DNA from: Chitinophagaceae bacterium | GTDB lineage: Bacteria; Bacteroidota; Bacteroidia; Chitinophagales; Chitinophagaceae | Reading direction: 5' to 3' | DNA length: 63,457 nt | Assembly (NCBI GenBank): GCA_004173355.1 | Contig: SEAD01000015.1 | Coordinates: 1 to 63,457 of the forward strand | In this document: positions 1 through 63,457 of the stretch, in pieces | How the letters are laid out: the number at the start of each line of letters is the position of its first letter | Numbering within the stretch: the first letter of the stretch is position 1 | The notes under the pieces: generated by a model | Databases searched by the model: none | The model's input: only the letters and a program-made list of their open reading frames with translations | Told to the model about the DNA's origin: nothing | Made by a program: the position numbers and the translations under genes

Positions 1-194
1 AGTAAAAGGAATGGTGCCGCCCACTGGCCGACGAATAATGCGTTGTGTTTCTTACCTGCAATCTTCAAACCAAGGGACAACGCGATGGCACCCAGTGCCG
101 ACCATAAAAATACGTCGGACGGGATCCGAGCTGTTTTGTCTTCGATCGCTTTTGCTACTTTTCCTTCCCTGTGTTGTGGATTATAATCTTCCAT
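1..194 (-). CDS. Small membrane protein, partial at window edge
   Basis: An open minus-strand frame starts with ATG at 194 and runs off the left edge of the window, giving 64 codons. The N-terminus (MEDYNPQHREGK) is charged, and a hydrophobic segment follows at about residues 29-48, then a basic stretch (AGKKHN) and a second hydrophobic stretch at the edge. This suggests a small two-helix inner-membrane protein. It begins 35 nt downstream of the manganese catalase on the same strand, so the two are probably cotranscribed. I do not recognise the family, and the missing C-terminus prevents a firmer call. Confidence 0.6.
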   Translation of the reverse strand, partial: MEDYNPQHREGKVAKAIEDKTARIPSDVFLWSALGAIALSLGLKIAGKKHNALFVGQWAAPFLL

Positions 195-229
195 GTTATT
201 TATTTTTTGTGTTAGAAAATCCTTGTGGT

Positions 230-1201
230 TTATGATTTCTTTTTCGGTGCTTTTTTTGACGCCGGGGATGCCACAGGTGCACCTTTCTGTGGTTTACCCA
301 GCTTTTCCTTGTAGTCACTCAACGCATCCACCAGGGCCTGCAACTCCGGATCGAGACCCGGCGAAAATTCCTCCGGACGCTCAGGCGCACCTGGGTCAGG
401 ATACATTTCCCTTGGTTCTGCCATTGCTTCCAGCTGGGTACCGTCATTTGCAGGGGATGAGCCTGAGTAGATGGTAGACAGCAGGGAATCTTCCAGGTTA
501 AAATGGTACTGCTGGCGATTGATACCAGCATCGATCAGTTGCTGCACCTCCGGATATTCGGATGCATCAAACTTAGGAATTGGTAACACCTTACCCCAAT
601 CAACACCAAGGGTTTCAAGCGCCTTGGCAAATGCCATCTGGTGGGCGGAGTCACGCGCAATCAGAAAGGATACCGTAGCCCGCAATGTTTTATTGGACGA
701 CATCTGGTAAATCCGGCATTTCTGCAGCCGTCCGGTTGACTCCAGCACAAGGTTATCCAGCAGGTCAAGCACGAGATTGCCATGACTATGGACATACGAC
801 CCTGACCATGGATTACCAGCAGCATCTACAGGTAACGCGCCCTGCGCACCTACGATGTAATGATGCGGATTCATCTGCTCCTTGGCCATGCCCATACTCT
901 CGCCGCCTTTGCCGGGTGCTTCATACTTTTTGCCTTGGTAACCCGGCGATCCATCGAGCAACTGCGAAATAGTCTTTGAGATCAGTTCAACGTGGCTGAT
1001 TTCTTCAATACCCACTGACCTGATCAGTTCGAGATAAGGTTTCGCATTTCCCCGGAAATTGAAACTCTGGAACAGGTACTGCATCATGGTGCGCATTTCC
1101 CCAAACTGACCACCCAGTCCTTCCTGTAAGGCGTTTGCAGCGGAAGGATCCGGCTCATCTATCTCAATAGGATTGATTAACTTTTCAAGGAAATAAAACA
1201 T
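230..1201 (-). CDS. Manganese (non-haem) catalase
   Basis: A 323-residue protein with the ferritin-like four-helix layout of dimanganese catalases, which disproportionate hydrogen peroxide to water and oxygen in the cytoplasm. The N-terminal FGEMRTMMQYLFQSF helix supplies a carboxylate ligand, GIEEISHVEL supplies the Glu and His ligands of the second helix, and further helices follow in the HSHGNLVLDLLDN and ARDSAHQMAF regions. The C-terminal third is a Pro/Glu-rich tail ending in a lysine-rich stretch (KKAPKKKS), as in other members of the family. The ATG at 1201 is the family-like start (MFYFLEKLINPIEI). It is the first gene of an operon with the small membrane protein and points to an oxidative or stationary-phase stress function. 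Confidence 0.9.
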   Translation of the reverse strand: MFYFLEKLINPIEIDEPDPSAANALQEGLGGQFGEMRTMMQYLFQSFNFRGNAKPYLELIRSVGIEEISHVELISKTISQLLDGSPGYQGKKYEAPGKGGESMGMAKEQMNPHHYIVGAQGALPVDAAGNPWSGSYVHSHGNLVLDLLDNLVLESTGRLQKCRIYQMSSNKTLRATVSFLIARDSAHQMAFAKALETLGVDWGKVLPIPKFDASEYPEVQQLIDAGINRQQYHFNLEDSLLSTIYSGSSPANDGTQLEAMAEPREMYPDPGAPERPEEFSPGLDPELQALVDALSDYKEKLGKPQKGAPVASPASKKAPKKKS

Positions 1202-1466
1202 AGTTGGTTTTTTTATGGTAAACCATCAAGTACTGAGCCGGTAAAAATGCGACATAGTACCGCCTTCGATCAAGCACGAAAAACAGGGCGCTACACTTCA
1301 CGAGGGTATGCCGGGTACAATATATGTGTCATCCCCACCCGATCCTGACTTAACGGTGACTATTCTGTATCGTCACGAGTCGGGACGTCTCAGGGTAAAC
1401 CATGAAAGCACCCTTCGGCATGATTTGTACTATTTATATATCTGATTATATAATTAAAAACCAGTT

Positions 1467-2075
1467 ATGAGTATTGAACTGATCGTCCCTCCTGAACTGA
1501 GGGGCAAAAACACAAAACTGTTTTCTTCGGCGCGGTGCGAAAGCACTACATCCGCGAAAGAATTATATAACCTTGCGCGACAGCGGCTGCTGAGTCCCGG
1601 TGAATGGCACAAACACGCAGGAAGGCTGAGTGCAGAGTTTGATATGTTCGATGAAAATAAGATTGAAACAAACGAATTGGCAAAACCCGGGTGGTTCATC
1701 CGCATCGATATTCCCGGTCCAGGTCCAAAAAGCGGGGATGGATTCGACTGGGTCAAAATCGACCTGATCGAAGACGCACGTTGTGGTGACCTGGAAGACC
1801 ATATCGGCTTACGCGTGGTACCATCGATCAATCCATTCAACCCGGGCGATGCTGAATCTCATTTCCTTGAACGCGGGTCCAGTTCAACTTTCATCGTCAA
1901 CCGCGTGGCAGAACAGGTTTTTGCTTCCTATTTTGGAAGGAATGAAAAAATTAATTTCCATCCCAACTCGATGCTGGAAAAAGCGAGGAATGGAATCGTA
2001 GGATTGACTGCCTTTGCAGGTCTGTCCGAACTGCACTGGAAGTCGCTGATCAATGGCTTCCTTGCCAAACCTTAA
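1467..2075 (+). CDS. Conserved hypothetical protein (202 aa)
   Basis: A 202-residue soluble protein with no signal peptide and no membrane segment. It has the mixed charged/hydrophobic pattern of a real protein. Features visible are an N-terminal basic segment, a Gly/Pro turn region (FIRIDIPGPGPKSGDGFDWVKID) and a C-terminal helical part. I do not recognise the family and assign no function. It is followed 17 nt later by the SemiSWEET gene and probably shares its transcript. The 265-bp divergent gap upstream, shared with the manganese catalase, should contain promoters for both directions, and the A/T-rich 40 bp before the ATG fits this. Confidence 0.75.
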   Translation: MSIELIVPPELRGKNTKLFSSARCESTTSAKELYNLARQRLLSPGEWHKHAGRLSAEFDMFDENKIETNELAKPGWFIRIDIPGPGPKSGDGFDWVKIDLIEDARCGDLEDHIGLRVVPSINPFNPGDAESHFLERGSSSTFIVNRVAEQVFASYFGRNEKINFHPNSMLEKARNGIVGLTAFAGLSELHWKSLINGFLAKP

Positions 2076-2092
2076 ACACAGATCAGATACAA

Positions 2093-2395
2093 ATGGACAA
2101 CGCCGTACAGTACATCGGGATTTTTGCGGGAATATGCACAGGCGTCTCCCTGCTGCCACAACTTTTCAAGATAATAAAAAATAAAAAAGCGGAAGACATC
2201 TCCTGGTTTTACCTCTTCATCCTTGTAGCAGGTCTTGCGGGATGGATTGTGTATGGGGTGATGAAAGATGATTATCCCATCATTATCACAAACGCTTTCT
2301 CATTCCTGACCAATGTCCTGATTATCATATTTTCAGGTATCTATAAAATCAAGAAGGGCTCAGGGGATAGCCCACCTGAACCCGCAACGGCCTGA
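2093..2395 (+). CDS. SemiSWEET sugar transporter (PQ-loop/MtN3 family)
   Basis: A 100-residue protein with three hydrophobic helices (about residues 5-25, 38-58 and 63-85), the triple-helix bundle of bacterial SemiSWEETs. These dimerise to move small sugars by facilitated diffusion. The PQ-loop motif is seen at LLPQL in helix 1, followed by a basic cytoplasmic loop (KIIKNKKAED) and SWFYLFI at the start of helix 2. Its length matches the family (85-105 residues). It lies 17 nt behind the 202-residue hypothetical gene. The substrate cannot be read from the sequence. Confidence 0.88.
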   Translation: MDNAVQYIGIFAGICTGVSLLPQLFKIIKNKKAEDISWFYLFILVAGLAGWIVYGVMKDDYPIIITNAFSFLTNVLIIIFSGIYKIKKGSGDSPPEPATA

Positions 2396-2544
2396 AACCT
2401 TTGAGGGAACAAGCTTTGATACCCATAAGGGTTGGCGATACAGGGATTTGCCTCGTAAATACCGGACACAGATCCAAAAAAACCTCCATTTCCACGCCAT
2501 GCTGCGGTTGTGTTCGATAACTTAGGGAACTCAAAACCCTTAAT

Positions 2545-4170
2545 ATGCCAACCGATAACCCCGTTATCAGCGAAATTTTTTCTGAAGCAAAACAAGTCCC
2601 GCCCGAATACCAGCTGGAGCCAGTGCACCAGCGCGAATACCTGCTCAACGGTAAAATGGTGAAATGGGAGGGCAATACCACGGAAGTATTCTCCCCTGTA
2701 TTTGTACACGAAGCAGGGGAACTGAAACGTAAACTCGTCGGCACCATCCCCAATGCCTCACCGGCCGAAGCGCTGGAAGCCCTTCAGGCAGCGGTATCAG
2801 CCTACAACAACGGGCAGGGGGAATGGCCATTGATGAAAGTGGAAGACCGGATCGGCTGCATGCAGAAATTTGTATACCTGATGATCCAGCAACGTGACCA
2901 GGTAATCAAACTGCTGATGTGGGAAATTGCCAAAACCAAAGCCGATGCCACCAAGGAGTTTGACCGTACGGTAGATTATATCAACGCAACGATTGATGCA
3001 TTAAAAGACCTGGACCGCCAATCTTCCCGGTTCGAAAAATCGGAAGGCGTGATGGCCCAGATCCGCCGGTCACCGCTCGGAGTGGTGCTAAGTATGGGCC
3101 CGTTCAACTACCCGCTGAATGAAATTTTCACCACACTCATTCCGGCGCTCATCATGGGAAATACCATCCTGTTTAAACTGCCGAAACACGGCGTGCTGGC
3201 GCATTACCCGCTACTCAATGCATTCAGGGAAGCATTCCCTCCCGGAACGGTGAACACACTGTATGGTAAAGGCGCGGAAATCATTTCCCCCCTTATGGAA
3301 AGCGGAAAAGTGGACGTACTGGCATTTATCGGATCCAGTAAGGTCGCCAACAGCCTGAAAAAACTTCACCCGAAACTCAACCGCCTCCGTTCGATCCTCA
3401 GCCTCGATGCAAAAAATGCAGCGGTGGTAACCAGGCATGCCGATCTGGATATAGCCGTGACGGAATGTATCCTGGGGGCACTCACTTTTAACGGCCAGCG
3501 TTGTACCGCCCTCAAACTGATTTTTGTGCACCGCGATATCGCCGATGTATTTGTGCAACGGCTGAGTGAAGCGGTTGACAAGCTCAAGGCCGGACTTCCA
3601 TGGGAGCCTGGTGTGAGCATCACGCCACTTCCTGAAGCAGACAAACCGGGTTACCTGCAGGTTTGCCTGGATGATGCAAAATTGCATGGAGCTTCGGTGA
3701 TGAACAAACTCGGCGGCCAGGTAAATAATTCCCTCGTTTTCCCGGCAGTGGTGTATCCCGTCAACAACAAAATGAAACTCTACCACGAGGAGCAGTTTGG
3801 CCCCATTGTACCGGTGGTGCCATTCGACTCCATCGATGAGCCCGTGGATTACCAGATCAATGCATCGCATGGTATGCAGGTGAGTATTTTCAGTAATGAC
3901 CCGGCAGAAGTTGCCCGGCTGATCGATGCGTATGTCAACCTGGTGAGCCGTGTGAATATAAACAGCCAGTCGCAGCGCGGCCCCGATGTGTTCCCCTTCA
4001 CCGGAAGGAAAGACAGTGCGGAAGGCACCCTTTCCATATTTGATGCACTGCGGACATTCTCCATCCGGACACTCGTGGCCACCAAAGCGACTGAAGAAAA
4101 TAAACAACTCTTTAATTCGGTATTGAAGGACCATGATTCCCGGTTCCTGAGTACCGATTACATCTTCTAA
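2545..4170 (+). CDS. gapN: NADP-dependent aldehyde dehydrogenase, GapN-like
   Basis: A 541-residue aldehyde dehydrogenase superfamily member. It probably oxidises glyceraldehyde 3-phosphate directly to 3-phosphoglycerate with NADP reduction, as this Bacteroidota family is usually described. The Rossmann region holds LGVVLSMGPFNYPLNE at about residues 178-193, the Asn being the oxyanion residue. The catalytic cysteine is Cys320 in FNGQRCTALK, and EEQFGPIVPVVPF near residue 420 is the cofactor and substrate-closing segment. The FTGRKDS-type C-terminus also fits GapN. It is slightly longer than streptococcal GapN because of an N-terminal extension. A different aldehyde substrate is possible. Confidence 0.85.
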   Translation: MPTDNPVISEIFSEAKQVPPEYQLEPVHQREYLLNGKMVKWEGNTTEVFSPVFVHEAGELKRKLVGTIPNASPAEALEALQAAVSAYNNGQGEWPLMKVEDRIGCMQKFVYLMIQQRDQVIKLLMWEIAKTKADATKEFDRTVDYINATIDALKDLDRQSSRFEKSEGVMAQIRRSPLGVVLSMGPFNYPLNEIFTTLIPALIMGNTILFKLPKHGVLAHYPLLNAFREAFPPGTVNTLYGKGAEIISPLMESGKVDVLAFIGSSKVANSLKKLHPKLNRLRSILSLDAKNAAVVTRHADLDIAVTECILGALTFNGQRCTALKLIFVHRDIADVFVQRLSEAVDKLKAGLPWEPGVSITPLPEADKPGYLQVCLDDAKLHGASVMNKLGGQVNNSLVFPAVVYPVNNKMKLYHEEQFGPIVPVVPFDSIDEPVDYQINASHGMQVSIFSNDPAEVARLIDAYVNLVSRVNINSQSQRGPDVFPFTGRKDSAEGTLSIFDALRTFSIRTLVATKATEENKQLFNSVLKDHDSRFLSTDYIF

Positions 4171-4193
4171 CCCGACCTTCAAAAAACCTGAGT

Positions 4194-6215
4194 ATGATGA
4201 AAAATCTGTTTTTCTTTTCCCTGGTATTACTGACAGTGATTGGTTGTAAACAGGCAACTGACACCACTCCCGGACACATCACGGTCACCGGTATCGACTC
4301 TTCAAAAAAACCGGGTGATAATTTTTTCATGTATGTCAACGGCATCTGGTATGATACCGCACGGATTCCTTCCGGCCAGTCCGGTGTGGGGTCCTATTCT
4401 TTCCTGAACTACCCGCAACGCATCCGCCTTCAAGGCATACTCGACAGTCTCTCCACTGTCAGTTCAGCACCCGGCAGCCTCGAACAAAAAGTCGGGGATT
4501 TTTATGCATCGGGGATGGATACGGTCACTATTGAAAAACTGGGTTACGAGCCAGTGAAACCCCTGCTGGCCGCAATTGATGCAGTGGCTGACGTTCCGTC
4601 GCTGGTAAAACTGCTGGCAGCCCAGCAAAAAATCCTGGATGGCAGCCTGCTTGGTTTCTCGGTAGGTCCTGATAACGAAAACAGCACAATCAATATCGTA
4701 CAGCTTTACCAGGCCGGTCTTGCCCTGCCGGACAAAGACTATTATTTCAAAACGGACCCTTCCACCATTGCGATCCAGAATGCATACCGGTCATTCCTGA
4801 CTACCGTTTTCACACTGACTGGTGATGATACATCCACAGCAGCAAAAAACGCGCGCACAGTGTACGGGATCGAAAAACAACTGGCCACCTCGCACCGGAC
4901 CAACATCGAACTCCGGGATGTAAAAACCAATTTCAATAAAACAGCAGTAGCAACGCTGGCAAAAAAACATGGCAACCTTAATTGGGTGGAATTGTTTAAA
5001 GAACTCGGGGTACAACCGGACTCGGTAAACCTGGCGCAGCCGGCCTATTATGATAAGCTGAACACCATGCTGAAATCCGTGCCCCTCGCGGACTGGAAGC
5101 TCTACCTGAAGGCCGCCACACTCAGCAACTACGCCAGCTTCCTCGGCAGTCCGTTTACCAATGCATCATTTGAATACACAAAAGCGCTGACCGGCCAGGC
5201 CGTACGGAAAACAAGGGCAGAAGACATGACACAGGCGGTTGATCGTTCCCTCGGGCATGCACTCGCGCAGTTGTATGTAAAAAAATATTTCCCCGAAGAT
5301 TCCAAAAAGCGGATGGGTGTACTGGTGGACAACCTGAAAAAGGCATTTGAAGCAAGGATTACAAGGCTTGACTGGATGAGCGATTCAACCAAACAGAAAG
5401 CAAAAGAAAAACTCTATGCATTCACCGAGAAGATCGGGTATCCGGATAAATGGAGGGACTATTCAAATGTGACCATTAAGAAGGGCGCGTACTTTGAGAA
5501 TATCCTTTCCGCCAACAAAAATGACTACCAGTACAGCATCGATAAAGTGGGCAGACAGGTGGATCGCACCGAGTGGTATACCACTCCCCCTACTGTGACT
5601 GCTTACAACAATCCGCCGCTGAATGAAATCGTGTTCCCCGCGGGAATCCTGCAATCACCTTACTTTGATATCGATGCAGATGATGCATTGAATTATGGCG
5701 GCATCGGGATGGTGATCGGCCATGAGATCACGCACTCCTTTGACGACCAGGGCGCGCAATACGATAAGGTAGGTAATGTTACGGACTGGTGGACCAAACC
5801 CGATTATGAAAAATTCAGGTCCCGTACGCAACAGGTGATCGACCAGTACGACTCATTCACCATGTTTGATTCAGTTCACCTGAAAGGTGCGTTAACCGTT
5901 GGGGAAAATACCGCAGATATAGCCGGGATTGCTATTGCCTATGATGCGTTCAAAATGACCCCGCAGGGACAGGACACCACAAGGATTGACGGTCTCACAC
6001 CGGACCAGCGTTTCTTTGTTTCCATCGCGCGGATCTGGCGGGTGAAAACCACGGATGAGTTCATGCGGATGTATGTCAATGTGAATCCCCACTCGCCTGC
6101 CATGTGGCGCGTGAATGGCCCGCTGATGAACTTCACGCCGTTTTACAAGGCATTCAATGTGCAGCCAGGAGACAAAATGTACAAGGAAGAAAAAGACAGG
6201 ATCATAGTCTGGTAA
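4194..6215 (+). CDS. M13-family zinc metallopeptidase lipoprotein (PepO/neprilysin-like)
   Basis: A 673-residue protein with a lipoprotein signal whose lipobox cysteine lies in LLTVIGCKQ, so it is probably anchored in the periplasm or outer membrane. The M13 N-terminal helical domain begins with PGDNFFMYVNG. The catalytic domain holds the zinc motif HEITHSF (first His is residue 510), and GENTADIAG about 60 residues later supplies the third zinc ligand and its partner Asp. The NPHSPAMWRVNGPL segment near the C-terminus is the usual substrate-binding region. Two ATG codons overlap at the start (MMKNLF), and either may be used. It starts 23 nt after the gapN-like gene. It should cleave short peptides. 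Confidence 0.93.
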   Translation: MMKNLFFFSLVLLTVIGCKQATDTTPGHITVTGIDSSKKPGDNFFMYVNGIWYDTARIPSGQSGVGSYSFLNYPQRIRLQGILDSLSTVSSAPGSLEQKVGDFYASGMDTVTIEKLGYEPVKPLLAAIDAVADVPSLVKLLAAQQKILDGSLLGFSVGPDNENSTINIVQLYQAGLALPDKDYYFKTDPSTIAIQNAYRSFLTTVFTLTGDDTSTAAKNARTVYGIEKQLATSHRTNIELRDVKTNFNKTAVATLAKKHGNLNWVELFKELGVQPDSVNLAQPAYYDKLNTMLKSVPLADWKLYLKAATLSNYASFLGSPFTNASFEYTKALTGQAVRKTRAEDMTQAVDRSLGHALAQLYVKKYFPEDSKKRMGVLVDNLKKAFEARITRLDWMSDSTKQKAKEKLYAFTEKIGYPDKWRDYSNVTIKKGAYFENILSANKNDYQYSIDKVGRQVDRTEWYTTPPTVTAYNNPPLNEIVFPAGILQSPYFDIDADDALNYGGIGMVIGHEITHSFDDQGAQYDKVGNVTDWWTKPDYEKFRSRTQQVIDQYDSFTMFDSVHLKGALTVGENTADIAGIAIAYDAFKMTPQGQDTTRIDGLTPDQRFFVSIARIWRVKTTDEFMRMYVNVNPHSPAMWRVNGPLMNFTPFYKAFNVQPGDKMYKEEKDRIIVW

Positions 6216-6260
6216 AATTGGCATGGAAATGAGGTATGTACGGCATACAACTATAACCAA

Positions 6261-6530
6261 ATGCGCTTCCATACTTTTAAGTACGGGTCAGACAAATTGC
6301 CTGGCCCGGGTACTTTTTCGATCAGTGAGACAAATTCCGGGTTCAGCTTTAGTTTTTACGCCCCGTTTCAGGCAAATAATTTCCATTTGTCGTTTAAAGA
6401 CATGAAAAGTTATGAAGATGTCCGGGGAATGAATCATCACCAGTTAAAAGCCTGTAGTATCCTGCAGGGCTACCTTAAAGCTGATAATACCTGGGATTCC
6501 GAATCCCGGTTCTCCTTCCAGACAAATTAA
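6261..6530 (+). CDS. Possible small hypothetical protein (89 aa)
   Basis: An 89-codon open frame with an even, protein-like composition rich in Phe, Ser and Asn (for example GTFSISETNSGFSFSFYAPF) and no signal peptide. It follows the M13 peptidase by 45 nt and ends 21 nt before a perfect inverted repeat. I do not recognise it. An overlapping frame (6223-6405) looks less natural. The call rests only on composition and placement. Confidence 0.4.
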   Translation: MRFHTFKYGSDKLPGPGTFSISETNSGFSFSFYAPFQANNFHLSFKDMKSYEDVRGMNHHQLKACSILQGYLKADNTWDSESRFSFQTN

Positions 6531-6551
6531 CGTAGCCGTACAGTCATAAAT

Positions 6552-6596
6552 ATTCGGGGCGAAAATACTAAACATTTTAGTATTTTCGCCCCGAAT
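6552..6596. repeat. Perfect 21-bp inverted repeat with 3-nt loop
   Basis: The arms 6552-6572 and 6576-6596 are exact reverse complements around the loop CAT. Each arm has a GC-rich outer part (ATTCGGGGCG) and an AT-rich inner part (AAAATACTAAA). The repeat lies between two small genes and ends 15 nt before the ATG at 6612. No T-tract follows on either side, so it does not look like an ordinary intrinsic terminator. It could form a very stable RNA hairpin just before the next start codon, or act as an operator. Confidence 0.9.
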
Positions 6597-6611
6597 CAAT
6601 TCCATCAATCC

Positions 6612-6974
6612 ATGCCCCGCCCACCACGATTTGATTATATGCTCCAGAATGGCCTGAACAGCTGGGTCAAAGGCAGCACCATGCTTACTGCTGCACTGGT
6701 GCGCCCTGCATTGTTCCTGAAATACCGGGAGAAAGACACGGTAGAGGTTGACCTCAACCAGCTGGCAGCTGAATATCTCCTGCAGAACGTTGCCCCCGAT
6801 CCGGGAAAATATGCTGACATGCTCCTGCTTTCATTGGAGAAGAGTATGTTCCGGACATTATCATTTATCGGCATCGAAGACTATCGGTTTACCTATCTGT
6901 TCAAGTGGCAGGGGGAAATTATCCGCCGGCAGGTAAATTATTACTTCTTATCACGGACGGTCAAAGTGAGGTAA
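6612..6974 (+). CDS. Hypothetical protein (120 aa)
   Basis: A 120-residue protein with basic ends (MPRPPRF at the start, RTVKVR at the finish) and alternating hydrophobic and charged segments that predict a small mixed alpha/beta fold. No signal peptide, membrane helix or recognisable motif is seen. The start is 15 nt downstream of the perfect 21-bp inverted repeat, so its expression may depend on that structure. It converges with the degenerate sigma-54-type regulator at 7007, and a GC-rich hairpin overlaps its stop codon. Confidence 0.55.
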   Translation: MPRPPRFDYMLQNGLNSWVKGSTMLTAALVRPALFLKYREKDTVEVDLNQLAAEYLLQNVAPDPGKYADMLLLSLEKSMFRTLSFIGIEDYRFTYLFKWQGEIIRRQVNYYFLSRTVKVR

Positions 6975-6991
6975 GCGGGGACTGCCCCGCT
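6974..6991. terminator. GC-rich hairpin between convergent genes
   Basis: AGCGGGG (6974-6980) pairs with CCCCGCT (6985-6991) around a 4-nt loop. It overlaps the last base of the stop codon of the 120-residue gene and lies 15 nt before the end of the convergent regulator gene. It lacks a T-tract in both directions, so it is a weak terminator candidate placed where one is expected. Confidence 0.4.
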
Positions 6992-7006
6992 GGACAACGA
7001 ACAATC

Positions 7007-7906
7007 TTAGTTCAGGTTCTCCGGATGTTCCCCGAACAAACGAAGTTTGGCGTACAGGGTCTTGCGACTGATCTTGAGCATTTCAGCCGCTTTTTTCTTG
7101 TTGTTTTTTGCAAGTTGCAGCACTTCCATTACCCGGCGCCGCTCTGCATTCAGGATGGCAACTTTCAGGGAAAGCGCATCGCTGCTGTAAGACCGGACGC
7201 TGGATGGCAATGAAAGAGCCTGCAATTCATCCCCGTCTTCCGCAAAAAACAACGAATGGAACATGATCTCGCGAAGTTCGGGAAGATGACCGACCCATGA
7301 ATACCGTTGTAACAGCCTGCTTGCTTCAGGCGATATTCCTACCACTTTCCGCGCCCAGGCCAGGTTAGCCTGCACCAGGTAATAATTTGAAAAAAACTGG
7401 ATGTTGGCAATGTTATCCCTGAGCGCAGGTACGATCACTTTTATCACATCGCTGATGTAATTGCCTTCGAGGGAGATTTCCATTGTCTTTTTAGAAGAAC
7501 ACATGTCCGCAATAATCCGGCAGTTGAAGGCCTGCGACAACGTCTTCACAAATCCTTCCTGGTCTGCAACGGGCAGAGCCGCAAGATCACTGATAAACAC
7601 TGTGCCCCGCTTTAACCAGTCGCTGCTACCGCGGGCCAGCATTGAAATAAGTTCCTCCAGTCCATGACCGGCCGATGCCAGCAGTTTCTGACCGTCAAAA
7701 ATAATTTCTTTTGTGATACAGGAAATGGATAAAAAACCCCTGTCACTTCGTGGACTGAAGTCATGAATGATAAGCGCCACCGATTTATTTATGTTTTCCT
7801 GGTCACAGTAAAGTAATACTACTGCTTCCTGTCCTGCTATCGCAGGCAGGTCGATCGCAGCATTTTCCAGCAGGTGATCCTGCTCTTTCCGGGTAAATTT
7901 TCGCAC
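7007..7906 (-). CDS. Sigma-54 activator-like regulator with degenerate AAA+ domain
   Basis: A 299-residue protein that aligns by eye with the central and C-terminal parts of NtrC-type activators but has lost their key motifs. At about residue 35 the Walker A site reads DQENINKS, with the glycines gone and the Lys kept. IIHDFSPRSDRGF (47-58) matches the family segment IHELSPR. The GAFTGA loop that contacts sigma-54 is absent after AGHG (about 79-82). The Walker B equivalent is GTVFISDLAAL (101-111), with its acidic pair altered. The sensor I region is CRIIAD. The C-terminus keeps a Fis-type helix-turn-helix (NNKKKAAEMLKISRKTLYAKL). It probably binds DNA but should neither hydrolyse ATP nor open sigma-54 promoters. 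Confidence 0.8.
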   Translation of the reverse strand: MRKFTRKEQDHLLENAAIDLPAIAGQEAVVLLYCDQENINKSVALIIHDFSPRSDRGFLSISCITKEIIFDGQKLLASAGHGLEELISMLARGSSDWLKRGTVFISDLAALPVADQEGFVKTLSQAFNCRIIADMCSSKKTMEISLEGNYISDVIKVIVPALRDNIANIQFFSNYYLVQANLAWARKVVGISPEASRLLQRYSWVGHLPELREIMFHSLFFAEDGDELQALSLPSSVRSYSSDALSLKVAILNAERRRVMEVLQLAKNNKKKAAEMLKISRKTLYAKLRLFGEHPENLN

Positions 7907-8063
7907 AATTGAATACTTTAAAATGATGAGGTCGGTGGAATCCGGACTGTTATCTAAAACTCCATACGGGCGGGCCTCCGATGGTCTGCTAACTGAACAA
8001 AGCTGCGTGGCCGCGTGGGCAACAAGACTTCACCCGACTCAATAAGGTAGAACTATTAGTAAC

Positions 8064-8101
8064 CACATTCCTGTTTACCAGGTAATGTTTTCAGGAATGT
8101 G
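8064..8101. repeat. Inverted repeat over the stop codon of the GH1-like gene
   Basis: CACATTCCTG (8064-8073) and CAGGAATGTG (8092-8101) are exact 10-nt reverse complements separated by 18 nt. The repeat covers the stop codon of the GH1-like gene (8091-8093) at the end of the three-gene minus-strand operon. There is no T-tract, so it may be a transcript-end stabilising hairpin or an atypical terminator. Confidence 0.5.
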
Positions 8102-9275
8102 CAGAACCTTCCGCGTTAACTGATTGCTGCAAGTGGTTTTCCCGGAAAAATTCCTGTTGAATACGCAACGCTATTGCGCTGGACTGGTGGAGGATACGGT
8201 TTGGTTTCTGGCCGGGGACTGCATCATTATCCCAAAGACCTGAATTATGCCAGGGGGTGAGATGATCCCAATCTGGCCGGTCAATAATAGGATACCAGCA
8301 TATGCCCCAGAGTGGAATACCTGCTTTCAGGGTCTCACTGCATTCATTTCCTATCATGGCGATCCATTCATCCCGTTCATCCGCTGGATAGCTGGTTTCG
8401 GATAAGACCACTGGTCGCTGGTAACGTTGGTAGATGTTCTTCAACAACTCATTAAGCCTTCGACCTCCCTGTTGTTCCGGTTGCCGCCATTGAAGACGTT
8501 CATTGGTTATGTGGAACCACTGGTTAGGAAAATAATAGTTCACCCCAATGATATCCAGGAAAGACGGATCACCACCCAGTTCCGGGCAGGATTTTCCAGC
8601 CAGGATATCGAGTACCTGGAACTGATGTTCATTTGCGCTTTGTGCGGCAGCTGTTTCCAGCTCATCTGCAAAAGGTGCGGGCAGGATATTTACAAGGGGT
8701 TCCGTGGTCATTATACGGAGGTACGGATCAATCACCTTCATTTGCCTGATCGCTTCGATGTATGCTTTCATCAGCTGGCACTTTACCGCCCATCCGTTGT
8801 TATGGCAGTAGGGCGAAGTACCAGCTACCTCTCCACCCAGCCACGAAATAAAACCGACTTCATTGATGGGTGTCACAATCAACGTCAGGTTCGGCTCCAT
8901 CTCCCGGTACATTATAACAAAGGCGCGGGCAAATGCGGCGAAACGGGCGGCAAACATTGGATGAAGCGGGGTAAGATCATCCGGGTACCCAAAATGGCAT
9001 AAATCCCATACAATCTGGACCTGTGCCTTTGCCGCAGCTTTGACCATCTGAATGGTATCTGCCCAGTTGTACTCATAAGGCGATTGCTCCACCTGGCTCC
9101 AGCGCAGTCCTTCACGCACAGTCCGCATCCCGAATGTATCGAGCAACTGATAGTCGCTGTCGATAGCGTCGAGGTGACCCGTCTCTTTTATAAAATCCAC
9201 CCGGTTACCAAATGCATTCAACTTATCGGTGCATTCAAATCCGGCCATCCAGAAAGAAAAAAAAGGATTGTTCAT
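8091..9275 (-). CDS. GH1-like glycoside hydrolase (clan A fold)
   Basis: A 394-residue protein with a beta/alpha-barrel glycosidase pattern like GH1 beta-glucosidases. The N-terminal strand is FFSFWMAGFECTDK. LRWSQVEQSPYEYNW matches the WSRI.P..G region. The likely acid/base is Glu139 in VTPINEVGF, and the likely nucleophile is Glu293 in VVLSETSYP. It has no signal peptide, so it should be cytoplasmic. It is shorter than typical GH1 enzymes (about 450 residues) and diverged, so the substrate is unknown. It is the last gene of an operon with UDP-galactopyranose mutase (5-nt gap) and a glycosyltransferase. This suggests a role in making or trimming a galactofuranose-containing glycan rather than in nutrition. 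Confidence 0.72.
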   Translation of the reverse strand: MNNPFFSFWMAGFECTDKLNAFGNRVDFIKETGHLDAIDSDYQLLDTFGMRTVREGLRWSQVEQSPYEYNWADTIQMVKAAAKAQVQIVWDLCHFGYPDDLTPLHPMFAARFAAFARAFVIMYREMEPNLTLIVTPINEVGFISWLGGEVAGTSPYCHNNGWAVKCQLMKAYIEAIRQMKVIDPYLRIMTTEPLVNILPAPFADELETAAAQSANEHQFQVLDILAGKSCPELGGDPSFLDIIGVNYYFPNQWFHITNERLQWRQPEQQGGRRLNELLKNIYQRYQRPVVLSETSYPADERDEWIAMIGNECSETLKAGIPLWGICWYPIIDRPDWDHLTPWHNSGLWDNDAVPGQKPNRILHQSSAIALRIQQEFFRENHLQQSVNAEGSAHS

Positions 9276-9280
9276 GTTGG

Positions 9281-10441
9281 CTATTGAATCTTTCGCTGGA
9301 TAAGGTCAGACACTACATCATTCCGTGAACCATTTAAGAGCGGCGTTTCAGTTGCAGCAGCACGAAGCTTTTTGAAAAGACTCAGCGACTGTGCCACCAC
9401 CTGGTCCATATTATAATAACGGTATGTGGCAAGGCGTCCGGTGAAATATACATTGGTGGCTGCATCAGCCAGCTGCTGGTATTTTTTATACAACTCCGCA
9501 TTCTCCGGGCGTGGCACCGGATAATAGGGATCACCTTCCGCCTGCGGGTATTCGTATACCAGGGTCGTCTTGGGATGTTGCTGACCTGTCAGGTACTTGA
9601 ACTCCGTAACACGCGTGTAAGGATGTTCATTGGGAAAATTGATAGTCCCGGTTGCCTGGGCCGTTTCCTTATCTTTTGTTTCAAAACGGAATTCCAGCGA
9701 GCGGTAGGGAAGTTTCCCATAACAATAATCGAAGTAATAATCGACCGCCCCGGTATAAATTATTTTCCTGAACCGAAGCTGGTTTACAATCTCTTTGTAA
9801 TCGGTATTCAGCATGACTTTAATATTCGGATGGTCCAGCATCCGTTCAAACATCTTCGTGTACCCTTCTGCGGGCATACCCTGGTAGGTATCTGCAAAAT
9901 ACCGGTCGTCACGATTGCTCCTCGTCGGGATCCTTGCCGCTACGGAAGCATCCAGTTCAGACGGATCAAGATCCCATTGTTTTTTGGTGTAGCCTTTGAA
10001 AAACTTTTCATACAGGTCTTTGCCCACTTTGTTTATGACAACATCTTCGCTGTTGCGCACGGGTGAGCGGTGTTCTGCTTTGGATTCAAGGAAACCGGCG
10101 ACCTGTGTGGCATCGAGGTTCATCCCGTAAAGCGCATTGATTGTATTAAGGTTTATAGGGATTGGGACCAGCATTCCATCCACACTGGCAAGCACCCGGT
10201 GTTCGTAGGGCCGCCAGGCGGTAAACCGGCCGAGGTAATCATACACTTCACGGGAGTTGGTATGGAAAATATGCGGTCCGTATTTATGTACCAACAGTCC
10301 ATCGCTGTTGTAATGGTCAAATGCATTTCCCCCGATATGGGACCGCCTGTCGATCAGTAATACTTTCTTGTTGTCCGCCGCCAGTCGTTCTGCCAGCACG
10401 GACCCGGCAAAACCCGCACCTACAATTAAATAATCAAACAT
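9281..10441 (-). CDS. glf: UDP-galactopyranose mutase
   Basis: A 386-residue FAD enzyme that interconverts UDP-galactopyranose and UDP-galactofuranose. The N-terminal dinucleotide motif is VGAGFAGSVLAERLA (about residues 7-21), followed by DRRSHIGGNAFDH. The typical HKYGPHIFHTN and WDLDPSELDASVAARIPTR segments are present, and the C-terminal FAD contact is FTGRLATYRYYNMDQVV. Its length matches bacterial Glf. It overlaps the upstream glycosyltransferase gene by 8 nt, so translation is probably coupled. It should supply UDP-Galf to a cell-surface glycan. Confidence 0.95.
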   Translation of the reverse strand: MFDYLIVGAGFAGSVLAERLAADNKKVLLIDRRSHIGGNAFDHYNSDGLLVHKYGPHIFHTNSREVYDYLGRFTAWRPYEHRVLASVDGMLVPIPINLNTINALYGMNLDATQVAGFLESKAEHRSPVRNSEDVVINKVGKDLYEKFFKGYTKKQWDLDPSELDASVAARIPTRSNRDDRYFADTYQGMPAEGYTKMFERMLDHPNIKVMLNTDYKEIVNQLRFRKIIYTGAVDYYFDYCYGKLPYRSLEFRFETKDKETAQATGTINFPNEHPYTRVTEFKYLTGQQHPKTTLVYEYPQAEGDPYYPVPRPENAELYKKYQQLADAATNVYFTGRLATYRYYNMDQVVAQSLSLFKKLRAAATETPLLNGSRNDVVSDLIQRKIQ

Positions 10442-11579
10442 GTGTTTCCTGGTTTGTTTTGGTTTCCTGCAGCCGCCTGTCTTTCAGGACGGAATTTATT
10501 TTATCCAGCATGCCTGCCCAGGTTTTATCCCATGACAGGTCTTTGAGGAAATGATTGACTTTTTCCTGCCAGTCCTGTTTCCCTTTAAGCCGCAGTGCAC
10601 CTTCGATTGCCGCTTCAAACTCGTTGGGCGTAGATGCTATATTGACCAGTGCTTTGACGCCATAGGGTTCAACCACATCGTGAATGGGTGTCGACACAAC
10701 CGGTATACCCCCGGAAAGGTATTCCGGTGTTTTGGTCGGGCTGATAAACCGGGTGGACTCGTTTAAAAGGAACGGGATGATGGCCACATCCCATCCGCCG
10801 AGATACGCCGGCAGTTCTTCATACGACTTGCTGCCGAGGTAATGGATGTTGGCATTCCGCGGTAATAACCCTTCATCAATCTTTACCACTGGTCCGATCA
10901 GCACAATCTGCCACCTGGGCTGTGCCGTTGCGAGGTCAGCGATGAGTGATATATCGAAGCGCTCGTCGATCACCCCGAAAAAACCGATCCTCGGGTGTGG
11001 GATCAGCTCCTGGTCCGCCGGATCCAGCCGGTCGGGATCCAGTGCCTTCCTGAAATGGTTGTTGTCAATGCTGCTGGGAAAAACATGTATGTTGCTGTGT
11101 TGCTTTTTCTTTGCTTCATACAGGCTCAATCCGCCTGTAAAAACCACATCAGCAAGCTCCATCAGCCGTTGTTCCCTTGCGCCGATCTCCGGATCCGCAT
11201 ACCTGAACGCGGAAAGCTCATCCATGCAATCGTACACGATCATCACGGGATCAGGGAATGCATCGAGAAGACCGATCGCCATCGGCGTGTAAAACCATGC
11301 AATAAAGGAAGAGGATACCCCCTCATCCCACTGGTATAACATGGTGCATGTTTTCCTGTGTACGTCCTGGTCAGACTGCCCGGGTTGGAGGAAAGGCACT
11401 ACAACAGTTACAAACTCTGCAGCCTGGGTGATTTCAAGGCGTTCCGCACCATCGTGCAGTACGGGTTCCTCAATAAAAAAAACAGGGAACAAGGCAGAAG
11501 CCCTCTGTAAAAGGTGTTGCGGACGCTGGTAAACAAAGTTCCATCGGAGATGGCTAAAACAAATGATATGCATCGGCAA
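10434..11579 (-). CDS. GT-B glycosyltransferase
   Basis: A 381-residue protein with two Rossmann-like halves typical of GT-B glycosyltransferases. The N-terminus (IICFSHLRWNFVYQRPQHLL) is characteristic of a group usually found beside Glf. The central IGFFGVIDERFDISLI begins the donor-binding half. The C-terminal STRFISPTKTPEYLSGGIPVVST has the TK..EY..G.P.V pattern that binds the nucleotide-sugar. It has no signal peptide and should act at the cytoplasmic face of the membrane. It is first in the operon GT-Glf-GH1-like. A UDP-Galf donor is plausible from context but not shown. Confidence 0.88.
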   Translation of the reverse strand: MPMHIICFSHLRWNFVYQRPQHLLQRASALFPVFFIEEPVLHDGAERLEITQAAEFVTVVVPFLQPGQSDQDVHRKTCTMLYQWDEGVSSSFIAWFYTPMAIGLLDAFPDPVMIVYDCMDELSAFRYADPEIGAREQRLMELADVVFTGGLSLYEAKKKQHSNIHVFPSSIDNNHFRKALDPDRLDPADQELIPHPRIGFFGVIDERFDISLIADLATAQPRWQIVLIGPVVKIDEGLLPRNANIHYLGSKSYEELPAYLGGWDVAIIPFLLNESTRFISPTKTPEYLSGGIPVVSTPIHDVVEPYGVKALVNIASTPNEFEAAIEGALRLKGKQDWQEKVNHFLKDLSWDKTWAGMLDKINSVLKDRRLQETKTNQETHV

Positions 11580-11748
11580 ACATCAGGTTTAATGGTAAAT
11601 AAGACCTATCGCTCCATATAAACCCATAAGTATGCCATTAGAATTTACCCTTTTCCTGAGCCTTCCATTGATTCCCGTTACATTGAGGTTACATATTTGA
11701 GGGGGCCGGATGATCCACAGCAATCACCTTTCCCGTAACGGAGGGCAA

Positions 11749-11777
11749 ATAAAAACACCCACAGTTCAGTGGGTGTT
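11749..11777 (-). terminator. Rho-independent terminator of the acidic-protein gene
   Basis: Read on the minus strand, AACACCCAC (complement of 11769-11777) pairs with GTGGGTGTT (complement of 11754-11762) around a 6-nt loop, and a T-rich run follows at once. It lies 24 nt past the stop codon of the acidic-protein gene at 11801 and should end that transcript. Confidence 0.85.
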
Positions 11778-11800
11778 GCTTTGCCGGACACAACCTGGCT

Positions 11801-12163
11801 TTACCTTCCGGTACCAGGCTCTTCCCCTTCCCCATCGTCTTCGGATGGTTCAGGAAGTTCCTCTTCATCTTCCGCGTCATCTTCCGAAGGTTCAGGACTA
11901 TCAACGTCCCTTTCCTCAAAGTCTTCTTCCTCAGGGTCCGGCTCGTCTGGCACTAATTCATCATCTTCCTGGCCATCCCGGCTTTCATCGGGTGTAAGTT
12001 CTTCCGGGACATCTTCCGTGTCTTCTTCATCCATTTCGTCTTCGTTGTCGTTATCTTCCATCAGGGTGTCGGCGATCCTGTCGCCTGAATCAGACCCCCA
12101 TGTCAGGGCGGTCGGCACTTCCGGCAGGGATGCTGGTTTGGGATTTTTGTCAAACGCTACCAT
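11801..12163 (-). CDS. Highly acidic low-complexity protein (120 aa)
   Basis: A 120-residue protein whose last 85 residues are dominated by Asp and Glu with Pro and Ser, including the repeated motif EPSEDD. The first 35 residues (MVAFDKNPKPASLPEV...) are more ordinary. I place the start at the ATG at 12163. The frame stays open to 12322, but that upstream part looks non-coding. No signal peptide or membrane helix is seen. A strong terminator follows. Such tails are usually disordered and may bind cations, basic proteins or nucleic-acid-binding partners; no function can be assigned. A long open frame on the opposite strand is only an antisense shadow. Confidence 0.7.
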   Translation of the reverse strand: MVAFDKNPKPASLPEVPTALTWGSDSGDRIADTLMEDNDNEDEMDEEDTEDVPEELTPDESRDGQEDDELVPDEPDPEEEDFEERDVDSPEPSEDDAEDEEELPEPSEDDGEGEEPGTGR

Positions 12164-12393
12164 ATAAAAAACATTTTGGATGATATCGCAATACAGATGC
12201 CATTGACCATAAGATCCCTGCCTGGGAAAAACTACGGCGGGAAAAATAAAAATCCGATTCCGGGTTTTGACCGTAAACAATAAAACGAGTAAGACAGTAT
12301 GCATTCTCGTTTTTTCGGGCAACCCTGGTCACATCACACGCGCAGCTGCCGGAGTAAATAAAGCTTTACCTTGGGAATGAAATTGCACCACAA

Positions 12394-13332
12394 ATGAAAC
12401 ACCAGCAGTCCGGCGCCACCCGACTCATTTTTACAGTAAGCACACTGCTTTTTTGCAGTCTCCTGCACGGACAGTCAAAACGGGACACCACCAGTTACAT
12501 CCAGACCATCGATATATACACAGGCAAAACAGATACGGTCCTCGCAATCAACACCCACTTCGAAGCTCCCAACTGGCATCCGGATAATTATCTCATCCTG
12601 AATTCCAGGGGAAAACTCCAGGCCATCGACCTGGCCACTAAAAAGATCCGCGCGATCAATACCGGTACAACAGGAGCGCTCAACAATGATCATGGTATTT
12701 CGCCAGATAAAAAATGGCTGGCCATCAGTCACAATGTACCCGACGATACATCGGGCAAATCGTATAAATCTGCTATCGCTGTATTACCGATCGGGGGTGG
12801 CGAGCCCAGACGTGTCACACCGCTGGTGCCTTCTTACTGGCACGGCTGGAGTGCGGACGGTACTACGCTCGCCTATTGCGCCGAACGGAATGGCAACTAT
12901 GATATTTACACCATTCCTGCAGCAGGCGGGATCGAAAGACGACTGACGGATGCAGAGGGGCTGGACGACGGACCGGACTACTCGGCGGATGGGCGATTCA
13001 TTTATTTCAATTCCTATCGCACCGGGCATATGCAGGTCTGGCGAATGGGCGCAGATGGGTCCAACCCGGAGCAGCTTACTTCCGATGACTACTCCAACTG
13101 GTTTCCCCATCCCTCACCAGACAACAAATGGATTGTCTATATCTCCTACACTTCTGACGAAAAACAGGATCACCTGTTTGGCAAAAATGTACGGTTGCGC
13201 CTGATGGACACCCGCACAAAAGCCATCAGGGACCTGACTCCCGTTTTTTATGGCGGGCAGGGCACCATCAATGTGCCATCATGGAGCGCAGACAGCCGCA
13301 AAATTGCCTTTGTAAGTTACCGCGTCAGGTAG
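12394..13332 (+). CDS. Exported TolB-like beta-propeller (PD40 repeats)
   Basis: A 312-residue protein with a signal peptide ending near LLHGQS. It carries repeated WD40-like PD40 units of the TolB type, each with a W/F.PDG..I or S.DGR.I core: [61 protein letters not shown] and [12 protein letters not shown]. This predicts a six-bladed periplasmic propeller. The lack of the TolB N-terminal domain and of a linked pal gene argues against true TolB. Proteins of this kind bind ligands or partner proteins, and its job here is unknown. It converges with the ABM gene with only a 5-bp gap. Confidence 0.82.
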
Positions 13333-13337
13333 GCCAT

Positions 13338-13739
13338 TCATTTTATTTTGAGTTCCGGGATCAGGGGGTCAGTCTCTACCAATTCCAGCGACTTCACCAT
13401 TTTAAGTGTTGCCTGTTTGTATTTTTGGAAGTGGGCCGTCTTCAGATGCAACTGGTACGCCGCTTCATCGGCATACATTTCCAGGATGGTAAGATGCGTT
13501 GGCCTGGCTTTTTCAAAAACGGCATACAAGGACAAAACGCCCGGTTCCTTACTCACGGCGGCTTCCACTCCCTCCTTTAGTAAAGCCTTATACTCATCGA
13601 GATACACGGAATCGACCACAATCCTTGCCAGACGTACCTTCTGCGGGGCAGATGCCCTTGGGTGACGCCAGGATACCAGGAAAATGAAGACCAGGGTCAT
13701 CAGGAAAAACAATGGAAGAAGAATGATACTCTTTTTCAT
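13338..13739 (-). CDS. Membrane-anchored ABM-domain protein (YgiN-like monooxygenase fold)
   Basis: A 133-residue protein. The N-terminal hydrophobic helix (ILLPLFFLMTLVFIFLV, about residues 5-21) looks like an uncleaved anchor or signal. It is followed by an antibiotic-biosynthesis-monooxygenase domain with VDSVYLDEYKALLKEGVEAAVSKEPGVLSL and the pattern LEMYADEAAYQLHLKTAHFQKYK. The domain is a dimeric ferredoxin-like fold found in quinone or haem-related monooxygenases and in stress proteins. I start at the ATG at 13739 (MKKSII), because the in-frame extension to 13793 lacks support. The substrate is unknown. Confidence 0.8.
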   Translation of the reverse strand: MKKSIILLPLFFLMTLVFIFLVSWRHPRASAPQKVRLARIVVDSVYLDEYKALLKEGVEAAVSKEPGVLSLYAVFEKARPTHLTILEMYADEAAYQLHLKTAHFQKYKQATLKMVKSLELVETDPLIPELKIK

Positions 13740-13894
13740 GTGTGCTTTTTTTGAGGGAGAAACTGACGGAGACGTAATAGCGTCGCTTCCCAAAGGTAGA
13801 AATAATGTATTTGTGGCAAAGTCTCAAATACGTGTCCACGATACCCGGTTCGCGGTATTCCCGGAAATCCGGACTTGCCTATATTTACGCCCGT

Positions 13895-14183
13895 ATGAAA
13901 ACAGCCTTCTGCTGGACTTCCTGCCTGTTTTTTGGAGTTATATGCCATACACAAACAAATCTTGATTTCGAAACCCGCGTTTATCCGGATGGAAATTTAC
14001 CCATGCAAGGACCGCCGGTAATCCGACAGATCCTTACAGCAGTGAAGTGGTGAGCGACAATCCGACAGGTTTGGAAATGAAGCAGCAGGTAAGTTAGTGC
14101 CCGATGATGCAGCAACAGACAGCCAGGCGACAACCGATGACGAGGTCATCCGGATGGCAATACAATGGGTGGAGAAAAGTTAA
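13895..14183 (+). pseudogene. Frameshifted remnant of an exported protein gene
   Basis: An ATG at 13895 opens a signal-peptide-like sequence (MKTAFCWTSCLFFGVICHTQ) followed by TNLDFETRVYPDGN. The protein-like reading then moves to a second frame near 14011 (TAGNPTDPYSSEVVSDNPT) and to a third frame near 14070 (GNEAAGKLVPDDAATDS, then EVIRMAIQWVEKS and a stop at 14181-14183). Successive coding-like stretches in three frames suggest a small gene broken by two frameshifts, or deletion remnants of a larger one. I cannot name the parent family. The rest of the 13740-14281 gap holds only promoter sequence that I cannot resolve. Confidence 0.4.
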
Positions 14184-14281
14184 ATCCGTAAAAACCCGTT
14201 GAATTGAATAATTACCTAAATTACCCATTACCCCAACTATAGTCCCGCACCCCAACCTATTGTAAATTCAAAAAAAACAGT

Positions 14282-15817
14282 ATGCAGACTGATGCCTATA
14301 CTTTCCTGGACGCAAAGGGAGAGATGGCCGGACTTATCCGCAACTTCGACTGGGACTCAACATCAATTGGCAACCCCGCCGGCTGGCCGCAATTACTCAA
14401 AACAAGTGTAAGCATCCTGCTTCGATCCGGCTTTCCGATGTTCATCTGCTGGGGTCCGGAGTTATTATCTTTTTACAACGACGGATACCGGCAAAGCCTA
14501 ATCGCAGATGGACGGCACCCCGGCATCCTGGGCACTCCTGTAAAACGAGCCTGGTCGGAAATCCTGGATTACATTGGGCCGCTGCTGGATGAAGTCAGCG
14601 TTACGGGTAATACGATCTGGAAAGAAAACCAGGCTGTTCCGATATTAAGGGGTGGGGAAACCGAGACCACCTATTGGACATTCAGTTACGGCCCACTGAC
14701 CGATGGGTTGGGTATGATCCGTGGCTTGCTGGTAACCTGTATGGAAACAACAGACAAGGTTAAAGCTTTTAAAGAGCTCGAGGAAAGCCACCTTAACCTG
14801 GGTTTTGCGATTGAGGCCGCTGAGCTGGGCACTTTTGATTACAATCCACGGACGGATGTATTTATAGCAAATCCGCGGCTGCGGGACTGGTTTGGTTTGC
14901 CTGGAAGCGGTGAGATGAAATTGCCACAGGCCCTGGCAAGTATCGTTGACCACGAAAGCAAACAGGTTGCGGATGCAATTCGGGCCGCTTTCGATCCCGA
15001 TTCCGGAGGCAAATATGTGATAGAATATTCGCTGAAGACCGTTGGAGCATACGCCGAGAGGCGGGTTCTTGCAAAAGGCCGTGTGTTTTTTGACAGTGAA
15101 AAAAAGGTCATGCGGATGAGCGGGATCCTGCAGGACATTACCGCGTTGAGACAGGCTGAAAACGAAAAACAGGAATCGCAGATCAGGGAGCAACAGATTA
15201 TCGCCCGCGAAACACTGAAGGCGCAGGAAGCTGAACGAAACCAGCTGGCTACCGAACTTCACGATAACATCTGCCAGATCCTGGCAGCAGTAAAAATACA
15301 GCTATCCTTTTTTAATAAGGATAATGTAAAAAACATTTCGATCATACACAACTGTATGGACCATATCGATGAAGCGCTGATAGAAACAAGGGATATCTCC
15401 CACCGGATGGTGATACCACGGTTCACGGACACAAGTCTCTCAGCAGCACTTGCCAACCTGGCAACCATCTATAACAATGACCATCGATTGATAGTAGTGA
15501 CCCAGGATGGCGATTCGATTACCCGGATGCCAGTAAGCCATAAGGAAGCCTTGTACAGGATTGCGCAGGAGCAGTTTAACAATATCGAGAAATATGCCAA
15601 AGCCACCGAAGTGCACGTTACCATGAGTTTGGGAGAGGAGTCAGTAAAACTTCTGATTGAGGATAATGGGGTGGGTTTTGATACTGCAACCACCACCTCA
15701 GGGATCGGCCTGCATAATATCCATAACCGGGCGGCAATGCTGAACGGATCTGCTGAAATAATATCGGCTCCCGGGCACGGGTGCTCCCTGTTGGTAATGA
15801 TTCCCCTTGAAGACTGA
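14282..15817 (+). CDS. PAS-domain sensor histidine kinase, NarL-partner type
   Basis: A 511-residue soluble kinase. The N-terminal PAS-like domain (about 15-155) starts with the NFDWDSTSIGNPAGWPQLLK pattern common in this group. A second PAS/PAC domain lies at about 165-295, then a short coiled coil, then a HisKA_3 dimerisation domain whose phosphoacceptor is His327 in TELHDNICQ. The ATPase domain contains DNGVGFD and GIGLHNIHNRA. HisKA_3 kinases normally phosphorylate LuxR/NarL-type response regulators, but none is next to it, so it is an orphan here. It has no membrane segment and probably senses a cytoplasmic signal. Confidence 0.9.
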   Translation: MQTDAYTFLDAKGEMAGLIRNFDWDSTSIGNPAGWPQLLKTSVSILLRSGFPMFICWGPELLSFYNDGYRQSLIADGRHPGILGTPVKRAWSEILDYIGPLLDEVSVTGNTIWKENQAVPILRGGETETTYWTFSYGPLTDGLGMIRGLLVTCMETTDKVKAFKELEESHLNLGFAIEAAELGTFDYNPRTDVFIANPRLRDWFGLPGSGEMKLPQALASIVDHESKQVADAIRAAFDPDSGGKYVIEYSLKTVGAYAERRVLAKGRVFFDSEKKVMRMSGILQDITALRQAENEKQESQIREQQIIARETLKAQEAERNQLATELHDNICQILAAVKIQLSFFNKDNVKNISIIHNCMDHIDEALIETRDISHRMVIPRFTDTSLSAALANLATIYNNDHRLIVVTQDGDSITRMPVSHKEALYRIAQEQFNNIEKYAKATEVHVTMSLGEESVKLLIEDNGVGFDTATTTSGIGLHNIHNRAAMLNGSAEIISAPGHGCSLLVMIPLED

Positions 15818-15910
15818 TTGATGATTTGCTCCAGGTTTTGTGGAAATCGGATTCGCAACTGGAGAGGCTGAGGATTAACATCCGGTAATAATGCTATCTA
15901 CGGCTCCTGC

Positions 15911-16609
15911 TCACAGACATTCTTTATAATGCCGTTTCCAGAAACGTGGAATGCTGTCGAAACTTGTTTCCTTTGGGATAATATCGGAAGAACTCCAAAG
16001 TAAGGTTGAAGCCCCATCTGCTCCCCTGTAAAGACTGAGGGAATTGGGCGGATTGCCACATTCGTTGTTGATGATTTCCCCCAACACCACCACGCTGTCA
16101 CCTGTTATCCGCAGCAATTGGCTTACCCAGTTCATATCTGCGCACCCGGCCGCCTGGTACGAACAGGATAGCCCCACACCTGCTACCGGAAACATTTCAA
16201 TGTCATAGTTACGAATAAGCCTGAAGGAGCTATCACCTGGCCGGTACAGGTACATATTCACCGCATTTTTCCAACTGCCCATGATTGAGATAATGAGATC
16301 CTGAAGACTATCTCCATCGATGTCCCGTTGTGTGTAGTCCACGTAATTTTCCCGGAAAGGAATGACCGTGTCACCGTTCATTTTCAGCAGTCCTGCAAAT
16401 GACCCGCGGATATTCATCATGACGAAGTCAATGCCGTGCAATTGAATAGTGTCAGTATAAAAACCGGACGCAGGATCCACGCCCAATGCAAGGGACCGGC
16501 TATTGGTATCAGGGCCCGAACAACTGCTGAACAGCAGGAAACAGGTAACTGCAAAAACTGAAACAAATTTAATCGGGCGATCCAGCTGGTATTTGTTGGT
16601 GCTAATCAT
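15911..16609 (-). CDS. Hypothetical lipoprotein (232 aa)
   Basis: A 232-residue protein with a long N-terminus and a lipoprotein signal whose lipobox cysteine lies in CFLLFSSCSG (about residue 30). The mature part contains YTQRDIDGDSLQDLIISIMG, a DxDxDG-like calcium loop seen in FG-GAP/VCBS-type repeats, and ITGDSVVVLGEI. I see no enzyme motif. It is probably a surface or periplasmic lipoprotein of unknown role. It converges with the PAS kinase gene and is divergent from the VOC-MarR pair. Confidence 0.65.
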   Translation of the reverse strand: MISTNKYQLDRPIKFVSVFAVTCFLLFSSCSGPDTNSRSLALGVDPASGFYTDTIQLHGIDFVMMNIRGSFAGLLKMNGDTVIPFRENYVDYTQRDIDGDSLQDLIISIMGSWKNAVNMYLYRPGDSSFRLIRNYDIEMFPVAGVGLSCSYQAAGCADMNWVSQLLRITGDSVVVLGEIINNECGNPPNSLSLYRGADGASTLLWSSSDIIPKETSFDSIPRFWKRHYKECL

Positions 16610-16694
16610 TCACAAGGCTTGAGTATCCCAAATTAATCCAGATGTGCCACATTTCAATTCCCCCGATATAAACGGAAATCTGCAGCCGGATTAG

Positions 16695-16735
16695 TTTATT
16701 GTTATCATATATACTATATTTGCGACAACAATAAA
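16695..16735 (+). promoter_or_regulatory. Promoter -7 box inside an inverted repeat, probable MarR operator
   Basis: TTTATTGTT (16695-16703) and AACAATAAA (16727-16735) are exact reverse complements. Between them lies TATATTTG (16715-16722), which matches the Bacteroidota -7 consensus TAnnTTTG. The ATG of the VOC gene is at 16744, so the transcript would start inside or just after the repeat. A dimeric repressor on the arms would cover the promoter. The MarR gene in the same operon is the obvious candidate, so autoregulation is inferred. Confidence 0.55.
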
Positions 16736-16743
16736 AATTCTAT

Positions 16744-17103
16744 ATGCGCCAACTTTCATTTGCGTCAATCCAGGTACAGGATTTAGCTGCTTCGACGGAG
16801 TTTTATCAAAAAAAATTAGGTTTTGAAATCGGCGACACTAACCCTCAGGCGTGTATATTTAAGTACAATAAGGGCGAGGCAAGTTTCGCAATCCGCACAC
16901 CATTGGAACCACTGGAAGGAAGGGAGCTGGGTATAGGGGTAGCTATATGGTTTGCAGTAGCGGAAAACGTCGATAACCTGAAAGAAAAATTCATAATGAA
17001 TGGCATAGACACTGCAGGACCAGTGATCCAGACCCCGTTTGGCAGCGCGTTCCATGTGAAAGACCTGGATGGGTATAAGCTGACTTTCCTCGAAACGGTA
17101 TAA
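16744..17103 (+). CDS. VOC-superfamily (glyoxalase/bleomycin-resistance-like) protein
   Basis: A 119-residue protein with the paired beta-alpha-beta-beta-beta modules of the vicinal-oxygen-chelate fold. The first module starts with LSFASIQVQDLAASTEFYQKKLG, and the second ends with GSAFHVKDLDGYKLTFLE, the usual metal-ligand region. Its length is typical. It is followed 20 nt later by a MarR regulator. The pairing suggests that the MarR protein senses a small toxic or phenolic compound and the VOC protein binds or modifies it. Confidence 0.85.
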   Translation: MRQLSFASIQVQDLAASTEFYQKKLGFEIGDTNPQACIFKYNKGEASFAIRTPLEPLEGRELGIGVAIWFAVAENVDNLKEKFIMNGIDTAGPVIQTPFGSAFHVKDLDGYKLTFLETV

Positions 17104-17123
17104 TCACTGTAATAACAATCAAG

Positions 17124-17585
17124 ATGGGTAAAGAAATTGACTTCCATTTTAAAAGCCCCAATGACAGCCCGGGATACCTGCTCGGCCAGGTGACCATGCT
17201 CTGGCAACGAAAGCAGAAGAAAGTGCTTGACCCGCTGGACCTGACACAGACACAATTCGCCCTGCTGGCGGCACTGGCATGGCTTTCCAGGGAAAGCAAC
17301 GAGGTCACACAGGTGGATATCGCGAGGCAAAGCAATGCCGACCGCATGATGGTTTCAAAAGTGTTGCGCACGCTGGAAGAAAAAGGCTTCCTGAAAAGGA
17401 GAGAACACGAAACAGACACCAGGGCCAAAACAATCAGCCTGACCAGCAGCGGTGAAGTAGTGTTACAGAAAGCCCTCCGGGAAATCGAGAACGCCGACCT
17501 TGGGTTTTTTGCTTCGCTTGAGGCAAAACTCCCGGCTTTCAATAAAAAAATGGTGCAGTTGATTGAAAAAAACAAGGAAGGATAA
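17124..17585 (+). CDS. MarR-family transcriptional regulator
   Basis: A 153-residue winged-helix regulator. The helix-turn-helix is at about residues 55-85 (VTQVDIARQSNADRMMVSKVLRTLEEKGFLKRR). The wing is HETDTRAKTISLTSSGEVV, which holds the family signature D.R.....LT..G. N- and C-terminal helices should form the dimer interface. It is second in the VOC-MarR operon and probably acts at the inverted repeat at 16695-16735. Confidence 0.93.
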   Translation: MGKEIDFHFKSPNDSPGYLLGQVTMLWQRKQKKVLDPLDLTQTQFALLAALAWLSRESNEVTQVDIARQSNADRMMVSKVLRTLEEKGFLKRREHETDTRAKTISLTSSGEVVLQKALREIENADLGFFASLEAKLPAFNKKMVQLIEKNKEG

Positions 17586-17669
17586 ACAACCGGGACCATT
17601 TGTGGCTGTGGATTTGATGGAATTCCAGTCTGCTTAACCTAACTTCAGGAACCACAAAAACACCAGGTC

Positions 17670-18776
17670 ATGAAAACACGAAGAAGTTTTATACAGACAG
17701 TCGCAGCCCCCATCCTCGCACTGCCGCTCCTGGATAATGAAATCCGTGAGAAACTGCTTGCGGACATTCCATATGATGGACCGGTCCTGAAGGTAGCACT
17801 GATGGGCCTCGGGGGGTATGCAACAATAGTAGCCAATGCAATGCAAAGCTGCACCAAAGCAAAGATCACCGGGCTGATCAGCGGGACTCCCTCCAAACTG
17901 ACCGCCTGGCAATCGAAGTATGGAGTGGACCCGAAAAACTGTTACACCTACCAGGATTTCGACGCTATAAAAAACAACAAAGACATCGATATAGTCTACG
18001 TCATCACCCCAAACGGATTACACAAGGACCAGGTCATCCGCGTGGCGAAGGCGGGAAAACATGTGATCTGTGAAAAGCCAATGGCCATCAATGCGGCAGA
18101 AGGCAAACAAATGGTGGATGCCTGTGCAAAAGCCGGAGTAAAACTGTTTGTTGGCTACCGTCTGCATTTTGAAGCGACCACACTCGAGGTTATCCGTCTG
18201 CGGAAGGCGGGTGAATTCGGGAGTATCCGTTTTTTCCAGGGACTCAGTGGATTTAAAATCGGGGATCCTACCCAATGGCGGCTGGATAAAAAGCTGGCGG
18301 GTGGCGGCTCTATGATGGATATCGGGATTTACTCAATTAACGGAGCCCGCTATATGGTGGGCGAAGAGCCGGTTTGGGTGACTGCGCAGGAAACCAAAAC
18401 CGACCCCGTAAAATTTAAGGAAGGGGTGGATGAAACCATCACCTTCCAGATGGGATTTCCAAGTGGCGCCATTGCATCCTGCCTGTCAACCTATGCAATG
18501 AACCACCTTGATCGTTTTTTCCTGGATGGGGAAAAAGGTTTTGCTGAAATGTTACCATCCACCGGGTATGGCCCGATAAAAGGCAAAACCAATAATGGCG
18601 AAATCACACAACCCCATGTAACACACCAGGCGAAACAAATGGATGAACTGGCAGAAATCATTTTCTCCGCGAAACAGCCCGTAGTGCCTGTTGATGGCGG
18701 GGAAGGCCTGAAAGACCTCCGGATCATTGATGCCATTTTTGAAGCCGTAAGGACCGGAAAGAAGGTGATGATTTAA
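17670..18776 (+). CDS. Tat-exported Gfo/Idh/MocA oxidoreductase
   Basis: A 368-residue protein with a twin-arginine-type leader (MKTRRSFIQTVAAPILALP), so it may act in the periplasm with a pre-bound cofactor, as glucose-fructose oxidoreductase does. The Rossmann domain has LKVALMGLGGYATIVANAM at about 40-58 in place of the usual GxGxxG. EKPMAINAAEGKQMVDAC carries the family EKP motif with its catalytic Lys. The C-terminal sheet domain includes GGGSMMDIGIYSINGARYM, the conserved D-x-G-x-Y/H segment. It should oxidise or reduce a sugar or cyclitol with NAD(P); the substrate is unknown. Its upstream neighbour on the same strand is MarR (84-nt gap). Confidence 0.87.
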   Translation: MKTRRSFIQTVAAPILALPLLDNEIREKLLADIPYDGPVLKVALMGLGGYATIVANAMQSCTKAKITGLISGTPSKLTAWQSKYGVDPKNCYTYQDFDAIKNNKDIDIVYVITPNGLHKDQVIRVAKAGKHVICEKPMAINAAEGKQMVDACAKAGVKLFVGYRLHFEATTLEVIRLRKAGEFGSIRFFQGLSGFKIGDPTQWRLDKKLAGGGSMMDIGIYSINGARYMVGEEPVWVTAQETKTDPVKFKEGVDETITFQMGFPSGAIASCLSTYAMNHLDRFFLDGEKGFAEMLPSTGYGPIKGKTNNGEITQPHVTHQAKQMDELAEIIFSAKQPVVPVDGGEGLKDLRIIDAIFEAVRTGKKVMI

Positions 18777-18913
18777 CAATCAAATATCGATGGAACCGGC
18801 ACCGCCGCGCAGGTGGTGTTGCTGTTGTGTGGTCTGGTACTTACGCACTGGATCATCAGGCGGAATCGTTTGGTTGAGGGAATCAGCTGTCAACTACGAT
18901 GTAAGAGCCGGAA

Positions 18914-19336
18914 CTAACCGGAGTGATTCATCAACTGTACTTGTTTCCGGAGTAAAGAACTGACTTCTTCGGGCAATTCATTGGCCTGCGCGAGTACCTC
19001 ATTGTAGATATTTTTCAGTATTGACTCCGTCTCGGAAAGTATGGTGGGCCCGGAACCCTTTGAAATATTCCCATCGGCGTCCATAGCATTCTTCCAGGCG
19101 GTCTGGTATTCATTGTTGCGTTCTACATGGGACGACACCGCATCGCCGAAGCCGGACAGTTCCTGCATCAGTCCCCCAATAAAATCACGGCTTTGTTCTG
19201 CTATACCCTGCGATTCCTTTTCCTGCTCTTTGTTATTCCCGTGTGCCTGAAGTTTTGTCACATTCTCTTTACGGGTGGTATGTATCGCGATCAGTTGCTG
19301 GATCAGTTCCACTGGCTGTGTTGGCGTAAATTCCAT
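18914..19336 (-). CDS. Ferritin-like four-helix protein (DUF2383/PA2169-like)
   Basis: A 140-residue all-helical protein starting at the ATG at 19336 (MEFTPTQPVELIQQL). The longer open frame to 19606 overlaps the AraC gene and is rejected. The pattern LIQQLIAIHTTRKENVTKL, then EQSRDFIGGLMQELSGFGD, TAWKNAMD, and LSETESILKNIYNEVLAQANELPEEVSSLLRKQ follows the layout of PA2169-type stress proteins of the DUF2383 family, although some acidic metal-ligand positions are replaced. Such proteins appear under envelope or oxidative stress. Assignment is by eye and moderately sure. Confidence 0.6.
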   Translation of the reverse strand: MEFTPTQPVELIQQLIAIHTTRKENVTKLQAHGNNKEQEKESQGIAEQSRDFIGGLMQELSGFGDAVSSHVERNNEYQTAWKNAMDADGNISKGSGPTILSETESILKNIYNEVLAQANELPEEVSSLLRKQVQLMNHSG

Positions 19337-19417
19337 AATGGTGAGTTGTAGTACTATGGTATAACAATTGTGCCAATAGCACAAGACATATTCGCGATAT
19401 CCCCTAATTTGCCATGG

Positions 19418-20314
19418 ATGCCTGCAAAAAGCCTTGAAGCGTTTTACGCACAGAAATTTGACAATACCTCGTTGCCACCGGCGGCCGGCACCGGCGAATT
19501 CAACGTGTTCCGGCTGGCAGACATGAATAGCAGTACCGGACCGGCTCCGTATGTGCGTTATGATTTCTTCAAGATCATGCTGATCCATGGAAGGCATCGT
19601 TGCCACTACCCCGATAAAAGCATCTCAATCAACGGAAATACGATCCTGTTTTTCAATCCCACGGTTCCGTACCGCTTCGAGGGCGTGGACGCTACCGACA
19701 GCGGATATGTCTGCCTTTTTAAGGAGCCCTTTTTCACCCAAACTCTACGAACCCCCATCCACGACCTGCCAGTGTTCAGGGCCGGTGCCAAACCTGCTTA
19801 TCAGTTAAACCCGGCACAGGACAATGAGGTAGCCGCATTGTTTGAGAAAATGCTTGCCGAAATGAATTCGGATTACCATTTCAAACACGAGCTACTCCAC
19901 AGTTATGTATCGGAACTCATCTACCTGGTGATGAAACTTGAACCGATCGAAGAGCTATATCGTCACCCGGATTCCAATGCGAGGATCACCTCCATCTTCA
20001 CAGCATTGCTTGACCGGCAATTCCCCATCGAATCCCCGAAACAATTTATCAAGCTGCGTTCTGCTGTTGATTTTGCAGACAAACTTTCCGTGCATGTGAA
20101 CCATCTCAATCGTGCCGTTAGGCTAACCACCGGAAAGACAACTACCACATTAATCGCTGAGCGCCTGACAAATGAAGCCCGGGCGCTGTTAAAACACACT
20201 GACTGGAATATTTCGGAGATCAGCTCCTGTCTTGGGTTTGAACAACCCTCCCATTTCACCCGATTTTTTAAAAAACAGACCGGCAGTCCCCCTACTGCTG
20301 CCCGGCTTGTTTGA
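19418..20314 (+). CDS. AraC-family transcriptional regulator
   Basis: A 298-residue regulator when started at the ATG at 19418 (MPAKSLEAFYAQKF). A GTG at 19370 would add 16 residues but fits the family less well. The N-terminal domain is a cupin-like ligand domain (HYPDKSISINGNTILFFNP). The C-terminal AraC domain has two helix-turn-helices: VNHLNRAVRLTTGKTTTTLIAERL and DWNISEISSCLGFEQPSHFTRFFKKQTGSPPTAARL. This Bacteroidota subtype often sits beside a short-chain dehydrogenase, as here: the SDR gene starts 78 nt downstream and is the likely target. Confidence 0.92.
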   Translation: MPAKSLEAFYAQKFDNTSLPPAAGTGEFNVFRLADMNSSTGPAPYVRYDFFKIMLIHGRHRCHYPDKSISINGNTILFFNPTVPYRFEGVDATDSGYVCLFKEPFFTQTLRTPIHDLPVFRAGAKPAYQLNPAQDNEVAALFEKMLAEMNSDYHFKHELLHSYVSELIYLVMKLEPIEELYRHPDSNARITSIFTALLDRQFPIESPKQFIKLRSAVDFADKLSVHVNHLNRAVRLTTGKTTTTLIAERLTNEARALLKHTDWNISEISSCLGFEQPSHFTRFFKKQTGSPPTAARLV

Positions 20315-20365
20315 ATACGGATGTTTTTGCTTTGATCCGGGTAAGATTCGGCAACTACCGGCCCG

Positions 20366-20373
20366 TAGCTTTG
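20366..20373 (+). promoter_or_regulatory. Probable -7 promoter box of the SDR gene
   Basis: TAGCTTTG matches the Bacteroidota -7 consensus TAnnTTTG exactly and lies 19 nt before the ATG at 20393. A clear -33 TTTG at the expected distance is not seen, so an activator (the AraC protein just upstream) may be needed. Confidence 0.5.
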
Positions 20374-20392
20374 CATCATAATAGAAATAAAC

Positions 20393-21226
20393 ATGGCAAA
20401 ACAAAAAGTATGGTTCATTACAGGTGCCTCAAAGGGGCTTGGATTGACATTGGTCAGGCAGTTACTGGCCGCTGGACAACAGGTGGCAGCCACATCGCGT
20501 AGTAAGGCCAACCTCATTGCAACAGTGGATTTCACGGGCAATAATTTTCTCCCCCTTGAAGTAAGGCTGGGCAATGATGACAGTGTGGCAACCGCGATAA
20601 AGGAAACATATCAAAGGTTTGGGAGGATTGATGTAGTGGTCAACAATGCCGGGTACGGGATCGGGGGTACAATGGAAGAACTGACAGACAAGGAAGTCCG
20701 TGACAGTTTTGACGTGAATGTGTTTGGCACTGTCAATGTCATCCGCCACGTGCTTCCGGTCATGCGGACACAGGGGTCGGGACATATAATCAACATTTCC
20801 TCGATTGCAGGCATAGCACCTACCGCCGGCTGGTCAATCTATGGTGCCGCGAAACATGCAGTGATCGGACTTACTGAAGTGCTTGCCGACGATGTAAGGT
20901 CGCTTGGGATTAAAGTGACACTGATCGCTCCCGGTGCCTTTCGCACAAATTTTGGCAACCCGGATTCCCTTGTACTATCGGAAAAGAAAATCGACGCCTA
21001 CGCGGAAATCCACTCCTCCATCGAGCGGGTGTCAGCCATGAGTGGCACACAGGCAGGCGATCCGGAAAAGGCCGCAAGGCTGATGATTGAGCTTGGTGAA
21101 ATGCCCGAGCCACCATTATACCTTTTGTTGGGTAGTGATGCATTTGCCCGTGCAATTAAAAAATCAGACTTGTTGTCGTCGGGCTACAAGCAATGGGAAG
21201 CCCTGAGCAGGTCCACGGATTACTGA
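20393..21226 (+). CDS. Short-chain dehydrogenase/reductase (classical SDR)
   Basis: A 277-residue NAD(P) oxidoreductase. The cofactor motif is TGASKGLG (about residues 10-17), NNAGYG is the adenine-binding segment, and the catalytic Ser, Tyr and Lys lie in INISSIAG and YGAAKH. The Ser-Lys context after the glycine motif and the SRSK segment favour NADP. Length and the FRTNFG-type substrate loop match SDRs often found behind AraC regulators. The substrate is unknown. A terminator follows 170 nt downstream. Confidence 0.93.
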   Translation: MAKQKVWFITGASKGLGLTLVRQLLAAGQQVAATSRSKANLIATVDFTGNNFLPLEVRLGNDDSVATAIKETYQRFGRIDVVVNNAGYGIGGTMEELTDKEVRDSFDVNVFGTVNVIRHVLPVMRTQGSGHIINISSIAGIAPTAGWSIYGAAKHAVIGLTEVLADDVRSLGIKVTLIAPGAFRTNFGNPDSLVLSEKKIDAYAEIHSSIERVSAMSGTQAGDPEKAARLMIELGEMPEPPLYLLLGSDAFARAIKKSDLLSSGYKQWEALSRSTDY

Positions 21227-21395
21227 TCAGAACCTGTACTTAAACTGCCCTTCGACCCGAACCCTCAAATCAGGGGAATATTCAATATTATCGCATTTAA
21301 TACCTACTTTTGGGTACTCCCTCACGGGTAAGGTTTAATGGTAACGGTTTCTACCGTTCATTTGACATGGCTAAATGGTGGTTTACGCCTTGTTT

Positions 21396-21426
21396 TGCCC
21401 AGGGCTTGGTGGTCCTGGGCATTTTT
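21396..21426 (+). terminator. Rho-independent terminator
   Basis: TGCCCAGG (21396-21403) pairs with CCTGGGCA (21414-21421) around a 10-nt loop and is followed by TTTTT. It lies in the convergent gap between the SDR gene (stop at 21226) and the VOC gene (end at 21492) and should end plus-strand transcription. Its presence also argues against the 69-codon open frame that covers it. Confidence 0.85.
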
Positions 21427-21491
21427 ATGTTCGCGCCTGATACCATCACTGCTCAACAACTAATACAGGAAAATGAACGAAAGGGTCAATC

Positions 21492-21869
21492 TCAGATTTT
21501 CTTCTGGATTTGCCAGTAATGGCCAAACGGATCCAGTACCATTCCCTGCCTGTAGCCGTAGTCATGGTCTTCGGCGGGGTTGACTTCCTTCGCGCCGGCA
21601 GCAATCGCCCTGTGCATGACCTCATCTACATCCTCCACAAACACGCCGATACAGGTTGTACAACCCCCATGTGCAGCCGGTGGAAAAAAACGATGGGTAT
21701 CGGTGACTTCATGCAGATGGAAAATTGTTCCGCCTATGGAAAATTCAATGACATGTATGCTTTCATCCTCGTTTGTCAGCCGCAACATTTCCCTGGCGTC
21801 AAACGCCCGCTGGTAAAAGGACACATCTTTCACCCCATTTGGAATAATCAGTTCAGGTGCGAATATCAT
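21492..21869 (-). CDS. VOC-superfamily protein (PhnB-like)
   Basis: A 125-residue protein of the vicinal-oxygen-chelate fold, PhnB-type, with FAPELIIPNGVKDVSFYQRAFDA at the start, IGGTIFHLHEVTD in the middle and DYGYRQGMVLDPFGHYWQI at the end. The last segment is the signature of this subgroup. Small-molecule binding or bleomycin-resistance-like function is possible but unproven. It is last in a probable minus-strand operon: polysaccharide deacetylase, aminotransferase, VOC (21- and 30-nt gaps). Confidence 0.87.
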   Translation of the reverse strand: MIFAPELIIPNGVKDVSFYQRAFDAREMLRLTNEDESIHVIEFSIGGTIFHLHEVTDTHRFFPPAAHGGCTTCIGVFVEDVDEVMHRAIAAGAKEVNPAEDHDYGYRQGMVLDPFGHYWQIQKKI

Positions 21870-21899
21870 ATGGTTTTGTTTTTAACGCCCGCTCATTGG

Positions 21900-23063
21900 C
21901 TATTCGATCAATGAAGTATTTTTCCTGATACCGTGGATCGCATTGAACAGGGTATCCAGGTCAGCCTGGCTGTTGAAGCCATTAATGGAATACCTCAGGT
22001 ATACCTTGTCGCCCTGCCGCATGACCGGGATCTGGATTTTATACTCCTCATAAAGGTGTTGTTTCAGTTTTTCAGGCTCGGAGGTTTTAACCTCGGCACT
22101 GCAGAGCTGTAAAATAAAATCATCCGTCAGTGGCGCTAGCACAGTGGTACCGAGAAGCCGGGCAAATGCTTCAGCATTTGACTGCACCAGTTTCCTGCAA
22201 CCGGCAGCCACCTCGGTCCAGTTGTGTTCACGCATAAAACCGATTGCTGCGGGTATCGTTAAAAATGAAGTATAGTCGCGGGTGCCATTCATCTGGTGGT
22301 AGTCGAGAAACTGCGACCGGGAAGGGAACAGGGCCTTGTATCCCCAGCTGATGACCAGCGGGTCTATGGCCGCCTGGTATTCTTTTCTGACATATAAAAA
22401 AGCGCTTCCCTTAGGGGTCATCATCCATTTATGGCAGGCACCGGTATAGTAGTCAAACGGTGAATTGACCAGGTCAAGAGGGATTTGCCCGGGGGCATGT
22501 GCTCCATCCACAAATGTCGGGATCCCTTTTTCCCTGGCAATGGCACAAATTTCTTCCACTGGTAAACGCAGGCCGGTTGCGCTGGTAATATGGCTGATAA
22601 AAACCATTTTCGTTTTGGGTGTCATCCCTTTTACAAAATCGCTTACAAACTGCTCTTTGGACACAACGGGCAGGATTACTTTCTGGCGCCTGTACGTGGC
22701 ACCCGCCTTCTCACAATAATATTCCCATGTTTTATCGCAGGCCCCGTACTCGATATCGGTTGAAAGGATCTCATCCCCCGGCTGGAGTTGCAGGCTTCTT
22801 GCAATGGCATTTACGGCATAGGAAGGATTGGTTACATATACCAGGTCGTCCGCCCCGCAATTGATGTATGTTGCCAGTGCTTCGCGGGCGGTGGCCAGGT
22901 ATTTCAAACCATCCGAAACGATGAACTGTACCGGATCTGATTCCATTTCCAGCTGGAACTGCTGCCATGTTTCAAACACCTGCCGGGAACACGCCCCGAA
23001 GGATCCAAAATTCAGGAAAGTGATATCATCTTTGAGGAGGAATAAGTGCTTCAGGTTTTGCAT
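21900..23063 (-). CDS. Class V aminotransferase (isopenicillin-N-epimerase-like)
   Basis: A 387-residue PLP enzyme of fold type I. LNFGSFGACSRQVFETW is the N-terminal segment. PTFVDGAHAPGQIPLDL holds the Asp and His that contact the cofactor. The Schiff-base lysine is in TGACHKWMMTPKGSAFL. The C-terminal domain includes LQLCSAEVKTSEPEKLKQHL. The family includes cysteine desulfurase-like lyases and isopenicillin-N epimerase; this subgroup usually has no characterised reaction. It is the middle gene of the deacetylase-aminotransferase-VOC operon. Confidence 0.88.
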   Translation of the reverse strand: MQNLKHLFLLKDDITFLNFGSFGACSRQVFETWQQFQLEMESDPVQFIVSDGLKYLATAREALATYINCGADDLVYVTNPSYAVNAIARSLQLQPGDEILSTDIEYGACDKTWEYYCEKAGATYRRQKVILPVVSKEQFVSDFVKGMTPKTKMVFISHITSATGLRLPVEEICAIAREKGIPTFVDGAHAPGQIPLDLVNSPFDYYTGACHKWMMTPKGSAFLYVRKEYQAAIDPLVISWGYKALFPSRSQFLDYHQMNGTRDYTSFLTIPAAIGFMREHNWTEVAAGCRKLVQSNAEAFARLLGTTVLAPLTDDFILQLCSAEVKTSEPEKLKQHLYEEYKIQIPVMRQGDKVYLRYSINGFNSQADLDTLFNAIHGIRKNTSLIE

Positions 23064-23083
23064 CCTTAAAAATAGCCAATTAT

Positions 23084-23902
23084 TTATCTATCGGGGAAGC
23101 CGGGTTGCCCTTTGCGGATGATTTCCTGCGCCGTCTCTTCAAATGTGCCGACCTCATATTCAGAGGCATGCTCTTTTAACCAACGGAGGAAAGCCCGATG
23201 CACCTGCGCATCCACCCGAAAGAATTCGCTGCCGATTCCATGGAACTGGTATACCCCGATCCCATTGACTTTCCTTGCCGCCCGAGCAAATGCAATCAGC
23301 TCGTTCAATCCCGTGCCCTCCTCAACCAGCCAGCTTGGAATTTTTAAAAGATTGGCGTGTGCCGGATCGGACACAATGCTATCCCTGTTTCCCCCTGTCC
23401 GTGCATACTTAATGAAAGAGCCCGATTGCAGCAGCATTGAAAAGTCCGTATCGTGAAGGGAAAAGTTGTTACAGGGATAGGCAAAGTTGCGCAGGGATTT
23501 TTTTCCGTCCACCAATGCCAGCAGTTCCCCGGCCAGTTTTATTTCCTGGAGGAGCCTGGGAATTGTATAGGTTTCCAGCGCAAAAGACTTTTGCCAGCCG
23601 AATGCTTCCGGGCATGCATGGAACAGGGTGTGGTTGCCAATTTCATGACCTTTTTCTGATGCCTTGTTCCAGCCAATCAATTCCGGGGATATGCTCCCGA
23701 TATTATCGGAAGAGCCGCGGATGGAATTGATAAAAAATGTTCCCTTAAAACCAAAAGAGTCCAGTTGCGGGATCACTGTATTTAAATGCGATGGCAGTCC
23801 GTCATCGTAGGTCAGGCAGATCAAGGTTTTACCTGCTGGCTGCGCAAGCAGACACCCACTGAACAATAGCAGTAATACCAGGTTGAGTTTGTGAATTCGC
23901 AT
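23084..23902 (-). CDS. Polysaccharide deacetylase (NodB domain, CE4-like)
   Basis: A 272-residue exported protein starting at the ATG at 23902 (MRIHKLNLVLLLLF), with a lipobox-like LFSGC at residue 17. The NodB domain shows motif 1 TYDDG (Asp33-Asp34, catalytic base and metal ligand) and motif 2 GHEIGNHTLFH (His86, His91, His95, metal ligands). It should remove acetyl groups from a polymeric or oligomeric sugar at the cell surface. Motifs 3-5 are less typical, so the substrate is open. It is first in the operon with the aminotransferase. Confidence 0.88.
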   Translation of the reverse strand: MRIHKLNLVLLLLFSGCLLAQPAGKTLICLTYDDGLPSHLNTVIPQLDSFGFKGTFFINSIRGSSDNIGSISPELIGWNKASEKGHEIGNHTLFHACPEAFGWQKSFALETYTIPRLLQEIKLAGELLALVDGKKSLRNFAYPCNNFSLHDTDFSMLLQSGSFIKYARTGGNRDSIVSDPAHANLLKIPSWLVEEGTGLNELIAFARAARKVNGIGVYQFHGIGSEFFRVDAQVHRAFLRWLKEHASEYEVGTFEETAQEIIRKGQPGFPDR

Positions 23903-24074
23903 GGCGCCAGGTTTTGGTGATTCAAATCCGTACTGATCCCAAAGATCGGGCTGGGTACCATTTATCATGCAGGCGGAATCCCTAACAATGAAGATTTACC
24001 TGTTTGTGGTATAAGAAAGGATTTGCATCAAATCTGGCCCGGATCTTGGAATGTAATTTACTAAATTAATTAGT

Positions 24075-24290
24075 ATGACACCTAAGCAAAACATCCCCGC
24101 AGATAACCGCATTAAAGATCCCAAAGACTGGACCACCGGTGATGAACCACTCACCGGCGCCCAGGAATCGTATCTCGAAACACTTGCAGCAGAGGCAAAG
24201 GAAAATTTACCCGACAACATGACAAAAGCGGAAGCGTCCGAAAAAATTGAAGAACTCCAGGAAAAAACCGGACGGGGCAAAGAGCAGTAG
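24075..24290 (+). CDS. DUF3072 small protein (71 aa)
   Basis: A 71-residue soluble protein with the DUF3072 pattern: DPKDWTTGDEPLTGAQESYLETLAAEAKE followed by MTKAEASEKIEELQEKTGR. These are two amphipathic helices joined by a short loop. The family is small and has no known function. Its own ATG at 24075 is clear and it is divergent from the deacetylase operon. The next gene starts 43 nt later on the same strand. Confidence 0.85.
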   Translation: MTPKQNIPADNRIKDPKDWTTGDEPLTGAQESYLETLAAEAKENLPDNMTKAEASEKIEELQEKTGRGKEQ

Positions 24291-24333
24291 TCCTGTTAAT
24301 TTATCTCCTATCTTGGGACCTTTAATTATTGCC

Positions 24334-26499
24334 ATGCGTCCAATTCCTGTTGCTGTCTTTCTGACGATTACCATGATAAACGGTTTGTATAGTTTCCCTG
24401 ATCCCGCATCAGTAAGGGATCAGGGGGACAATATTGAAACCAGTATCATTTACAATAAAAAGAAGCGCAGTATCACATTGACATGGGCCGCATTCGGTAC
24501 ATCGGGTGATTACACAATCACCCGGGGAGGCAGTCGCCTTGCCTCAGCGTTTATACCTGTTGGTTCCACCTCCCGGCTCACATTTACCGATCGTAAACCC
24601 AACGGTAATAAGTACGAGAACTACTACAGGATCACCCGCAACGCAACAACCATCATTGTCTCACTGGAGAACCAGCTCTTTGGGCCCACCGTGTTTTTTT
24701 ATGACCGGAAATACGAAGAGCCAGGTACGGCAAAAACGGATATAAATGCCAGGTTCGGAACAACCGGACTGTCTGGCGCAAATGGTGAATGGACCACTAA
24801 ACGCCAGGCTTACTATTTTAAGCCTAATGTCAATGGACAGAGCTATGATCCCGGTGGCTCCGGTTCTGCGTCTTCCGCAACGGCAAATTCCATAGAACTT
24901 GGATTTTATTCGCATATCGGTGGACTGGGAAAGATCCCTTCTGATGTCAGACTAGGTTCCGTATTCACCCGGCCACATCTCTCAGGTGGCGCAAATGCAA
25001 CGTGTACATTCTGGCGCTCCATGGAAAATGTAGAAGTGACCAGGGATTTTGCATGGACAGTTTCCCAGTCAACAAGCGCACGGAGGATGCTGATCGGCAG
25101 CACGTCAAAATATATATCAGATGTCGGGACGAATAACTTCTGGGGAAGTGGCGGATTTATTGCCGATTCGCGTTACACCAGTTCCCGTCCCAATTGGGGC
25201 GGACAGCAACAATGGTATACCCGGAACAGTATCTTTCCCACAGGTGGAACATCCATGGGTGGTTCATATAACATGGTATGGCAGGGCTGCAGCAACCCTC
25301 CTGCATCGGATAGCATCAATACATCAATTCCCGTTACACCGATGATACGGGAAAAACCATTTCTCTTTATTGATAAAGATGGCGATTATAAAGTTTTTGT
25401 GCCTGCGTGGCAGAAAAACCGGGCGGGAGTTTCCTGGTCCCCGACAGGTTCAGGTGAAGGCAAAATCCAGGACCTGCTCAGCCAATGGTATGTGGCCAGG
25501 GAAGGTGATACCGATATAACCATCAACAATGCATTGAAAGCGGGCAAGAATATATTTTTCACACCGGGTCACTACACCCTGGATGCCCCTATCCAGGTAA
25601 ACCGCACCAATGCAATCCTTCTTGGGGCCGGCATTGCATCCGTCACGCTTGAACCGTCCGCGAAAAATAAATGGGGCTGTATCTACGCCGACGACAAGGA
25701 TGGCATTATCATCGCCGGCCTGCTGATGGATTCCTTCAACAGCACTACTTACCAGATCAGGGTGGGTAATGAAGATGCAGCTGCCGACCATTCAGTTAAT
25801 CCCATCCTGCTTAGCGATATCACCTGCAGGGTTGGCGGGGTGCAATCAAAGAATATCCAGATCCAGGCTTCGATGCAGATCAACAGCAACAATGTGGTGG
25901 GTGATCATTTCTGGCTCTGGCGGGCCGACCATGGTTCGCAGGCCGGTGGCAAAGCGCGCTGGACAAGGGACCGGTGCAGGAACGGACTCATTGTTACAGG
26001 TGATGATGTCACCCTTTACGGATTGTTTGCCGAACACTACCAGGAGTATGAAGTGGTATGGCTGGGTGAACGTGGCCGGACTTTCTTCCTGCAAAATGAA
26101 CCACCCTATGATGCGCCGGACCAGGCAAGCTGGAGTAGCCAGGAAGGACGGGTCGATGGTTACGCCGCTTTCAAAGTAGCAAATACAGTGAAAGAACACC
26201 ACAGCACAGGTCTGGGTTCATACGCTGTTTTTACCGGTACTGATGGCAAAGTCAACAAATCAAATGCATTTGAAGTACCGAACCATCCCGGTGTAGTGTT
26301 GGAAAAAATGTGCATTACCCGCTTTGCAGGTCCGGGTCAGATCCGCAATGTGGTGAATGGTATCGGAGGTAGTACAGCAACGGGTGTTAAACGCGTTGCT
26401 TCTTATAGCAATGGATCCGGCACCCAGCCCTATGATGAAACATTCGGGCTGCCCGATGGGGTATCTTATCCGGAATATATTGAGATGGGTAAAAAATGA
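24334..26499 (+). CDS. Exported right-handed beta-helix protein of unknown function
   Basis: A 721-residue protein starting at the ATG at 24334 (MRPIPVAVFLTITMINGLYSF, a signal peptide). The longer in-frame start at 24247 overlaps the DUF3072 gene and is rejected. The first half is beta-rich. The second half begins with LKAGKNIFFTPGHYTLDAPIQV, a pectate-lyase-like opening for a parallel beta-helix, with repeated strand units (GIIIAGLLMDS, DVTLYGLFAEHYQEYEVVW). NEPPYDAPDQASW follows. Proteins like this occur in actinomycetes and fungi under vague names, so a polysaccharide-binding or -cleaving role is possible but unproven. It converges with the FG-GAP gene. Confidence 0.7.
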   Translation: MRPIPVAVFLTITMINGLYSFPDPASVRDQGDNIETSIIYNKKKRSITLTWAAFGTSGDYTITRGGSRLASAFIPVGSTSRLTFTDRKPNGNKYENYYRITRNATTIIVSLENQLFGPTVFFYDRKYEEPGTAKTDINARFGTTGLSGANGEWTTKRQAYYFKPNVNGQSYDPGGSGSASSATANSIELGFYSHIGGLGKIPSDVRLGSVFTRPHLSGGANATCTFWRSMENVEVTRDFAWTVSQSTSARRMLIGSTSKYISDVGTNNFWGSGGFIADSRYTSSRPNWGGQQQWYTRNSIFPTGGTSMGGSYNMVWQGCSNPPASDSINTSIPVTPMIREKPFLFIDKDGDYKVFVPAWQKNRAGVSWSPTGSGEGKIQDLLSQWYVAREGDTDITINNALKAGKNIFFTPGHYTLDAPIQVNRTNAILLGAGIASVTLEPSAKNKWGCIYADDKDGIIIAGLLMDSFNSTTYQIRVGNEDAAADHSVNPILLSDITCRVGGVQSKNIQIQASMQINSNNVVGDHFWLWRADHGSQAGGKARWTRDRCRNGLIVTGDDVTLYGLFAEHYQEYEVVWLGERGRTFFLQNEPPYDAPDQASWSSQEGRVDGYAAFKVANTVKEHHSTGLGSYAVFTGTDGKVNKSNAFEVPNHPGVVLEKMCITRFAGPGQIRNVVNGIGGSTATGVKRVASYSNGSGTQPYDETFGLPDGVSYPEYIEMGKK

Positions 26500-26515
26500 G
26501 CATTTCCCCGGGACA

Positions 26516-27718
26516 TCATTTCATTTTTGATTGACCACCTCCAAAATACAGGACACTTTGTGCTTCTGACCGGCCCGCTGCGATATCCGGGATACCATCT
26601 TCGTTGAAATCGCCAACCGCAAACCCATATACCGTACCATTTGAATCACCAAACGAACGTGTTATAAAACTACGATCGCTGCCGTTGCTGAAGAGAATCG
26701 TGGACGGCGCATTCACATGGCCGATAATGATGTCCATTCTCCCGTCCCCGTCAAGATCCGCAAGCGCCAGTGCATACGGGACCGGTGTCGGATTGCCCAT
26801 AGAAATACCTTTGGAAAAACGGTAGTTTTTTTCGCCAAAATAAATATGCACGCCTTTAAACTCATCGATGGTTACGATGTCCTGTGAGCCGTCACCATCA
26901 AAATCGGCAGAGGCCGCAGTGCGGACAGAAGCATCAGCCGGACCGAATTCACTACGCCGGCTTTCAGGATAATCGTGATCCCCATTGCCGGGGTAGATGT
27001 ATCCCTGACCACCATCACGGTGGGGAACGATCAGGTCAGTAAACCCGTCCCCGTTTATGTCAGCGGGCATTATGGTAGTTGCCGGGTAAGGCGCAAACCG
27101 GATACAGGTATCGCTGAATTGCCCTTTTTTATCGTTCAGGCAAATGTAATTGGATGTTTTACCGGGCCTGCCCCGGTTTGCCATGATAATATCGGGGAAC
27201 CCGTCCCGGTTAAGATCAGCAATAGATAAATTCCTGGTTGGCCATTGTGCTATCCCGAATTCAGAACCTACCTTGAAATTACCTTTCCCGTCATTGAAAT
27301 AAACCAGTTTACGGTTGGGATAGTCATTGCTGACAGCGATATCGGGGAAACCATCCCCGTTGAAATCTGCTATCCCCCCCGTGTATGATTTGTCCGCTGT
27401 CTCTCCCAGGTTATACACCTTGCGTATTTTACCGGTGCCATCCCCGATCAGGATCCGGTCGATGATTGGCCAATGCCTGCCCTTTACCAGGAGGATGTCC
27501 GTATGTCCATCCCCATCAAAATCACCAAAGCTTACATTCGCTGTTGTGTCCGGCTTTTCTTCAAGGAATAATGTCCGGCTGAAATCAGGGAGGGACCTGG
27601 CAGTTGCATCGTTGAAATTTTTTGGGCGGGAAGCCGGAGAGGCATTCTGGGCAATGGTTTCGTGGGAGAAACCAATTAACAGGCATGCAGAAAAAAAATA
27701 AACTTTCATCCCTTGCAT
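26516..27718 (-). CDS. Exported FG-GAP/VCBS-repeat beta-propeller protein
   Basis: A 400-residue protein with a signal peptide ending near HETIAQ; the ATG at 27718 or the one at 27709 (MKVYFF) may be used. The mature part is made of about seven FG-GAP units, each with a calcium-binding loop of the form D.DGDG or D.NGDG and a following DI.V core: GDFDGDGHTDILLV, ADFNGDGFPDIAVS, ADLNRDGFPDIIMA, ADINGDGFTDLIVP, ADFDGDGSQDIVTI, ADLDGDGRMDIIIG and GDFNEDGIPDIAAG. This predicts a seven-bladed integrin-alpha-like propeller at the cell surface, probably binding a glycan or protein. Confidence 0.88.
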   Translation of the reverse strand: MQGMKVYFFSACLLIGFSHETIAQNASPASRPKNFNDATARSLPDFSRTLFLEEKPDTTANVSFGDFDGDGHTDILLVKGRHWPIIDRILIGDGTGKIRKVYNLGETADKSYTGGIADFNGDGFPDIAVSNDYPNRKLVYFNDGKGNFKVGSEFGIAQWPTRNLSIADLNRDGFPDIIMANRGRPGKTSNYICLNDKKGQFSDTCIRFAPYPATTIMPADINGDGFTDLIVPHRDGGQGYIYPGNGDHDYPESRRSEFGPADASVRTAASADFDGDGSQDIVTIDEFKGVHIYFGEKNYRFSKGISMGNPTPVPYALALADLDGDGRMDIIIGHVNAPSTILFSNGSDRSFITRSFGDSNGTVYGFAVGDFNEDGIPDIAAGRSEAQSVLYFGGGQSKMK

Positions 27719-27872
27719 TTTTAGTGTTGGTGATGCAAGGTAAAAAGAAAGCGCGGAGAGAGCCCGGGAAAGGGTAAAAATTGTACTTTAGACAAGGTGC
27801 CCCTCTCATTCAACCGTGATCAGCGGGCTTGCAAACTGACCCAACCCACCCTGTCATACTAACGCATCCACC

Positions 27873-29177
27873 ATGTTGTTCAGCTTCAGTTTAAAAAGTT
27901 CAATCCTGCTGATTTTCGGTGTTCATGGAGTGGTATTTTCTTTCCTGTTACTTGCAAAAGGGATTGACAGGAATGACAAATCAAACCTCTGGCTGAGCCT
28001 GTTCATTTTCCTTTGCACATTATACATCTGCCCGTTTCTCTTTGGCTATGCAGGATGGTACGGCCAGCAACCCTACAGGGATATCCTTTTTTACATACCG
28101 TTCCAACAACTATTCCTTATTCCACCGGCCCTGTATTTTTATTTCCGGACTTTGCTCGACAAGTCATTTGTTTTTTCCCGGCGTCATCTTGTGCATTTCC
28201 TGCCGGCACTGGCCTACCTGATTTATTCAGGTATTGTCTTTGCTGCCGATCGATTATTTCTCCATGAACCCTACTTTTACGCAGACGGCCAGGATAAAGA
28301 TTTCTCAACATGGTACCAGCTAACCGGATTCCTGAGCCTCGCGGGATACCTTTTACTGAGCCTCGCCACCTACCGGAAATACAAACGAATCAGTTACGAC
28401 ATCATCAGTTTTGCTGATTCAGTAATGTTCAGATGGGCACAAAAATTCCTGCTTAGTCTGATGCTGTTGCTCAGCCTCCGGTTATTGTTTTTTATCCTGA
28501 ATCCGGAATGGGATCAGTTTGGCAAAAAATTCTGGTATTATTCCTGCTTTTCAATCCTGTTTTATTATATATCTGTGAGCGGCCTGCTCAATTCTGTTCG
28601 GTCTTCCACTTCGTTTCTCGACCATGCGGCCGGTAACTCCCGCACTGCATCATTCCCGGAAACGGACCAATCCGCGCCTGCAGCGGATGAATCAATTGAC
28701 CAGGCCCCAGACGCCGGCAAGGCGGATGAGCCCCTGATCCTGCAAGTACCCGTCCCGGGAGCCGGGATTACTGTTGACCACACATCCCCGGCAGCCATCC
28801 ATGTTGCGGAAAACGCGGTGAAAATCCCCGATCTTGAAATCTGGAAACTGAGAATTGAAACATTAATGGAAACGGAAAAACCTTTTGAAAATCCCGAACT
28901 GACCCTGCCGCAGTTCTGCCTTTACCTCGACATACCCCTTAAAAAAGCTTCCCAGCTGATCAACCAGGGATTTAATATGAACTTCAATGACTTTATCAAT
29001 CATTACCGGACGAGGGCAGTCATCGGCAGGATGAATGAAGGGGAACACAACCTGCAGACTTTACTGGGAATCGCATTCGAAAGTGGATTTAATTCCAAAT
29101 CGACATTTAACAGGGCATTCAAACGATACACTTCAATGACGCCGAAAGAATATCTGAAGAAAAATGGATTGAAATAG
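27873..29177 (+). CDS. Membrane-bound AraC-family regulator
   Basis: A 434-residue protein. The N-terminal 230 residues hold about seven hydrophobic helices, starting with SILLIFGVHGVVFSFLLLAKG and ending with FYYISVSGLLNSV. A Pro/Ala/Asp-rich linker (about 245-315) follows. The C-terminal AraC DNA-binding domain has LTLPQFCLYLDIPLKKASQLINQ and TLLGIAFESGFNSKSTFNRAFKRYTSMTPKEYLK. It should sense a signal in or across the inner membrane and bind DNA directly. The serine hydrolase starts 66 nt downstream on the same strand and is probably cotranscribed, so it is a likely functional partner. Confidence 0.9.
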   Translation: MLFSFSLKSSILLIFGVHGVVFSFLLLAKGIDRNDKSNLWLSLFIFLCTLYICPFLFGYAGWYGQQPYRDILFYIPFQQLFLIPPALYFYFRTLLDKSFVFSRRHLVHFLPALAYLIYSGIVFAADRLFLHEPYFYADGQDKDFSTWYQLTGFLSLAGYLLLSLATYRKYKRISYDIISFADSVMFRWAQKFLLSLMLLLSLRLLFFILNPEWDQFGKKFWYYSCFSILFYYISVSGLLNSVRSSTSFLDHAAGNSRTASFPETDQSAPAADESIDQAPDAGKADEPLILQVPVPGAGITVDHTSPAAIHVAENAVKIPDLEIWKLRIETLMETEKPFENPELTLPQFCLYLDIPLKKASQLINQGFNMNFNDFINHYRTRAVIGRMNEGEHNLQTLLGIAFESGFNSKSTFNRAFKRYTSMTPKEYLKKNGLK

Positions 29178-29243
29178 GTGTCAAATCGCGATCTGGAGCG
29201 ATCGGACAATCAAAATGATCCAGTTTCGCACGAAAAAACAGAT

Positions 29244-30902
29244 ATGCTTCGTTTTTTCCTTTTCCTTTCTATCACTGCTTACCTGTTGCCGGCTTTGCCG
29301 GCACAGACACCGTCAATTTCTGCCAGCAAACAAAAGGCCCTTGATTCAGTAGCCCTGCAGGATGTGCCTCCGGGAGCACCGGGTATTGCGACCGCCATTG
29401 TAGACAATGGCGTAGTAACCTACCGGAAGACAGGTGGATTCGCCAACCTGGACGACAGTTCCCTGATCACAATGGACAGCCGTTTCAACATCGCTTCAAA
29501 CGGAAAACAATTTACAGCCCTTGCGATTCTCCTGCTTGCCGACCGCAGCAAAATCAGGCTCACCGATGATATACGGAAATACCTTCCCGGACTTTACCCG
29601 GGCGTAACGGAAAAGATCACTATTGAAAACCTGGTCACGCATACAAGCGGCATCCGGGATGTATATGACCTCTGGTCGCTGCAGGGACTTACCTGGTGGC
29701 AGCATTCGTTTTCAAATAAGGATGTGTTTGACCTTGTGGCAAAACAACAGGATCTCAACTTCCGTCCCGGCTCTTCATTCCTGTATAGCAACACCAATTA
29801 TATCCTTCTGGCAATGCTGATCGAAAAAGTGTCAGGAATGTCGTTCGTTGCTTACACAAATGGGATATTCCATCAACTGGGAATGCCCAATAGCTCCTTT
29901 GAAAATGATTATACCGCGATTCGTGGGCCCGTTGCCAGGGCCTACTTCAATTTCGGGACCTGGACAACCTATAACTGGATCTGGAATGTGTGCGGCGATG
30001 GAAATATATTTTCAAGCCTGAAAGACCAGGTACAATGGGAACAATTACTCCAGGGTTATGGCAATACGGAAATACCGAGGGCAATACTGGATAAAAGCCA
30101 GCGTCTCACCGGCCAGTCATCTGCCCGAAACTATGGGTATGGTCTTGAAACCGGTGACTACAAACGACTCCCTTACCGGTTCCACGAAGGGGCAACCGGG
30201 GCCTGGAAAGCAACCGTTGTCCGCTTCCCGGAAAAAAAGGTTTCCATGCTCACCCTAACCAACACCGGGAAATCAACTCCGGACAGGCAGACACGCCAGA
30301 TGGCAGATATATATTTCGACCTCCCGGCTGACGCCGGAAAATTTCCAATCAAACCCCTGAAAGCTGGGATATACGTGAGTGAAGAGGATGTTGAAGGGAT
30401 TTACATGACACCCGCTAATTTCACCTTCCAGTTTGAAAAAAGGGATAGTGTACTTTACCTGAAGCGCGCCGGAAGAAACGATATCCTTCTGGAAAGAGAA
30501 GCCGCAAATATTTTCCACCAGGCATTTGATCCTGACTTCAAACAGGAGTTTGTCCGAAATGAAAAAGGGGAATTGGAAGTAACCGCCTATTACACCTCAC
30601 ATGCGCCGTACACCCTCAGCCAGGTCAAAAGCAACTGGACCGGATTTGACCCCGGCAGGTTGAACGGCACATACCTCAACAGCGAAACAGGTGTGACCAT
30701 CACAATCAGTTTATCTGGCGGCAGGAACTACGATGTCAAAATCGGCGACCAGGATAGCACTAAAGGTTTGATGGTATCCCCAACTAAACTACTGGTGGAT
30801 AACTATGTGCTCGAATTCGATGGAAAAAACGGTCCGGAACGAACCTTCCTCCTCAGCGCAAACAGGATAAAGAAAGTAATGTTTCTCCGGATGAAAGAAT
30901 AA
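29244..30902 (+). CDS. Exported serine hydrolase (beta-lactamase/class C PBP-like)
   Basis: A 552-residue protein started at the ATG at 29244 (MLRFFLFLSITAYLLPALPAQ, a signal peptide). The in-frame start at 29178 would bury that signal. The catalytic S-x-x-K motif is in FNIASNGKQFTA, the Y-x-N motif in LYSNTNYI, and the third motif appears as HEG in RFHEGATGAW. The domain ends near residue 360, and two C-terminal beta-rich domains follow, as in D-aminopeptidase- or esterase-like relatives. It acts in the periplasm on peptides, esters or amides; the substrate is unknown. It follows the membrane AraC gene. Confidence 0.9.
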   Translation: MLRFFLFLSITAYLLPALPAQTPSISASKQKALDSVALQDVPPGAPGIATAIVDNGVVTYRKTGGFANLDDSSLITMDSRFNIASNGKQFTALAILLLADRSKIRLTDDIRKYLPGLYPGVTEKITIENLVTHTSGIRDVYDLWSLQGLTWWQHSFSNKDVFDLVAKQQDLNFRPGSSFLYSNTNYILLAMLIEKVSGMSFVAYTNGIFHQLGMPNSSFENDYTAIRGPVARAYFNFGTWTTYNWIWNVCGDGNIFSSLKDQVQWEQLLQGYGNTEIPRAILDKSQRLTGQSSARNYGYGLETGDYKRLPYRFHEGATGAWKATVVRFPEKKVSMLTLTNTGKSTPDRQTRQMADIYFDLPADAGKFPIKPLKAGIYVSEEDVEGIYMTPANFTFQFEKRDSVLYLKRAGRNDILLEREAANIFHQAFDPDFKQEFVRNEKGELEVTAYYTSHAPYTLSQVKSNWTGFDPGRLNGTYLNSETGVTITISLSGGRNYDVKIGDQDSTKGLMVSPTKLLVDNYVLEFDGKNGPERTFLLSANRIKKVMFLRMKE

Positions 30903-30955
30903 GGTTGTGTAAACTGAAGAAATCACAAACCCAGCTGCCGGACTGCTTCAGTAAT

Positions 30956-31072
30956 TTACCCCCTTCTTTTCTTTTTCACCGCAAACACCCTCGAAAGATT
31001 GAACCCGAACCGGATATCCCCCTGGAAGAATTTACCGGTCGTCTCCGTAACTTGCCATCGGGTAAAAAGCCC
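30956..31072 (-). pseudogene. C-terminal remnant of an outer-membrane beta-barrel gene
   Basis: The minus strand reads 38 codons without a start: GLFTRWQVTETTGKFF, then QGDIRFGFNLSRVF and AVKKKRRG, then TAA at 30956-30958. A TGA lies directly upstream in the same frame. QGDIRFGFNLSRVF looks like the last strand of an outer-membrane beta-barrel (alternating residues ending near a Phe). No further gene body is present, so this seems to be the tail of a deleted gene. The 30903-31096 gap otherwise holds only the leader of the FMN reductase gene. Confidence 0.5.
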
Positions 31073-31096
31073 TCATGTTGAAACACCATTGGAATT

Positions 31097-31663
31097 ATGC
31101 ATAAAATAAAAATCATTACCTCAACAACGAGGGAAGGCAGGAAGGGAGTAATTATCGCCAATTGGATCACTGAACTGGTAAAAGGTATGGCGGACGTCGA
31201 GGCAGAGCTGCTTGACCTGGCAGAAATCAACCTGCCGTTGATGGATGAACCCAATCACCCAAAGATGAAGCAGTACAAACATCCACATACCCTGGCCTGG
31301 AGCCGGAAAATCGAAGAGGCTGATGGATTTATCATTGTGCTGGCTGAATACAATTACGGTTTCCCGGCACCTATCAAAAATGCACTTGATTATCTTTTCC
31401 AGGAGTGGCAGCACAAACCGGTGGGCTTTGTAAGTTACGGTGGTGCTTCCGGTGGACTGCGATCCACGCAGATGCTGAAACAGGTAGTAACCACCCTTAG
31501 CATGATCCCGTTGGTGGAACAGGTAGCCCTGAGCTTCTTTACAAAATATATAAACGAACAGTCCCGATTTGTGGCGGACGCTACAATAGAAAAAGCAGCG
31601 GGCACAATGCTGAGTGAGTTACACCGGTGGATGACCATCCTGCGGCCAATGCGGGGTGCATGA
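31097..31663 (+). CDS. NADPH-dependent FMN reductase
   Basis: A 188-residue flavodoxin-like reductase. The FMN phosphate loop is STTREGRKG (about residues 9-17). ADGFIIVLAEYNYGFPAPIKNALDYL (about 78-103) is the family signature with the E-Y-N-x-x-x-P motif, and VGFVSYGGASGGLRS binds the isoalloxazine ring. It should reduce FMN or quinones with NADPH in the cytoplasm. It stands alone on the plus strand between two minus-strand gene remnants, which suggests that it was inserted into, or survived, a decayed region. Confidence 0.92.
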   Translation: MHKIKIITSTTREGRKGVIIANWITELVKGMADVEAELLDLAEINLPLMDEPNHPKMKQYKHPHTLAWSRKIEEADGFIIVLAEYNYGFPAPIKNALDYLFQEWQHKPVGFVSYGGASGGLRSTQMLKQVVTTLSMIPLVEQVALSFFTKYINEQSRFVADATIEKAAGTMLSELHRWMTILRPMRGA

Positions 31664-31696
31664 CACCGGGATACATAATGCGGATGCGTCATAACC

Positions 31697-31819
31697 TTAA
31701 GCCAGTAACACTTTATCCGGCGTCAGCGGAAGATCCCGCAACCTTTTGCCCGTTGCATTGAATACGGCGTTGGCAATAGCTGCGGACACACCAGTGTTAC
31801 CCCTCTCCCCGATCCCCTT
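31697..31819 (-). pseudogene. C-terminal remnant of a molybdopterin-binding oxidoreductase (xanthine dehydrogenase family)
   Basis: The minus strand reads KGIGERGNTGVSAAIANAV, then FNATGKRLRDLPLTPDKVLLA, then TAA at 31697-31699, with a TGA just upstream in frame. G-I-G-E-x-G followed by AIANA-F-ATGKR-R-LPL is the C-terminal signature of the large subunit of xanthine dehydrogenase/aldehyde oxidoreductase-like enzymes, normally over 700 residues. Only 40 codons remain, so the gene has been deleted. The rest of 31664-32009 shows no clear gene. Confidence 0.75.
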
Positions 31820-32009
31820 TCAACGATTGACGGGATATGCGGGTCAGGTTTGGCAATTATGTTGTTTCCCGTTCCCCGTTCCTGAACAATTTTTAACCAA
31901 ATGGTCTACTGCTCAGCTGTATCAAGTGGGATTCGGCCTCATGGCATCAATGGGACTGTTTTTGTGCCAGCGGAGGAAGTGAATGTTCTGCATGCAGGAG
32001 GACAGCTGC

Positions 32010-34331
32010 CTAACCAACCGGGATTTCAAATGTAAAGATACTGCCAGCCCCAGGTTTACTTTCCACCCGGATCTGGCCATCGTGGCGTTCTACAATCTCT
32101 TTACAGATATAAAGACCGATACCGAAGCCTGATGTTGGTTTCATATGCTCCCCTTCTACACGGTAGTAGCGGTCAAACAAATGTTGCTGATCATCTTTAC
32201 TGATCCCCATGCCTTCATCCTGCACACTTACACGTAGTATTCCATCAGATAGTGTTGAAAACACCCTGATGGTAGTGCCGGGCGAAGAATACTTGACCGC
32301 ATTGCTCAGGAGGTTATTGATTACCTGCGCTATTTTTTCACGGTCAGCTGTAATGGATGTTGTGTCCGGGTTCAGGAATTTGAAATGGTGGGACTTGCTG
32401 ACTGTCACCGCCTCCTCTTCCACTTCCTCCAGCAGGTGCCGGAGATCGAACGGACGTTTATCGAGGTGGATCCGACCGCTTTCATAACGCGAAGCATCAA
32501 GAAATCCACTGATAATGGCGGTTAGCTTTTTAACCTGGTTAATGGTGCGGTCCGTCAGGCTTACACCCAGCGCACTTCCGTTTTCCCGGGCTTCCATCTG
32601 GAGTAGCTGCAGGTACCCGGAGATAGATGTCAATGGCGTTTTCATTTCGTGGCTGACGATCCCCAGAAATGCACTTTTACGCTGGTCATTTTCTTTCAGT
32701 TCCGAGATGTTGACTGTTGAACTGATATAACCAGCAAAGGTTTTATCGGCATGAAACCGGGGTGTGCCCCGGGCAAGGAACCAACGGTAATTTCCGGATG
32801 TATCGGGTAAGCGGAATTCCCATTCCCAGGCACGCTTGTCCTTGAATGCTTCGTTGAAAATGGTCATCACCCGGTTCCGGTCATCCTCGTGCATGAGGTC
32901 CACCCAACCGTACTTCAACAGGTCAGATGGACTCCGACCGGTCACAATGCTCCAGGCTGTGTTGAAATACGTTGCGGCGCCGGTTTCATCTCCCACCGCA
33001 ATCATTACATCAGTGCCCTCCGACATAGTCCTGAAACGTTCCTCACTTTCCTGTAGTGCCCGCCTGGCAAGAACCTGGTCAGTGATGTCAGCCGTCAACC
33101 CAACAATATGTGTTGGCTGGCCGTTTGTATCATACCGTGGTTTACCATGCGCGCTGATCCAGTGTTGTGAACCATCCGGCCACGTAACAGGATATTCGGC
33201 GGTATAGATGCTATTGGTCTGGACCGCTACTGTCACCCGACGTCGTATCTCGTCCCGGTAATCAGGATGTATTGATTCAAACAGCTGGTCGTAGGTAAAC
33301 ACTTCATCCGGGCTACGGCCATAGTTTTTCAGGAACTGCGCAGTCGGTGTCATCCTGCGCGTGGCAAAATCCACCTCAGTAGATCCAAGTGCTCCTGCCT
33401 CCATGGCAAACTTCAACCGCACCACTGCTTCCTCCATCGATTGACGATGCAGCATTTCATTTGTTATATCAATGTTCATCCCAATGATCCGGGACGGCGT
33501 ACCATCAAAATCGTTAATAACCTGTCCGTTTCCCTTGATCCATCTCCGCTCGCCTGATCCGGGCAGGTTGACAGGAAAGCAAAACTCCGGAACCTGCCCG
33601 GTCCGGATTGCGGTGTCAACGGATGCTGAAAATTGCTCCCGGAACGATGGTTCCACCAGTGCCATCACCTGCTCTATCGTTATTTCCCCGATCATAGGCA
33701 GGCGGAACATCTCGCGGAACTGGTCAGACAAGGTGAGTTTTCCCGAATGCACATTGAGCTGCCAGCTGGCAATCTTCGACGCGGTAATTGCAAGCCTCAT
33801 AGCGGTTTCAGATTCCTCGAGCCTCGCCATAGTCCTCCGGAGTTCGAGTTTATCCATTACCTGCCTTGCAAGGGTGCGGAGCGCTATTTCCTGCTGCGCC
33901 GACAATTTTTTGGTATGGGTATCGATTACACAAAGTGATCCGAGAGCGAATCCCTCTGCATCCAGCAGCGGGATGCCTGCATAAAAAACAATCTTCGGAT
34001 CGCCGGTGACCAGCGGATTGCCGCTGAACCGTTCATCAATCCGGGCATCTTCCACCTGCATCATTTCTTCCGGACGATTGATAGCATGTGCGCAAAACGA
34101 CCAGGCACGCTCAGTCTCGCTCACATCCAATCCTTTTTTTGATTTGAACCACTGCCGGTCATTATCGACCAGGCTGATCAGGGCAATAGGTGTCCCACAG
34201 ATGGCGGCAGCCAGTTCCGTCAAGTCATCGAAATCAGATTCGGTTGCAGTATCCAGAATATGGTATGAAAAAAGGGCATTCAGTCGTGACTTTTCACGTT
34301 CTTCGGCATCGTTCCCGGGCTGTTTCTCCAC
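32010..34331 (-). CDS. GAF- and PAS-domain sensor histidine kinase
   Basis: A 773-residue soluble kinase with a GTG start at 34331; no in-frame ATG is available upstream. Domains in order: a GAF domain (about 25-165, with [20 protein letters not shown]), a first PAS at about 180-300, a second at about 310-430 and a third at about 435-550 (PAC-type segments such as WRFLARG-like repeats). Then comes a HisKA domain with His561 in [19 protein letters not shown], and an ATPase domain with [17 protein letters not shown] and [18 protein letters not shown]. It lacks a receiver domain and no response regulator is adjacent. It probably senses redox state, light or a small ligand. Confidence 0.92.
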
Positions 34332-34384
34332 TTCGTCATTTTTGGTAAAAGTAGAGCAATGTAGTTGACTCCGGCTTAAATCCG

Positions 34385-34414
34385 TAAAAAAACCCGGTGT
34401 GGAAACACCAGGTT
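34385..34414 (-). terminator. Rho-independent terminator of the SusC/SusD operon
   Basis: On the minus strand AACCTGGTGT (complement of 34405-34414) pairs with ACACCGGGTT (complement of 34391-34400), with one T-G wobble and a 4-nt loop, followed by a T-run (complement of the A-run at 34386-34392). It lies 34 nt past the susD stop codon and ends the susCD transcript. Confidence 0.85.
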
Positions 34415-34447
34415 ATAAGACTGCTTATAAAACGAAATCAGGTATCA

Positions 34448-35995
34448 TCATGGCTTGTCCCACCACACCCGGGTACTCAGCATGTCGGGGCCTTGCACTG
34501 CTACGGCAGCACTCACATTGGCAGTATTGACCGACAGTTCGCTGGTTGGGTAGGTAAGTCTCCGGATAAATGTACCATTCGGCACATCCGGGTTACTGGG
34601 TTGACCGTAAGGGTTCGGTGTAAGAGCGGGGAAACCGCTTCTCCGGAAATTGGCAAACGCTTCGGGCCCGTTTAAAAACGATGCAATCCAGTACTGCGTA
34701 TTGATCTGTTCCAGCTCGGTGCCCGGAAGCAGGGGATTTGCTGCTACGTATGTATCCCTGGCACCTGTGGCAACGGCTGACGCTACATCAAAACTTGCCA
34801 TCTGGTCCATGTGCGCCCTGATTCCATCACTGAAATACTGGGCGGCAGTACCCGTTGAAATCCAGCCGCGCACCTGTGCTTCGGCCAGCAGCAGGTTTGT
34901 TTGCGCCGCAGTGACAAGGAACACCGGCGTGGTGGTTTTCACCACACGGCGCCTGTCGGCCTGGCTGTAATCATAAAAAGATGCGAGGCCATCTGCTGTT
35001 GCCTGCGCACCGATGGTACCGTTATCCCTGCCCATTGGCATTCCGATCTGCTGTGCGGGATTGGTGGAACCGGCAGCTACGGTCTGACCGTTGCCCGATG
35101 TGGCTCCCACATAACGAATAGCAATTGCGGCCAGTCGCGGGTCATTCGTATTCTTCAACTGGTCAACAAAAGGTTTGGCAAGGTAAAAGTTGGCGGCTTC
35201 CGGACCATTCAATGTGCCACCGACCGGTTGTGTATAGTTTGCATCATGCCGGATGACGGCATTGTCGGCATTAGCCGTGATCACCCCGCCGTTACTGGCA
35301 ACTACTACGGTTGCCTGCGCCTTGGCCGGATCCACCTTGCTTAACCGCATACCCGCCCGCAGCAGCAGCGAGTACCCGAATTTTTTCCATTTTGTTACAT
35401 CCCCGCTGTACAGGAAATCAGCGGCCTCAATAGTGCCGGCCGCATCCAGCGCGGCTGATGCTTCAGTCAGCTCCGTAATGAGGCTTGCATAAATATCCTG
35501 CTGGGCATCATACTTCGGCAGCAGGGTGAGGTCAATATACCCCCGGCCTGCTTCGGAGTAAGGGATATCACCATACTCATCGGTAAGCACCATGTATGCA
35601 TATGCCTGGTAAATCCTGGCCATATTGTACAGGTTACTGCGGGCCGGCAGGCTTTGGGTACTGTTGATAACATCGGCGGTGTATTTTACCACATTCTGGT
35701 AGTACACTGCCCAAATCGGCGGTGTGGTTACATCGCGGCTATCCTGGTTAAAGTTGGCCCCGGCCAGTACCCCACCATTGGGCGAGATCATCTGCTGTAC
35801 AATGCCCAGGTCGAATACAAGCCCTTTAACAGGCATGGAAGACTGGATCACTGCATTGTTCAGAAGGAATACCGGGTCAACTGATGTCGGACTTGTTTTA
35901 TTCTGGTTTAGTTTTTCCAGGCCCTTGTCACAGGATGAAAAGCACAGGGCCAGGATCGCCACCAGGCTATAATTGAATATTTTTTTCATAATCAC
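34448..35995 (-). CDS. SusD/RagB-family nutrient-binding lipoprotein
   Basis: A 515-residue outer-membrane lipoprotein. The signal ends in ALCFSSCDKG (lipobox Cys at about residue 22; the start is ATG at 35995, or the second ATG at 35989). The helical SusD fold of the RagB-like second type is seen with RIYQAYAYMVLTDEYGDIPYSEA (TPR-like helices) and TNLLLAEAQVRGWI, and the C-terminal region contains YGQPSNPDVPNGTFIRRLTYPTSE. It caps the SusC barrel and captures glycans or peptides. It is separated from susC by 5 nt and ends at a strong terminator. Confidence 0.93.
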   Translation of the reverse strand: MIMKKIFNYSLVAILALCFSSCDKGLEKLNQNKTSPTSVDPVFLLNNAVIQSSMPVKGLVFDLGIVQQMISPNGGVLAGANFNQDSRDVTTPPIWAVYYQNVVKYTADVINSTQSLPARSNLYNMARIYQAYAYMVLTDEYGDIPYSEAGRGYIDLTLLPKYDAQQDIYASLITELTEASAALDAAGTIEAADFLYSGDVTKWKKFGYSLLLRAGMRLSKVDPAKAQATVVVASNGGVITANADNAVIRHDANYTQPVGGTLNGPEAANFYLAKPFVDQLKNTNDPRLAAIAIRYVGATSGNGQTVAAGSTNPAQQIGMPMGRDNGTIGAQATADGLASFYDYSQADRRRVVKTTTPVFLVTAAQTNLLLAEAQVRGWISTGTAAQYFSDGIRAHMDQMASFDVASAVATGARDTYVAANPLLPGTELEQINTQYWIASFLNGPEAFANFRRSGFPALTPNPYGQPSNPDVPNGTFIRRLTYPTSELSVNTANVSAAVAVQGPDMLSTRVWWDKP

Positions 35996-36000
35996 CTAAA

Positions 36001-39000
36001 TTAAAATTTGATGTTTAAGTTCAGTCCGATGCTTCTTGTGGTAGGCAGGCCCGGGGCTTCCAGTCCCACCTGGTTATCTGAACCAAATCCGAAAGTTTCA
36101 GGATCAATATTATCAACCCATTTTTTCAATATCAGTACGTTATTCGCCACCAGGTCCACGCGCACTCCTTTGAACGGCAGTTTTGCAGGGATGTATTTGC
36201 TGAGATCATAACCAAGACTTATCTGGCGAAGTTTCCAGTAACCACCATTATAGATCACTGACTCAACAATCTGCTGGCTGCGCAGGTGTTCCCAGTAGGT
36301 CTGCACCGGCACACTCACCGTATTTGCCGCGCCTGCCTGGTTGACACCGTCGCCCACAACACCGCCGGTACGGCCTTCCAGTGTCCTCATGTGCAGTCCT
36401 TCACGGATAGCATTGAAGTTGGTACCGGACAACATTTTATTACCCAGCTTGTAATCGATAAACACCGACAGGTTCACCCCTTTGAAATTAAAGGTGTTCA
36501 GGAAACCACCTGTCCATTTCGGCAATGCACTGCCAAACAGCACCAGGTCACTGGTCCGCAGCGGCAAGCCGTTAGCCTGGAAGATCCGCGCATTACCCTT
36601 GGTGGGATCAGTCGCGTACCCATAGCCGGCTATCTGTCCCATCTGCTGGCCAACCACATGTCGCACCTCTCCATTGAACACGTGTGTACCGATGGTTATC
36701 CGTTCGCCCGGTGTATTGGTAATGATGCTTTGTACCCGGGTGATATTATAGGATGTATTGGCTACAAACTGCCAGGTAAAATTCTTCTTCTGGAAAGGGA
36801 TAAGTGTCAGCATCCCCTCAACACCCCTGTTCCTGCTTTCACCGCTGTTGATGCGGGTGTTAAGGAACCCTGATCCATCGGATACCTGCACCTGTACGAT
36901 CTGATCCCTTGTCGTTTTGGTGTAAGCAGCCACATCGAGGTTGACCCGGCTGTTGAACATCCGCAGCTCGATACCCACTTCCGTTTCGGATACCCTGCTT
37001 GGACGCAGGGTCGGATTGGGAATGGAGTTACCACTGGTGGCAACCGGTACCGACACCCCTGATGGATTGTTGATCAGGTTTGCATTCACTGCATAGAACA
37101 GCTGTCCGGAATAAGGCGATACGTCGCCATCACTGCCTACTTCAGCATAACCGATGCGCAGCTTGCCAAAATTCAGCCAGCTGAGTTTCTTTAAATTTTC
37201 GGAGAAAACATAAGACCCTGAAACAGATGGATAGGATATGCGGCGGTTTGCTGCAGACAAGGTCGAGAACCAGTCGTTCCGGAGGGTACCCGTAGCATAC
37301 AACGTCCTGTGCCAGGATATTTCGGCCGACCCGTACAGGGAATTCACACCCTGCTCGATGAGGGAATACACCGGGTCTTTGGCGCGGCCATTCTGGACTG
37401 AATAAAGACCCCTGACAAAGAAATCAGTTACCTGGACATTATTGATTCTGAGCGTTCTCCTCATCTGGTTTCCGCCCACTGTTATACTTCCGTCAAACTC
37501 GCCCAGCTGTTTGGTGGCATTCACCAGGAAGTCGAGGTTGGTCTCCCGGAAGCGGCGTGACTCCTGTGTATAAATCCCGTTTGCAAATCCGGGTGTGAGA
37601 GCACGCGATGCCTGGCCTGTAGGGAAATTGTTTACATCTTCGTCGCGGCTGAAATAATCCTGCCCGAACCGTACCTGCCCGAATAACCAGGGCAGGAAAT
37701 TATACTTCATCGACAGGTTTCCAAAAATCCGGTCCCTGCGGATATTATGGAATTGTTCCGCCAGGATCCAGTATGGATTGGTCCGGTTGGTAAACCTGGA
37801 ATAGACATATTCATTTCCCTGGGCATTGTATTTATTATCGTTTAGGACCGACAGGGGCAGCGTGTTCGCCATCGCCATCAGCGTAGTGGGGATAGAGTTA
37901 TCCTGGTTGGCAATGTTCGGGGGATTGGTATTTTTTTCATTGGTGTAATTCACATTACCCATGAAGCTCAGCTTGTCGGTCAGGTTATAACTGAACCCAA
38001 GGTTCATCCCTTTCCGGTTGAAACGGTTATTGGGAACAATGCCTTTATTGTCGGCATTGACCAGCGAAAGATACAGTCCCCCTTTTTCGCCACCGGTACT
38101 AAGGGTCACCGTATTGGTCAGGTTCTGGCCATCGCGGTAAAATTCCTTGATCCGGCTGCCCTGTGCCACATAGGGAATGTTTGGTGTATTGAACAGCGTA
38201 TGTGTCATACCGGGTTGGATCTTTTCCCCGAACGACCATTGACCGGATGTGGGATTTGGGGCAGTCGGCCTCACCCCGTTTTCACCCTGCCCGTACTCTT
38301 TCTGGTAATCGGTAAAATCAAGCGGGGTATCATTGGTGTAGTTGAGGTTGTAGGTGATCCCGATCCCGGTGGATTTATTCCTCGTTTTGGTAGTGATCAT
38401 GATCACCCCGTCTTTTGCGCGGGATCCATACAGGGCCGCAGCAGCAGCACCTTTCAGGATGGTCATGTTTTCAATATCATCGGGGTTGATGCTCGAAAGC
38501 CCGTCGCCACCGTCGGAGAAAACGCCGCCACCCTTCACGCCAACCGCACTTCCATTGACGTTGCCGCCGGGCTCGGAGTTGGTATTGAAGTTGGAGTTGT
38601 CAACCGGCACACCATTGATAACAATCAGCGGACTGTTGTTACCGGAAATGGAAGACTGTCCACGGATCCTGATTTTGGAAGAGCCCCCCGGACCAGTTCC
38701 GAGTGCGGAAACGTTGAGCCCCGGCACCTTTCCCTGCAAGGCATTGATCGGGTTCGGCGTACGGTTGATCGTCAGTTCTTCCGGTCTTACTACAGAGGTT
38801 GCATAACCGAGACCACGTGACTGCTTGTTGATACCCAGGGCGGTCACCACCACCTCATTCAGGTTGCGGCTGTCCGCATCGAGTACCACGTCAACCACGT
38901 TCCTGCCGGAAACAGCCTGCTCTTTTTGTACATAACCAATCGAACTGAAAACCAGTACAGCGTCCGCAGCGGCCGCGATACTGTATTGCCCGGTTGCACC

Positions 39001-39189
39001 GGAAACGGCGCCCCCGGATTTACCTTTCACCATCACGGATACACCACCCAACGCAGCTCCCTGCGCATCCGTGACTTTGCCGGTCACATTCTGTGCGCGG
39101 GTAATAAAGCTGAAAAGTAACAGGAACGAAAACGTAAAAGAAATTTTACGCAATGCCGGCAGGGCTGCCGGATACATTTGTACTCTCAT
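36001..39189 (-). CDS. SusC/RagA-family TonB-linked outer-membrane transporter
   Basis: A 1062-residue TonB-dependent receptor when started at the ATG at 39189. A longer start at 39243 adds 18 residues ahead of the signal peptide (SFTFSFLLLFSFITRAQ). A carboxypeptidase-like domain follows (VTGKVTDAQGAALGGVSVMVKGK), then the plug with GKVPGLNV and the SusC signature ILKGAAAAALYGSRAKDGVI, then the barrel, ending in ...GLNLNIKF with terminal Phe. It imports large oligosaccharides with its SusD partner. No anti-sigma or hybrid two-component regulator is adjacent. Substrate is not given by the sequence; the xylan genes nearby make xylo-oligosaccharides plausible. Confidence 0.95.
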   Translation of the reverse strand: MRVQMYPAALPALRKISFTFSFLLLFSFITRAQNVTGKVTDAQGAALGGVSVMVKGKSGGAVSGATGQYSIAAAADAVLVFSSIGYVQKEQAVSGRNVVDVVLDADSRNLNEVVVTALGINKQSRGLGYATSVVRPEELTINRTPNPINALQGKVPGLNVSALGTGPGGSSKIRIRGQSSISGNNSPLIVINGVPVDNSNFNTNSEPGGNVNGSAVGVKGGGVFSDGGDGLSSINPDDIENMTILKGAAAAALYGSRAKDGVIMITTKTRNKSTGIGITYNLNYTNDTPLDFTDYQKEYGQGENGVRPTAPNPTSGQWSFGEKIQPGMTHTLFNTPNIPYVAQGSRIKEFYRDGQNLTNTVTLSTGGEKGGLYLSLVNADNKGIVPNNRFNRKGMNLGFSYNLTDKLSFMGNVNYTNEKNTNPPNIANQDNSIPTTLMAMANTLPLSVLNDNKYNAQGNEYVYSRFTNRTNPYWILAEQFHNIRRDRIFGNLSMKYNFLPWLFGQVRFGQDYFSRDEDVNNFPTGQASRALTPGFANGIYTQESRRFRETNLDFLVNATKQLGEFDGSITVGGNQMRRTLRINNVQVTDFFVRGLYSVQNGRAKDPVYSLIEQGVNSLYGSAEISWHRTLYATGTLRNDWFSTLSAANRRISYPSVSGSYVFSENLKKLSWLNFGKLRIGYAEVGSDGDVSPYSGQLFYAVNANLINNPSGVSVPVATSGNSIPNPTLRPSRVSETEVGIELRMFNSRVNLDVAAYTKTTRDQIVQVQVSDGSGFLNTRINSGESRNRGVEGMLTLIPFQKKNFTWQFVANTSYNITRVQSIITNTPGERITIGTHVFNGEVRHVVGQQMGQIAGYGYATDPTKGNARIFQANGLPLRTSDLVLFGSALPKWTGGFLNTFNFKGVNLSVFIDYKLGNKMLSGTNFNAIREGLHMRTLEGRTGGVVGDGVNQAGAANTVSVPVQTYWEHLRSQQIVESVIYNGGYWKLRQISLGYDLSKYIPAKLPFKGVRVDLVANNVLILKKWVDNIDPETFGFGSDNQVGLEAPGLPTTRSIGLNLNIKF

Positions 39190-39390
39190 AATAGCAGGTA
39201 ATTTAGTCAACAATCGTTTCGACAGATGTTTGTCAGTATACAAAGTAGTGGCTTATGAAATCAATAAACTACCAATAAAAAACAATGTTGATTTTTAAAC
39301 AGACCACGGGCACGGATTGACAAAATCAAGTAAGTTACAGGAGCAAACGTCCGGTACGCCGGACCACTTCTGATTCCATAACACGATTGC

Positions 39391-39552
39391 ATGAAACAAC
39401 ATCCTTCACAGCTTCGCGTGCCGCGCAGGGATTACCCGCTACCTTACCAGACACTGCAAATCCACTGTGGTCGCTGCTTACAGCCGACAGTACTCCCGCT
39501 CCCGGATGCATCCCTTTCATATTCAACACCAAACAAAACCATCGCTATATGA
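39391..39552 (+). CDS. Candidate small upstream ORF overlapping the rraA-like start
   Basis: A 53-codon frame starts with ATG at 39391 and ends at TGA (39550-39552), which overlaps the ATG of the RraA-like gene at 39549 as ATGA. Its product (MKQHPSQLRVPRRDYPLPYQ at the start, with a CGRC motif in the middle) is not recognised. Other frames are also open in this stretch, so coding is uncertain. If translated, it could couple to the downstream gene. The 39190-39548 gap otherwise holds the susC promoter side and nothing I can name. Confidence 0.25.
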   Translation: MKQHPSQLRVPRRDYPLPYQTLQIHCGRCLQPTVLPLPDASLSYSTPNKTIAI

Positions 39553-40475
39553 TCATGAAAAAGATTCTGTGCGGCCTGTTGCTCAGCCTCCCGGCAGCTG
39601 TATACGCGCAGCAGGTGACACCCTTGCCTGACCAGATAAAGGCGCTTACTTCGGAATGGAAAGGCAAACGTTCGGCCGACGGACGACCGGAAGTAGCCGA
39701 AAAATACCTCGACCGGCTGAAACCTATCCACCTGGAAGAAGCCTGGGGCGTACTGCGTAATAAAGGTTTCCAGAACCAGTTTGAAGGCGACTGGATGGTA
39801 TTACATCCGGACTCGGTAATGGTTGGACGCGTTGTCACGGCGCAGTACTGGCCATTGCGTCCCGACGTGGATAAAGTAGTAAAGGAGAAAGGAAAGACAG
39901 AGGGCCGCATCGGGGGCACCAACTCCTGGCCGATCGATGTATTGAAGAACGGAGACGTGTACGTGGCAGACAGCTATGGAAAAGTTGTCGACGGCACCCT
40001 GATTGGCGACAACCTCGGCAATTCGATTTATGCAAAGTCTGCCCGCGGTGTGATCTTCTTCGGATCAGTGAGGGATGTGGAAGGCCTTGAAGAAATAAAG
40101 GGATTCAACGCCTGGACAAAAGGATATGATCCATCCTATATCCAGCAGATGATGCTCGGTGGTATCAACGTGCCCATCCGCGTCGGACGCGCCATGGTAC
40201 TGCCGGGCGATGTGGTGCTTGCGAAAAAAGGAGGCGTGATTTTCATTCCTGCCTACCTCGTGGAAGAGGTTGTACTGAACTCGGAATTCATCGCCCTCAA
40301 AGATGCGTTCGGCCACCAGCGCCTGCGCGAGCAGAAATATACACCGGGTGAAATTGACACCCAGTGGACCGATGCAATAAAAAAGGATTTCCTGAAATGG
40401 CTTGACGACAATCCGGGTAAAATACCAATGACCCGGGCGGAACTGGACCAGTTCATGAAAGACCGGACCTGGTGA
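39549..40475 (+). CDS. Exported RraA-like protein (HMG/keto-acid aldolase fold)
   Basis: A 308-residue protein with a clear Sec signal peptide (MIMKKILCGLLLSLPAAVYA), which is unusual for the RraA family, whose well-known members are cytoplasmic. The RraA core holds GDVYVADSYGKVVDGTLIGDN and the active-site segment GVIFFGSVRDVEGL, with Arg175 and Asp176 equivalent to the substrate Arg and metal-binding Asp of HMG/CHA aldolases. RAMVLPGDVVLAKKGGVIFIP follows. It may cleave a 2-keto-3-deoxy sugar acid to pyruvate and an aldehyde in the periplasm. This is inference from the enolase-superfamily dehydratase next to it (56-nt gap). The start at 39549 keeps the signal peptide; 39555 is equally possible. 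Confidence 0.85.
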   Translation: MIMKKILCGLLLSLPAAVYAQQVTPLPDQIKALTSEWKGKRSADGRPEVAEKYLDRLKPIHLEEAWGVLRNKGFQNQFEGDWMVLHPDSVMVGRVVTAQYWPLRPDVDKVVKEKGKTEGRIGGTNSWPIDVLKNGDVYVADSYGKVVDGTLIGDNLGNSIYAKSARGVIFFGSVRDVEGLEEIKGFNAWTKGYDPSYIQQMMLGGINVPIRVGRAMVLPGDVVLAKKGGVIFIPAYLVEEVVLNSEFIALKDAFGHQRLREQKYTPGEIDTQWTDAIKKDFLKWLDDNPGKIPMTRAELDQFMKDRTW

Positions 40476-40531
40476 CCCAGGTCTTGATAACATCCGGACA
40501 AAACAGCTTTACCACGAATAATATTTAAAAA

Positions 40532-42019
40532 ATGACTCCTTCCCAGAAATACCTCAACCAACTCGGACTGACCGATAGCGATATAAACCCTTCCTCCCCC
40601 GCTGACCAGGAACCGGAAAACAAACGACGCTCCTTCCTCCGGAATTCACTCATGGGTGGCATCACCTTCGGTGGCGCGCTTGCATTTGCGCCGGTGGAAG
40701 ACCTTATCGCGCAAAGCACGCAAAAGGTGTCCCGTTTCTCGGGACCATCGGATCTACGGATCACCGACCTTCGATATGCCACCACAACCGTACTGGGCCG
40801 CACTTCCGTGATACGGATCGATACCAACCAGGGTATCTACGGTTTGGGTGAAGTAAGGGACGGCGCGGATGAACGTTATGCCTTGTTCCTGAAAAGCCGC
40901 TTGCTTGGCATGAACCCCTGCAATGTTGAGCAACTGTTTAAAAGCATCCGGCAGTTTGGCGGACAAAGCCGTCAGGCTGGCGGTGTATGTGCCATTGAAA
41001 TGGCATTGTGGGATATTGTAGGCAAGGCATACAATGTACCTTGCTGGCAACTGCTTGGCGGACGCTACCGGGATAAAATCAGGTTGTATGCTGATACACC
41101 CGAAGCGAATTCGCCGGAAGAACAAAAGAAACTGATCAGCTACCGCATCAATGAACAGGGATATACCTGGTTGAAAATGGACCTTAGCATCGGTGAACTG
41201 AAAGGGGTGCCGGGCACACTGGTCAACGATAAATTCTGGCAGAATGCAAAAGGGAATCTTGCACAATGGGGCGATAACAATTATATGGCTTACGCCAATA
41301 CCCAGCATCCGTTCACACAGATCCAGATTACGGATAAAGGCCTCGACATACTCGCCGGTCTTGTAGACAATGTAAGGGGAATGCTCGGTTATGAAATCCC
41401 CCTTTCCACGGATCACTATGGGCATTTCGATCTCAACAACGGGATCAGGCTGGGCAAAGCGGTGGAGAAATACCGGCTGGCCTGGCTGGAAGACATCGTG
41501 TCCTGGGAACTGACCGATCAATGGAAAACCATGTCAGATGCCCTCGAGACACCAACACTTACCGGCGAGGATATCTACCTGCTCAAAAATTTCCGGCCAC
41601 TTATTGATAAACGGGCGGTCGATATTATCCATCCCGACCTCGCTTCATCCGGCGGACTGCTGGAGACAAAAAGAATCGGCGACTATGCGGAAGAAAATGG
41701 CATCGCAATGGCCATGCACCAGGCGGGCACACCGGTTTCCTTTATGGCCAATGTGCATTGTGCCGCGGCAACCCAGAACTTCCTGGCGCTGGAACATCAT
41801 TCCATAGACCTGCCATGGTGGGAAAGCCTGGTAAAGACCACGGATGGCCGGCCGCTGATCACCAGGGGATTCGCAAACCTGCCACTGAGTGCGCCGGGTC
41901 TCGGAATCGAGCTCAATGATGAAGTGATGAAACAACACCTGCACGCATCCGATAAAACCTATTTCGCACCCACACCGCAATGGAATGAAACGCGGTCGCA
42001 CGACCGGATCTACAGCTGA
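40532..42019 (+). CDS. Tat-exported enolase-superfamily sugar-acid dehydratase
   Basis: A 495-residue mandelate racemase/muconate lactonising-type enzyme. A twin-arginine-like signal lies within the first 60 residues (KRRSFLRNSLMGGITF at about 31-46). The barrel has the three metal ligands Asp294 (STDHYG), Glu320 (WLEDIV) and Glu346 (LTGEDI), with a likely catalytic His396 (AMAMHQAG). LGGRYRDKIRLYAD and WLKMDLSIGE match the dehydratase subgroup. It should dehydrate an aldonic or uronic acid to a 2-keto-3-deoxy acid. The long insertion around residues 215-280 may set specificity. It sits between the exported RraA-like protein and a BASS transporter, 80 nt before the latter. Confidence 0.87.
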   Translation: MTPSQKYLNQLGLTDSDINPSSPADQEPENKRRSFLRNSLMGGITFGGALAFAPVEDLIAQSTQKVSRFSGPSDLRITDLRYATTTVLGRTSVIRIDTNQGIYGLGEVRDGADERYALFLKSRLLGMNPCNVEQLFKSIRQFGGQSRQAGGVCAIEMALWDIVGKAYNVPCWQLLGGRYRDKIRLYADTPEANSPEEQKKLISYRINEQGYTWLKMDLSIGELKGVPGTLVNDKFWQNAKGNLAQWGDNNYMAYANTQHPFTQIQITDKGLDILAGLVDNVRGMLGYEIPLSTDHYGHFDLNNGIRLGKAVEKYRLAWLEDIVSWELTDQWKTMSDALETPTLTGEDIYLLKNFRPLIDKRAVDIIHPDLASSGGLLETKRIGDYAEENGIAMAMHQAGTPVSFMANVHCAAATQNFLALEHHSIDLPWWESLVKTTDGRPLITRGFANLPLSAPGLGIELNDEVMKQHLHASDKTYFAPTPQWNETRSHDRIYS

Positions 42020-42099
42020 TCATTGCATCGCGCTGTGTGCGGGGTGGCATCCTGCGCGATGGCCCGCTATTGAATTGCCATACTAATAACGATACTTGA

Positions 42100-43245
42100 A
42101 TGAAACTATTAAAGAAAAGACTGGCCGGTTATTTCTACATGGCTGCCGCAGTTTTCCTTGCCGTATTTATCATCATCACCATCCTCAACCACCACAATTG
42201 GGCAGGATGGTTTCTCATGCTCACCTGTGTCAGCCTTGCTTTCGCCTTTAAGGGAAGCAAACTGCTGTCGGGCATGTCATTCACCTTACTGATACTCGGT
42301 GCCGTGAGCCTGGCCATGTATTACCCCGGCTATTTCCGCACGGTCGGAACCTTCAACCTGTCCGCGCTCATCGTGCCACTTCTACAGATCATAATGTTCG
42401 GGATGGGTACGGAATTAAGCCTGAAAGATTTTGCGCAGGTAGCCCGGATGCCAAAAGGCATTATCCTTGGAGTGGTCTGCCATTATACAATCATGCCCCT
42501 GGTGGGACTGGCCGTGGTGCACCTCTTTGACTTCCCGGGGGAAATCGCTGCGGGCATCATGCTGGTGGGTTGTTGCCCGAGCGGGCTGGCCTCAAACGTG
42601 ATGGCTTATCTCTCCCGCGGCAACCTGGCACTATCCGTTTCGGTTACCACGATCTCCACCCTGCTGGCACCATTTATTACCCCACTGCTTATGCGCCTGC
42701 TGGCAGGCAGCCTGATTGAAATCAAACTGGCTGCAATGGTCTGGGATATCACCAAGATTGTCATCCTGCCAATCATCGCCGGACTTGCGTTCCACTACCT
42801 AGTGCGCGGAAAGTTCAAATGGCTCGACAAAGCCATGCCGGTCATTTCCATGGGTGGCATCATCCTCATCCTCGTTGTGATCACCGCCGCAGGAAGGGAC
42901 AACCTGCTCATGGTAGGCGGCCTGCTGATCCTGGCCGTATTCATCCACAATGTAGCCGGATTCACACTGGGATATGTCTCGGCAAGGCTCCTGAAATTTT
43001 CCGAGAGCGATGCCCGTACTATCGCCCTCGAAGTAGGGATGCAGAACGCGGGGCTGGCATCGGGACTGGCATTGACCATGGGTAAAATGGCCACCGCCGG
43101 ACTTGCACCGGCGATCTTTGGACCGGTGATGAATATCAATGGTTCGTTCCTGGCAAGCTGGTGGCACAACCGGATTCCGAAAGAAGATATACCGGCTGAA
43201 CAGCCGGATCCACCTGCAACCCAATCTTTACCGGGGGCGCTTTAA
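42100..43245 (+). CDS. Bile-acid:sodium symporter (BASS) family transporter
   Basis: A 381-residue inner-membrane protein with about ten hydrophobic helices. The BASS core includes LLQIIMFGMGTELSLKDFAQV (first half) and CPSGLASNVMAYLSRGNLALSVSV (the crossing helix with the sodium-site residues), and EVGMQNAGLASGLALTMG in the second half. BASS members carry bile acids, pyruvate, pantothenate and other organic acids with sodium. With two exported sugar-acid enzymes upstream, import of pyruvate or a keto-acid product is a sensible guess. It starts 80 nt after the dehydratase. Confidence 0.9.
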   Translation: MKLLKKRLAGYFYMAAAVFLAVFIIITILNHHNWAGWFLMLTCVSLAFAFKGSKLLSGMSFTLLILGAVSLAMYYPGYFRTVGTFNLSALIVPLLQIIMFGMGTELSLKDFAQVARMPKGIILGVVCHYTIMPLVGLAVVHLFDFPGEIAAGIMLVGCCPSGLASNVMAYLSRGNLALSVSVTTISTLLAPFITPLLMRLLAGSLIEIKLAAMVWDITKIVILPIIAGLAFHYLVRGKFKWLDKAMPVISMGGIILILVVITAAGRDNLLMVGGLLILAVFIHNVAGFTLGYVSARLLKFSESDARTIALEVGMQNAGLASGLALTMGKMATAGLAPAIFGPVMNINGSFLASWWHNRIPKEDIPAEQPDPPATQSLPGAL

Positions 43246-43305
43246 CCGCAACCGATGGCCTGGTAAAAAAATGCTTCTGAAATCTCACGTCATAAATATT
43301 CCTTC

Positions 43306-44385
43306 ATGTACAGATACCTTACTGCACTCATTTTTATCTTGCCCTGCGGAAGCGCATTTGCACAATACCCCCAGGTTGCGATCCCCGGGTCGGAAGTCAG
43401 GAAAATCAACTCCGCAATAGTGAAGCAGGATTATGAACTGCATATCCTGCTCCCTGGTAATTATGCCGGTAATACAAAAAAGTATCCGGTTGTTTACCTG
43501 ATGGATTCACAATGGGATTTTCCACTGGTGAAATCTTTATATGGTCAGCAGTACTATGACGGCTTCATACCAGAGCTGATTATCGTAGGCATTACCTGGG
43601 GTGGTGTACGTCCGGATCCGGACAGCCTGCGTGCAAGGGATTACACACCCACCAGCGATGGAAGAATTCAACAGGCAGGCGGGGCAGATAAATTCCTTTC
43701 GTTCATGAAGGAAGAATTATTCCCGTTTGTAGAAAACAACTATCGAGCCCTGGACACTGGCAGGATCCTGATGGGATGCTCGCTGGGTGGCCTTTTCACG
43801 CTTTACACCCTGTTTACACAGCCGGCCTTGTTTGACGGATACATAGCCGCAAGTCCCGCATTGGGATGGGACAACCAGGTGATGCAAAAATTTGAAAAGG
43901 AATTTTCCGGAGCGAAATTAAAATCGCGCGCCCGTGTGTACATGACGGTAGGTGACGTGGAAAGAAGCCGGCCTGTGTACCAGAAATTTGCCGCAAAAAT
44001 GACAGGCAGGAATTATCCGGCAACAATACATTCAAAAGTCCTGGAGAACACCGGGCATTCAGGTACGAAGGGCGAAACATACAGTCGTGGACTGCAGTTT
44101 ATTTTCAGGCGACCAGACCTTACTCCGGCACCGGCTGTCTTAAGCAGGTATGCAGGGAAATACCTCACCGGACAAGGGGATACGATTGAATTTAAAGATG
44201 AAAGCGGCCGGCTGGTGATGTATGCTTCGCCTGGGGAAAAGTATATATTGTCAGCAGCCAGCGACACGGCATTTTACTCCAGATCGGAATTCCTGAATAT
44301 TTCTGTCAGGATGGATGGAAGTAAGGTGGACGGGTGCTGGCTGCACAGTTATGGTTCGTCCCGGTTCCTGAGGAAAATCGACTGA
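43306..44385 (+). CDS. Exported alpha/beta-hydrolase esterase (Fes/esterase D-like)
   Basis: A 359-residue protein with a signal peptide ending near GSAFAQ. The alpha/beta-hydrolase domain has the nucleophile elbow GCSLGGLF at about residue 163 and the catalytic His in LENTGHSGT near residue 250. KYPVVYLMDSQWDF is the early strand of this subfamily. A small C-terminal beta domain follows. It is related to feruloyl/acetyl esterases of the CE1 type and to enterobactin esterase. In this context a feruloyl- or acetyl-xylan esterase role is plausible. It is 60 nt downstream of the BASS gene. Confidence 0.85.
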   Translation: MYRYLTALIFILPCGSAFAQYPQVAIPGSEVRKINSAIVKQDYELHILLPGNYAGNTKKYPVVYLMDSQWDFPLVKSLYGQQYYDGFIPELIIVGITWGGVRPDPDSLRARDYTPTSDGRIQQAGGADKFLSFMKEELFPFVENNYRALDTGRILMGCSLGGLFTLYTLFTQPALFDGYIAASPALGWDNQVMQKFEKEFSGAKLKSRARVYMTVGDVERSRPVYQKFAAKMTGRNYPATIHSKVLENTGHSGTKGETYSRGLQFIFRRPDLTPAPAVLSRYAGKYLTGQGDTIEFKDESGRLVMYASPGEKYILSAASDTAFYSRSEFLNISVRMDGSKVDGCWLHSYGSSRFLRKID

Positions 44386-44417
44386 TACACCGATCGTGGG
44401 TTGCGGGGCAATTGCAA

Positions 44418-45902
44418 TCAGCTCAGCTCCATCTCCCGTTCCAGCATTTTTTTCCAGTCCTGGTAGAGGTTTTCATACAGCTCAACATCTTTTGGCGATA
44501 CGATCCTGTCCGCCTTTCTTTTTGCGGTTGCAGCTTCAGCACTTTTGTAAATCCCTGCACCGATCCCGGAACCAATAGCCGAACCAAAGCTTCCGTCACC
44601 TTCATAAAACTCTACCGACACATTGTTTACCGCCGCGAACGCCGATGTAAATAGTTCGCTCAGGAAAAGGTTACTGTGCGCAGCACGGATAACAGTAGGA
44701 TTGATCCCATTTTCACGCATGATATCGAGTCCGTACCGGAATGAAAATGCGATTGATTCCTGCACGGCCCTGACCATATGGGAGGTGCCATGCACATTCA
44801 GGTCAAGTCCCCTGAACTGTGCCCCGATAATTTTATTGCTGAGCATGCGTTCGGCACCATTGCCGAAAGGCAGGGCCAACAAACCTTCTGCGCCGGGTTT
44901 TACTTTTGCCGCCGTTTCATTCAGCCCGGCATAATCCAGGCTGGCACCCGCCAGGTTGCGGATCCAGCGGTTAAAAATCCCGACACCGTTTATACAAAGC
45001 AATATCCCGATGCGTTTATCGGCACCGGCATGGTTGACGTGTGCGAAACTGTTTATCCTTGATTCCTGGTCATAGCTGAGCTGGTCAGCTACGCCATAGA
45101 TTACACCCGAAGTGCCCGCAGTTGCAGCTACTTCGCCGGGCTGCAGTACATTCAGCGAAAGCGCATTATTGGGCTGGTCACCGGATTTGTAGGAAACGGG
45201 TATGCCCGGCTTCAGGTTGAGCCGACTGGCCACATTTTCCTTTACCTCACCATGCACCGAAAAGACCGGCTGTACCGGAGCTATCACCGACCGGTCAAAT
45301 CCAAAATAATCCATCACATCACCAGACAGGCTTTCATCCTGGAAATCCCAGAAGATGCCTTCCGATAAAGCCGATGCGGTGGTGGTAATCGCCCCCGTAA
45401 GTTTCATGGCGATAAAATCGCCGGGCAACATGATGCGGTCAATTTTCTGGTATACCTGCGGTTCATTCTCTTTTACCCATGCGAGTTTACTGGCGGTGAA
45501 ATTACCGGGGGAGTTCAGTAATCTCGACAAGCAACGTTCAGGCCCGATGGTATCAAATGCCTTTTCCCCAATGGCTACGGCCCGGCTGTCGCACCAGATA
45601 ATGGAATTGCGCAGCACATGCTGGTCTTTATCTACCAGCACCAGGCCATGCATCTGGTATGCAATACCGATGCTTGCGATATCCAGCGGATTATACTGGC
45701 CCCCTGCATGGCAGCGCAGTATCGCCTGCTTTACATTATCCCACCACTGGTCAGGACTCTGCTCTGCCCATCCGGGATGGGGCGACAGGATGTCGACTTC
45801 CGCATCCGGATATCTCGCGGAATTCAGACAAGCCTGCGTTTCTGAATCAATCACAGAAACCTTTATCGAAGACGTACCAAGGTCAATTCCTAATAACAAC
45901 AT
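44418..45902 (-). CDS. xylB: Xylulokinase
   Basis: A 494-residue FGGY-family kinase that phosphorylates D-xylulose to xylulose 5-phosphate. The start at 45902 gives MLLLGIDLGTSSIKVSV, the phosphate-1 motif. WAEQSPDQWWDN, GIAYQMHGLVLVD and the W-C-D-S-R segment follow in the order expected. The C-terminal domain holds AATAGTSGVIYG and FGSAIGSGIGAGIY, which bind ATP. It is third in the operon xylA-uxuA-xylB (55 nt behind uxuA) and converges with the esterase gene. Confidence 0.93.
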   Translation of the reverse strand: MLLLGIDLGTSSIKVSVIDSETQACLNSARYPDAEVDILSPHPGWAEQSPDQWWDNVKQAILRCHAGGQYNPLDIASIGIAYQMHGLVLVDKDQHVLRNSIIWCDSRAVAIGEKAFDTIGPERCLSRLLNSPGNFTASKLAWVKENEPQVYQKIDRIMLPGDFIAMKLTGAITTTASALSEGIFWDFQDESLSGDVMDYFGFDRSVIAPVQPVFSVHGEVKENVASRLNLKPGIPVSYKSGDQPNNALSLNVLQPGEVAATAGTSGVIYGVADQLSYDQESRINSFAHVNHAGADKRIGILLCINGVGIFNRWIRNLAGASLDYAGLNETAAKVKPGAEGLLALPFGNGAERMLSNKIIGAQFRGLDLNVHGTSHMVRAVQESIAFSFRYGLDIMRENGINPTVIRAAHSNLFLSELFTSAFAAVNNVSVEFYEGDGSFGSAIGSGIGAGIYKSAEAATAKRKADRIVSPKDVELYENLYQDWKKMLEREMELS

Positions 45903-45957
45903 GGGTGGTAAGTTGAAATACACCGGTAATCGCGCGATCCCGGTTTAAAAAATTTAA

Positions 45958-47121
45958 TTATTCCACAAAACGCGACACGGCATACTGCAGGCCCCGGAGT
46001 TCGGCGAGACCTTTCAGCCTTCCGATACAGGAATACCCGGGATATGTTTTTTTCCCGAGATCATCCAGCATCTGGTGTCCATGGTCGGGGCGCATGGGCA
46101 ATGAAACAGCACGTGCCTTCATAACCCGGAAAATTTCATGCACGATGGCAAACATATCCGCATCACCGCCAAGATGGTCCGCTTCAAAAAAATTACCCTC
46201 CCCATCCCCCTTCGTATTCCTCAAATGGAGAAAGTGGATATGGCTACCGAGCCGCTGTACTATCCCGACCAGGTCGTTGTCGGCCCGGGCGCCGAGTGAA
46301 CCCGTGCAGAAACACAATCCGTTAGAAGCAGATGGCACACCTGTTACAATTTCTTCGAGGTCCTGCTCCGTACTCACGATCCGTGGCAACCCAAGGATGG
46401 GATACGGTGGATCATCGGGATGGATGGCCAGTACCAACCCGGCTTCTTCCGCTGCCGGGACCACCTGTTGCAGGAAGTAACGCAGGTTTGCCTTCAGTTG
46501 TACACTGTCAATTCCCCGGTAGGTGTCCAATGCTCCAAGAACCTCTTCGGGGGTAAACCGCCCGTCGCTGCCAGGTAAACCCAGCAGCGCATCATCAAAT
46601 AATTGTTGCCGCTGCTGTGGCGTACGTGATTCAAACCAGCTTCGCGCCGCGGCTATCTCCGGTTCGCTATAATCCGCTTCCGCACCCGGCCTTGCGAGGA
46701 GAAACAGGTCAAATGCAACGAACGCAAGCCGTTCGAAATACAATGCCTTACTGCCATCCGGAAGTAAATACCCGGTGTTGGTCCTGAGCCAGTCAAGCAC
46801 CGGCATGAAATTATACGTAACAACCCGGATGCCACAGGCACCCAGGTTGTACAGACTTTGCCGGTAGCTGGCAATATGTAACTGGTAGTTATCCGCTCTT
46901 CGTTTGATATCCTCACTTACCGGAAGGCTTTCCACAACGGTCCATGTCATTCCCTCGTTTTCGATAAGCGCCTTCCGTTCCAGAATATCTTCTTTCGTCC
47001 AGGTCTCCCCCACGGGTACCTGGTGCAATGCTGTCACCACCCCCGCGCAACCCGCCTGCCGGATGTCACGCAGGCTTACCGGATCCCCTGGCCCAAACCA
47101 GCGCATGGTCTCGTCCATCAT
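45958..47121 (-). CDS. uxuA: D-mannonate dehydratase
   Basis: A 387-residue TIM-barrel enzyme that dehydrates D-mannonate to 2-keto-3-deoxygluconate in hexuronate catabolism. The N-terminus RWFGPGDPVSLRDIRQAGC and the motif LAIHPDDPP (metal region) are typical, and VSLPMRPDHGHQML at the end of the barrel is the UxuA signature. Its length matches the family. Its ATG overlaps the TGA of xylA as TGATG, so translation is probably coupled. It handles the glucuronate released from xylan by the GH67 and GH115 enzymes. Confidence 0.95.
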   Translation of the reverse strand: MMDETMRWFGPGDPVSLRDIRQAGCAGVVTALHQVPVGETWTKEDILERKALIENEGMTWTVVESLPVSEDIKRRADNYQLHIASYRQSLYNLGACGIRVVTYNFMPVLDWLRTNTGYLLPDGSKALYFERLAFVAFDLFLLARPGAEADYSEPEIAAARSWFESRTPQQRQQLFDDALLGLPGSDGRFTPEEVLGALDTYRGIDSVQLKANLRYFLQQVVPAAEEAGLVLAIHPDDPPYPILGLPRIVSTEQDLEEIVTGVPSASNGLCFCTGSLGARADNDLVGIVQRLGSHIHFLHLRNTKGDGEGNFFEADHLGGDADMFAIVHEIFRVMKARAVSLPMRPDHGHQMLDDLGKKTYPGYSCIGRLKGLAELRGLQYAVSRFVE

Positions 47122-48449
47122 CAGATAAACCGGTTGATGATATTTTCCAGGTACTCCTGGCGACCGCTTTTTGCAACTGGTTCACCATTCTGCACAGCAT
47201 ATTCGCGTAAGTCCTCGAGTGAGAGTTTGCCGTCTTCGAAATCCTTTCCTTTACCGCTGTCAAAACTTGCGTAGCGGCTTTCCCTGATTTTCCGGAAATC
47301 TGAACCCTGCAGGATCTTGTCCGCAGTAATCAGCGCCCGCGCAAATACATCGATACCGCCGATGTGTGCATGGAACAGGTCTTCCGGATCGATTGAGTTG
47401 CGACGGATTTTGGCGTCAAAATTAATACCACCACCCTTCAGTCCACCCGACTGCAGGAGGATCAGCATCGCTTCGGTAAGCTCATTGATATCATTGGGAA
47501 ACTGGTCCGTATCCCAGCCATTCTGGTAATCACCACGGTTGGCATCCATACTTCCCAGCAGGCCCGCATCGGCAGCTACCTGCATTTCATGCGTGAATGT
47601 ATGTCCGGCGAGTGTGGCATGGTTGACTTCGAGGTTGAGACTGAAATCATCCAGGAGATCGTACTGGCGGAGGAATCCGATTACCGTTTCTGCATCATAA
47701 TCATACTGGTGTTTGGACGGTTCGCAGGGTTTTGGTTCAATAAAGAATTTTCCCTTGAAACCGTTGCCCCTGGCATAATCCCGTGCCGACTGCAGGAATT
47801 TGGCCAGGTGTTCTTTCTCCCTTTTCATATTGGTGTTGAGCAGGCTCATGTAACCTTCACGACCACCCCAGAACACGTAGTTCTCCCCGTCAAGCCTGAT
47901 CGTTGCATCCAGTGCCGCCTTCACCTGCGCCGCACCATGTGCCAGCACATGGAAGTCGGGATTGGTTGCAGCACCATTCATATAGCGGCGGCTGGAAAAA
48001 AGGTTGGCAGTTGCCCACAACAATTTTACACCGCTGGCAGATTGTTTTTCTTTCAGGTACGCCGACACTGTATCCAGCCTCTTGTCGTTCTCCGCAATGT
48101 CCTGGCCATAGTCCACCACATCCACATCATGGAAACAATAATAAGGAAGACCCAGTTTCGTGATAAATTCAAATGCGGCATCTGCCTTCTCCTTCGCGCG
48201 GGCAACCGGGTCAGCCGCATTGTCCCAGGCAAAAAGATGCGTAGCCTCCCCGAACGGATCAGAGCCATTGCCGTTAAAACTATGCCAGTAGGCACATGCA
48301 AAGCGAAGATGGTCTTTCAGTTTTTTTCCTGCAACCACGCGGTTTTCATCATACCAGCGGTATGCCAGCGGATTGTCTGTGTCGACCCCTTCAAACTGAA
48401 TCTGCGATACTCCCTTGAAGTATTCTTTTTGTCCTAAAATAATTGCCAT
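47121..48449 (-). CDS. xylA: Xylose isomerase
   Basis: A 442-residue TIM-barrel metalloenzyme that converts D-xylose to D-xylulose. The active-site His is in YYCFHDVDVVDYG, and the first metal-site segment is VFWGGREGYMSLLNTNM. The second metal region is DANRGDYQNGWDTDQFP, and FDAKIRRNSIDPEDLFHAHIGGIDVFA is the C-terminal signature. It belongs to the long (class II) type. It is the first enzyme gene of the left arm of the xylan cluster, 100 bp downstream of a 44-codon small ORF. Confidence 0.97.
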   Translation of the reverse strand: MAIILGQKEYFKGVSQIQFEGVDTDNPLAYRWYDENRVVAGKKLKDHLRFACAYWHSFNGNGSDPFGEATHLFAWDNAADPVARAKEKADAAFEFITKLGLPYYCFHDVDVVDYGQDIAENDKRLDTVSAYLKEKQSASGVKLLWATANLFSSRRYMNGAATNPDFHVLAHGAAQVKAALDATIRLDGENYVFWGGREGYMSLLNTNMKREKEHLAKFLQSARDYARGNGFKGKFFIEPKPCEPSKHQYDYDAETVIGFLRQYDLLDDFSLNLEVNHATLAGHTFTHEMQVAADAGLLGSMDANRGDYQNGWDTDQFPNDINELTEAMLILLQSGGLKGGGINFDAKIRRNSIDPEDLFHAHIGGIDVFARALITADKILQGSDFRKIRESRYASFDSGKGKDFEDGKLSLEDLREYAVQNGEPVAKSGRQEYLENIINRFI

Positions 48450-48549
48450 TTTTTTTGTGTTGGTGATTATCGATTAATTGGATTGCATCAGGAGAGGAAA
48501 AAAAAGGGAAGGATGAAGAGTCACCCCTCCGTCGATTGCTCTCACTTGC

Positions 48550-48684
48550 TTATGCTTGGAACTCATTGTAATTCATTTTGGATTCTTCCGTCTTATGCCG
48601 GAACGGCTCGTTTACCTGAACTGGCGGAATGTAGATAACGTCCCCGTTTGACAGGGCAGAGGTAAAGAAACTGTACTTTTTCAT
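48550..48684 (-). CDS. 44-aa small protein in the xylA leader
   Basis: A 44-codon frame starts with ATG at 48684 and ends with TAA at 48550-48552. The product begins MKKYSFFTSALSNGDVIYIP, has a basic start, and ends with a hydrophilic tail (MNYNEFQA). Its composition is protein-like, and it lies about 40 nt downstream of the inferred promoter and 100 bp before xylA, on the same strand. I do not recognise a family. It may be a true small protein or a leader peptide that affects expression of xylA-uxuA-xylB. Confidence 0.55.
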   Translation of the reverse strand: MKKYSFFTSALSNGDVIYIPPVQVNEPFRHKTEESKMNYNEFQA

Positions 48685-48726
48685 TGCGCGGTTTAAAACT
48701 TCAATCGTTAGCTGACATCCCTGCTA

Positions 48727-48757
48727 CGAATATAGAAAAGTTTGAGAATATAGCAAC
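48727..48757 (-). promoter_or_regulatory. Promoter of the xylA operon
   Basis: On the minus strand GTTG (complement of 48754-48757) is followed by exactly 19 nt and then TATATTCG (complement of 48727-48734), seven of eight matches to the Bacteroidota -7 box TAnnTTTG at the usual -33 spacing. Transcription should start near 48720, giving a short leader before the 44-codon ORF. The -33 element lies inside the operator-like sequence at 48753-48764. Confidence 0.6.
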
Positions 48758-48764
48758 CGATTGC
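48753..48764. promoter_or_regulatory. Operator-like near-palindrome (GCAACCGATTGC)
   Basis: A 12-bp near-palindrome with a central CG step, like LacI-family operators. It overlaps the -33 element of the xylA-operon promoter, so a bound repressor would block it. It differs by one base from the perfect copy at 48863-48874; the two centres are 110 bp apart, about ten and a half helical turns. Confidence 0.6.
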
Positions 48765-48862
48765 ATAAATCATGGAAAAATCATTTTTCTTTACCGCAGT
48801 TGTTTCCGGGAGTTTTTTTTAAACCGCTGCCTGTTTCGAATTACATTTTTCCCGATCTTTAA

Positions 48863-48874
48863 GCAATCGATTGC
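48863..48874. promoter_or_regulatory. Operator-like perfect palindrome (GCAATCGATTGC)
   Basis: A perfect 12-bp palindrome in the divergent region, 93 bp before the ATG of the GH67 gene. The central CG step and half-site are typical of LacI-family operators. Together with the copy at 48753-48764 it could allow one repressor to control both arms of the xylan cluster. A third, weaker ATCGAT-centred site lies near 48468. No regulator gene is in the window. Confidence 0.6.
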
Positions 48875-48966
48875 AGTAATGATTCCTTTCCCTTCCGGAA
48901 ACGCTGTTTTGCCGCAACAATTACCCGGGAACGGCCCTGCTCCGGATTCCCTTGCCTTTTACCGAT

Positions 48967-51105
48967 ATGAAAAAAATCATCCTTTCTTTTTTTTGTTTCC
49001 TGCTCGCTTTCGTATCGAGGGCGGACAATGGCTATGATCTGTGGCTGCGGTACGTGCGGGTTACCGACGCGGCCCTGCTTCGCTCCTACCGCAATGCCAT
49101 CGGCCGGACTACAGTCATCGGTACATCGCCGACCATGCAGGCGGTCCAGAAAGAACTCGCTACCGCCCTCGGCGGTCTTATCGGACCGATGACACCCTCC
49201 TCCGGCAGCAACGGCATCCTGGCAGGTACACCGGACGGTTCGGAAGCCATCCGGAATGCCGGAATCCGGCACCTGCTGGACAGCACGGGCGACGAAGGGT
49301 TTGTAATCGTTACGCGATCAATCGCGGGAAAAAAAACAATCCTTATTACGGGCAACACCGAGCGGGGGGTACTGTATGGCACGTTCCATTTTCTCCGGCG
49401 CCTCCAGCAAAACCTGCCGGTATATGCAGCCGATGAGGTATCTGTGCCGCGGATACAACTGAGAATGCTCAATCACTGGGATAACCCGGATGGAAGCGTT
49501 GAACGGGGCTACTCGGGATCATCCATCTGGAACTGGCACCTGCTGCCGGGTTACATGGACCCCCGCTACACCGACTATGCAAGGGCCAATGCATCGATCG
49601 GTATCAATGCCACGGTGCTCACCAACGTAAATGCAAATACCATATTCCTTACACCTGCCTATCTCCTCAAGGTCAAGGCACTGGCAGACCTGTTCCGCAT
49701 CTACGGCATCAGGGTATACCTCACGGCCAAATTCAGCTCGCCGATCGAACTGGGTAAACTGAAAACCGCCGATCCTGCTGATAAATCCGTGCAGGATTGG
49801 TGGAAATCAAAAATGCAGGAGATCTATTCAGTAATTCCCGACTTCGGCGGATTCCTGATCAAGGCCAACAGCGAAGGACAGCCGGGTCCGCAGGACTACG
49901 GACGCACACATGCGGACGGCGCCAACATGCTGGCAGAAGCTATCGCACCGTTTATGGGGACCATCATCTGGCGGGCATTTGTATACAGCCATTCCAATCC
50001 CGCCGACCGGCACAGCCAGGCATACAATGATTTTGTGCCGCTCGATGGTAAATTCCGTTCCAATGTAATTGTGCAGGTAAAAAACGGGGCAATTGATTTC
50101 ATGCCCAGGGAACCCTTCCACCCGATATTCGGTGCTATGCCGGAAACACCACTGGCAATGGAATTCCAGGTAACCCAGGAGTACCTTGGCCAGGCGACAA
50201 ACCTGGTTTTCCTCGCACCCTTATTCAAGGAAACGCTCGACAGCGACACGTACAGCAAAGGCAAGGGCAGTACCGTGGGAAAAATTATTGATGGCAGCAC
50301 CGACCATCATACCCGGTCCGCAATGGCAGGGGTAGCCAATATCGGCTCCGACATCAACTGGACCGGACATCCTTTTGCACAATCAAACTGGTATGCCCTC
50401 GGCAGGCTTGCCTGGGATCATACCCTCAGCAGCAGCCAGGTGGCACGCGAATGGCTGGGCATGACCTTCACTAACGATACAGGTTTCCTTAAAGTCGCCC
50501 TGCCCTTGATGCTCAACAGCCGCGATGTACTGGTGCAATACTCCAACCCACTCGGACTGCATCATATCATGGGAACAGGCCATCACTACGGCCCGGCGCC
50601 CTGGGTCAGTAACCAGTCCCGGCCCGAATGGAACCCCGTATACTATCACAAAGCCGATAGCCTGGGAATAGGCTTTGACCGGACCGCCTCAGGAAGTAAT
50701 GCACTGGAGCAATACAGACCAGAGGTACGAAACAACTGGCAGGACCCGGAGACCTGCGATGAACGTTTGCTGTTATGGTTTCATCACGTGCGCTGGGATC
50801 ACCGCATGAAAAGTGGCAGGACGCTTTGGGAAGAACTGTGTTACCAATACAACAACGGATGCGTGGAAGTAAAAAAAATGCAGGAAACCTGGAAAAAACT
50901 GCAGGGTTTCGTTGATCCGCAACGTTTCTCGCAGGTAACCATGCTGCTCGCAATACAGTATGAAGAGGCCGTATGGTGGAGGAATGCATGCCTGCTGTAC
51001 TTCCGTGACTTCAGCGGAATGCCGGTTCCCCCGGGTTACGACAAACCTGATCACTCACTCGATTATTATAAAAGCCTGCGTTTCCCGTTCGCACCCGGAA
51101 ACTGA
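48967..51105 (+). CDS. aguA: GH67 alpha-glucuronidase, exported
   Basis: A 712-residue protein started at the ATG at 48967 (MKKIILSFFCFLLAFVSR, a signal peptide). Three GH67 regions are visible in order: an N-terminal beta domain (ITGNTERGVLYGTFHFLRRLQ), the central barrel with RMLNHWDNPDGSVERGYSGSS, GGFLIKANSEGQPGP and QVKNGAIDFMPREP, and a helical C-terminal domain (LLLWFHHVRWDHRMKSG). GH67 enzymes cut 4-O-methylglucuronate from the non-reducing-end xylose of xylo-oligosaccharides. It should act in the periplasm. It heads the right arm of the cluster, next to the operator-like palindromes. Confidence 0.95.
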   Translation: MKKIILSFFCFLLAFVSRADNGYDLWLRYVRVTDAALLRSYRNAIGRTTVIGTSPTMQAVQKELATALGGLIGPMTPSSGSNGILAGTPDGSEAIRNAGIRHLLDSTGDEGFVIVTRSIAGKKTILITGNTERGVLYGTFHFLRRLQQNLPVYAADEVSVPRIQLRMLNHWDNPDGSVERGYSGSSIWNWHLLPGYMDPRYTDYARANASIGINATVLTNVNANTIFLTPAYLLKVKALADLFRIYGIRVYLTAKFSSPIELGKLKTADPADKSVQDWWKSKMQEIYSVIPDFGGFLIKANSEGQPGPQDYGRTHADGANMLAEAIAPFMGTIIWRAFVYSHSNPADRHSQAYNDFVPLDGKFRSNVIVQVKNGAIDFMPREPFHPIFGAMPETPLAMEFQVTQEYLGQATNLVFLAPLFKETLDSDTYSKGKGSTVGKIIDGSTDHHTRSAMAGVANIGSDINWTGHPFAQSNWYALGRLAWDHTLSSSQVAREWLGMTFTNDTGFLKVALPLMLNSRDVLVQYSNPLGLHHIMGTGHHYGPAPWVSNQSRPEWNPVYYHKADSLGIGFDRTASGSNALEQYRPEVRNNWQDPETCDERLLLWFHHVRWDHRMKSGRTLWEELCYQYNNGCVEVKKMQETWKKLQGFVDPQRFSQVTMLLAIQYEEAVWWRNACLLYFRDFSGMPVPPGYDKPDHSLDYYKSLRFPFAPGN

Positions 51106-51117
51106 TTTAACTACTCA

Positions 51118-51870
51118 ATGATGAACAACAACGAAAGGAAAATTGCAATTGTTACCGGTGGCGGATCCGGTATAGGACTGGGCATCGCCCGGAAATTCAC
51201 CGAAAACGGTATCGATACTATCATTGCCGGCCGCACGGTCAGCAAACTCGAAGCAGCAAAAGAACTGCTGGGTGACAGATGCCATGTGATGCCCTGCGAT
51301 ATCTCAGACCTGAAAAGTATCCCGGATTTTGTGGAACAGGTGTATCGCGGCTTCGGCAGGATCGATATCCTGGTCAATAATGCCGGCATCAACGTCAAAA
51401 AAGAATTTACCGAAGTAACGGACGAAGATTTCCAGCTTGTCATGCAGACCAACCTGAATGCCGTGTTTGCAATGAGTCGTGAAGTAGTTAAAAAAATGCT
51501 GCCGAATAAATCGGGCTCCATCATCAATATCAGCTCAATGGCCGCCCAGTACGGCATCCCCAAGGTAATCGCCTATTCAGCCAGTAAAACCGCACTCGAT
51601 GGGATGACCAGGGCAATGGCAGTTGAACTTTCACCAAAAGGTATCCGCGTGAATTCGATCGCTCCGGGATTTATCTATTCGGAAATGACAGCCAAGGCAC
51701 TCGACAGTGAACCGGAACGGAAAGCAAAAGCACTCGGCCGCACTCCGATGGGCATTATGGGACAACCGGCCGATATCGGCGAAGCAGCCCTGTTCCTTGC
51801 CACTGACGCATCTTCTTTCATTACCGGTGTGGTGTTACCGGTCGACGGTGGAAACAGTATCGGGTTTTAA
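51118..51870 (+). CDS. SDR oxidoreductase, candidate hexuronate-pathway reductase
   Basis: A 250-residue classical SDR without a signal peptide. The cofactor motif is TGGGSGIGLGIA, NNAGIN is the adenine-binding segment, and the catalytic Ser, Tyr and Lys are in INISSMAA and YSASK. AGRT after the second strand suggests NADP use. The C-terminus VLPVDGGNSIGF resembles gluconate 5-dehydrogenase-type enzymes. It sits between two alpha-glucuronidases (12 nt after GH67, 13 nt before GH115). Since UxuA is present and a classical UxuB is not, this SDR may reduce fructuronate to mannonate. This is inference from context. Confidence 0.88.
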   Translation: MMNNNERKIAIVTGGGSGIGLGIARKFTENGIDTIIAGRTVSKLEAAKELLGDRCHVMPCDISDLKSIPDFVEQVYRGFGRIDILVNNAGINVKKEFTEVTDEDFQLVMQTNLNAVFAMSREVVKKMLPNKSGSIINISSMAAQYGIPKVIAYSASKTALDGMTRAMAVELSPKGIRVNSIAPGFIYSEMTAKALDSEPERKAKALGRTPMGIMGQPADIGEAALFLATDASSFITGVVLPVDGGNSIGF

Positions 51871-51883
51871 ATCTCCCAGCCAG

Positions 51884-54418
51884 ATGAAATATATTCTCCC
51901 ATTTTTATGCGCGTTGTTCCTGCACCAATACATGGCTGCACAATCGCTGGTCGGTACCGGGAAAGACCGCAATTCATTCCCGCTGACGGATGTGGTCATC
52001 TGCGTGGACCCGGCGGAGGATGAACTGGTGAAACAATCCGCGCGATTGCTGCAACAGGACCTGGAAGCACTGACCGGGACAAAACCGCCGGTGGTGGATG
52101 CCCCGGGAAAAAATACCAGCATCATCATCGGATCGGTAAACACTTCTTCGCTGATAAAAAAAGAACTGGCCGCAGGAACCTTCAGGTCGGAAGGGTTGGT
52201 AGATAAATGGGAAACTTACCGTATCCAGACCTTCGCAAAAAAAGTGCTGATCGCCGGAAGCGACCGGCGTGGCACCGCATATGGCGTAATGGAACTCAGC
52301 CGGCAGCTGGGAGTATCGCCCTGGTACTGGTGGGCAGATGTACCTGTACGGAAAAAAACGACCCTCTATCTCCTGCGGAACAGGTCTCTCACCGATAGCC
52401 CGAAAGTAAAATACCGCGGCATCTTCCTGAACGATGAGGCACCGGCACTCTCCGGCTGGACCAGGGAGAAATTCGGTGGATTCAATCATTCCTTTTACGA
52501 AAAGGTTTTTGAACTCATGCTGCGGCTGAAGGCCAACTATATCTGGCCGGCTATGTGGGGCAACAAATTTTATGATGACGATTCACTGAATATCCGGATG
52601 GCTGAGCGCTACGGGATCGTCATTGGCACATCCCACCATGAACCCCTGATGCGGGCGCATGATGAATGGCGGAAATATGGTTCCGGAAAATGGAACTACG
52701 ACAGCAATGCGGTGGAACTGCAACGTTTCTGGGAGAAAGGAATGTTGCGGGCTACTAATGAAAAAATTGTCACCATCGGTATGAGGGGCGATGGTGATGA
52801 ACCAATGTCCCGTGAAACCGCTACCAGCCTGCTCGAACGGATCGTTGCCGACCAGCGCCGGATCATTGCCTCCACCACAGGTCAACCCGCATCCGCAACC
52901 CCGCAGCTCTGGGCCCTGTACAAGGAAGTACAGGACTATTACGAAAAAGGAATGCGCGTGCCCGACGATGTAACCCTGCTTCTTTGTGATGACAACTGGG
53001 GAAACATCCGGAAACTTCCCAACCCTACCGCACAAAAACGAAAAGGGGGTTATGGCATCTACTATCATTTCGATTATGTGGGCGGCCCCAGGAACTATAA
53101 ATGGCTCAACACAAACCCGCTTCCGCGTATCTGGGAACAGATGCACCTCGCCTGGGAACATAACGTCCGTGATATCTGGATCGTAAACGTGGGCGACCTC
53201 AAGCCCATGGAACTTCCCATATCGTTTTTCCTCGACTACGCGTGGAACCCGACAGCTATCAGTGCTTCCGATATCCGCCCATGGACAGAACAATGGGCAG
53301 CTGCACAATTTGGAACCGATTTGTCGGCCGAAATAGCGGATCTTCTCGCCAGTTACGCGAAATATAACAGCATGCGGAAACCGGAACTGCTCGATGCAAG
53401 AACTTTCGATCTTCCCTCTGGTGAATGGAAACGGGTAGTGGCAGCCTACAGCAGCCTGCGCGAACGGGCTGAAAAGATAAAACAGCGTCTGCCTGCGGCA
53501 ATGCAGGATGCCTACTACCAGCTGGTGCTGCATCCGGTGCTGGCCTGCGCCAACCTGTATGAAATGTATTATTATGCTGCCCTGAACCAGGAGGCAAAAG
53601 AACGAAACCTCCTTACGACCAATGCCTGCGCGGATTCAGTAAAAAAATTCTATATCAGGGATTCAATGATCACAGCGGATTATCACCGGCTGAACAACGG
53701 GAAGTGGAACCACCTCATGAGCCAGACACATATCGGGTATACGTACTGGCAGCAACCGGAAAAACAGGCCATGCCAGCAGTTTACTACCTGCCGGCCGGC
53801 AGCGGCAACCCTGTATCCAACACCGTATCAACAGATGTAAAGGCCGCAACTATCCCCCCTGGAACAGCAGCCAATACCTTTTACCAGCTGGAAGGCAGCG
53901 GCATCTCCATAGCCGCAGAACACTTTACCAGGGCAGTTGATGCTTTACCGGTGAAATGGACGGTGCTGCCCGATCATGGCCGTACGGGATCAGCCATGAC
54001 CATTTTACCGGTTACCGCAAAATCACAACTTCCGGCTGAAGGTGGTGCACACTTGGAATATGAAGTCTATACCTATGGCGAAGGGAAAGTGACGCTGGAC
54101 ACCTACCACTCACCAACATTAAATTTCACAGGGGCTCCAGAAGGCCTCCGGTATGCCATATCCATCGATGGGGAAGAACCACAACTGGTCAGCATCAATA
54201 AAGAAGACAAAAATTCAATCAGCGGTATCTGGAATAAATGGGTAGCGGAAAATATTATCATCCGGAAGACTACCCATGTGATCACCGGTGCCGGAAAACA
54301 TACCATCCGCTACTGGATGGTCGATCCCGGACCCGTGCTGCAAAAGATCGTGGTCGATTTCGGCGATACCGCACACAGCTACCTGGGGCCGGAGGAAACA
54401 ATAAAACGACAACCCTGA
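51884..54418 (+). CDS. GH115 xylan alpha-1,2-glucuronidase, exported
   Basis: An 844-residue protein started at the ATG at 51884 (MKYILPFLCALFLHQYMAAQ, a signal peptide). The open frame extends to 51707 but overlaps the SDR and lacks a signal there. The GH115 core is recognised from YRGIFLNDEAPALSGW, LRLKANYIWPAMWGNKF, ERYGIVIGTSHHEPLMRA, DDNWGNIRKLP and GGPRNYKWLNT, in family order. A C-terminal beta-sandwich (about 690-840) follows. GH115 enzymes remove glucuronate from internal xylose units of polymeric xylan, complementing GH67. Confidence 0.95.
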   Translation: MKYILPFLCALFLHQYMAAQSLVGTGKDRNSFPLTDVVICVDPAEDELVKQSARLLQQDLEALTGTKPPVVDAPGKNTSIIIGSVNTSSLIKKELAAGTFRSEGLVDKWETYRIQTFAKKVLIAGSDRRGTAYGVMELSRQLGVSPWYWWADVPVRKKTTLYLLRNRSLTDSPKVKYRGIFLNDEAPALSGWTREKFGGFNHSFYEKVFELMLRLKANYIWPAMWGNKFYDDDSLNIRMAERYGIVIGTSHHEPLMRAHDEWRKYGSGKWNYDSNAVELQRFWEKGMLRATNEKIVTIGMRGDGDEPMSRETATSLLERIVADQRRIIASTTGQPASATPQLWALYKEVQDYYEKGMRVPDDVTLLLCDDNWGNIRKLPNPTAQKRKGGYGIYYHFDYVGGPRNYKWLNTNPLPRIWEQMHLAWEHNVRDIWIVNVGDLKPMELPISFFLDYAWNPTAISASDIRPWTEQWAAAQFGTDLSAEIADLLASYAKYNSMRKPELLDARTFDLPSGEWKRVVAAYSSLRERAEKIKQRLPAAMQDAYYQLVLHPVLACANLYEMYYYAALNQEAKERNLLTTNACADSVKKFYIRDSMITADYHRLNNGKWNHLMSQTHIGYTYWQQPEKQAMPAVYYLPAGSGNPVSNTVSTDVKAATIPPGTAANTFYQLEGSGISIAAEHFTRAVDALPVKWTVLPDHGRTGSAMTILPVTAKSQLPAEGGAHLEYEVYTYGEGKVTLDTYHSPTLNFTGAPEGLRYAISIDGEEPQLVSINKEDKNSISGIWNKWVAENIIIRKTTHVITGAGKHTIRYWMVDPGPVLQKIVVDFGDTAHSYLGPEETIKRQP

Positions 54419-54462
54419 GCCGGCCTTAACGTGACATATTCAAAAACAAAAAACAGAATGAC

Positions 54463-55596
54463 TTGAAAACACTGATAGTACGAAACACCACCGCCCTGTT
54501 TACCGCAGCCATCCTGCTGAACGCCTGTTCGGGTAACAAAAGCCTGCCGGCGGGATCAAAAGCGACCCCGTCCCTGAAAGAAATTTTTAAAGATGATTTT
54601 TCCATCGGCACCGCCCTGAATGCCTCACAGATCGAAGGCCGTGACAAACAGGCCGCCATACTGGTGCCACAGCAATTCAACATGGCAACACCGGAAAATA
54701 TCATGAAAGCGGAGGTCATCCATCCGGAATGGAACCGGTATGATTTTGACCTGGCAGATAAACTGGTGGACTACGGGCGCGCTAATAATATCGGGATCAA
54801 CGCGCACACCCTGATATGGCACAGCCAGCTGCCACGCTTCGCCAGGCAGATCCAGAATGTGGATTCCTTCCGCCTGTTTTTCAACGAACATATCAAAACC
54901 GTTGCGGCACGCTACCACGGGAAAGTTTTTTCATGGGATGTGGTCAACGAAGCACTCAACGAGGATGGCAGCATGCGGAAATCCATTTTCCTGGACAAAC
55001 TGGGCGACGGATTCGTCACAGATGCTTTCCGGCTTGCAGCAGAGGCATCACCCGGAACAGAACTTTACTATAATGATTATAACAATGAGCAGCCAGCCAA
55101 ACGCGCCGGATGTATCACCCTCATCAAAAAAATACAGGCTGCCGGCGTACGCATCGATGGCGTGGGAATCCAGGGCCACTGGCATCTCGGAAAGCTGCCA
55201 TTAAAAGATATTGAGCAAAGTATTCTCGAATATTCCGCACTTGGCCTGAAGGTCATGTTTACCGAACTCGACATCGAAGTGCTGCCGCGGAATTTCCAGG
55301 GCGCAGATGTGAGCCAGCGAATGAAAAGTACCCCGGAAACGAATCCCTACCCGGGAGGATTGCCCGATAGCGTACAACAATTGCTGGCAGATGATTACGA
55401 AGCATTGTTCAGGCTTTTCCTGAAACACAGGGACAAGATCACCCGCGTTACATTCTGGGGTGTGGATGATGGCCAGAGCTGGCTCAACGGATGGCCAGTA
55501 CCTGGTCGCACCAACTATCCATTGCTGTTTGACCGGAATTTCAAACCAAAACCCGCGTTTTATAAAGTAGTTGCATTAAAACAAACCGGCAAATAA
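54463..55596 (+). CDS. GH10 endo-1,4-beta-xylanase lipoprotein
   Basis: A 377-residue xylanase. The only usable start is TTG at 54463 (MKTLIVRNTTAL when read as Met); a nearby ATG at 54458 is out of frame and stops at once. A lipobox (AILLNACSG) anchors it in the membrane. The GH10 barrel has the acid/base Glu163 in WDVVNEALN and the nucleophile Glu268 in MFTELDIEV. WHSQLPRF and TFWGVDDGQSWL are family signatures. It cuts the xylan backbone to oligosaccharides. It lies 44 nt after GH115 and 20 nt before the transporter. Confidence 0.95.
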   Translation: MKTLIVRNTTALFTAAILLNACSGNKSLPAGSKATPSLKEIFKDDFSIGTALNASQIEGRDKQAAILVPQQFNMATPENIMKAEVIHPEWNRYDFDLADKLVDYGRANNIGINAHTLIWHSQLPRFARQIQNVDSFRLFFNEHIKTVAARYHGKVFSWDVVNEALNEDGSMRKSIFLDKLGDGFVTDAFRLAAEASPGTELYYNDYNNEQPAKRAGCITLIKKIQAAGVRIDGVGIQGHWHLGKLPLKDIEQSILEYSALGLKVMFTELDIEVLPRNFQGADVSQRMKSTPETNPYPGGLPDSVQQLLADDYEALFRLFLKHRDKITRVTFWGVDDGQSWLNGWPVPGRTNYPLLFDRNFKPKPAFYKVVALKQTGK

Positions 55597-56138
55597 CCCA
55601 CCATTCAAGTTTTACCATGAGCAATCACAAATTATCCGTTGTTGAAAAAGTAGGTTACAGCCTGGGTGACCTCGCTGCCAACCTGGTATTCCAGACCCTG
55701 ATCACCTACCTGGCCTACTTCTACACCGATATCTATGGTCTCGAACCCGGACACGCATCCGCCATCATGCTGGTAGTCGGGCTGATCGCCGCATTTGGAT
55801 TCAACCCTGTGATCGGTGCACTGGCCGACCGCACCGTGTCCCGCTGGGGAAAATTCCGTCCCTGGATCCTGTTTACCGCCATCCCGCTGGGGATTACTGC
55901 ACTGCTTGCATTCAGCACACCGGACTTCAGCTACAAAGGGAAACTCATTTATGCGGTGATCACCTATACATTCCTGCTACTTTTTTACGCAGCTAACAAT
56001 TTGCCATATGCAGCGCTAAGCGGAGTGATTACAGGAAACATGAAGCAACGAAACAGTATGTCGGCCTATCGTTTCGTTGCAGTAATGTTTGCACAATTCT
56101 TTGTTCAGGTTTTTATGCTACCGATTATCGAGTCAGCA

Positions 56139-56212
56139 GGAAACAACAACTTAAAAGATAGCATCGAAATAGCCTCAGTGGGAAACAACAACTTAAAAGC
56201 CGGTATCGAAAT
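56139..56212 (+). repeat. In-frame imperfect 42-bp tandem repeat in the transporter gene
   Basis: Segments 56139-56170 and 56181-56212 are near copies (period 42 bp), encoding GNNNLKDSIEI and GNNNLKAGIEI. They fall in a loop between predicted helices, so the extra 14 residues may be tolerated. The duplication keeps the reading frame. Confidence 0.85.
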
Positions 56213-56799
56213 CGTCATGACCTGGCTGGCAATCATTGGCACTATCATGCTGATCATCACCTTCCTTACCACACGCGAACGCATTATCCCCAAACCGGAA
56301 CAGAAATCAAAGCTGACTGAAGACCTGGCCGACCTGGCGAAAAACCGGCCCTGGCTGATCATGCTGCTGCTCACCACACTGGTGTTTGTGACCCTGGCAC
56401 TGAAAGGCGGGGCTTACGTGTATTACTTTAAAAACTATGTCGACAAGGATGCCCTTACCCGGTTTATCACACCGGTACTGGACGGACTGAACAGCATCGG
56501 TGTCAACTTCTTTGGGCAAGACCCGGTATCCGCAGGCTTTGGTCTCTTCAATGCCGGCGGGATTATTTTCATGATCGTCGGGATCACCCTTTCAAAAAGC
56601 CTGGCCGATAAATACGGGAAACGGGATGTATTCGGGATTGCACTTTTTATCTCTACCCTGTTCATCCTCTTTTTTTATTTCTATGCCCCCGCATCGGTCG
56701 GACTGATGTTCGCTTCGCAGATCCTCCATGGTTTCTTCTACGGAATCACGATTCCGATCCTGTGGGCGATGATCGCCGACGTAGCGGATTACAGTGAAT

Positions 56800-56825
56800 G
56801 GAAAAATAACCGGGAAAAATAACCG
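56800..56825 (+). repeat. Exact 13-bp tandem duplication causing a frameshift
   Basis: The unit GGAAAAATAACCG occurs twice, at 56800-56812 and 56813-56825. Thirteen is not a multiple of three, so the second copy shifts the transporter frame. With one copy, EWKNNRRATAI reads through without a break. Confidence 0.95.
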
Positions 56826-57124
56826 ACGCGCTACCGCCATTATTTTTTCAGCGATGATGGTCGGACTGAAAGGCGGACTCAGCATCGGCAGCTCATTGCT
56901 CACCTTATTGCTTGGGGTATTCAACTACCTGCCCAACAGCACGGAAACACAGACGGAATCCGCTATCCAGGGCACCCGCCTCCTGGTGAGTGTGATACCC
57001 TCCATCCCCTTCCTGCTTGGCGCGCTGCTGCTGTTTTTTTACAAAATCAACAAACAGATGGAAGTGACCATTGAAGCCGACCTCAAACAAAGACGCGGAT
57101 AAACAAACCCTGAAATGAATTTTT

Positions 57125-58159
57125 ATGCCTGAAGACAGTATTGAACATATCGACTTCGACAAACTCAGACAACAAGCCATCTCACAACCACTGGTAGACC
57201 ATATCTACACAGCAGACCCATCGGCCCACGTGTTCAACGGAAAAATATATATCTACCCTTCGCATGATATCGAGTCCAATGTACCCTTTGACGACCTGGG
57301 CAGCCATTTCGCCATGCAGGATTACCACGTGATCTCGATGGATTCACCGGAAGCTGCAGCAGTGGATCATGGCGTGGCACTGGATGTAACCGATGTGCCA
57401 TGGGCAGAAAAACAAATGTGGGCGCCGGATGCGGCGGAAAAAGACGGACGTTATTACCTGTTCTTCCCGGCAAAAGCACCCGATGGTATTTTCCGGATCG
57501 GAGTGGCCACCAGCCAATCACCCACCGGACCATTCAAAGCGGAACCGGAAGCCATCCGCAACAGTTTTTCCATCGACCCTGCAGTGTTCTGCGATGATGA
57601 CGGGAAATACTATATGTACTTCGGTGGCATCTGGGGCGGACAACTCCAGCGATGGAGGAAAGGCAGCTTCAATGCGGCAGGTGAGGGACCACTGGCACAT
57701 CTTCCTTCTGCTGGTGAACCAGCACTGTGTGCGAAGATCGCCCGACTGACCGATGACCTCCTGCAGTTTGATGAACAGCCCCGGGATGTAGTGATTATCG
57801 ATGAATCCGGAAACCCGCTGCTGGCGGGGGATACAGACCGCCGGTTTTTTGAAGCAAGCTGGATGCACCGTCACAATGGTTTGTATTACTTCTCCTGGTC
57901 AACCGGAGACACCCATTTCATCTGCTATGGTACCGGTGATAATCCTTACGGACCATTTACCTATCGCGGCAGGATCCTCGAACCCGTCGTTGGTTGGACT
58001 TCCCACCACTCCATCTGCAAATACGCGGATAAATGGTACCTGTTCTATCATGACTCGAGTCTCTCGGAAGGAGTAACGCACCTGCGAAGTGTAAAACTCA
58101 CGGAACTGCAACACCTGGACAACGGTGAGATCAGGACCATACAACCTTACATTAAATAA
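57125..58159 (+). CDS. GH43 glycoside hydrolase, intracellular beta-xylosidase/arabinofuranosidase
   Basis: A 344-residue five-bladed propeller enzyme without signal peptide, so probably cytoplasmic. The catalytic base is Asp31 in IYTADPSAHVF. The pKa-tuning Asp is in SIDPAVFCDDDGKYYM, and the acid Glu is in FFEASWMHRHNGLYYF. MWAPDAAEKDGRYYLFF is a family core strand. GH43 members remove xylose or arabinofuranose from oligosaccharides. Its position straight after the transporter suggests that it trims imported products before XylA and XylB act. Confidence 0.92.
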   Translation: MPEDSIEHIDFDKLRQQAISQPLVDHIYTADPSAHVFNGKIYIYPSHDIESNVPFDDLGSHFAMQDYHVISMDSPEAAAVDHGVALDVTDVPWAEKQMWAPDAAEKDGRYYLFFPAKAPDGIFRIGVATSQSPTGPFKAEPEAIRNSFSIDPAVFCDDDGKYYMYFGGIWGGQLQRWRKGSFNAAGEGPLAHLPSAGEPALCAKIARLTDDLLQFDEQPRDVVIIDESGNPLLAGDTDRRFFEASWMHRHNGLYYFSWSTGDTHFICYGTGDNPYGPFTYRGRILEPVVGWTSHHSICKYADKWYLFYHDSSLSEGVTHLRSVKLTELQHLDNGEIRTIQPYIK

Positions 58160-58189
58160 TTACCGGACAATCCCGGAAACAATATTGCC

Positions 58190-60808
58190 ATGAAAAGGAT
58201 TCTTTTGTTTGCCACCCTGCTTTTTGCCGGTCGTGCCCACACGCAGGACTACCGCTCTTTCCCGATGTGGAACACGGCATTGCCGGTTGAAGAACGGGTA
58301 AAGGATGTGATCAGCCGCCTCACGCCGGAAGAAAAAGTAGCGCAGATGCTGAACACCACTCCCGCTATACCACGGCTTGGTATCCTGCCCTACGACTGGT
58401 GGAATGAAGTACTTCACGGGGTGGCACGGACACCTTTCCGCACAACCGTTTTTCCACAGGCCATTGGCATGGCTGCAACCTGGGACAGTAATGCCCTCTT
58501 CCGGATGGCAGACTATTCGGCACTGGAAGGACGCGCCATCCAGAACAAAGCCATCGAACAGGGACGTACCGGCGAACGGTACGTGGGACTGACCTACTGG
58601 ACACCCAACATCAATATCTTCCGCGATCCACGCTGGGGACGCGGACAGGAAACATACGGGGAAGACCCCTTCCTGACTTCCATGCTCGGCCGCGCATTTG
58701 TACGGGGCATCCAGGGCGAAGACCCGAAGTACTTGAAGGCAGCCGCCTGTGCCAAACACTTCGCGGTACATAGCGGTCCGGAACCCAGTCGCCACGCAGA
58801 TAATTTCAACCCCACGCCCTACGATCTCTGGGATACTTACCTGCCTGCATTCAGGACCCTCGTGGTGGATGCAAAAGTGGAAGGCGTGATGTGTGCCTAC
58901 AATGCTGTGAATACCCAGCCCTGTTGCGGCAACGACCTGCTGATGAATGATATCCTCCGACAGCAATGGAAATTCACCGGTTACGTTACCTCCGACTGCT
59001 GGGCAATCGATGATTTTTTCAAATACCATAAAACGCATCCCGATGCCACCAGTTCAGCCATCGATGCAGTCATGCATGGCACGGACGTGGAATGCGGACA
59101 AACCGTTTACCTTACCCTGCTTGATGCTATCCGTACAGGAAAAATCAAGGAAGAATACCTCAACCAGTCACTCACGCGCCTCTTCACCACCCGCTATAAA
59201 CTCGGCATGTTTGATCCGCCGTCCATGGTCAGTTACGCACAGACCCCGGCATCTGTGTTGGAAAGCGCCCCCCACCAGGAACACGCCTTGAAAATGGCGC
59301 GGGAATCGATCGTGCTCTTGCGGAATGAGAACAATACGTTGCCACTGAAAAAAAATATCAAACGGATTGCAGTAGTCGGGCCAAACGCGGATAACCGCAT
59401 TTCCGTACTCGGAAATTATAACGGTACCCCTTCAAAAATCACTACGATCCTGGAAGGCATCCGCGAGAAAGCGGGACCAGGCGTAGAGATAATCTTTGAA
59501 AAAGGAATCAATTTCACCAATGACACACTGCTGAAATACACCGATATGCTGCAATCCTTCCATCATGAAGGGAACACAGGATTTCTGGCAGAATACTTCA
59601 GCAACCGTGAACTGGAGGGACAACCTTACCTCACCCGGCAGGAAAATAAGGTAGACCATAACTGGCAGCGGGGTGATATCATTAACGGAACCAATACCGC
59701 CACCAATTTCTCCGCACGATTCACCAGCACATTCACCGCATCCACTACGGGCAGTACCGAACTGGAAGTAGAGGCAGACGATGGCTACCGCCTTTTTGTA
59801 AATGGCAAACAGGTGCTGGATGCATGGACACGCAACAGGTGGGGTGCAAAAACATACCGGCTCGTTACACAAAAAGACAGCAGTTACCAGCTTGTCCTTG
59901 AATACTGGCAGGGAGATGAAAATGCAAACGTGGCACTACGCACCGGGCAATTGCAGAAAACCGATTTCAGGTCACTCGCGGGCAAACTGGCCACGGCCGA
60001 TGTGATCATTTTCGCCGGTGGTATTTCACCACAACTGGAAGGCGAGGAAATGCCGGTAAACGCACCCGGTTTTAATGGAGGGGATCGCACTTCCATCCAG
60101 CTTCCTGCGGTACAGACCTCATTGCTGAAAGCACTGCAGGCTACGGGCAAACCGGTAGTGTTTGTGATGATGACCGGAAGCGCTATTGCGATACCATGGG
60201 AAGCAACCCATATACCCGCCATCCTCAACACCTGGTACGGCGGGCAAAGCGCAGGCACGGCAGCTGCTGATGTGTTGTTCGGCAATTATAATCCGGCAGG
60301 ACGTTTACCGGTTACCTTTTATGCCGGCGACAAAGACCTGCCGGGCTTTTCCAACTATTCAATGGATGGCCGCACATACCGGTATTTTAAAGGCAGGGCA
60401 CTTTACCCCTTCGGGTATGGACTGAGTTATACCCGCTTCCGTTATTCAGGTCTGGAGGCGCCGGCAACCATCCGGCAGGGATCCGGACTGACCGCAACCG
60501 TCAACCTCGCCAACACGGGCAAAACAGATGGGGAAGAAGTAGTGCAGTTGTACCTGTCCTACCCAGACGCCAAAGGCAAAGCCCCTCTCCGCGCATTGAA
60601 AGGTTTCAGGCGGATCACAACCACGGCAGGCCAGGCACAGCAGGTAAGTTTCGTACTTACTCACGAAGACCTGGCACTGGTCAGTGAAAAAGACGGCTCA
60701 CCGTACCATCCGAAAGGAAAACTGCTGATCAGCATTGGTGGCGGGCAGCCACTCGATGGAATCAATTCGTCCGGCAATGTGCTGACAAAAACAATCACCG
60801 TGTTATAA
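58190..60808 (+). CDS. GH3 beta-xylosidase/beta-glucosidase with PA14 domain, exported
   Basis: An 872-residue protein with a signal peptide (MKRILLFATLLFAGRAHTQ). The GH3 N-terminal barrel holds the nucleophile Asp269 in GYVTSDCWAIDDF, and KHFAVHSGPE is the substrate-binding region. The second domain (VVGPNADNRISVLGNYNG) is interrupted at about 465-600 by a PA14-type domain (TGFLAEYFSNRELEG ... EVEADDGYRLFVNGK). It resumes with IFAGGISPQLEGEE, and a C-terminal fibronectin-like domain follows. It should remove terminal xylose or glucose residues in the periplasm. The spacing to GH43 is 30 nt. Confidence 0.93.
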   Translation: MKRILLFATLLFAGRAHTQDYRSFPMWNTALPVEERVKDVISRLTPEEKVAQMLNTTPAIPRLGILPYDWWNEVLHGVARTPFRTTVFPQAIGMAATWDSNALFRMADYSALEGRAIQNKAIEQGRTGERYVGLTYWTPNINIFRDPRWGRGQETYGEDPFLTSMLGRAFVRGIQGEDPKYLKAAACAKHFAVHSGPEPSRHADNFNPTPYDLWDTYLPAFRTLVVDAKVEGVMCAYNAVNTQPCCGNDLLMNDILRQQWKFTGYVTSDCWAIDDFFKYHKTHPDATSSAIDAVMHGTDVECGQTVYLTLLDAIRTGKIKEEYLNQSLTRLFTTRYKLGMFDPPSMVSYAQTPASVLESAPHQEHALKMARESIVLLRNENNTLPLKKNIKRIAVVGPNADNRISVLGNYNGTPSKITTILEGIREKAGPGVEIIFEKGINFTNDTLLKYTDMLQSFHHEGNTGFLAEYFSNRELEGQPYLTRQENKVDHNWQRGDIINGTNTATNFSARFTSTFTASTTGSTELEVEADDGYRLFVNGKQVLDAWTRNRWGAKTYRLVTQKDSSYQLVLEYWQGDENANVALRTGQLQKTDFRSLAGKLATADVIIFAGGISPQLEGEEMPVNAPGFNGGDRTSIQLPAVQTSLLKALQATGKPVVFVMMTGSAIAIPWEATHIPAILNTWYGGQSAGTAAADVLFGNYNPAGRLPVTFYAGDKDLPGFSNYSMDGRTYRYFKGRALYPFGYGLSYTRFRYSGLEAPATIRQGSGLTATVNLANTGKTDGEEVVQLYLSYPDAKGKAPLRALKGFRRITTTAGQAQQVSFVLTHEDLALVSEKDGSPYHPKGKLLISIGGGQPLDGINSSGNVLTKTITVL

Positions 60809-60815
60809 AACAGGT

Positions 60816-62735
60816 ATGAAAAAAACGATCCTGCTCCCGCTGTTGTCCCTTGCCCTGTCGCCGCTGATGGCCCAGGTGAAATTACCGCGACTGGTCAGCG
60901 ACAGCATGATCCTGCAGCGCGATGAAAAAGTAAAAATATGGGGATGGGCTTCGGCACAGGAGAAAGTAAATGTTCAATTCAACGGGCGCAATTATAAGAC
61001 ATCCGCCGACAGGGACGGGCACTGGTCCGTCCTCCTTCCTGCAACAAAGGCGGGAGGCCCCTACGATATAGTGATCCGCGCCAGTAACAAACTGGTGATC
61101 CGTGATATACTCTTTGGTGATGTATGGTTCTGCAGCGGGCAGTCCAATATGGTGCACCAGATGAATATCCACGATGTTACCTATGGCAGCGAGATCCGGA
61201 CGGCCAATTATCCGCAGGTACGTCAATTCCTGGTCCCCCCTGCAACCAGTTTCACCAACCCCCTGGAGGATGTAAAGGAAGGGTCATGGAAAGCAGCAAC
61301 CGGCGATAATGTAAGGCCATTTTCGGCCGTCGCATTTTTCTTCGCCCGCCAGCTGGCAGTAAAATACAACATATCGGTCGGGATCATCAATGCAAGCGTG
61401 GGTGGTACACCGGTGGAATCATGGACCAGTGAAGAAGGCCTGAAAGCCTTTCCCGCAACCCTTGCCGTGATCAATCGCAACCGCGACAGCGGCTATGTAC
61501 AACAGATGCAACAACAGGCCCGGGTAGTGGCCAGGCCACCGGCTGATGCAGGAATTGTTTCATCCCCGCAGTGGTCAGACCCAGCCTATCTCCCAAAAGG
61601 CTGGCGGAATATCAATATCCCGGGTTACTGGGAAGACCAGGGATTGAAAGACCTGAACGGAATAGTATGGTATCGCCGTGAAATAGATCTCCCGCCGTCC
61701 ATGGCCAGTCAACCGGCAACGGTGTTCCTTGGCCGTATCGTGGATGCCGATGAACTGTTTATTAATGGAAGTCCGGTCGGGAAAACAACCTACCAGTATC
61801 CCCAACGCCGCTACCAGGTTCCGGCCGGGATTCTCCGTGAAGGAAAAAATATTTTCACCATCCGTGTTACCAACAATAGTGGTAAAGGCGGTTTTGTACC
61901 CGATAAACCATACCAGGTTTTTTCATCAGCAGATACTGTCGATCTCAAAGGGACCTGGTCGTACAAGGTCGGCGCAGTCTGGCCATCCGTATTACCAGGT
62001 GCATCCGGTGCCGGCTTCAACCCCCTTTACCAGCCGGTGGTGTTATATAACGCCATGGTTGCTCCCGTCATCCCTTACAATATAAAAGGAATTTGCTGGT
62101 ACCAGGGCGAGGCCAATACCGGCCAACCGGCTTTATATGCGCAATTGCTTCCTGCATTGATCAGCGACTGGAGAAAAAAATGGAACAAGCCCTCGCTTCC
62201 GTTCCTGTACGTACAGCTGCCGGGTTTCATGGATTACAATTACGAGCCTTCCGAAAGCAACTGGGCCATGTTGCGCGAATCACAGCTGAAAACCCTGTCA
62301 GTGCCCCATACGGCCATGGCGGTGGCCATCGATCTAGGGGAATGGAATGATATCCATCCGGATAATAAAAAGGATGTGGGCGAAAGACTCGCCCTTGCCG
62401 CACGACAATCAGTATATGGTGAAAAGCTGGTGGCCTCAGGACCGATGCTGGATTCGGCCAGCCGCAGCGGTAACAGGATCACGCTCCGGTTCAGCAACAC
62501 CGGCAGCGGACTCTCCACCACCGATGGCGGTGACCCGGCATGCTTTGCCATAGCCGGCGCTGATGGCCGGTTTGTATGGGCGAGTTCAAAAATTGAAGGC
62601 AACAGTATTGTGGTATGGAATGACGCAATCGCCGAACCGAGGGAGGTGCGCTATGCGTGGGCCGACAATCCCGTCAACCCGAATCTCATCAACAAAGAAT
62701 CACTGCCCGCTTCGCCATTCCGCATCAGGTTATAA
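60816..62735 (+). CDS. SASA/CE20-like acetylesterase with inserted jelly-roll domain
   Basis: A 639-residue protein with a signal peptide (MKKTILLPLLSLALSPLMAQ). The SGNH hydrolase core has the nucleophile Ser110 in CSGQSNMVHQM, oxyanion residues in INASVGGTPVESW, and the catalytic Asp/His near DIHPDNKKDVGE. Between these lies an inserted beta-sandwich at about 250-380 (WRNINIPGYWEDQGLKDLNG, VDADELFINGSPVG) that looks like a GH2-type or carbohydrate-binding jelly roll. This plan matches esterases of family CE20, which remove acetyl groups from xylan or xyloglucan. It starts 7 nt after the GH3 stop. Confidence 0.88.
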   Translation: MKKTILLPLLSLALSPLMAQVKLPRLVSDSMILQRDEKVKIWGWASAQEKVNVQFNGRNYKTSADRDGHWSVLLPATKAGGPYDIVIRASNKLVIRDILFGDVWFCSGQSNMVHQMNIHDVTYGSEIRTANYPQVRQFLVPPATSFTNPLEDVKEGSWKAATGDNVRPFSAVAFFFARQLAVKYNISVGIINASVGGTPVESWTSEEGLKAFPATLAVINRNRDSGYVQQMQQQARVVARPPADAGIVSSPQWSDPAYLPKGWRNINIPGYWEDQGLKDLNGIVWYRREIDLPPSMASQPATVFLGRIVDADELFINGSPVGKTTYQYPQRRYQVPAGILREGKNIFTIRVTNNSGKGGFVPDKPYQVFSSADTVDLKGTWSYKVGAVWPSVLPGASGAGFNPLYQPVVLYNAMVAPVIPYNIKGICWYQGEANTGQPALYAQLLPALISDWRKKWNKPSLPFLYVQLPGFMDYNYEPSESNWAMLRESQLKTLSVPHTAMAVAIDLGEWNDIHPDNKKDVGERLALAARQSVYGEKLVASGPMLDSASRSGNRITLRFSNTGSGLSTTDGGDPACFAIAGADGRFVWASSKIEGNSIVVWNDAIAEPREVRYAWADNPVNPNLINKESLPASPFRIRL

Positions 62736-62744
62736 AAAAACAGT

Positions 62745-63457
62745 ATGAAAAAATCCAGCTTACTTCCTGTTATCGGCACCGCAATGCTTGCCGCGGGATG
62801 CACCTGCATGGCGCTGATTGGTAAAGCACAGCAGTCGCCGGCAAAGCCAGCGCAGGCACAGCAGGCGCAGGCAAAACCAGCGCAGGCACAGCAGTCTTTA
62901 TCACAACAACCGCAGCCCCCGCATCTCCGGACCGCAGGCAAGACAAAACAACTGGTTATTGGCCAGGAACCATTCCTGGTGCTGGGTGGTGAACTCGGCA
63001 ATTCAAGCGCTTCTGACCTGGAGTACATGAAGCCCATCTGGCCGAAACTGCAGGCCATGCATCTCAACACAGTCCTGTTGCCGGTGTATTGGGAAATTTT
63101 GGAACCCAAAGAAGGGACCTTTGATTTTACACTCGTTGACAGCCTTGTTGCCAGTGCGCGGTTATATAATCTCAAACTGGTACTGCTCTGGTTTGGTGCA
63201 TGGAAAAACAGTATGAGCTGTTATGCGCCGGAATGGGTAAAGACAAACCAGGCAAGATTTCCGAGGGCTGTGAACCGTGCAGGGAAAGGACTGGAAATAT
63301 TGTCCGCCTTCAGCAGGAACAACCTTGAAGCAGATAGCAGGGCATTCAGTGCACTGATGAAACACCTGCGGGATACAGACAGCGAGCAGACGGTCATTAT
63401 GGTGCAGGTGGAAAACGAAATCGGCATGCTGACGGAAGCACGTGAATATACAGAAGA
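62745..63457 (+). CDS. GH35-like glycoside hydrolase, partial at window edge
   Basis: The ATG at 62745 opens a frame that reaches the window end (237 complete codons). A signal peptide with a lipobox-like LAAGC (Cys19) is followed by an Ala/Gln/Pro-rich linker built of repeats (about residues 28-58). The barrel begins at PFLVLGGELGNSSASDLEYM, a GH35 pattern. LPVYWEILEPKEGTFDF and the acid/base region MVQVENEIGML are typical. The family removes terminal galactose; this divergent subgroup may have another substrate. It is last in view and begins 9 nt after the esterase. Confidence 0.85.
   Translation, partial: MKKSSLLPVIGTAMLAAGCTCMALIGKAQQSPAKPAQAQQAQAKPAQAQQSLSQQPQPPHLRTAGKTKQLVIGQEPFLVLGGELGNSSASDLEYMKPIWPKLQAMHLNTVLLPVYWEILEPKEGTFDFTLVDSLVASARLYNLKLVLLWFGAWKNSMSCYAPEWVKTNQARFPRAVNRAGKGLEILSAFSRNNLEADSRAFSALMKHLRDTDSEQTVIMVQVENEIGMLTEAREYTE
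62840..62894 (+). repeat. 30-bp tandem repeat in the GH35-like linker
   Basis: Segments 62840-62864 and 62870-62894 differ at one base and repeat with a 30-bp period. They encode AKPAQAQQ units in the linker between the lipoprotein signal and the catalytic domain. The low-complexity linker may hold the enzyme away from the membrane and is prone to copy-number change. Confidence 0.85.

Follow-up and report, generated by a model that had tools for sequence, protein, structure and literature searches.

The window, i.e., the whole stretch of 63,457 bases that was analysed, carries a xylan-utilisation cluster coding for GH67, GH115, GH10, GH43 and GH3 enzymes, a sialate-esterase-like protein (SASA), UxuA and an FGGY kinase, which is closest to xylulokinase but scores below that model's cut-off. 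Between the GH10 xylanase gene (54463-55596, + strand) and the GH43 gene (57125-58159, + strand), both of which align nearly full length with relatives, lies a gene for a GPH:cation symporter that is split into two overlapping frames. The upstream frame (55617-56822, + strand) codes for 401 residues, approximately helices 1-10 by homology with MelB, and terminates at a TAA within the second copy of a 13-bp repeat; R399 is its last residue that still matches relatives. The downstream frame (56794-57102, + strand) codes for 102 residues from a GTG at 56794, approximately helices 11-12, and overlaps the upstream frame by 29 bases. The preliminary description, which had proposed a GPH symporter split by a frameshift into 401 and about 100 residues, is thus correct on the position of the split, and the family assignment holds: each piece matches Pfam MFS_2 as well as NCBIfam TIGR00792, the two covering consecutive segments of these profiles. 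The N-terminal part matches MFS_2 (PF13347) at 4.8e-62 and TIGR00792 (gph) at 2e-77, the latter with 260.7 bits (cut-off 231.35) from profile position 1, and the C-terminal part covers TIGR00792 positions 346-437. In PF13347 the pieces occupy profile positions 1-265, 257-354 and 349-427, the last of these being the C-terminal part. Coverage of the GPH:cation symporter profile over the family length is reached only by both pieces combined, whereas all 86 related loci uncut by a contig end have a single uninterrupted frame.

The break lies at 56800-56825, where GGAAAAATAACCG is present as two exact head-to-tail copies (56800-56812 and 56813-56825, + strand), as seen in the sequence itself, by motif count and by Tandem Repeats Finder (2.0 copies, 100% matches); the exact 13-bp tandem duplication claimed earlier is therefore there. 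The copies cannot slide by one base either way, i.e., there is zero microhomology at both edges. With up to two mismatches allowed, GGAAAAATAACCG has 5 matches in the window against a chance expectation of 2.35, and the exact ones are the tandem pair only. Among units of 8 to 100 bases, the window contains no other exact tandem duplication. In 200 dinucleotide-preserving shuffles of the window, scanned for units of 10 to 40 bases, exact tandems with a unit of at least 13 bases had a mean of 0.01 per shuffled window, and those with a unit of at least 10 bases a mean of 0.125. The duplication would put translation out of frame after R399, with a stop two codons later. Exact adjacent copies, a length that is not a multiple of three and relatives without the duplication make the pair a candidate tandem-duplication loss-of-function allele. 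Elsewhere in the window (62826-62896), a 30-bp repeat of 2.4 copies with 90% matches codes for a Gln- and Ala-rich segment close to the start of the gene at 62745.

Position of the break in the carrier

The solved structures of MelB allow the break to be placed by homology. The C-terminal part aligns with MelB residues 358-443 (E 5e-7), beginning at residue 358, or 359 in 4m64 numbering. The N-terminal part gives a good alignment over residues 6-176 only, and the alignment of its end, up to residue 360, has 1.4 bits, which is meaningless alone and agrees with the C-terminal side. By this alignment the break site is the counterpart of the cytoplasmic loop10-11 of MelB, between helices 10 and 11, so that the 401-residue piece would have approximately ten helices and be without the last two. 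The copy described here thus differs from MelB-type GPH symporters in being interrupted in loop 10-11. In MelB, R363 is located in this loop, and a change to Cys nearly abolishes transport at R363, K377, G379, A383 (helix XI), P418 and Y429 (helix XII) (excerpts of PMC8437787). In the inward-facing state of MelB, density for residues 356-361 in loop10-11 is missing (excerpt of PMC10942615). The counterpart of MelB K377 is K in 87 of the 88 related loci (a set in which the contig scan is represented by the best 80 of 464 loci); the 88th has a gap and is presumably L089, which ends before the site. We infer from this homology that the 401-residue product, without helices 11 and 12, most likely has no transport activity.

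Comparison with related loci

The genome search covered 59 genomes including the window's own and gave matches in 19, that is, in 18 of the 58 others. The set of relatives was drawn from 94 loci with a tblastn match to the N-terminal part; after removal of the own locus (L001) and of five loci with less than 50% identity (L010, L011, L012, L013 and L020), 88 loci were left, each with at least 50% identity over at least 380 residues. They correspond to 86 distinct records, as L004/L033 and L005/L064 are each one record present twice, with identical proteins and contigs of equal length, and 84 distinct records are uncut. From the genome-contig scan the best 80 of 464 loci were taken, so that the comparison covers the closer relatives.

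Within this set, with the best 80 of the 464 scanned loci, all 86 loci uncut by a contig end have one frame of 470-492 codons, counted from the beginning of the match to the stop, and in L051 and L089 the frame runs off the contig end. In the same set, limited as above to the best 80 of 464, the loop is gap-free at 88 of 88 loci and reads mostly D-Y/F-S-E-W-x-x-x-R-R-A-T-A-I; the 13-mer GGAAAAATAACCG is found at the same site as a single copy in 10 of the 88 and in tandem in none, and 0 of the 88 have, within the symporter gene, an exact tandem whose unit is 8 to 60 bases long. All 88 relatives, again with the best 80 of 464 from the scan, are therefore without the duplication, which upholds the earlier claim of a broken gene. 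In the only other genome of the same genus that was searched (G001), the symporter frame is open and codes for 481 residues. Since the relatives have one copy and an open frame, a single copy is the ancestral condition; among the genomes examined, the duplication is unique to the present one, or to its assembly. The neighbours are conserved as well: a GH10 match is present at 80 of 92 related loci, and a GH43 match likewise at 80 of 92, within the flanking DNA examined and with the contig scan limited to the best 80 of 464. In family and in place between GH10 and GH43, the gene resembles the GPH:cation symporters (MelB, TIGR00792) and the MFS step of Bacteroidetes xylan loci, the latter as given in part of PMC8002723.

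Selection on the gene and age of the lesion

Against the sister gene (NG86), the N-terminal part has dN 0.094, dS 2.26 and dN/dS of about 0.04, and the C-terminal part dN 0.156, dS 1.92 and dN/dS of about 0.08; as dS is near or at saturation, these ratios are a coarse guide. No further stop or frameshift was found in the N-terminal or the C-terminal part of the gene. Together with the low dN/dS this suggests that selection acted until recently, and because nothing else disrupts either half and both are conserved, the lesion would be either recent or an assembly error. An old pseudogene was rejected on the same two observations.

Two further features bear on this dating. The symporter of the window is slightly more changed than that of the sister in most outgroup comparisons, in both parts, and this slight excess could reflect weaker selection. 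In addition, the gene carries a second tandem duplication (56133-56216, + strand), which is imperfect (34 of 42 bases identical), 42 bp long and in frame, lengthening the loop that precedes helix 6 by 14 residues. It is absent from 88 of 88 related loci (contig scan, best 80 of 464) and is older than the 13-bp duplication, given the divergence between its copies. That one gene carries two duplications may point to an older relaxation of constraint, which, like the slight excess of change, counts against the reading of a recent loss.

Origin of the duplication

Our preferred reading, to which we give a probability of roughly 0.7, is that a recent spontaneous 13-bp tandem duplication, assuming that the reads carry both copies, has frameshifted the one gene of the xylan-utilisation cluster that clearly codes for a GPH symporter, in one draft genome. 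The event looks ordinary and of a known kind, i.e., a loss-of-function mutation or possibly a slip of assembly, and not a switch. As to the route, slippage usually uses some microhomology, and slippage on a short repeat therefore fits poorly with the zero microhomology at both edges. This geometry would result from a staggered break that was filled and blunt-joined. The assembly contains a Ku gene (C122:16884-17411, 8.6e-50), which makes end joining a possible route and no more. A literature search for duplications by end joining gave no more than the few cases cited here; its coverage was partial, so that this absence says little.

The alternative that the gene is intact in the organism, with a single copy of the 13-mer, and that the second copy is an error of assembly or consensus, is doubtful in our assessment and yet carries appreciable weight. 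The assembly is a draft of 372 contigs, the duplication is found at no related locus (88 loci, with the best 80 of 464 from the contig scan), both halves of the symporter look selected, and the neighbouring enzyme genes align nearly full length with relatives, all of which speaks for this alternative. Against it, the window has no Ns, the assembly holds no second allele of the locus, and 20 stretches of the assembly (241,077 of 5,358,832 bases) contain, among units of 10 to 100 bases, a single exact tandem, of 12 bp. On this one case in the sampled bases, an assembly-wide excess of micro-duplications was rejected. A leftover contig overlap would usually have the length of the assembler's word, and hence exceed the 13 bases of the repeat seen here. 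In other genomes, 19 exact tandems (unit 10 to 100 bases) occur in 1,072,055 bases of 102 partly overlapping loci, of which 13 are one conserved 10-mer and 4 have a unit of at least 13 bases. That such tandems exist in real genomes and are few in this assembly lowers the artefact reading without removing it. The 12-bp tandem of the sampled stretches is GCCTGAACCGGA, on contig C200 (L125:19392-19416). The conserved 10-mer, AACAGAACGG, occurs as an exact tandem in the flank downstream of the symporter gene in 13 Flavobacterium loci (L025:10642, L026:8985 and 11 more).

Any short tandem duplication can collapse, and this capacity does not by itself make a switch. The earlier suggestion of on/off switching, in which gain and loss of the second copy at a useful rate would turn uptake on and off within the population, found no support and is very improbable: the repeat has two copies only, its edges are without microhomology, no second allele is present in the assembly, and neither a repeat tract nor a recurrent duplication is seen in relatives, 0 of 88 loci having an exact tandem (unit 8 to 60 bases) in the gene (best 80 of 464 from the contig scan). 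A variant in which oligosaccharide uptake in the xylan cluster is switched reversibly, cells with two copies representing one phase and coexisting with one-copy cells, and in which the duplication is made by end joining instead of slippage, is if anything less credible still. The closest precedent is in pneumococcal capsule genes (type 3 locus, cap8E and tts), where phase variation is attributed to short duplications (Waite 2001, 2003, cited after PMC4022640). These are likewise short, inactivating tandem duplications within an ORF that can in principle collapse, but phase variation was reported there, whereas the present case comes from a single assembly and concerns a gene of another function; for a pneumococcal 9-bp insertion the expected reversion is at most about 1e-5 (same source, citing Waite). 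In Xenorhabdus lrp, tandem duplications (26-116 bp) accounted for three of 25 mutations, and the authors ruled against phase variation (excerpts of PMC6786866); reversion was tested there in eight isolates, which may not include a duplication mutant. That case is alike in that a duplication stands among many ordinary loss-of-function mutations, and unlike in the length of the duplications, the prolonged culture and the regulator gene. The frameshifts in kpsC that are linked to a repeat lie in a tandem A tract (excerpt of PMC13410964). Our literature search for reversible short tandem duplications yielded few cases, and with its partial coverage this scarcity says little.

Two other explanations leave the duplication real and change its meaning or its source. 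Some IS4-family elements make long target-site duplications, and the 13 bp could be the footprint of a departed insertion sequence, a geometry that zero microhomology would match. It is unusual for excision to leave just the two copies behind, and DDE_Tnp_1 (PF01609), the only transposase family searched and one among others, has no match in the assembly, although drafts lose repeats; we regard this footprint as extremely unlikely. The transporter could also be split and still work, either with the 401- and 102-residue pieces both made and assembling, or with a +1 shift at AAA-TAA giving a longer protein with a four-residue insert. Both frames are open, they overlap by 29 bases with the GTG as a candidate start, and split membrane protein fragments are able to reassemble (excerpt of PMC3464245). 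The split form is however found in 0 of 86 uncut related loci (best 80 of 464 from the contig scan), in MelB the charge network of the loop hit by the break is important (excerpts of PMC8437787), and no strong frameshift signal was seen by eye, which makes a working split protein highly improbable.

Predicted consequence for sugar uptake

Apart from the broken gene the assembly has no strong GPH match, and the protein search found no other place. The other MFS_2 matches score between 18.8 and 37.9 bits, and four of these places (C126, C353, C332 and C11) lie weakly over the cut-off of 27. The assembly also codes for three full-length sugar-porter MFS proteins, for which XylE is the best or second-best NCBIfam model; they reach 290-380 bits on XylE (cut-off 608) and lie above the sugar-porter cut-off. 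Eight SSF rows are read as seven sodium:solute symporter genes. The preliminary description held that the lesion would block uptake: the part concerning the only strong GPH carrier stands, but "would block" is too strong given the three XylE-like porters and the seven SSF genes, through which free pentoses may still enter. In Bacteroidetes xylan loci, an inner-membrane MFS step serves short xylo-oligosaccharides (excerpt of PMC8002723). If the symporter is truncated as predicted, the cost would likely fall on the uptake of xylo-oligosaccharides or glycosides and not on free xylose, so that import of oligosaccharides is probably lost and that of monosaccharides probably retained, all of these substrates being putative.

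If the duplication is real, this lineage has lost its only clear GPH carrier next to intact xylan enzyme genes (GH67, GH115, GH10, GH43 and GH3), and xylan would be predicted to be digested outside the cytoplasm, with import mainly of monosaccharides. If it is an error, a single short duplication in a draft genome can mimic a metabolic loss. Neither outcome alters general understanding. In a plasmid search all relatives were distant, the best, at 68%, being from Runella.
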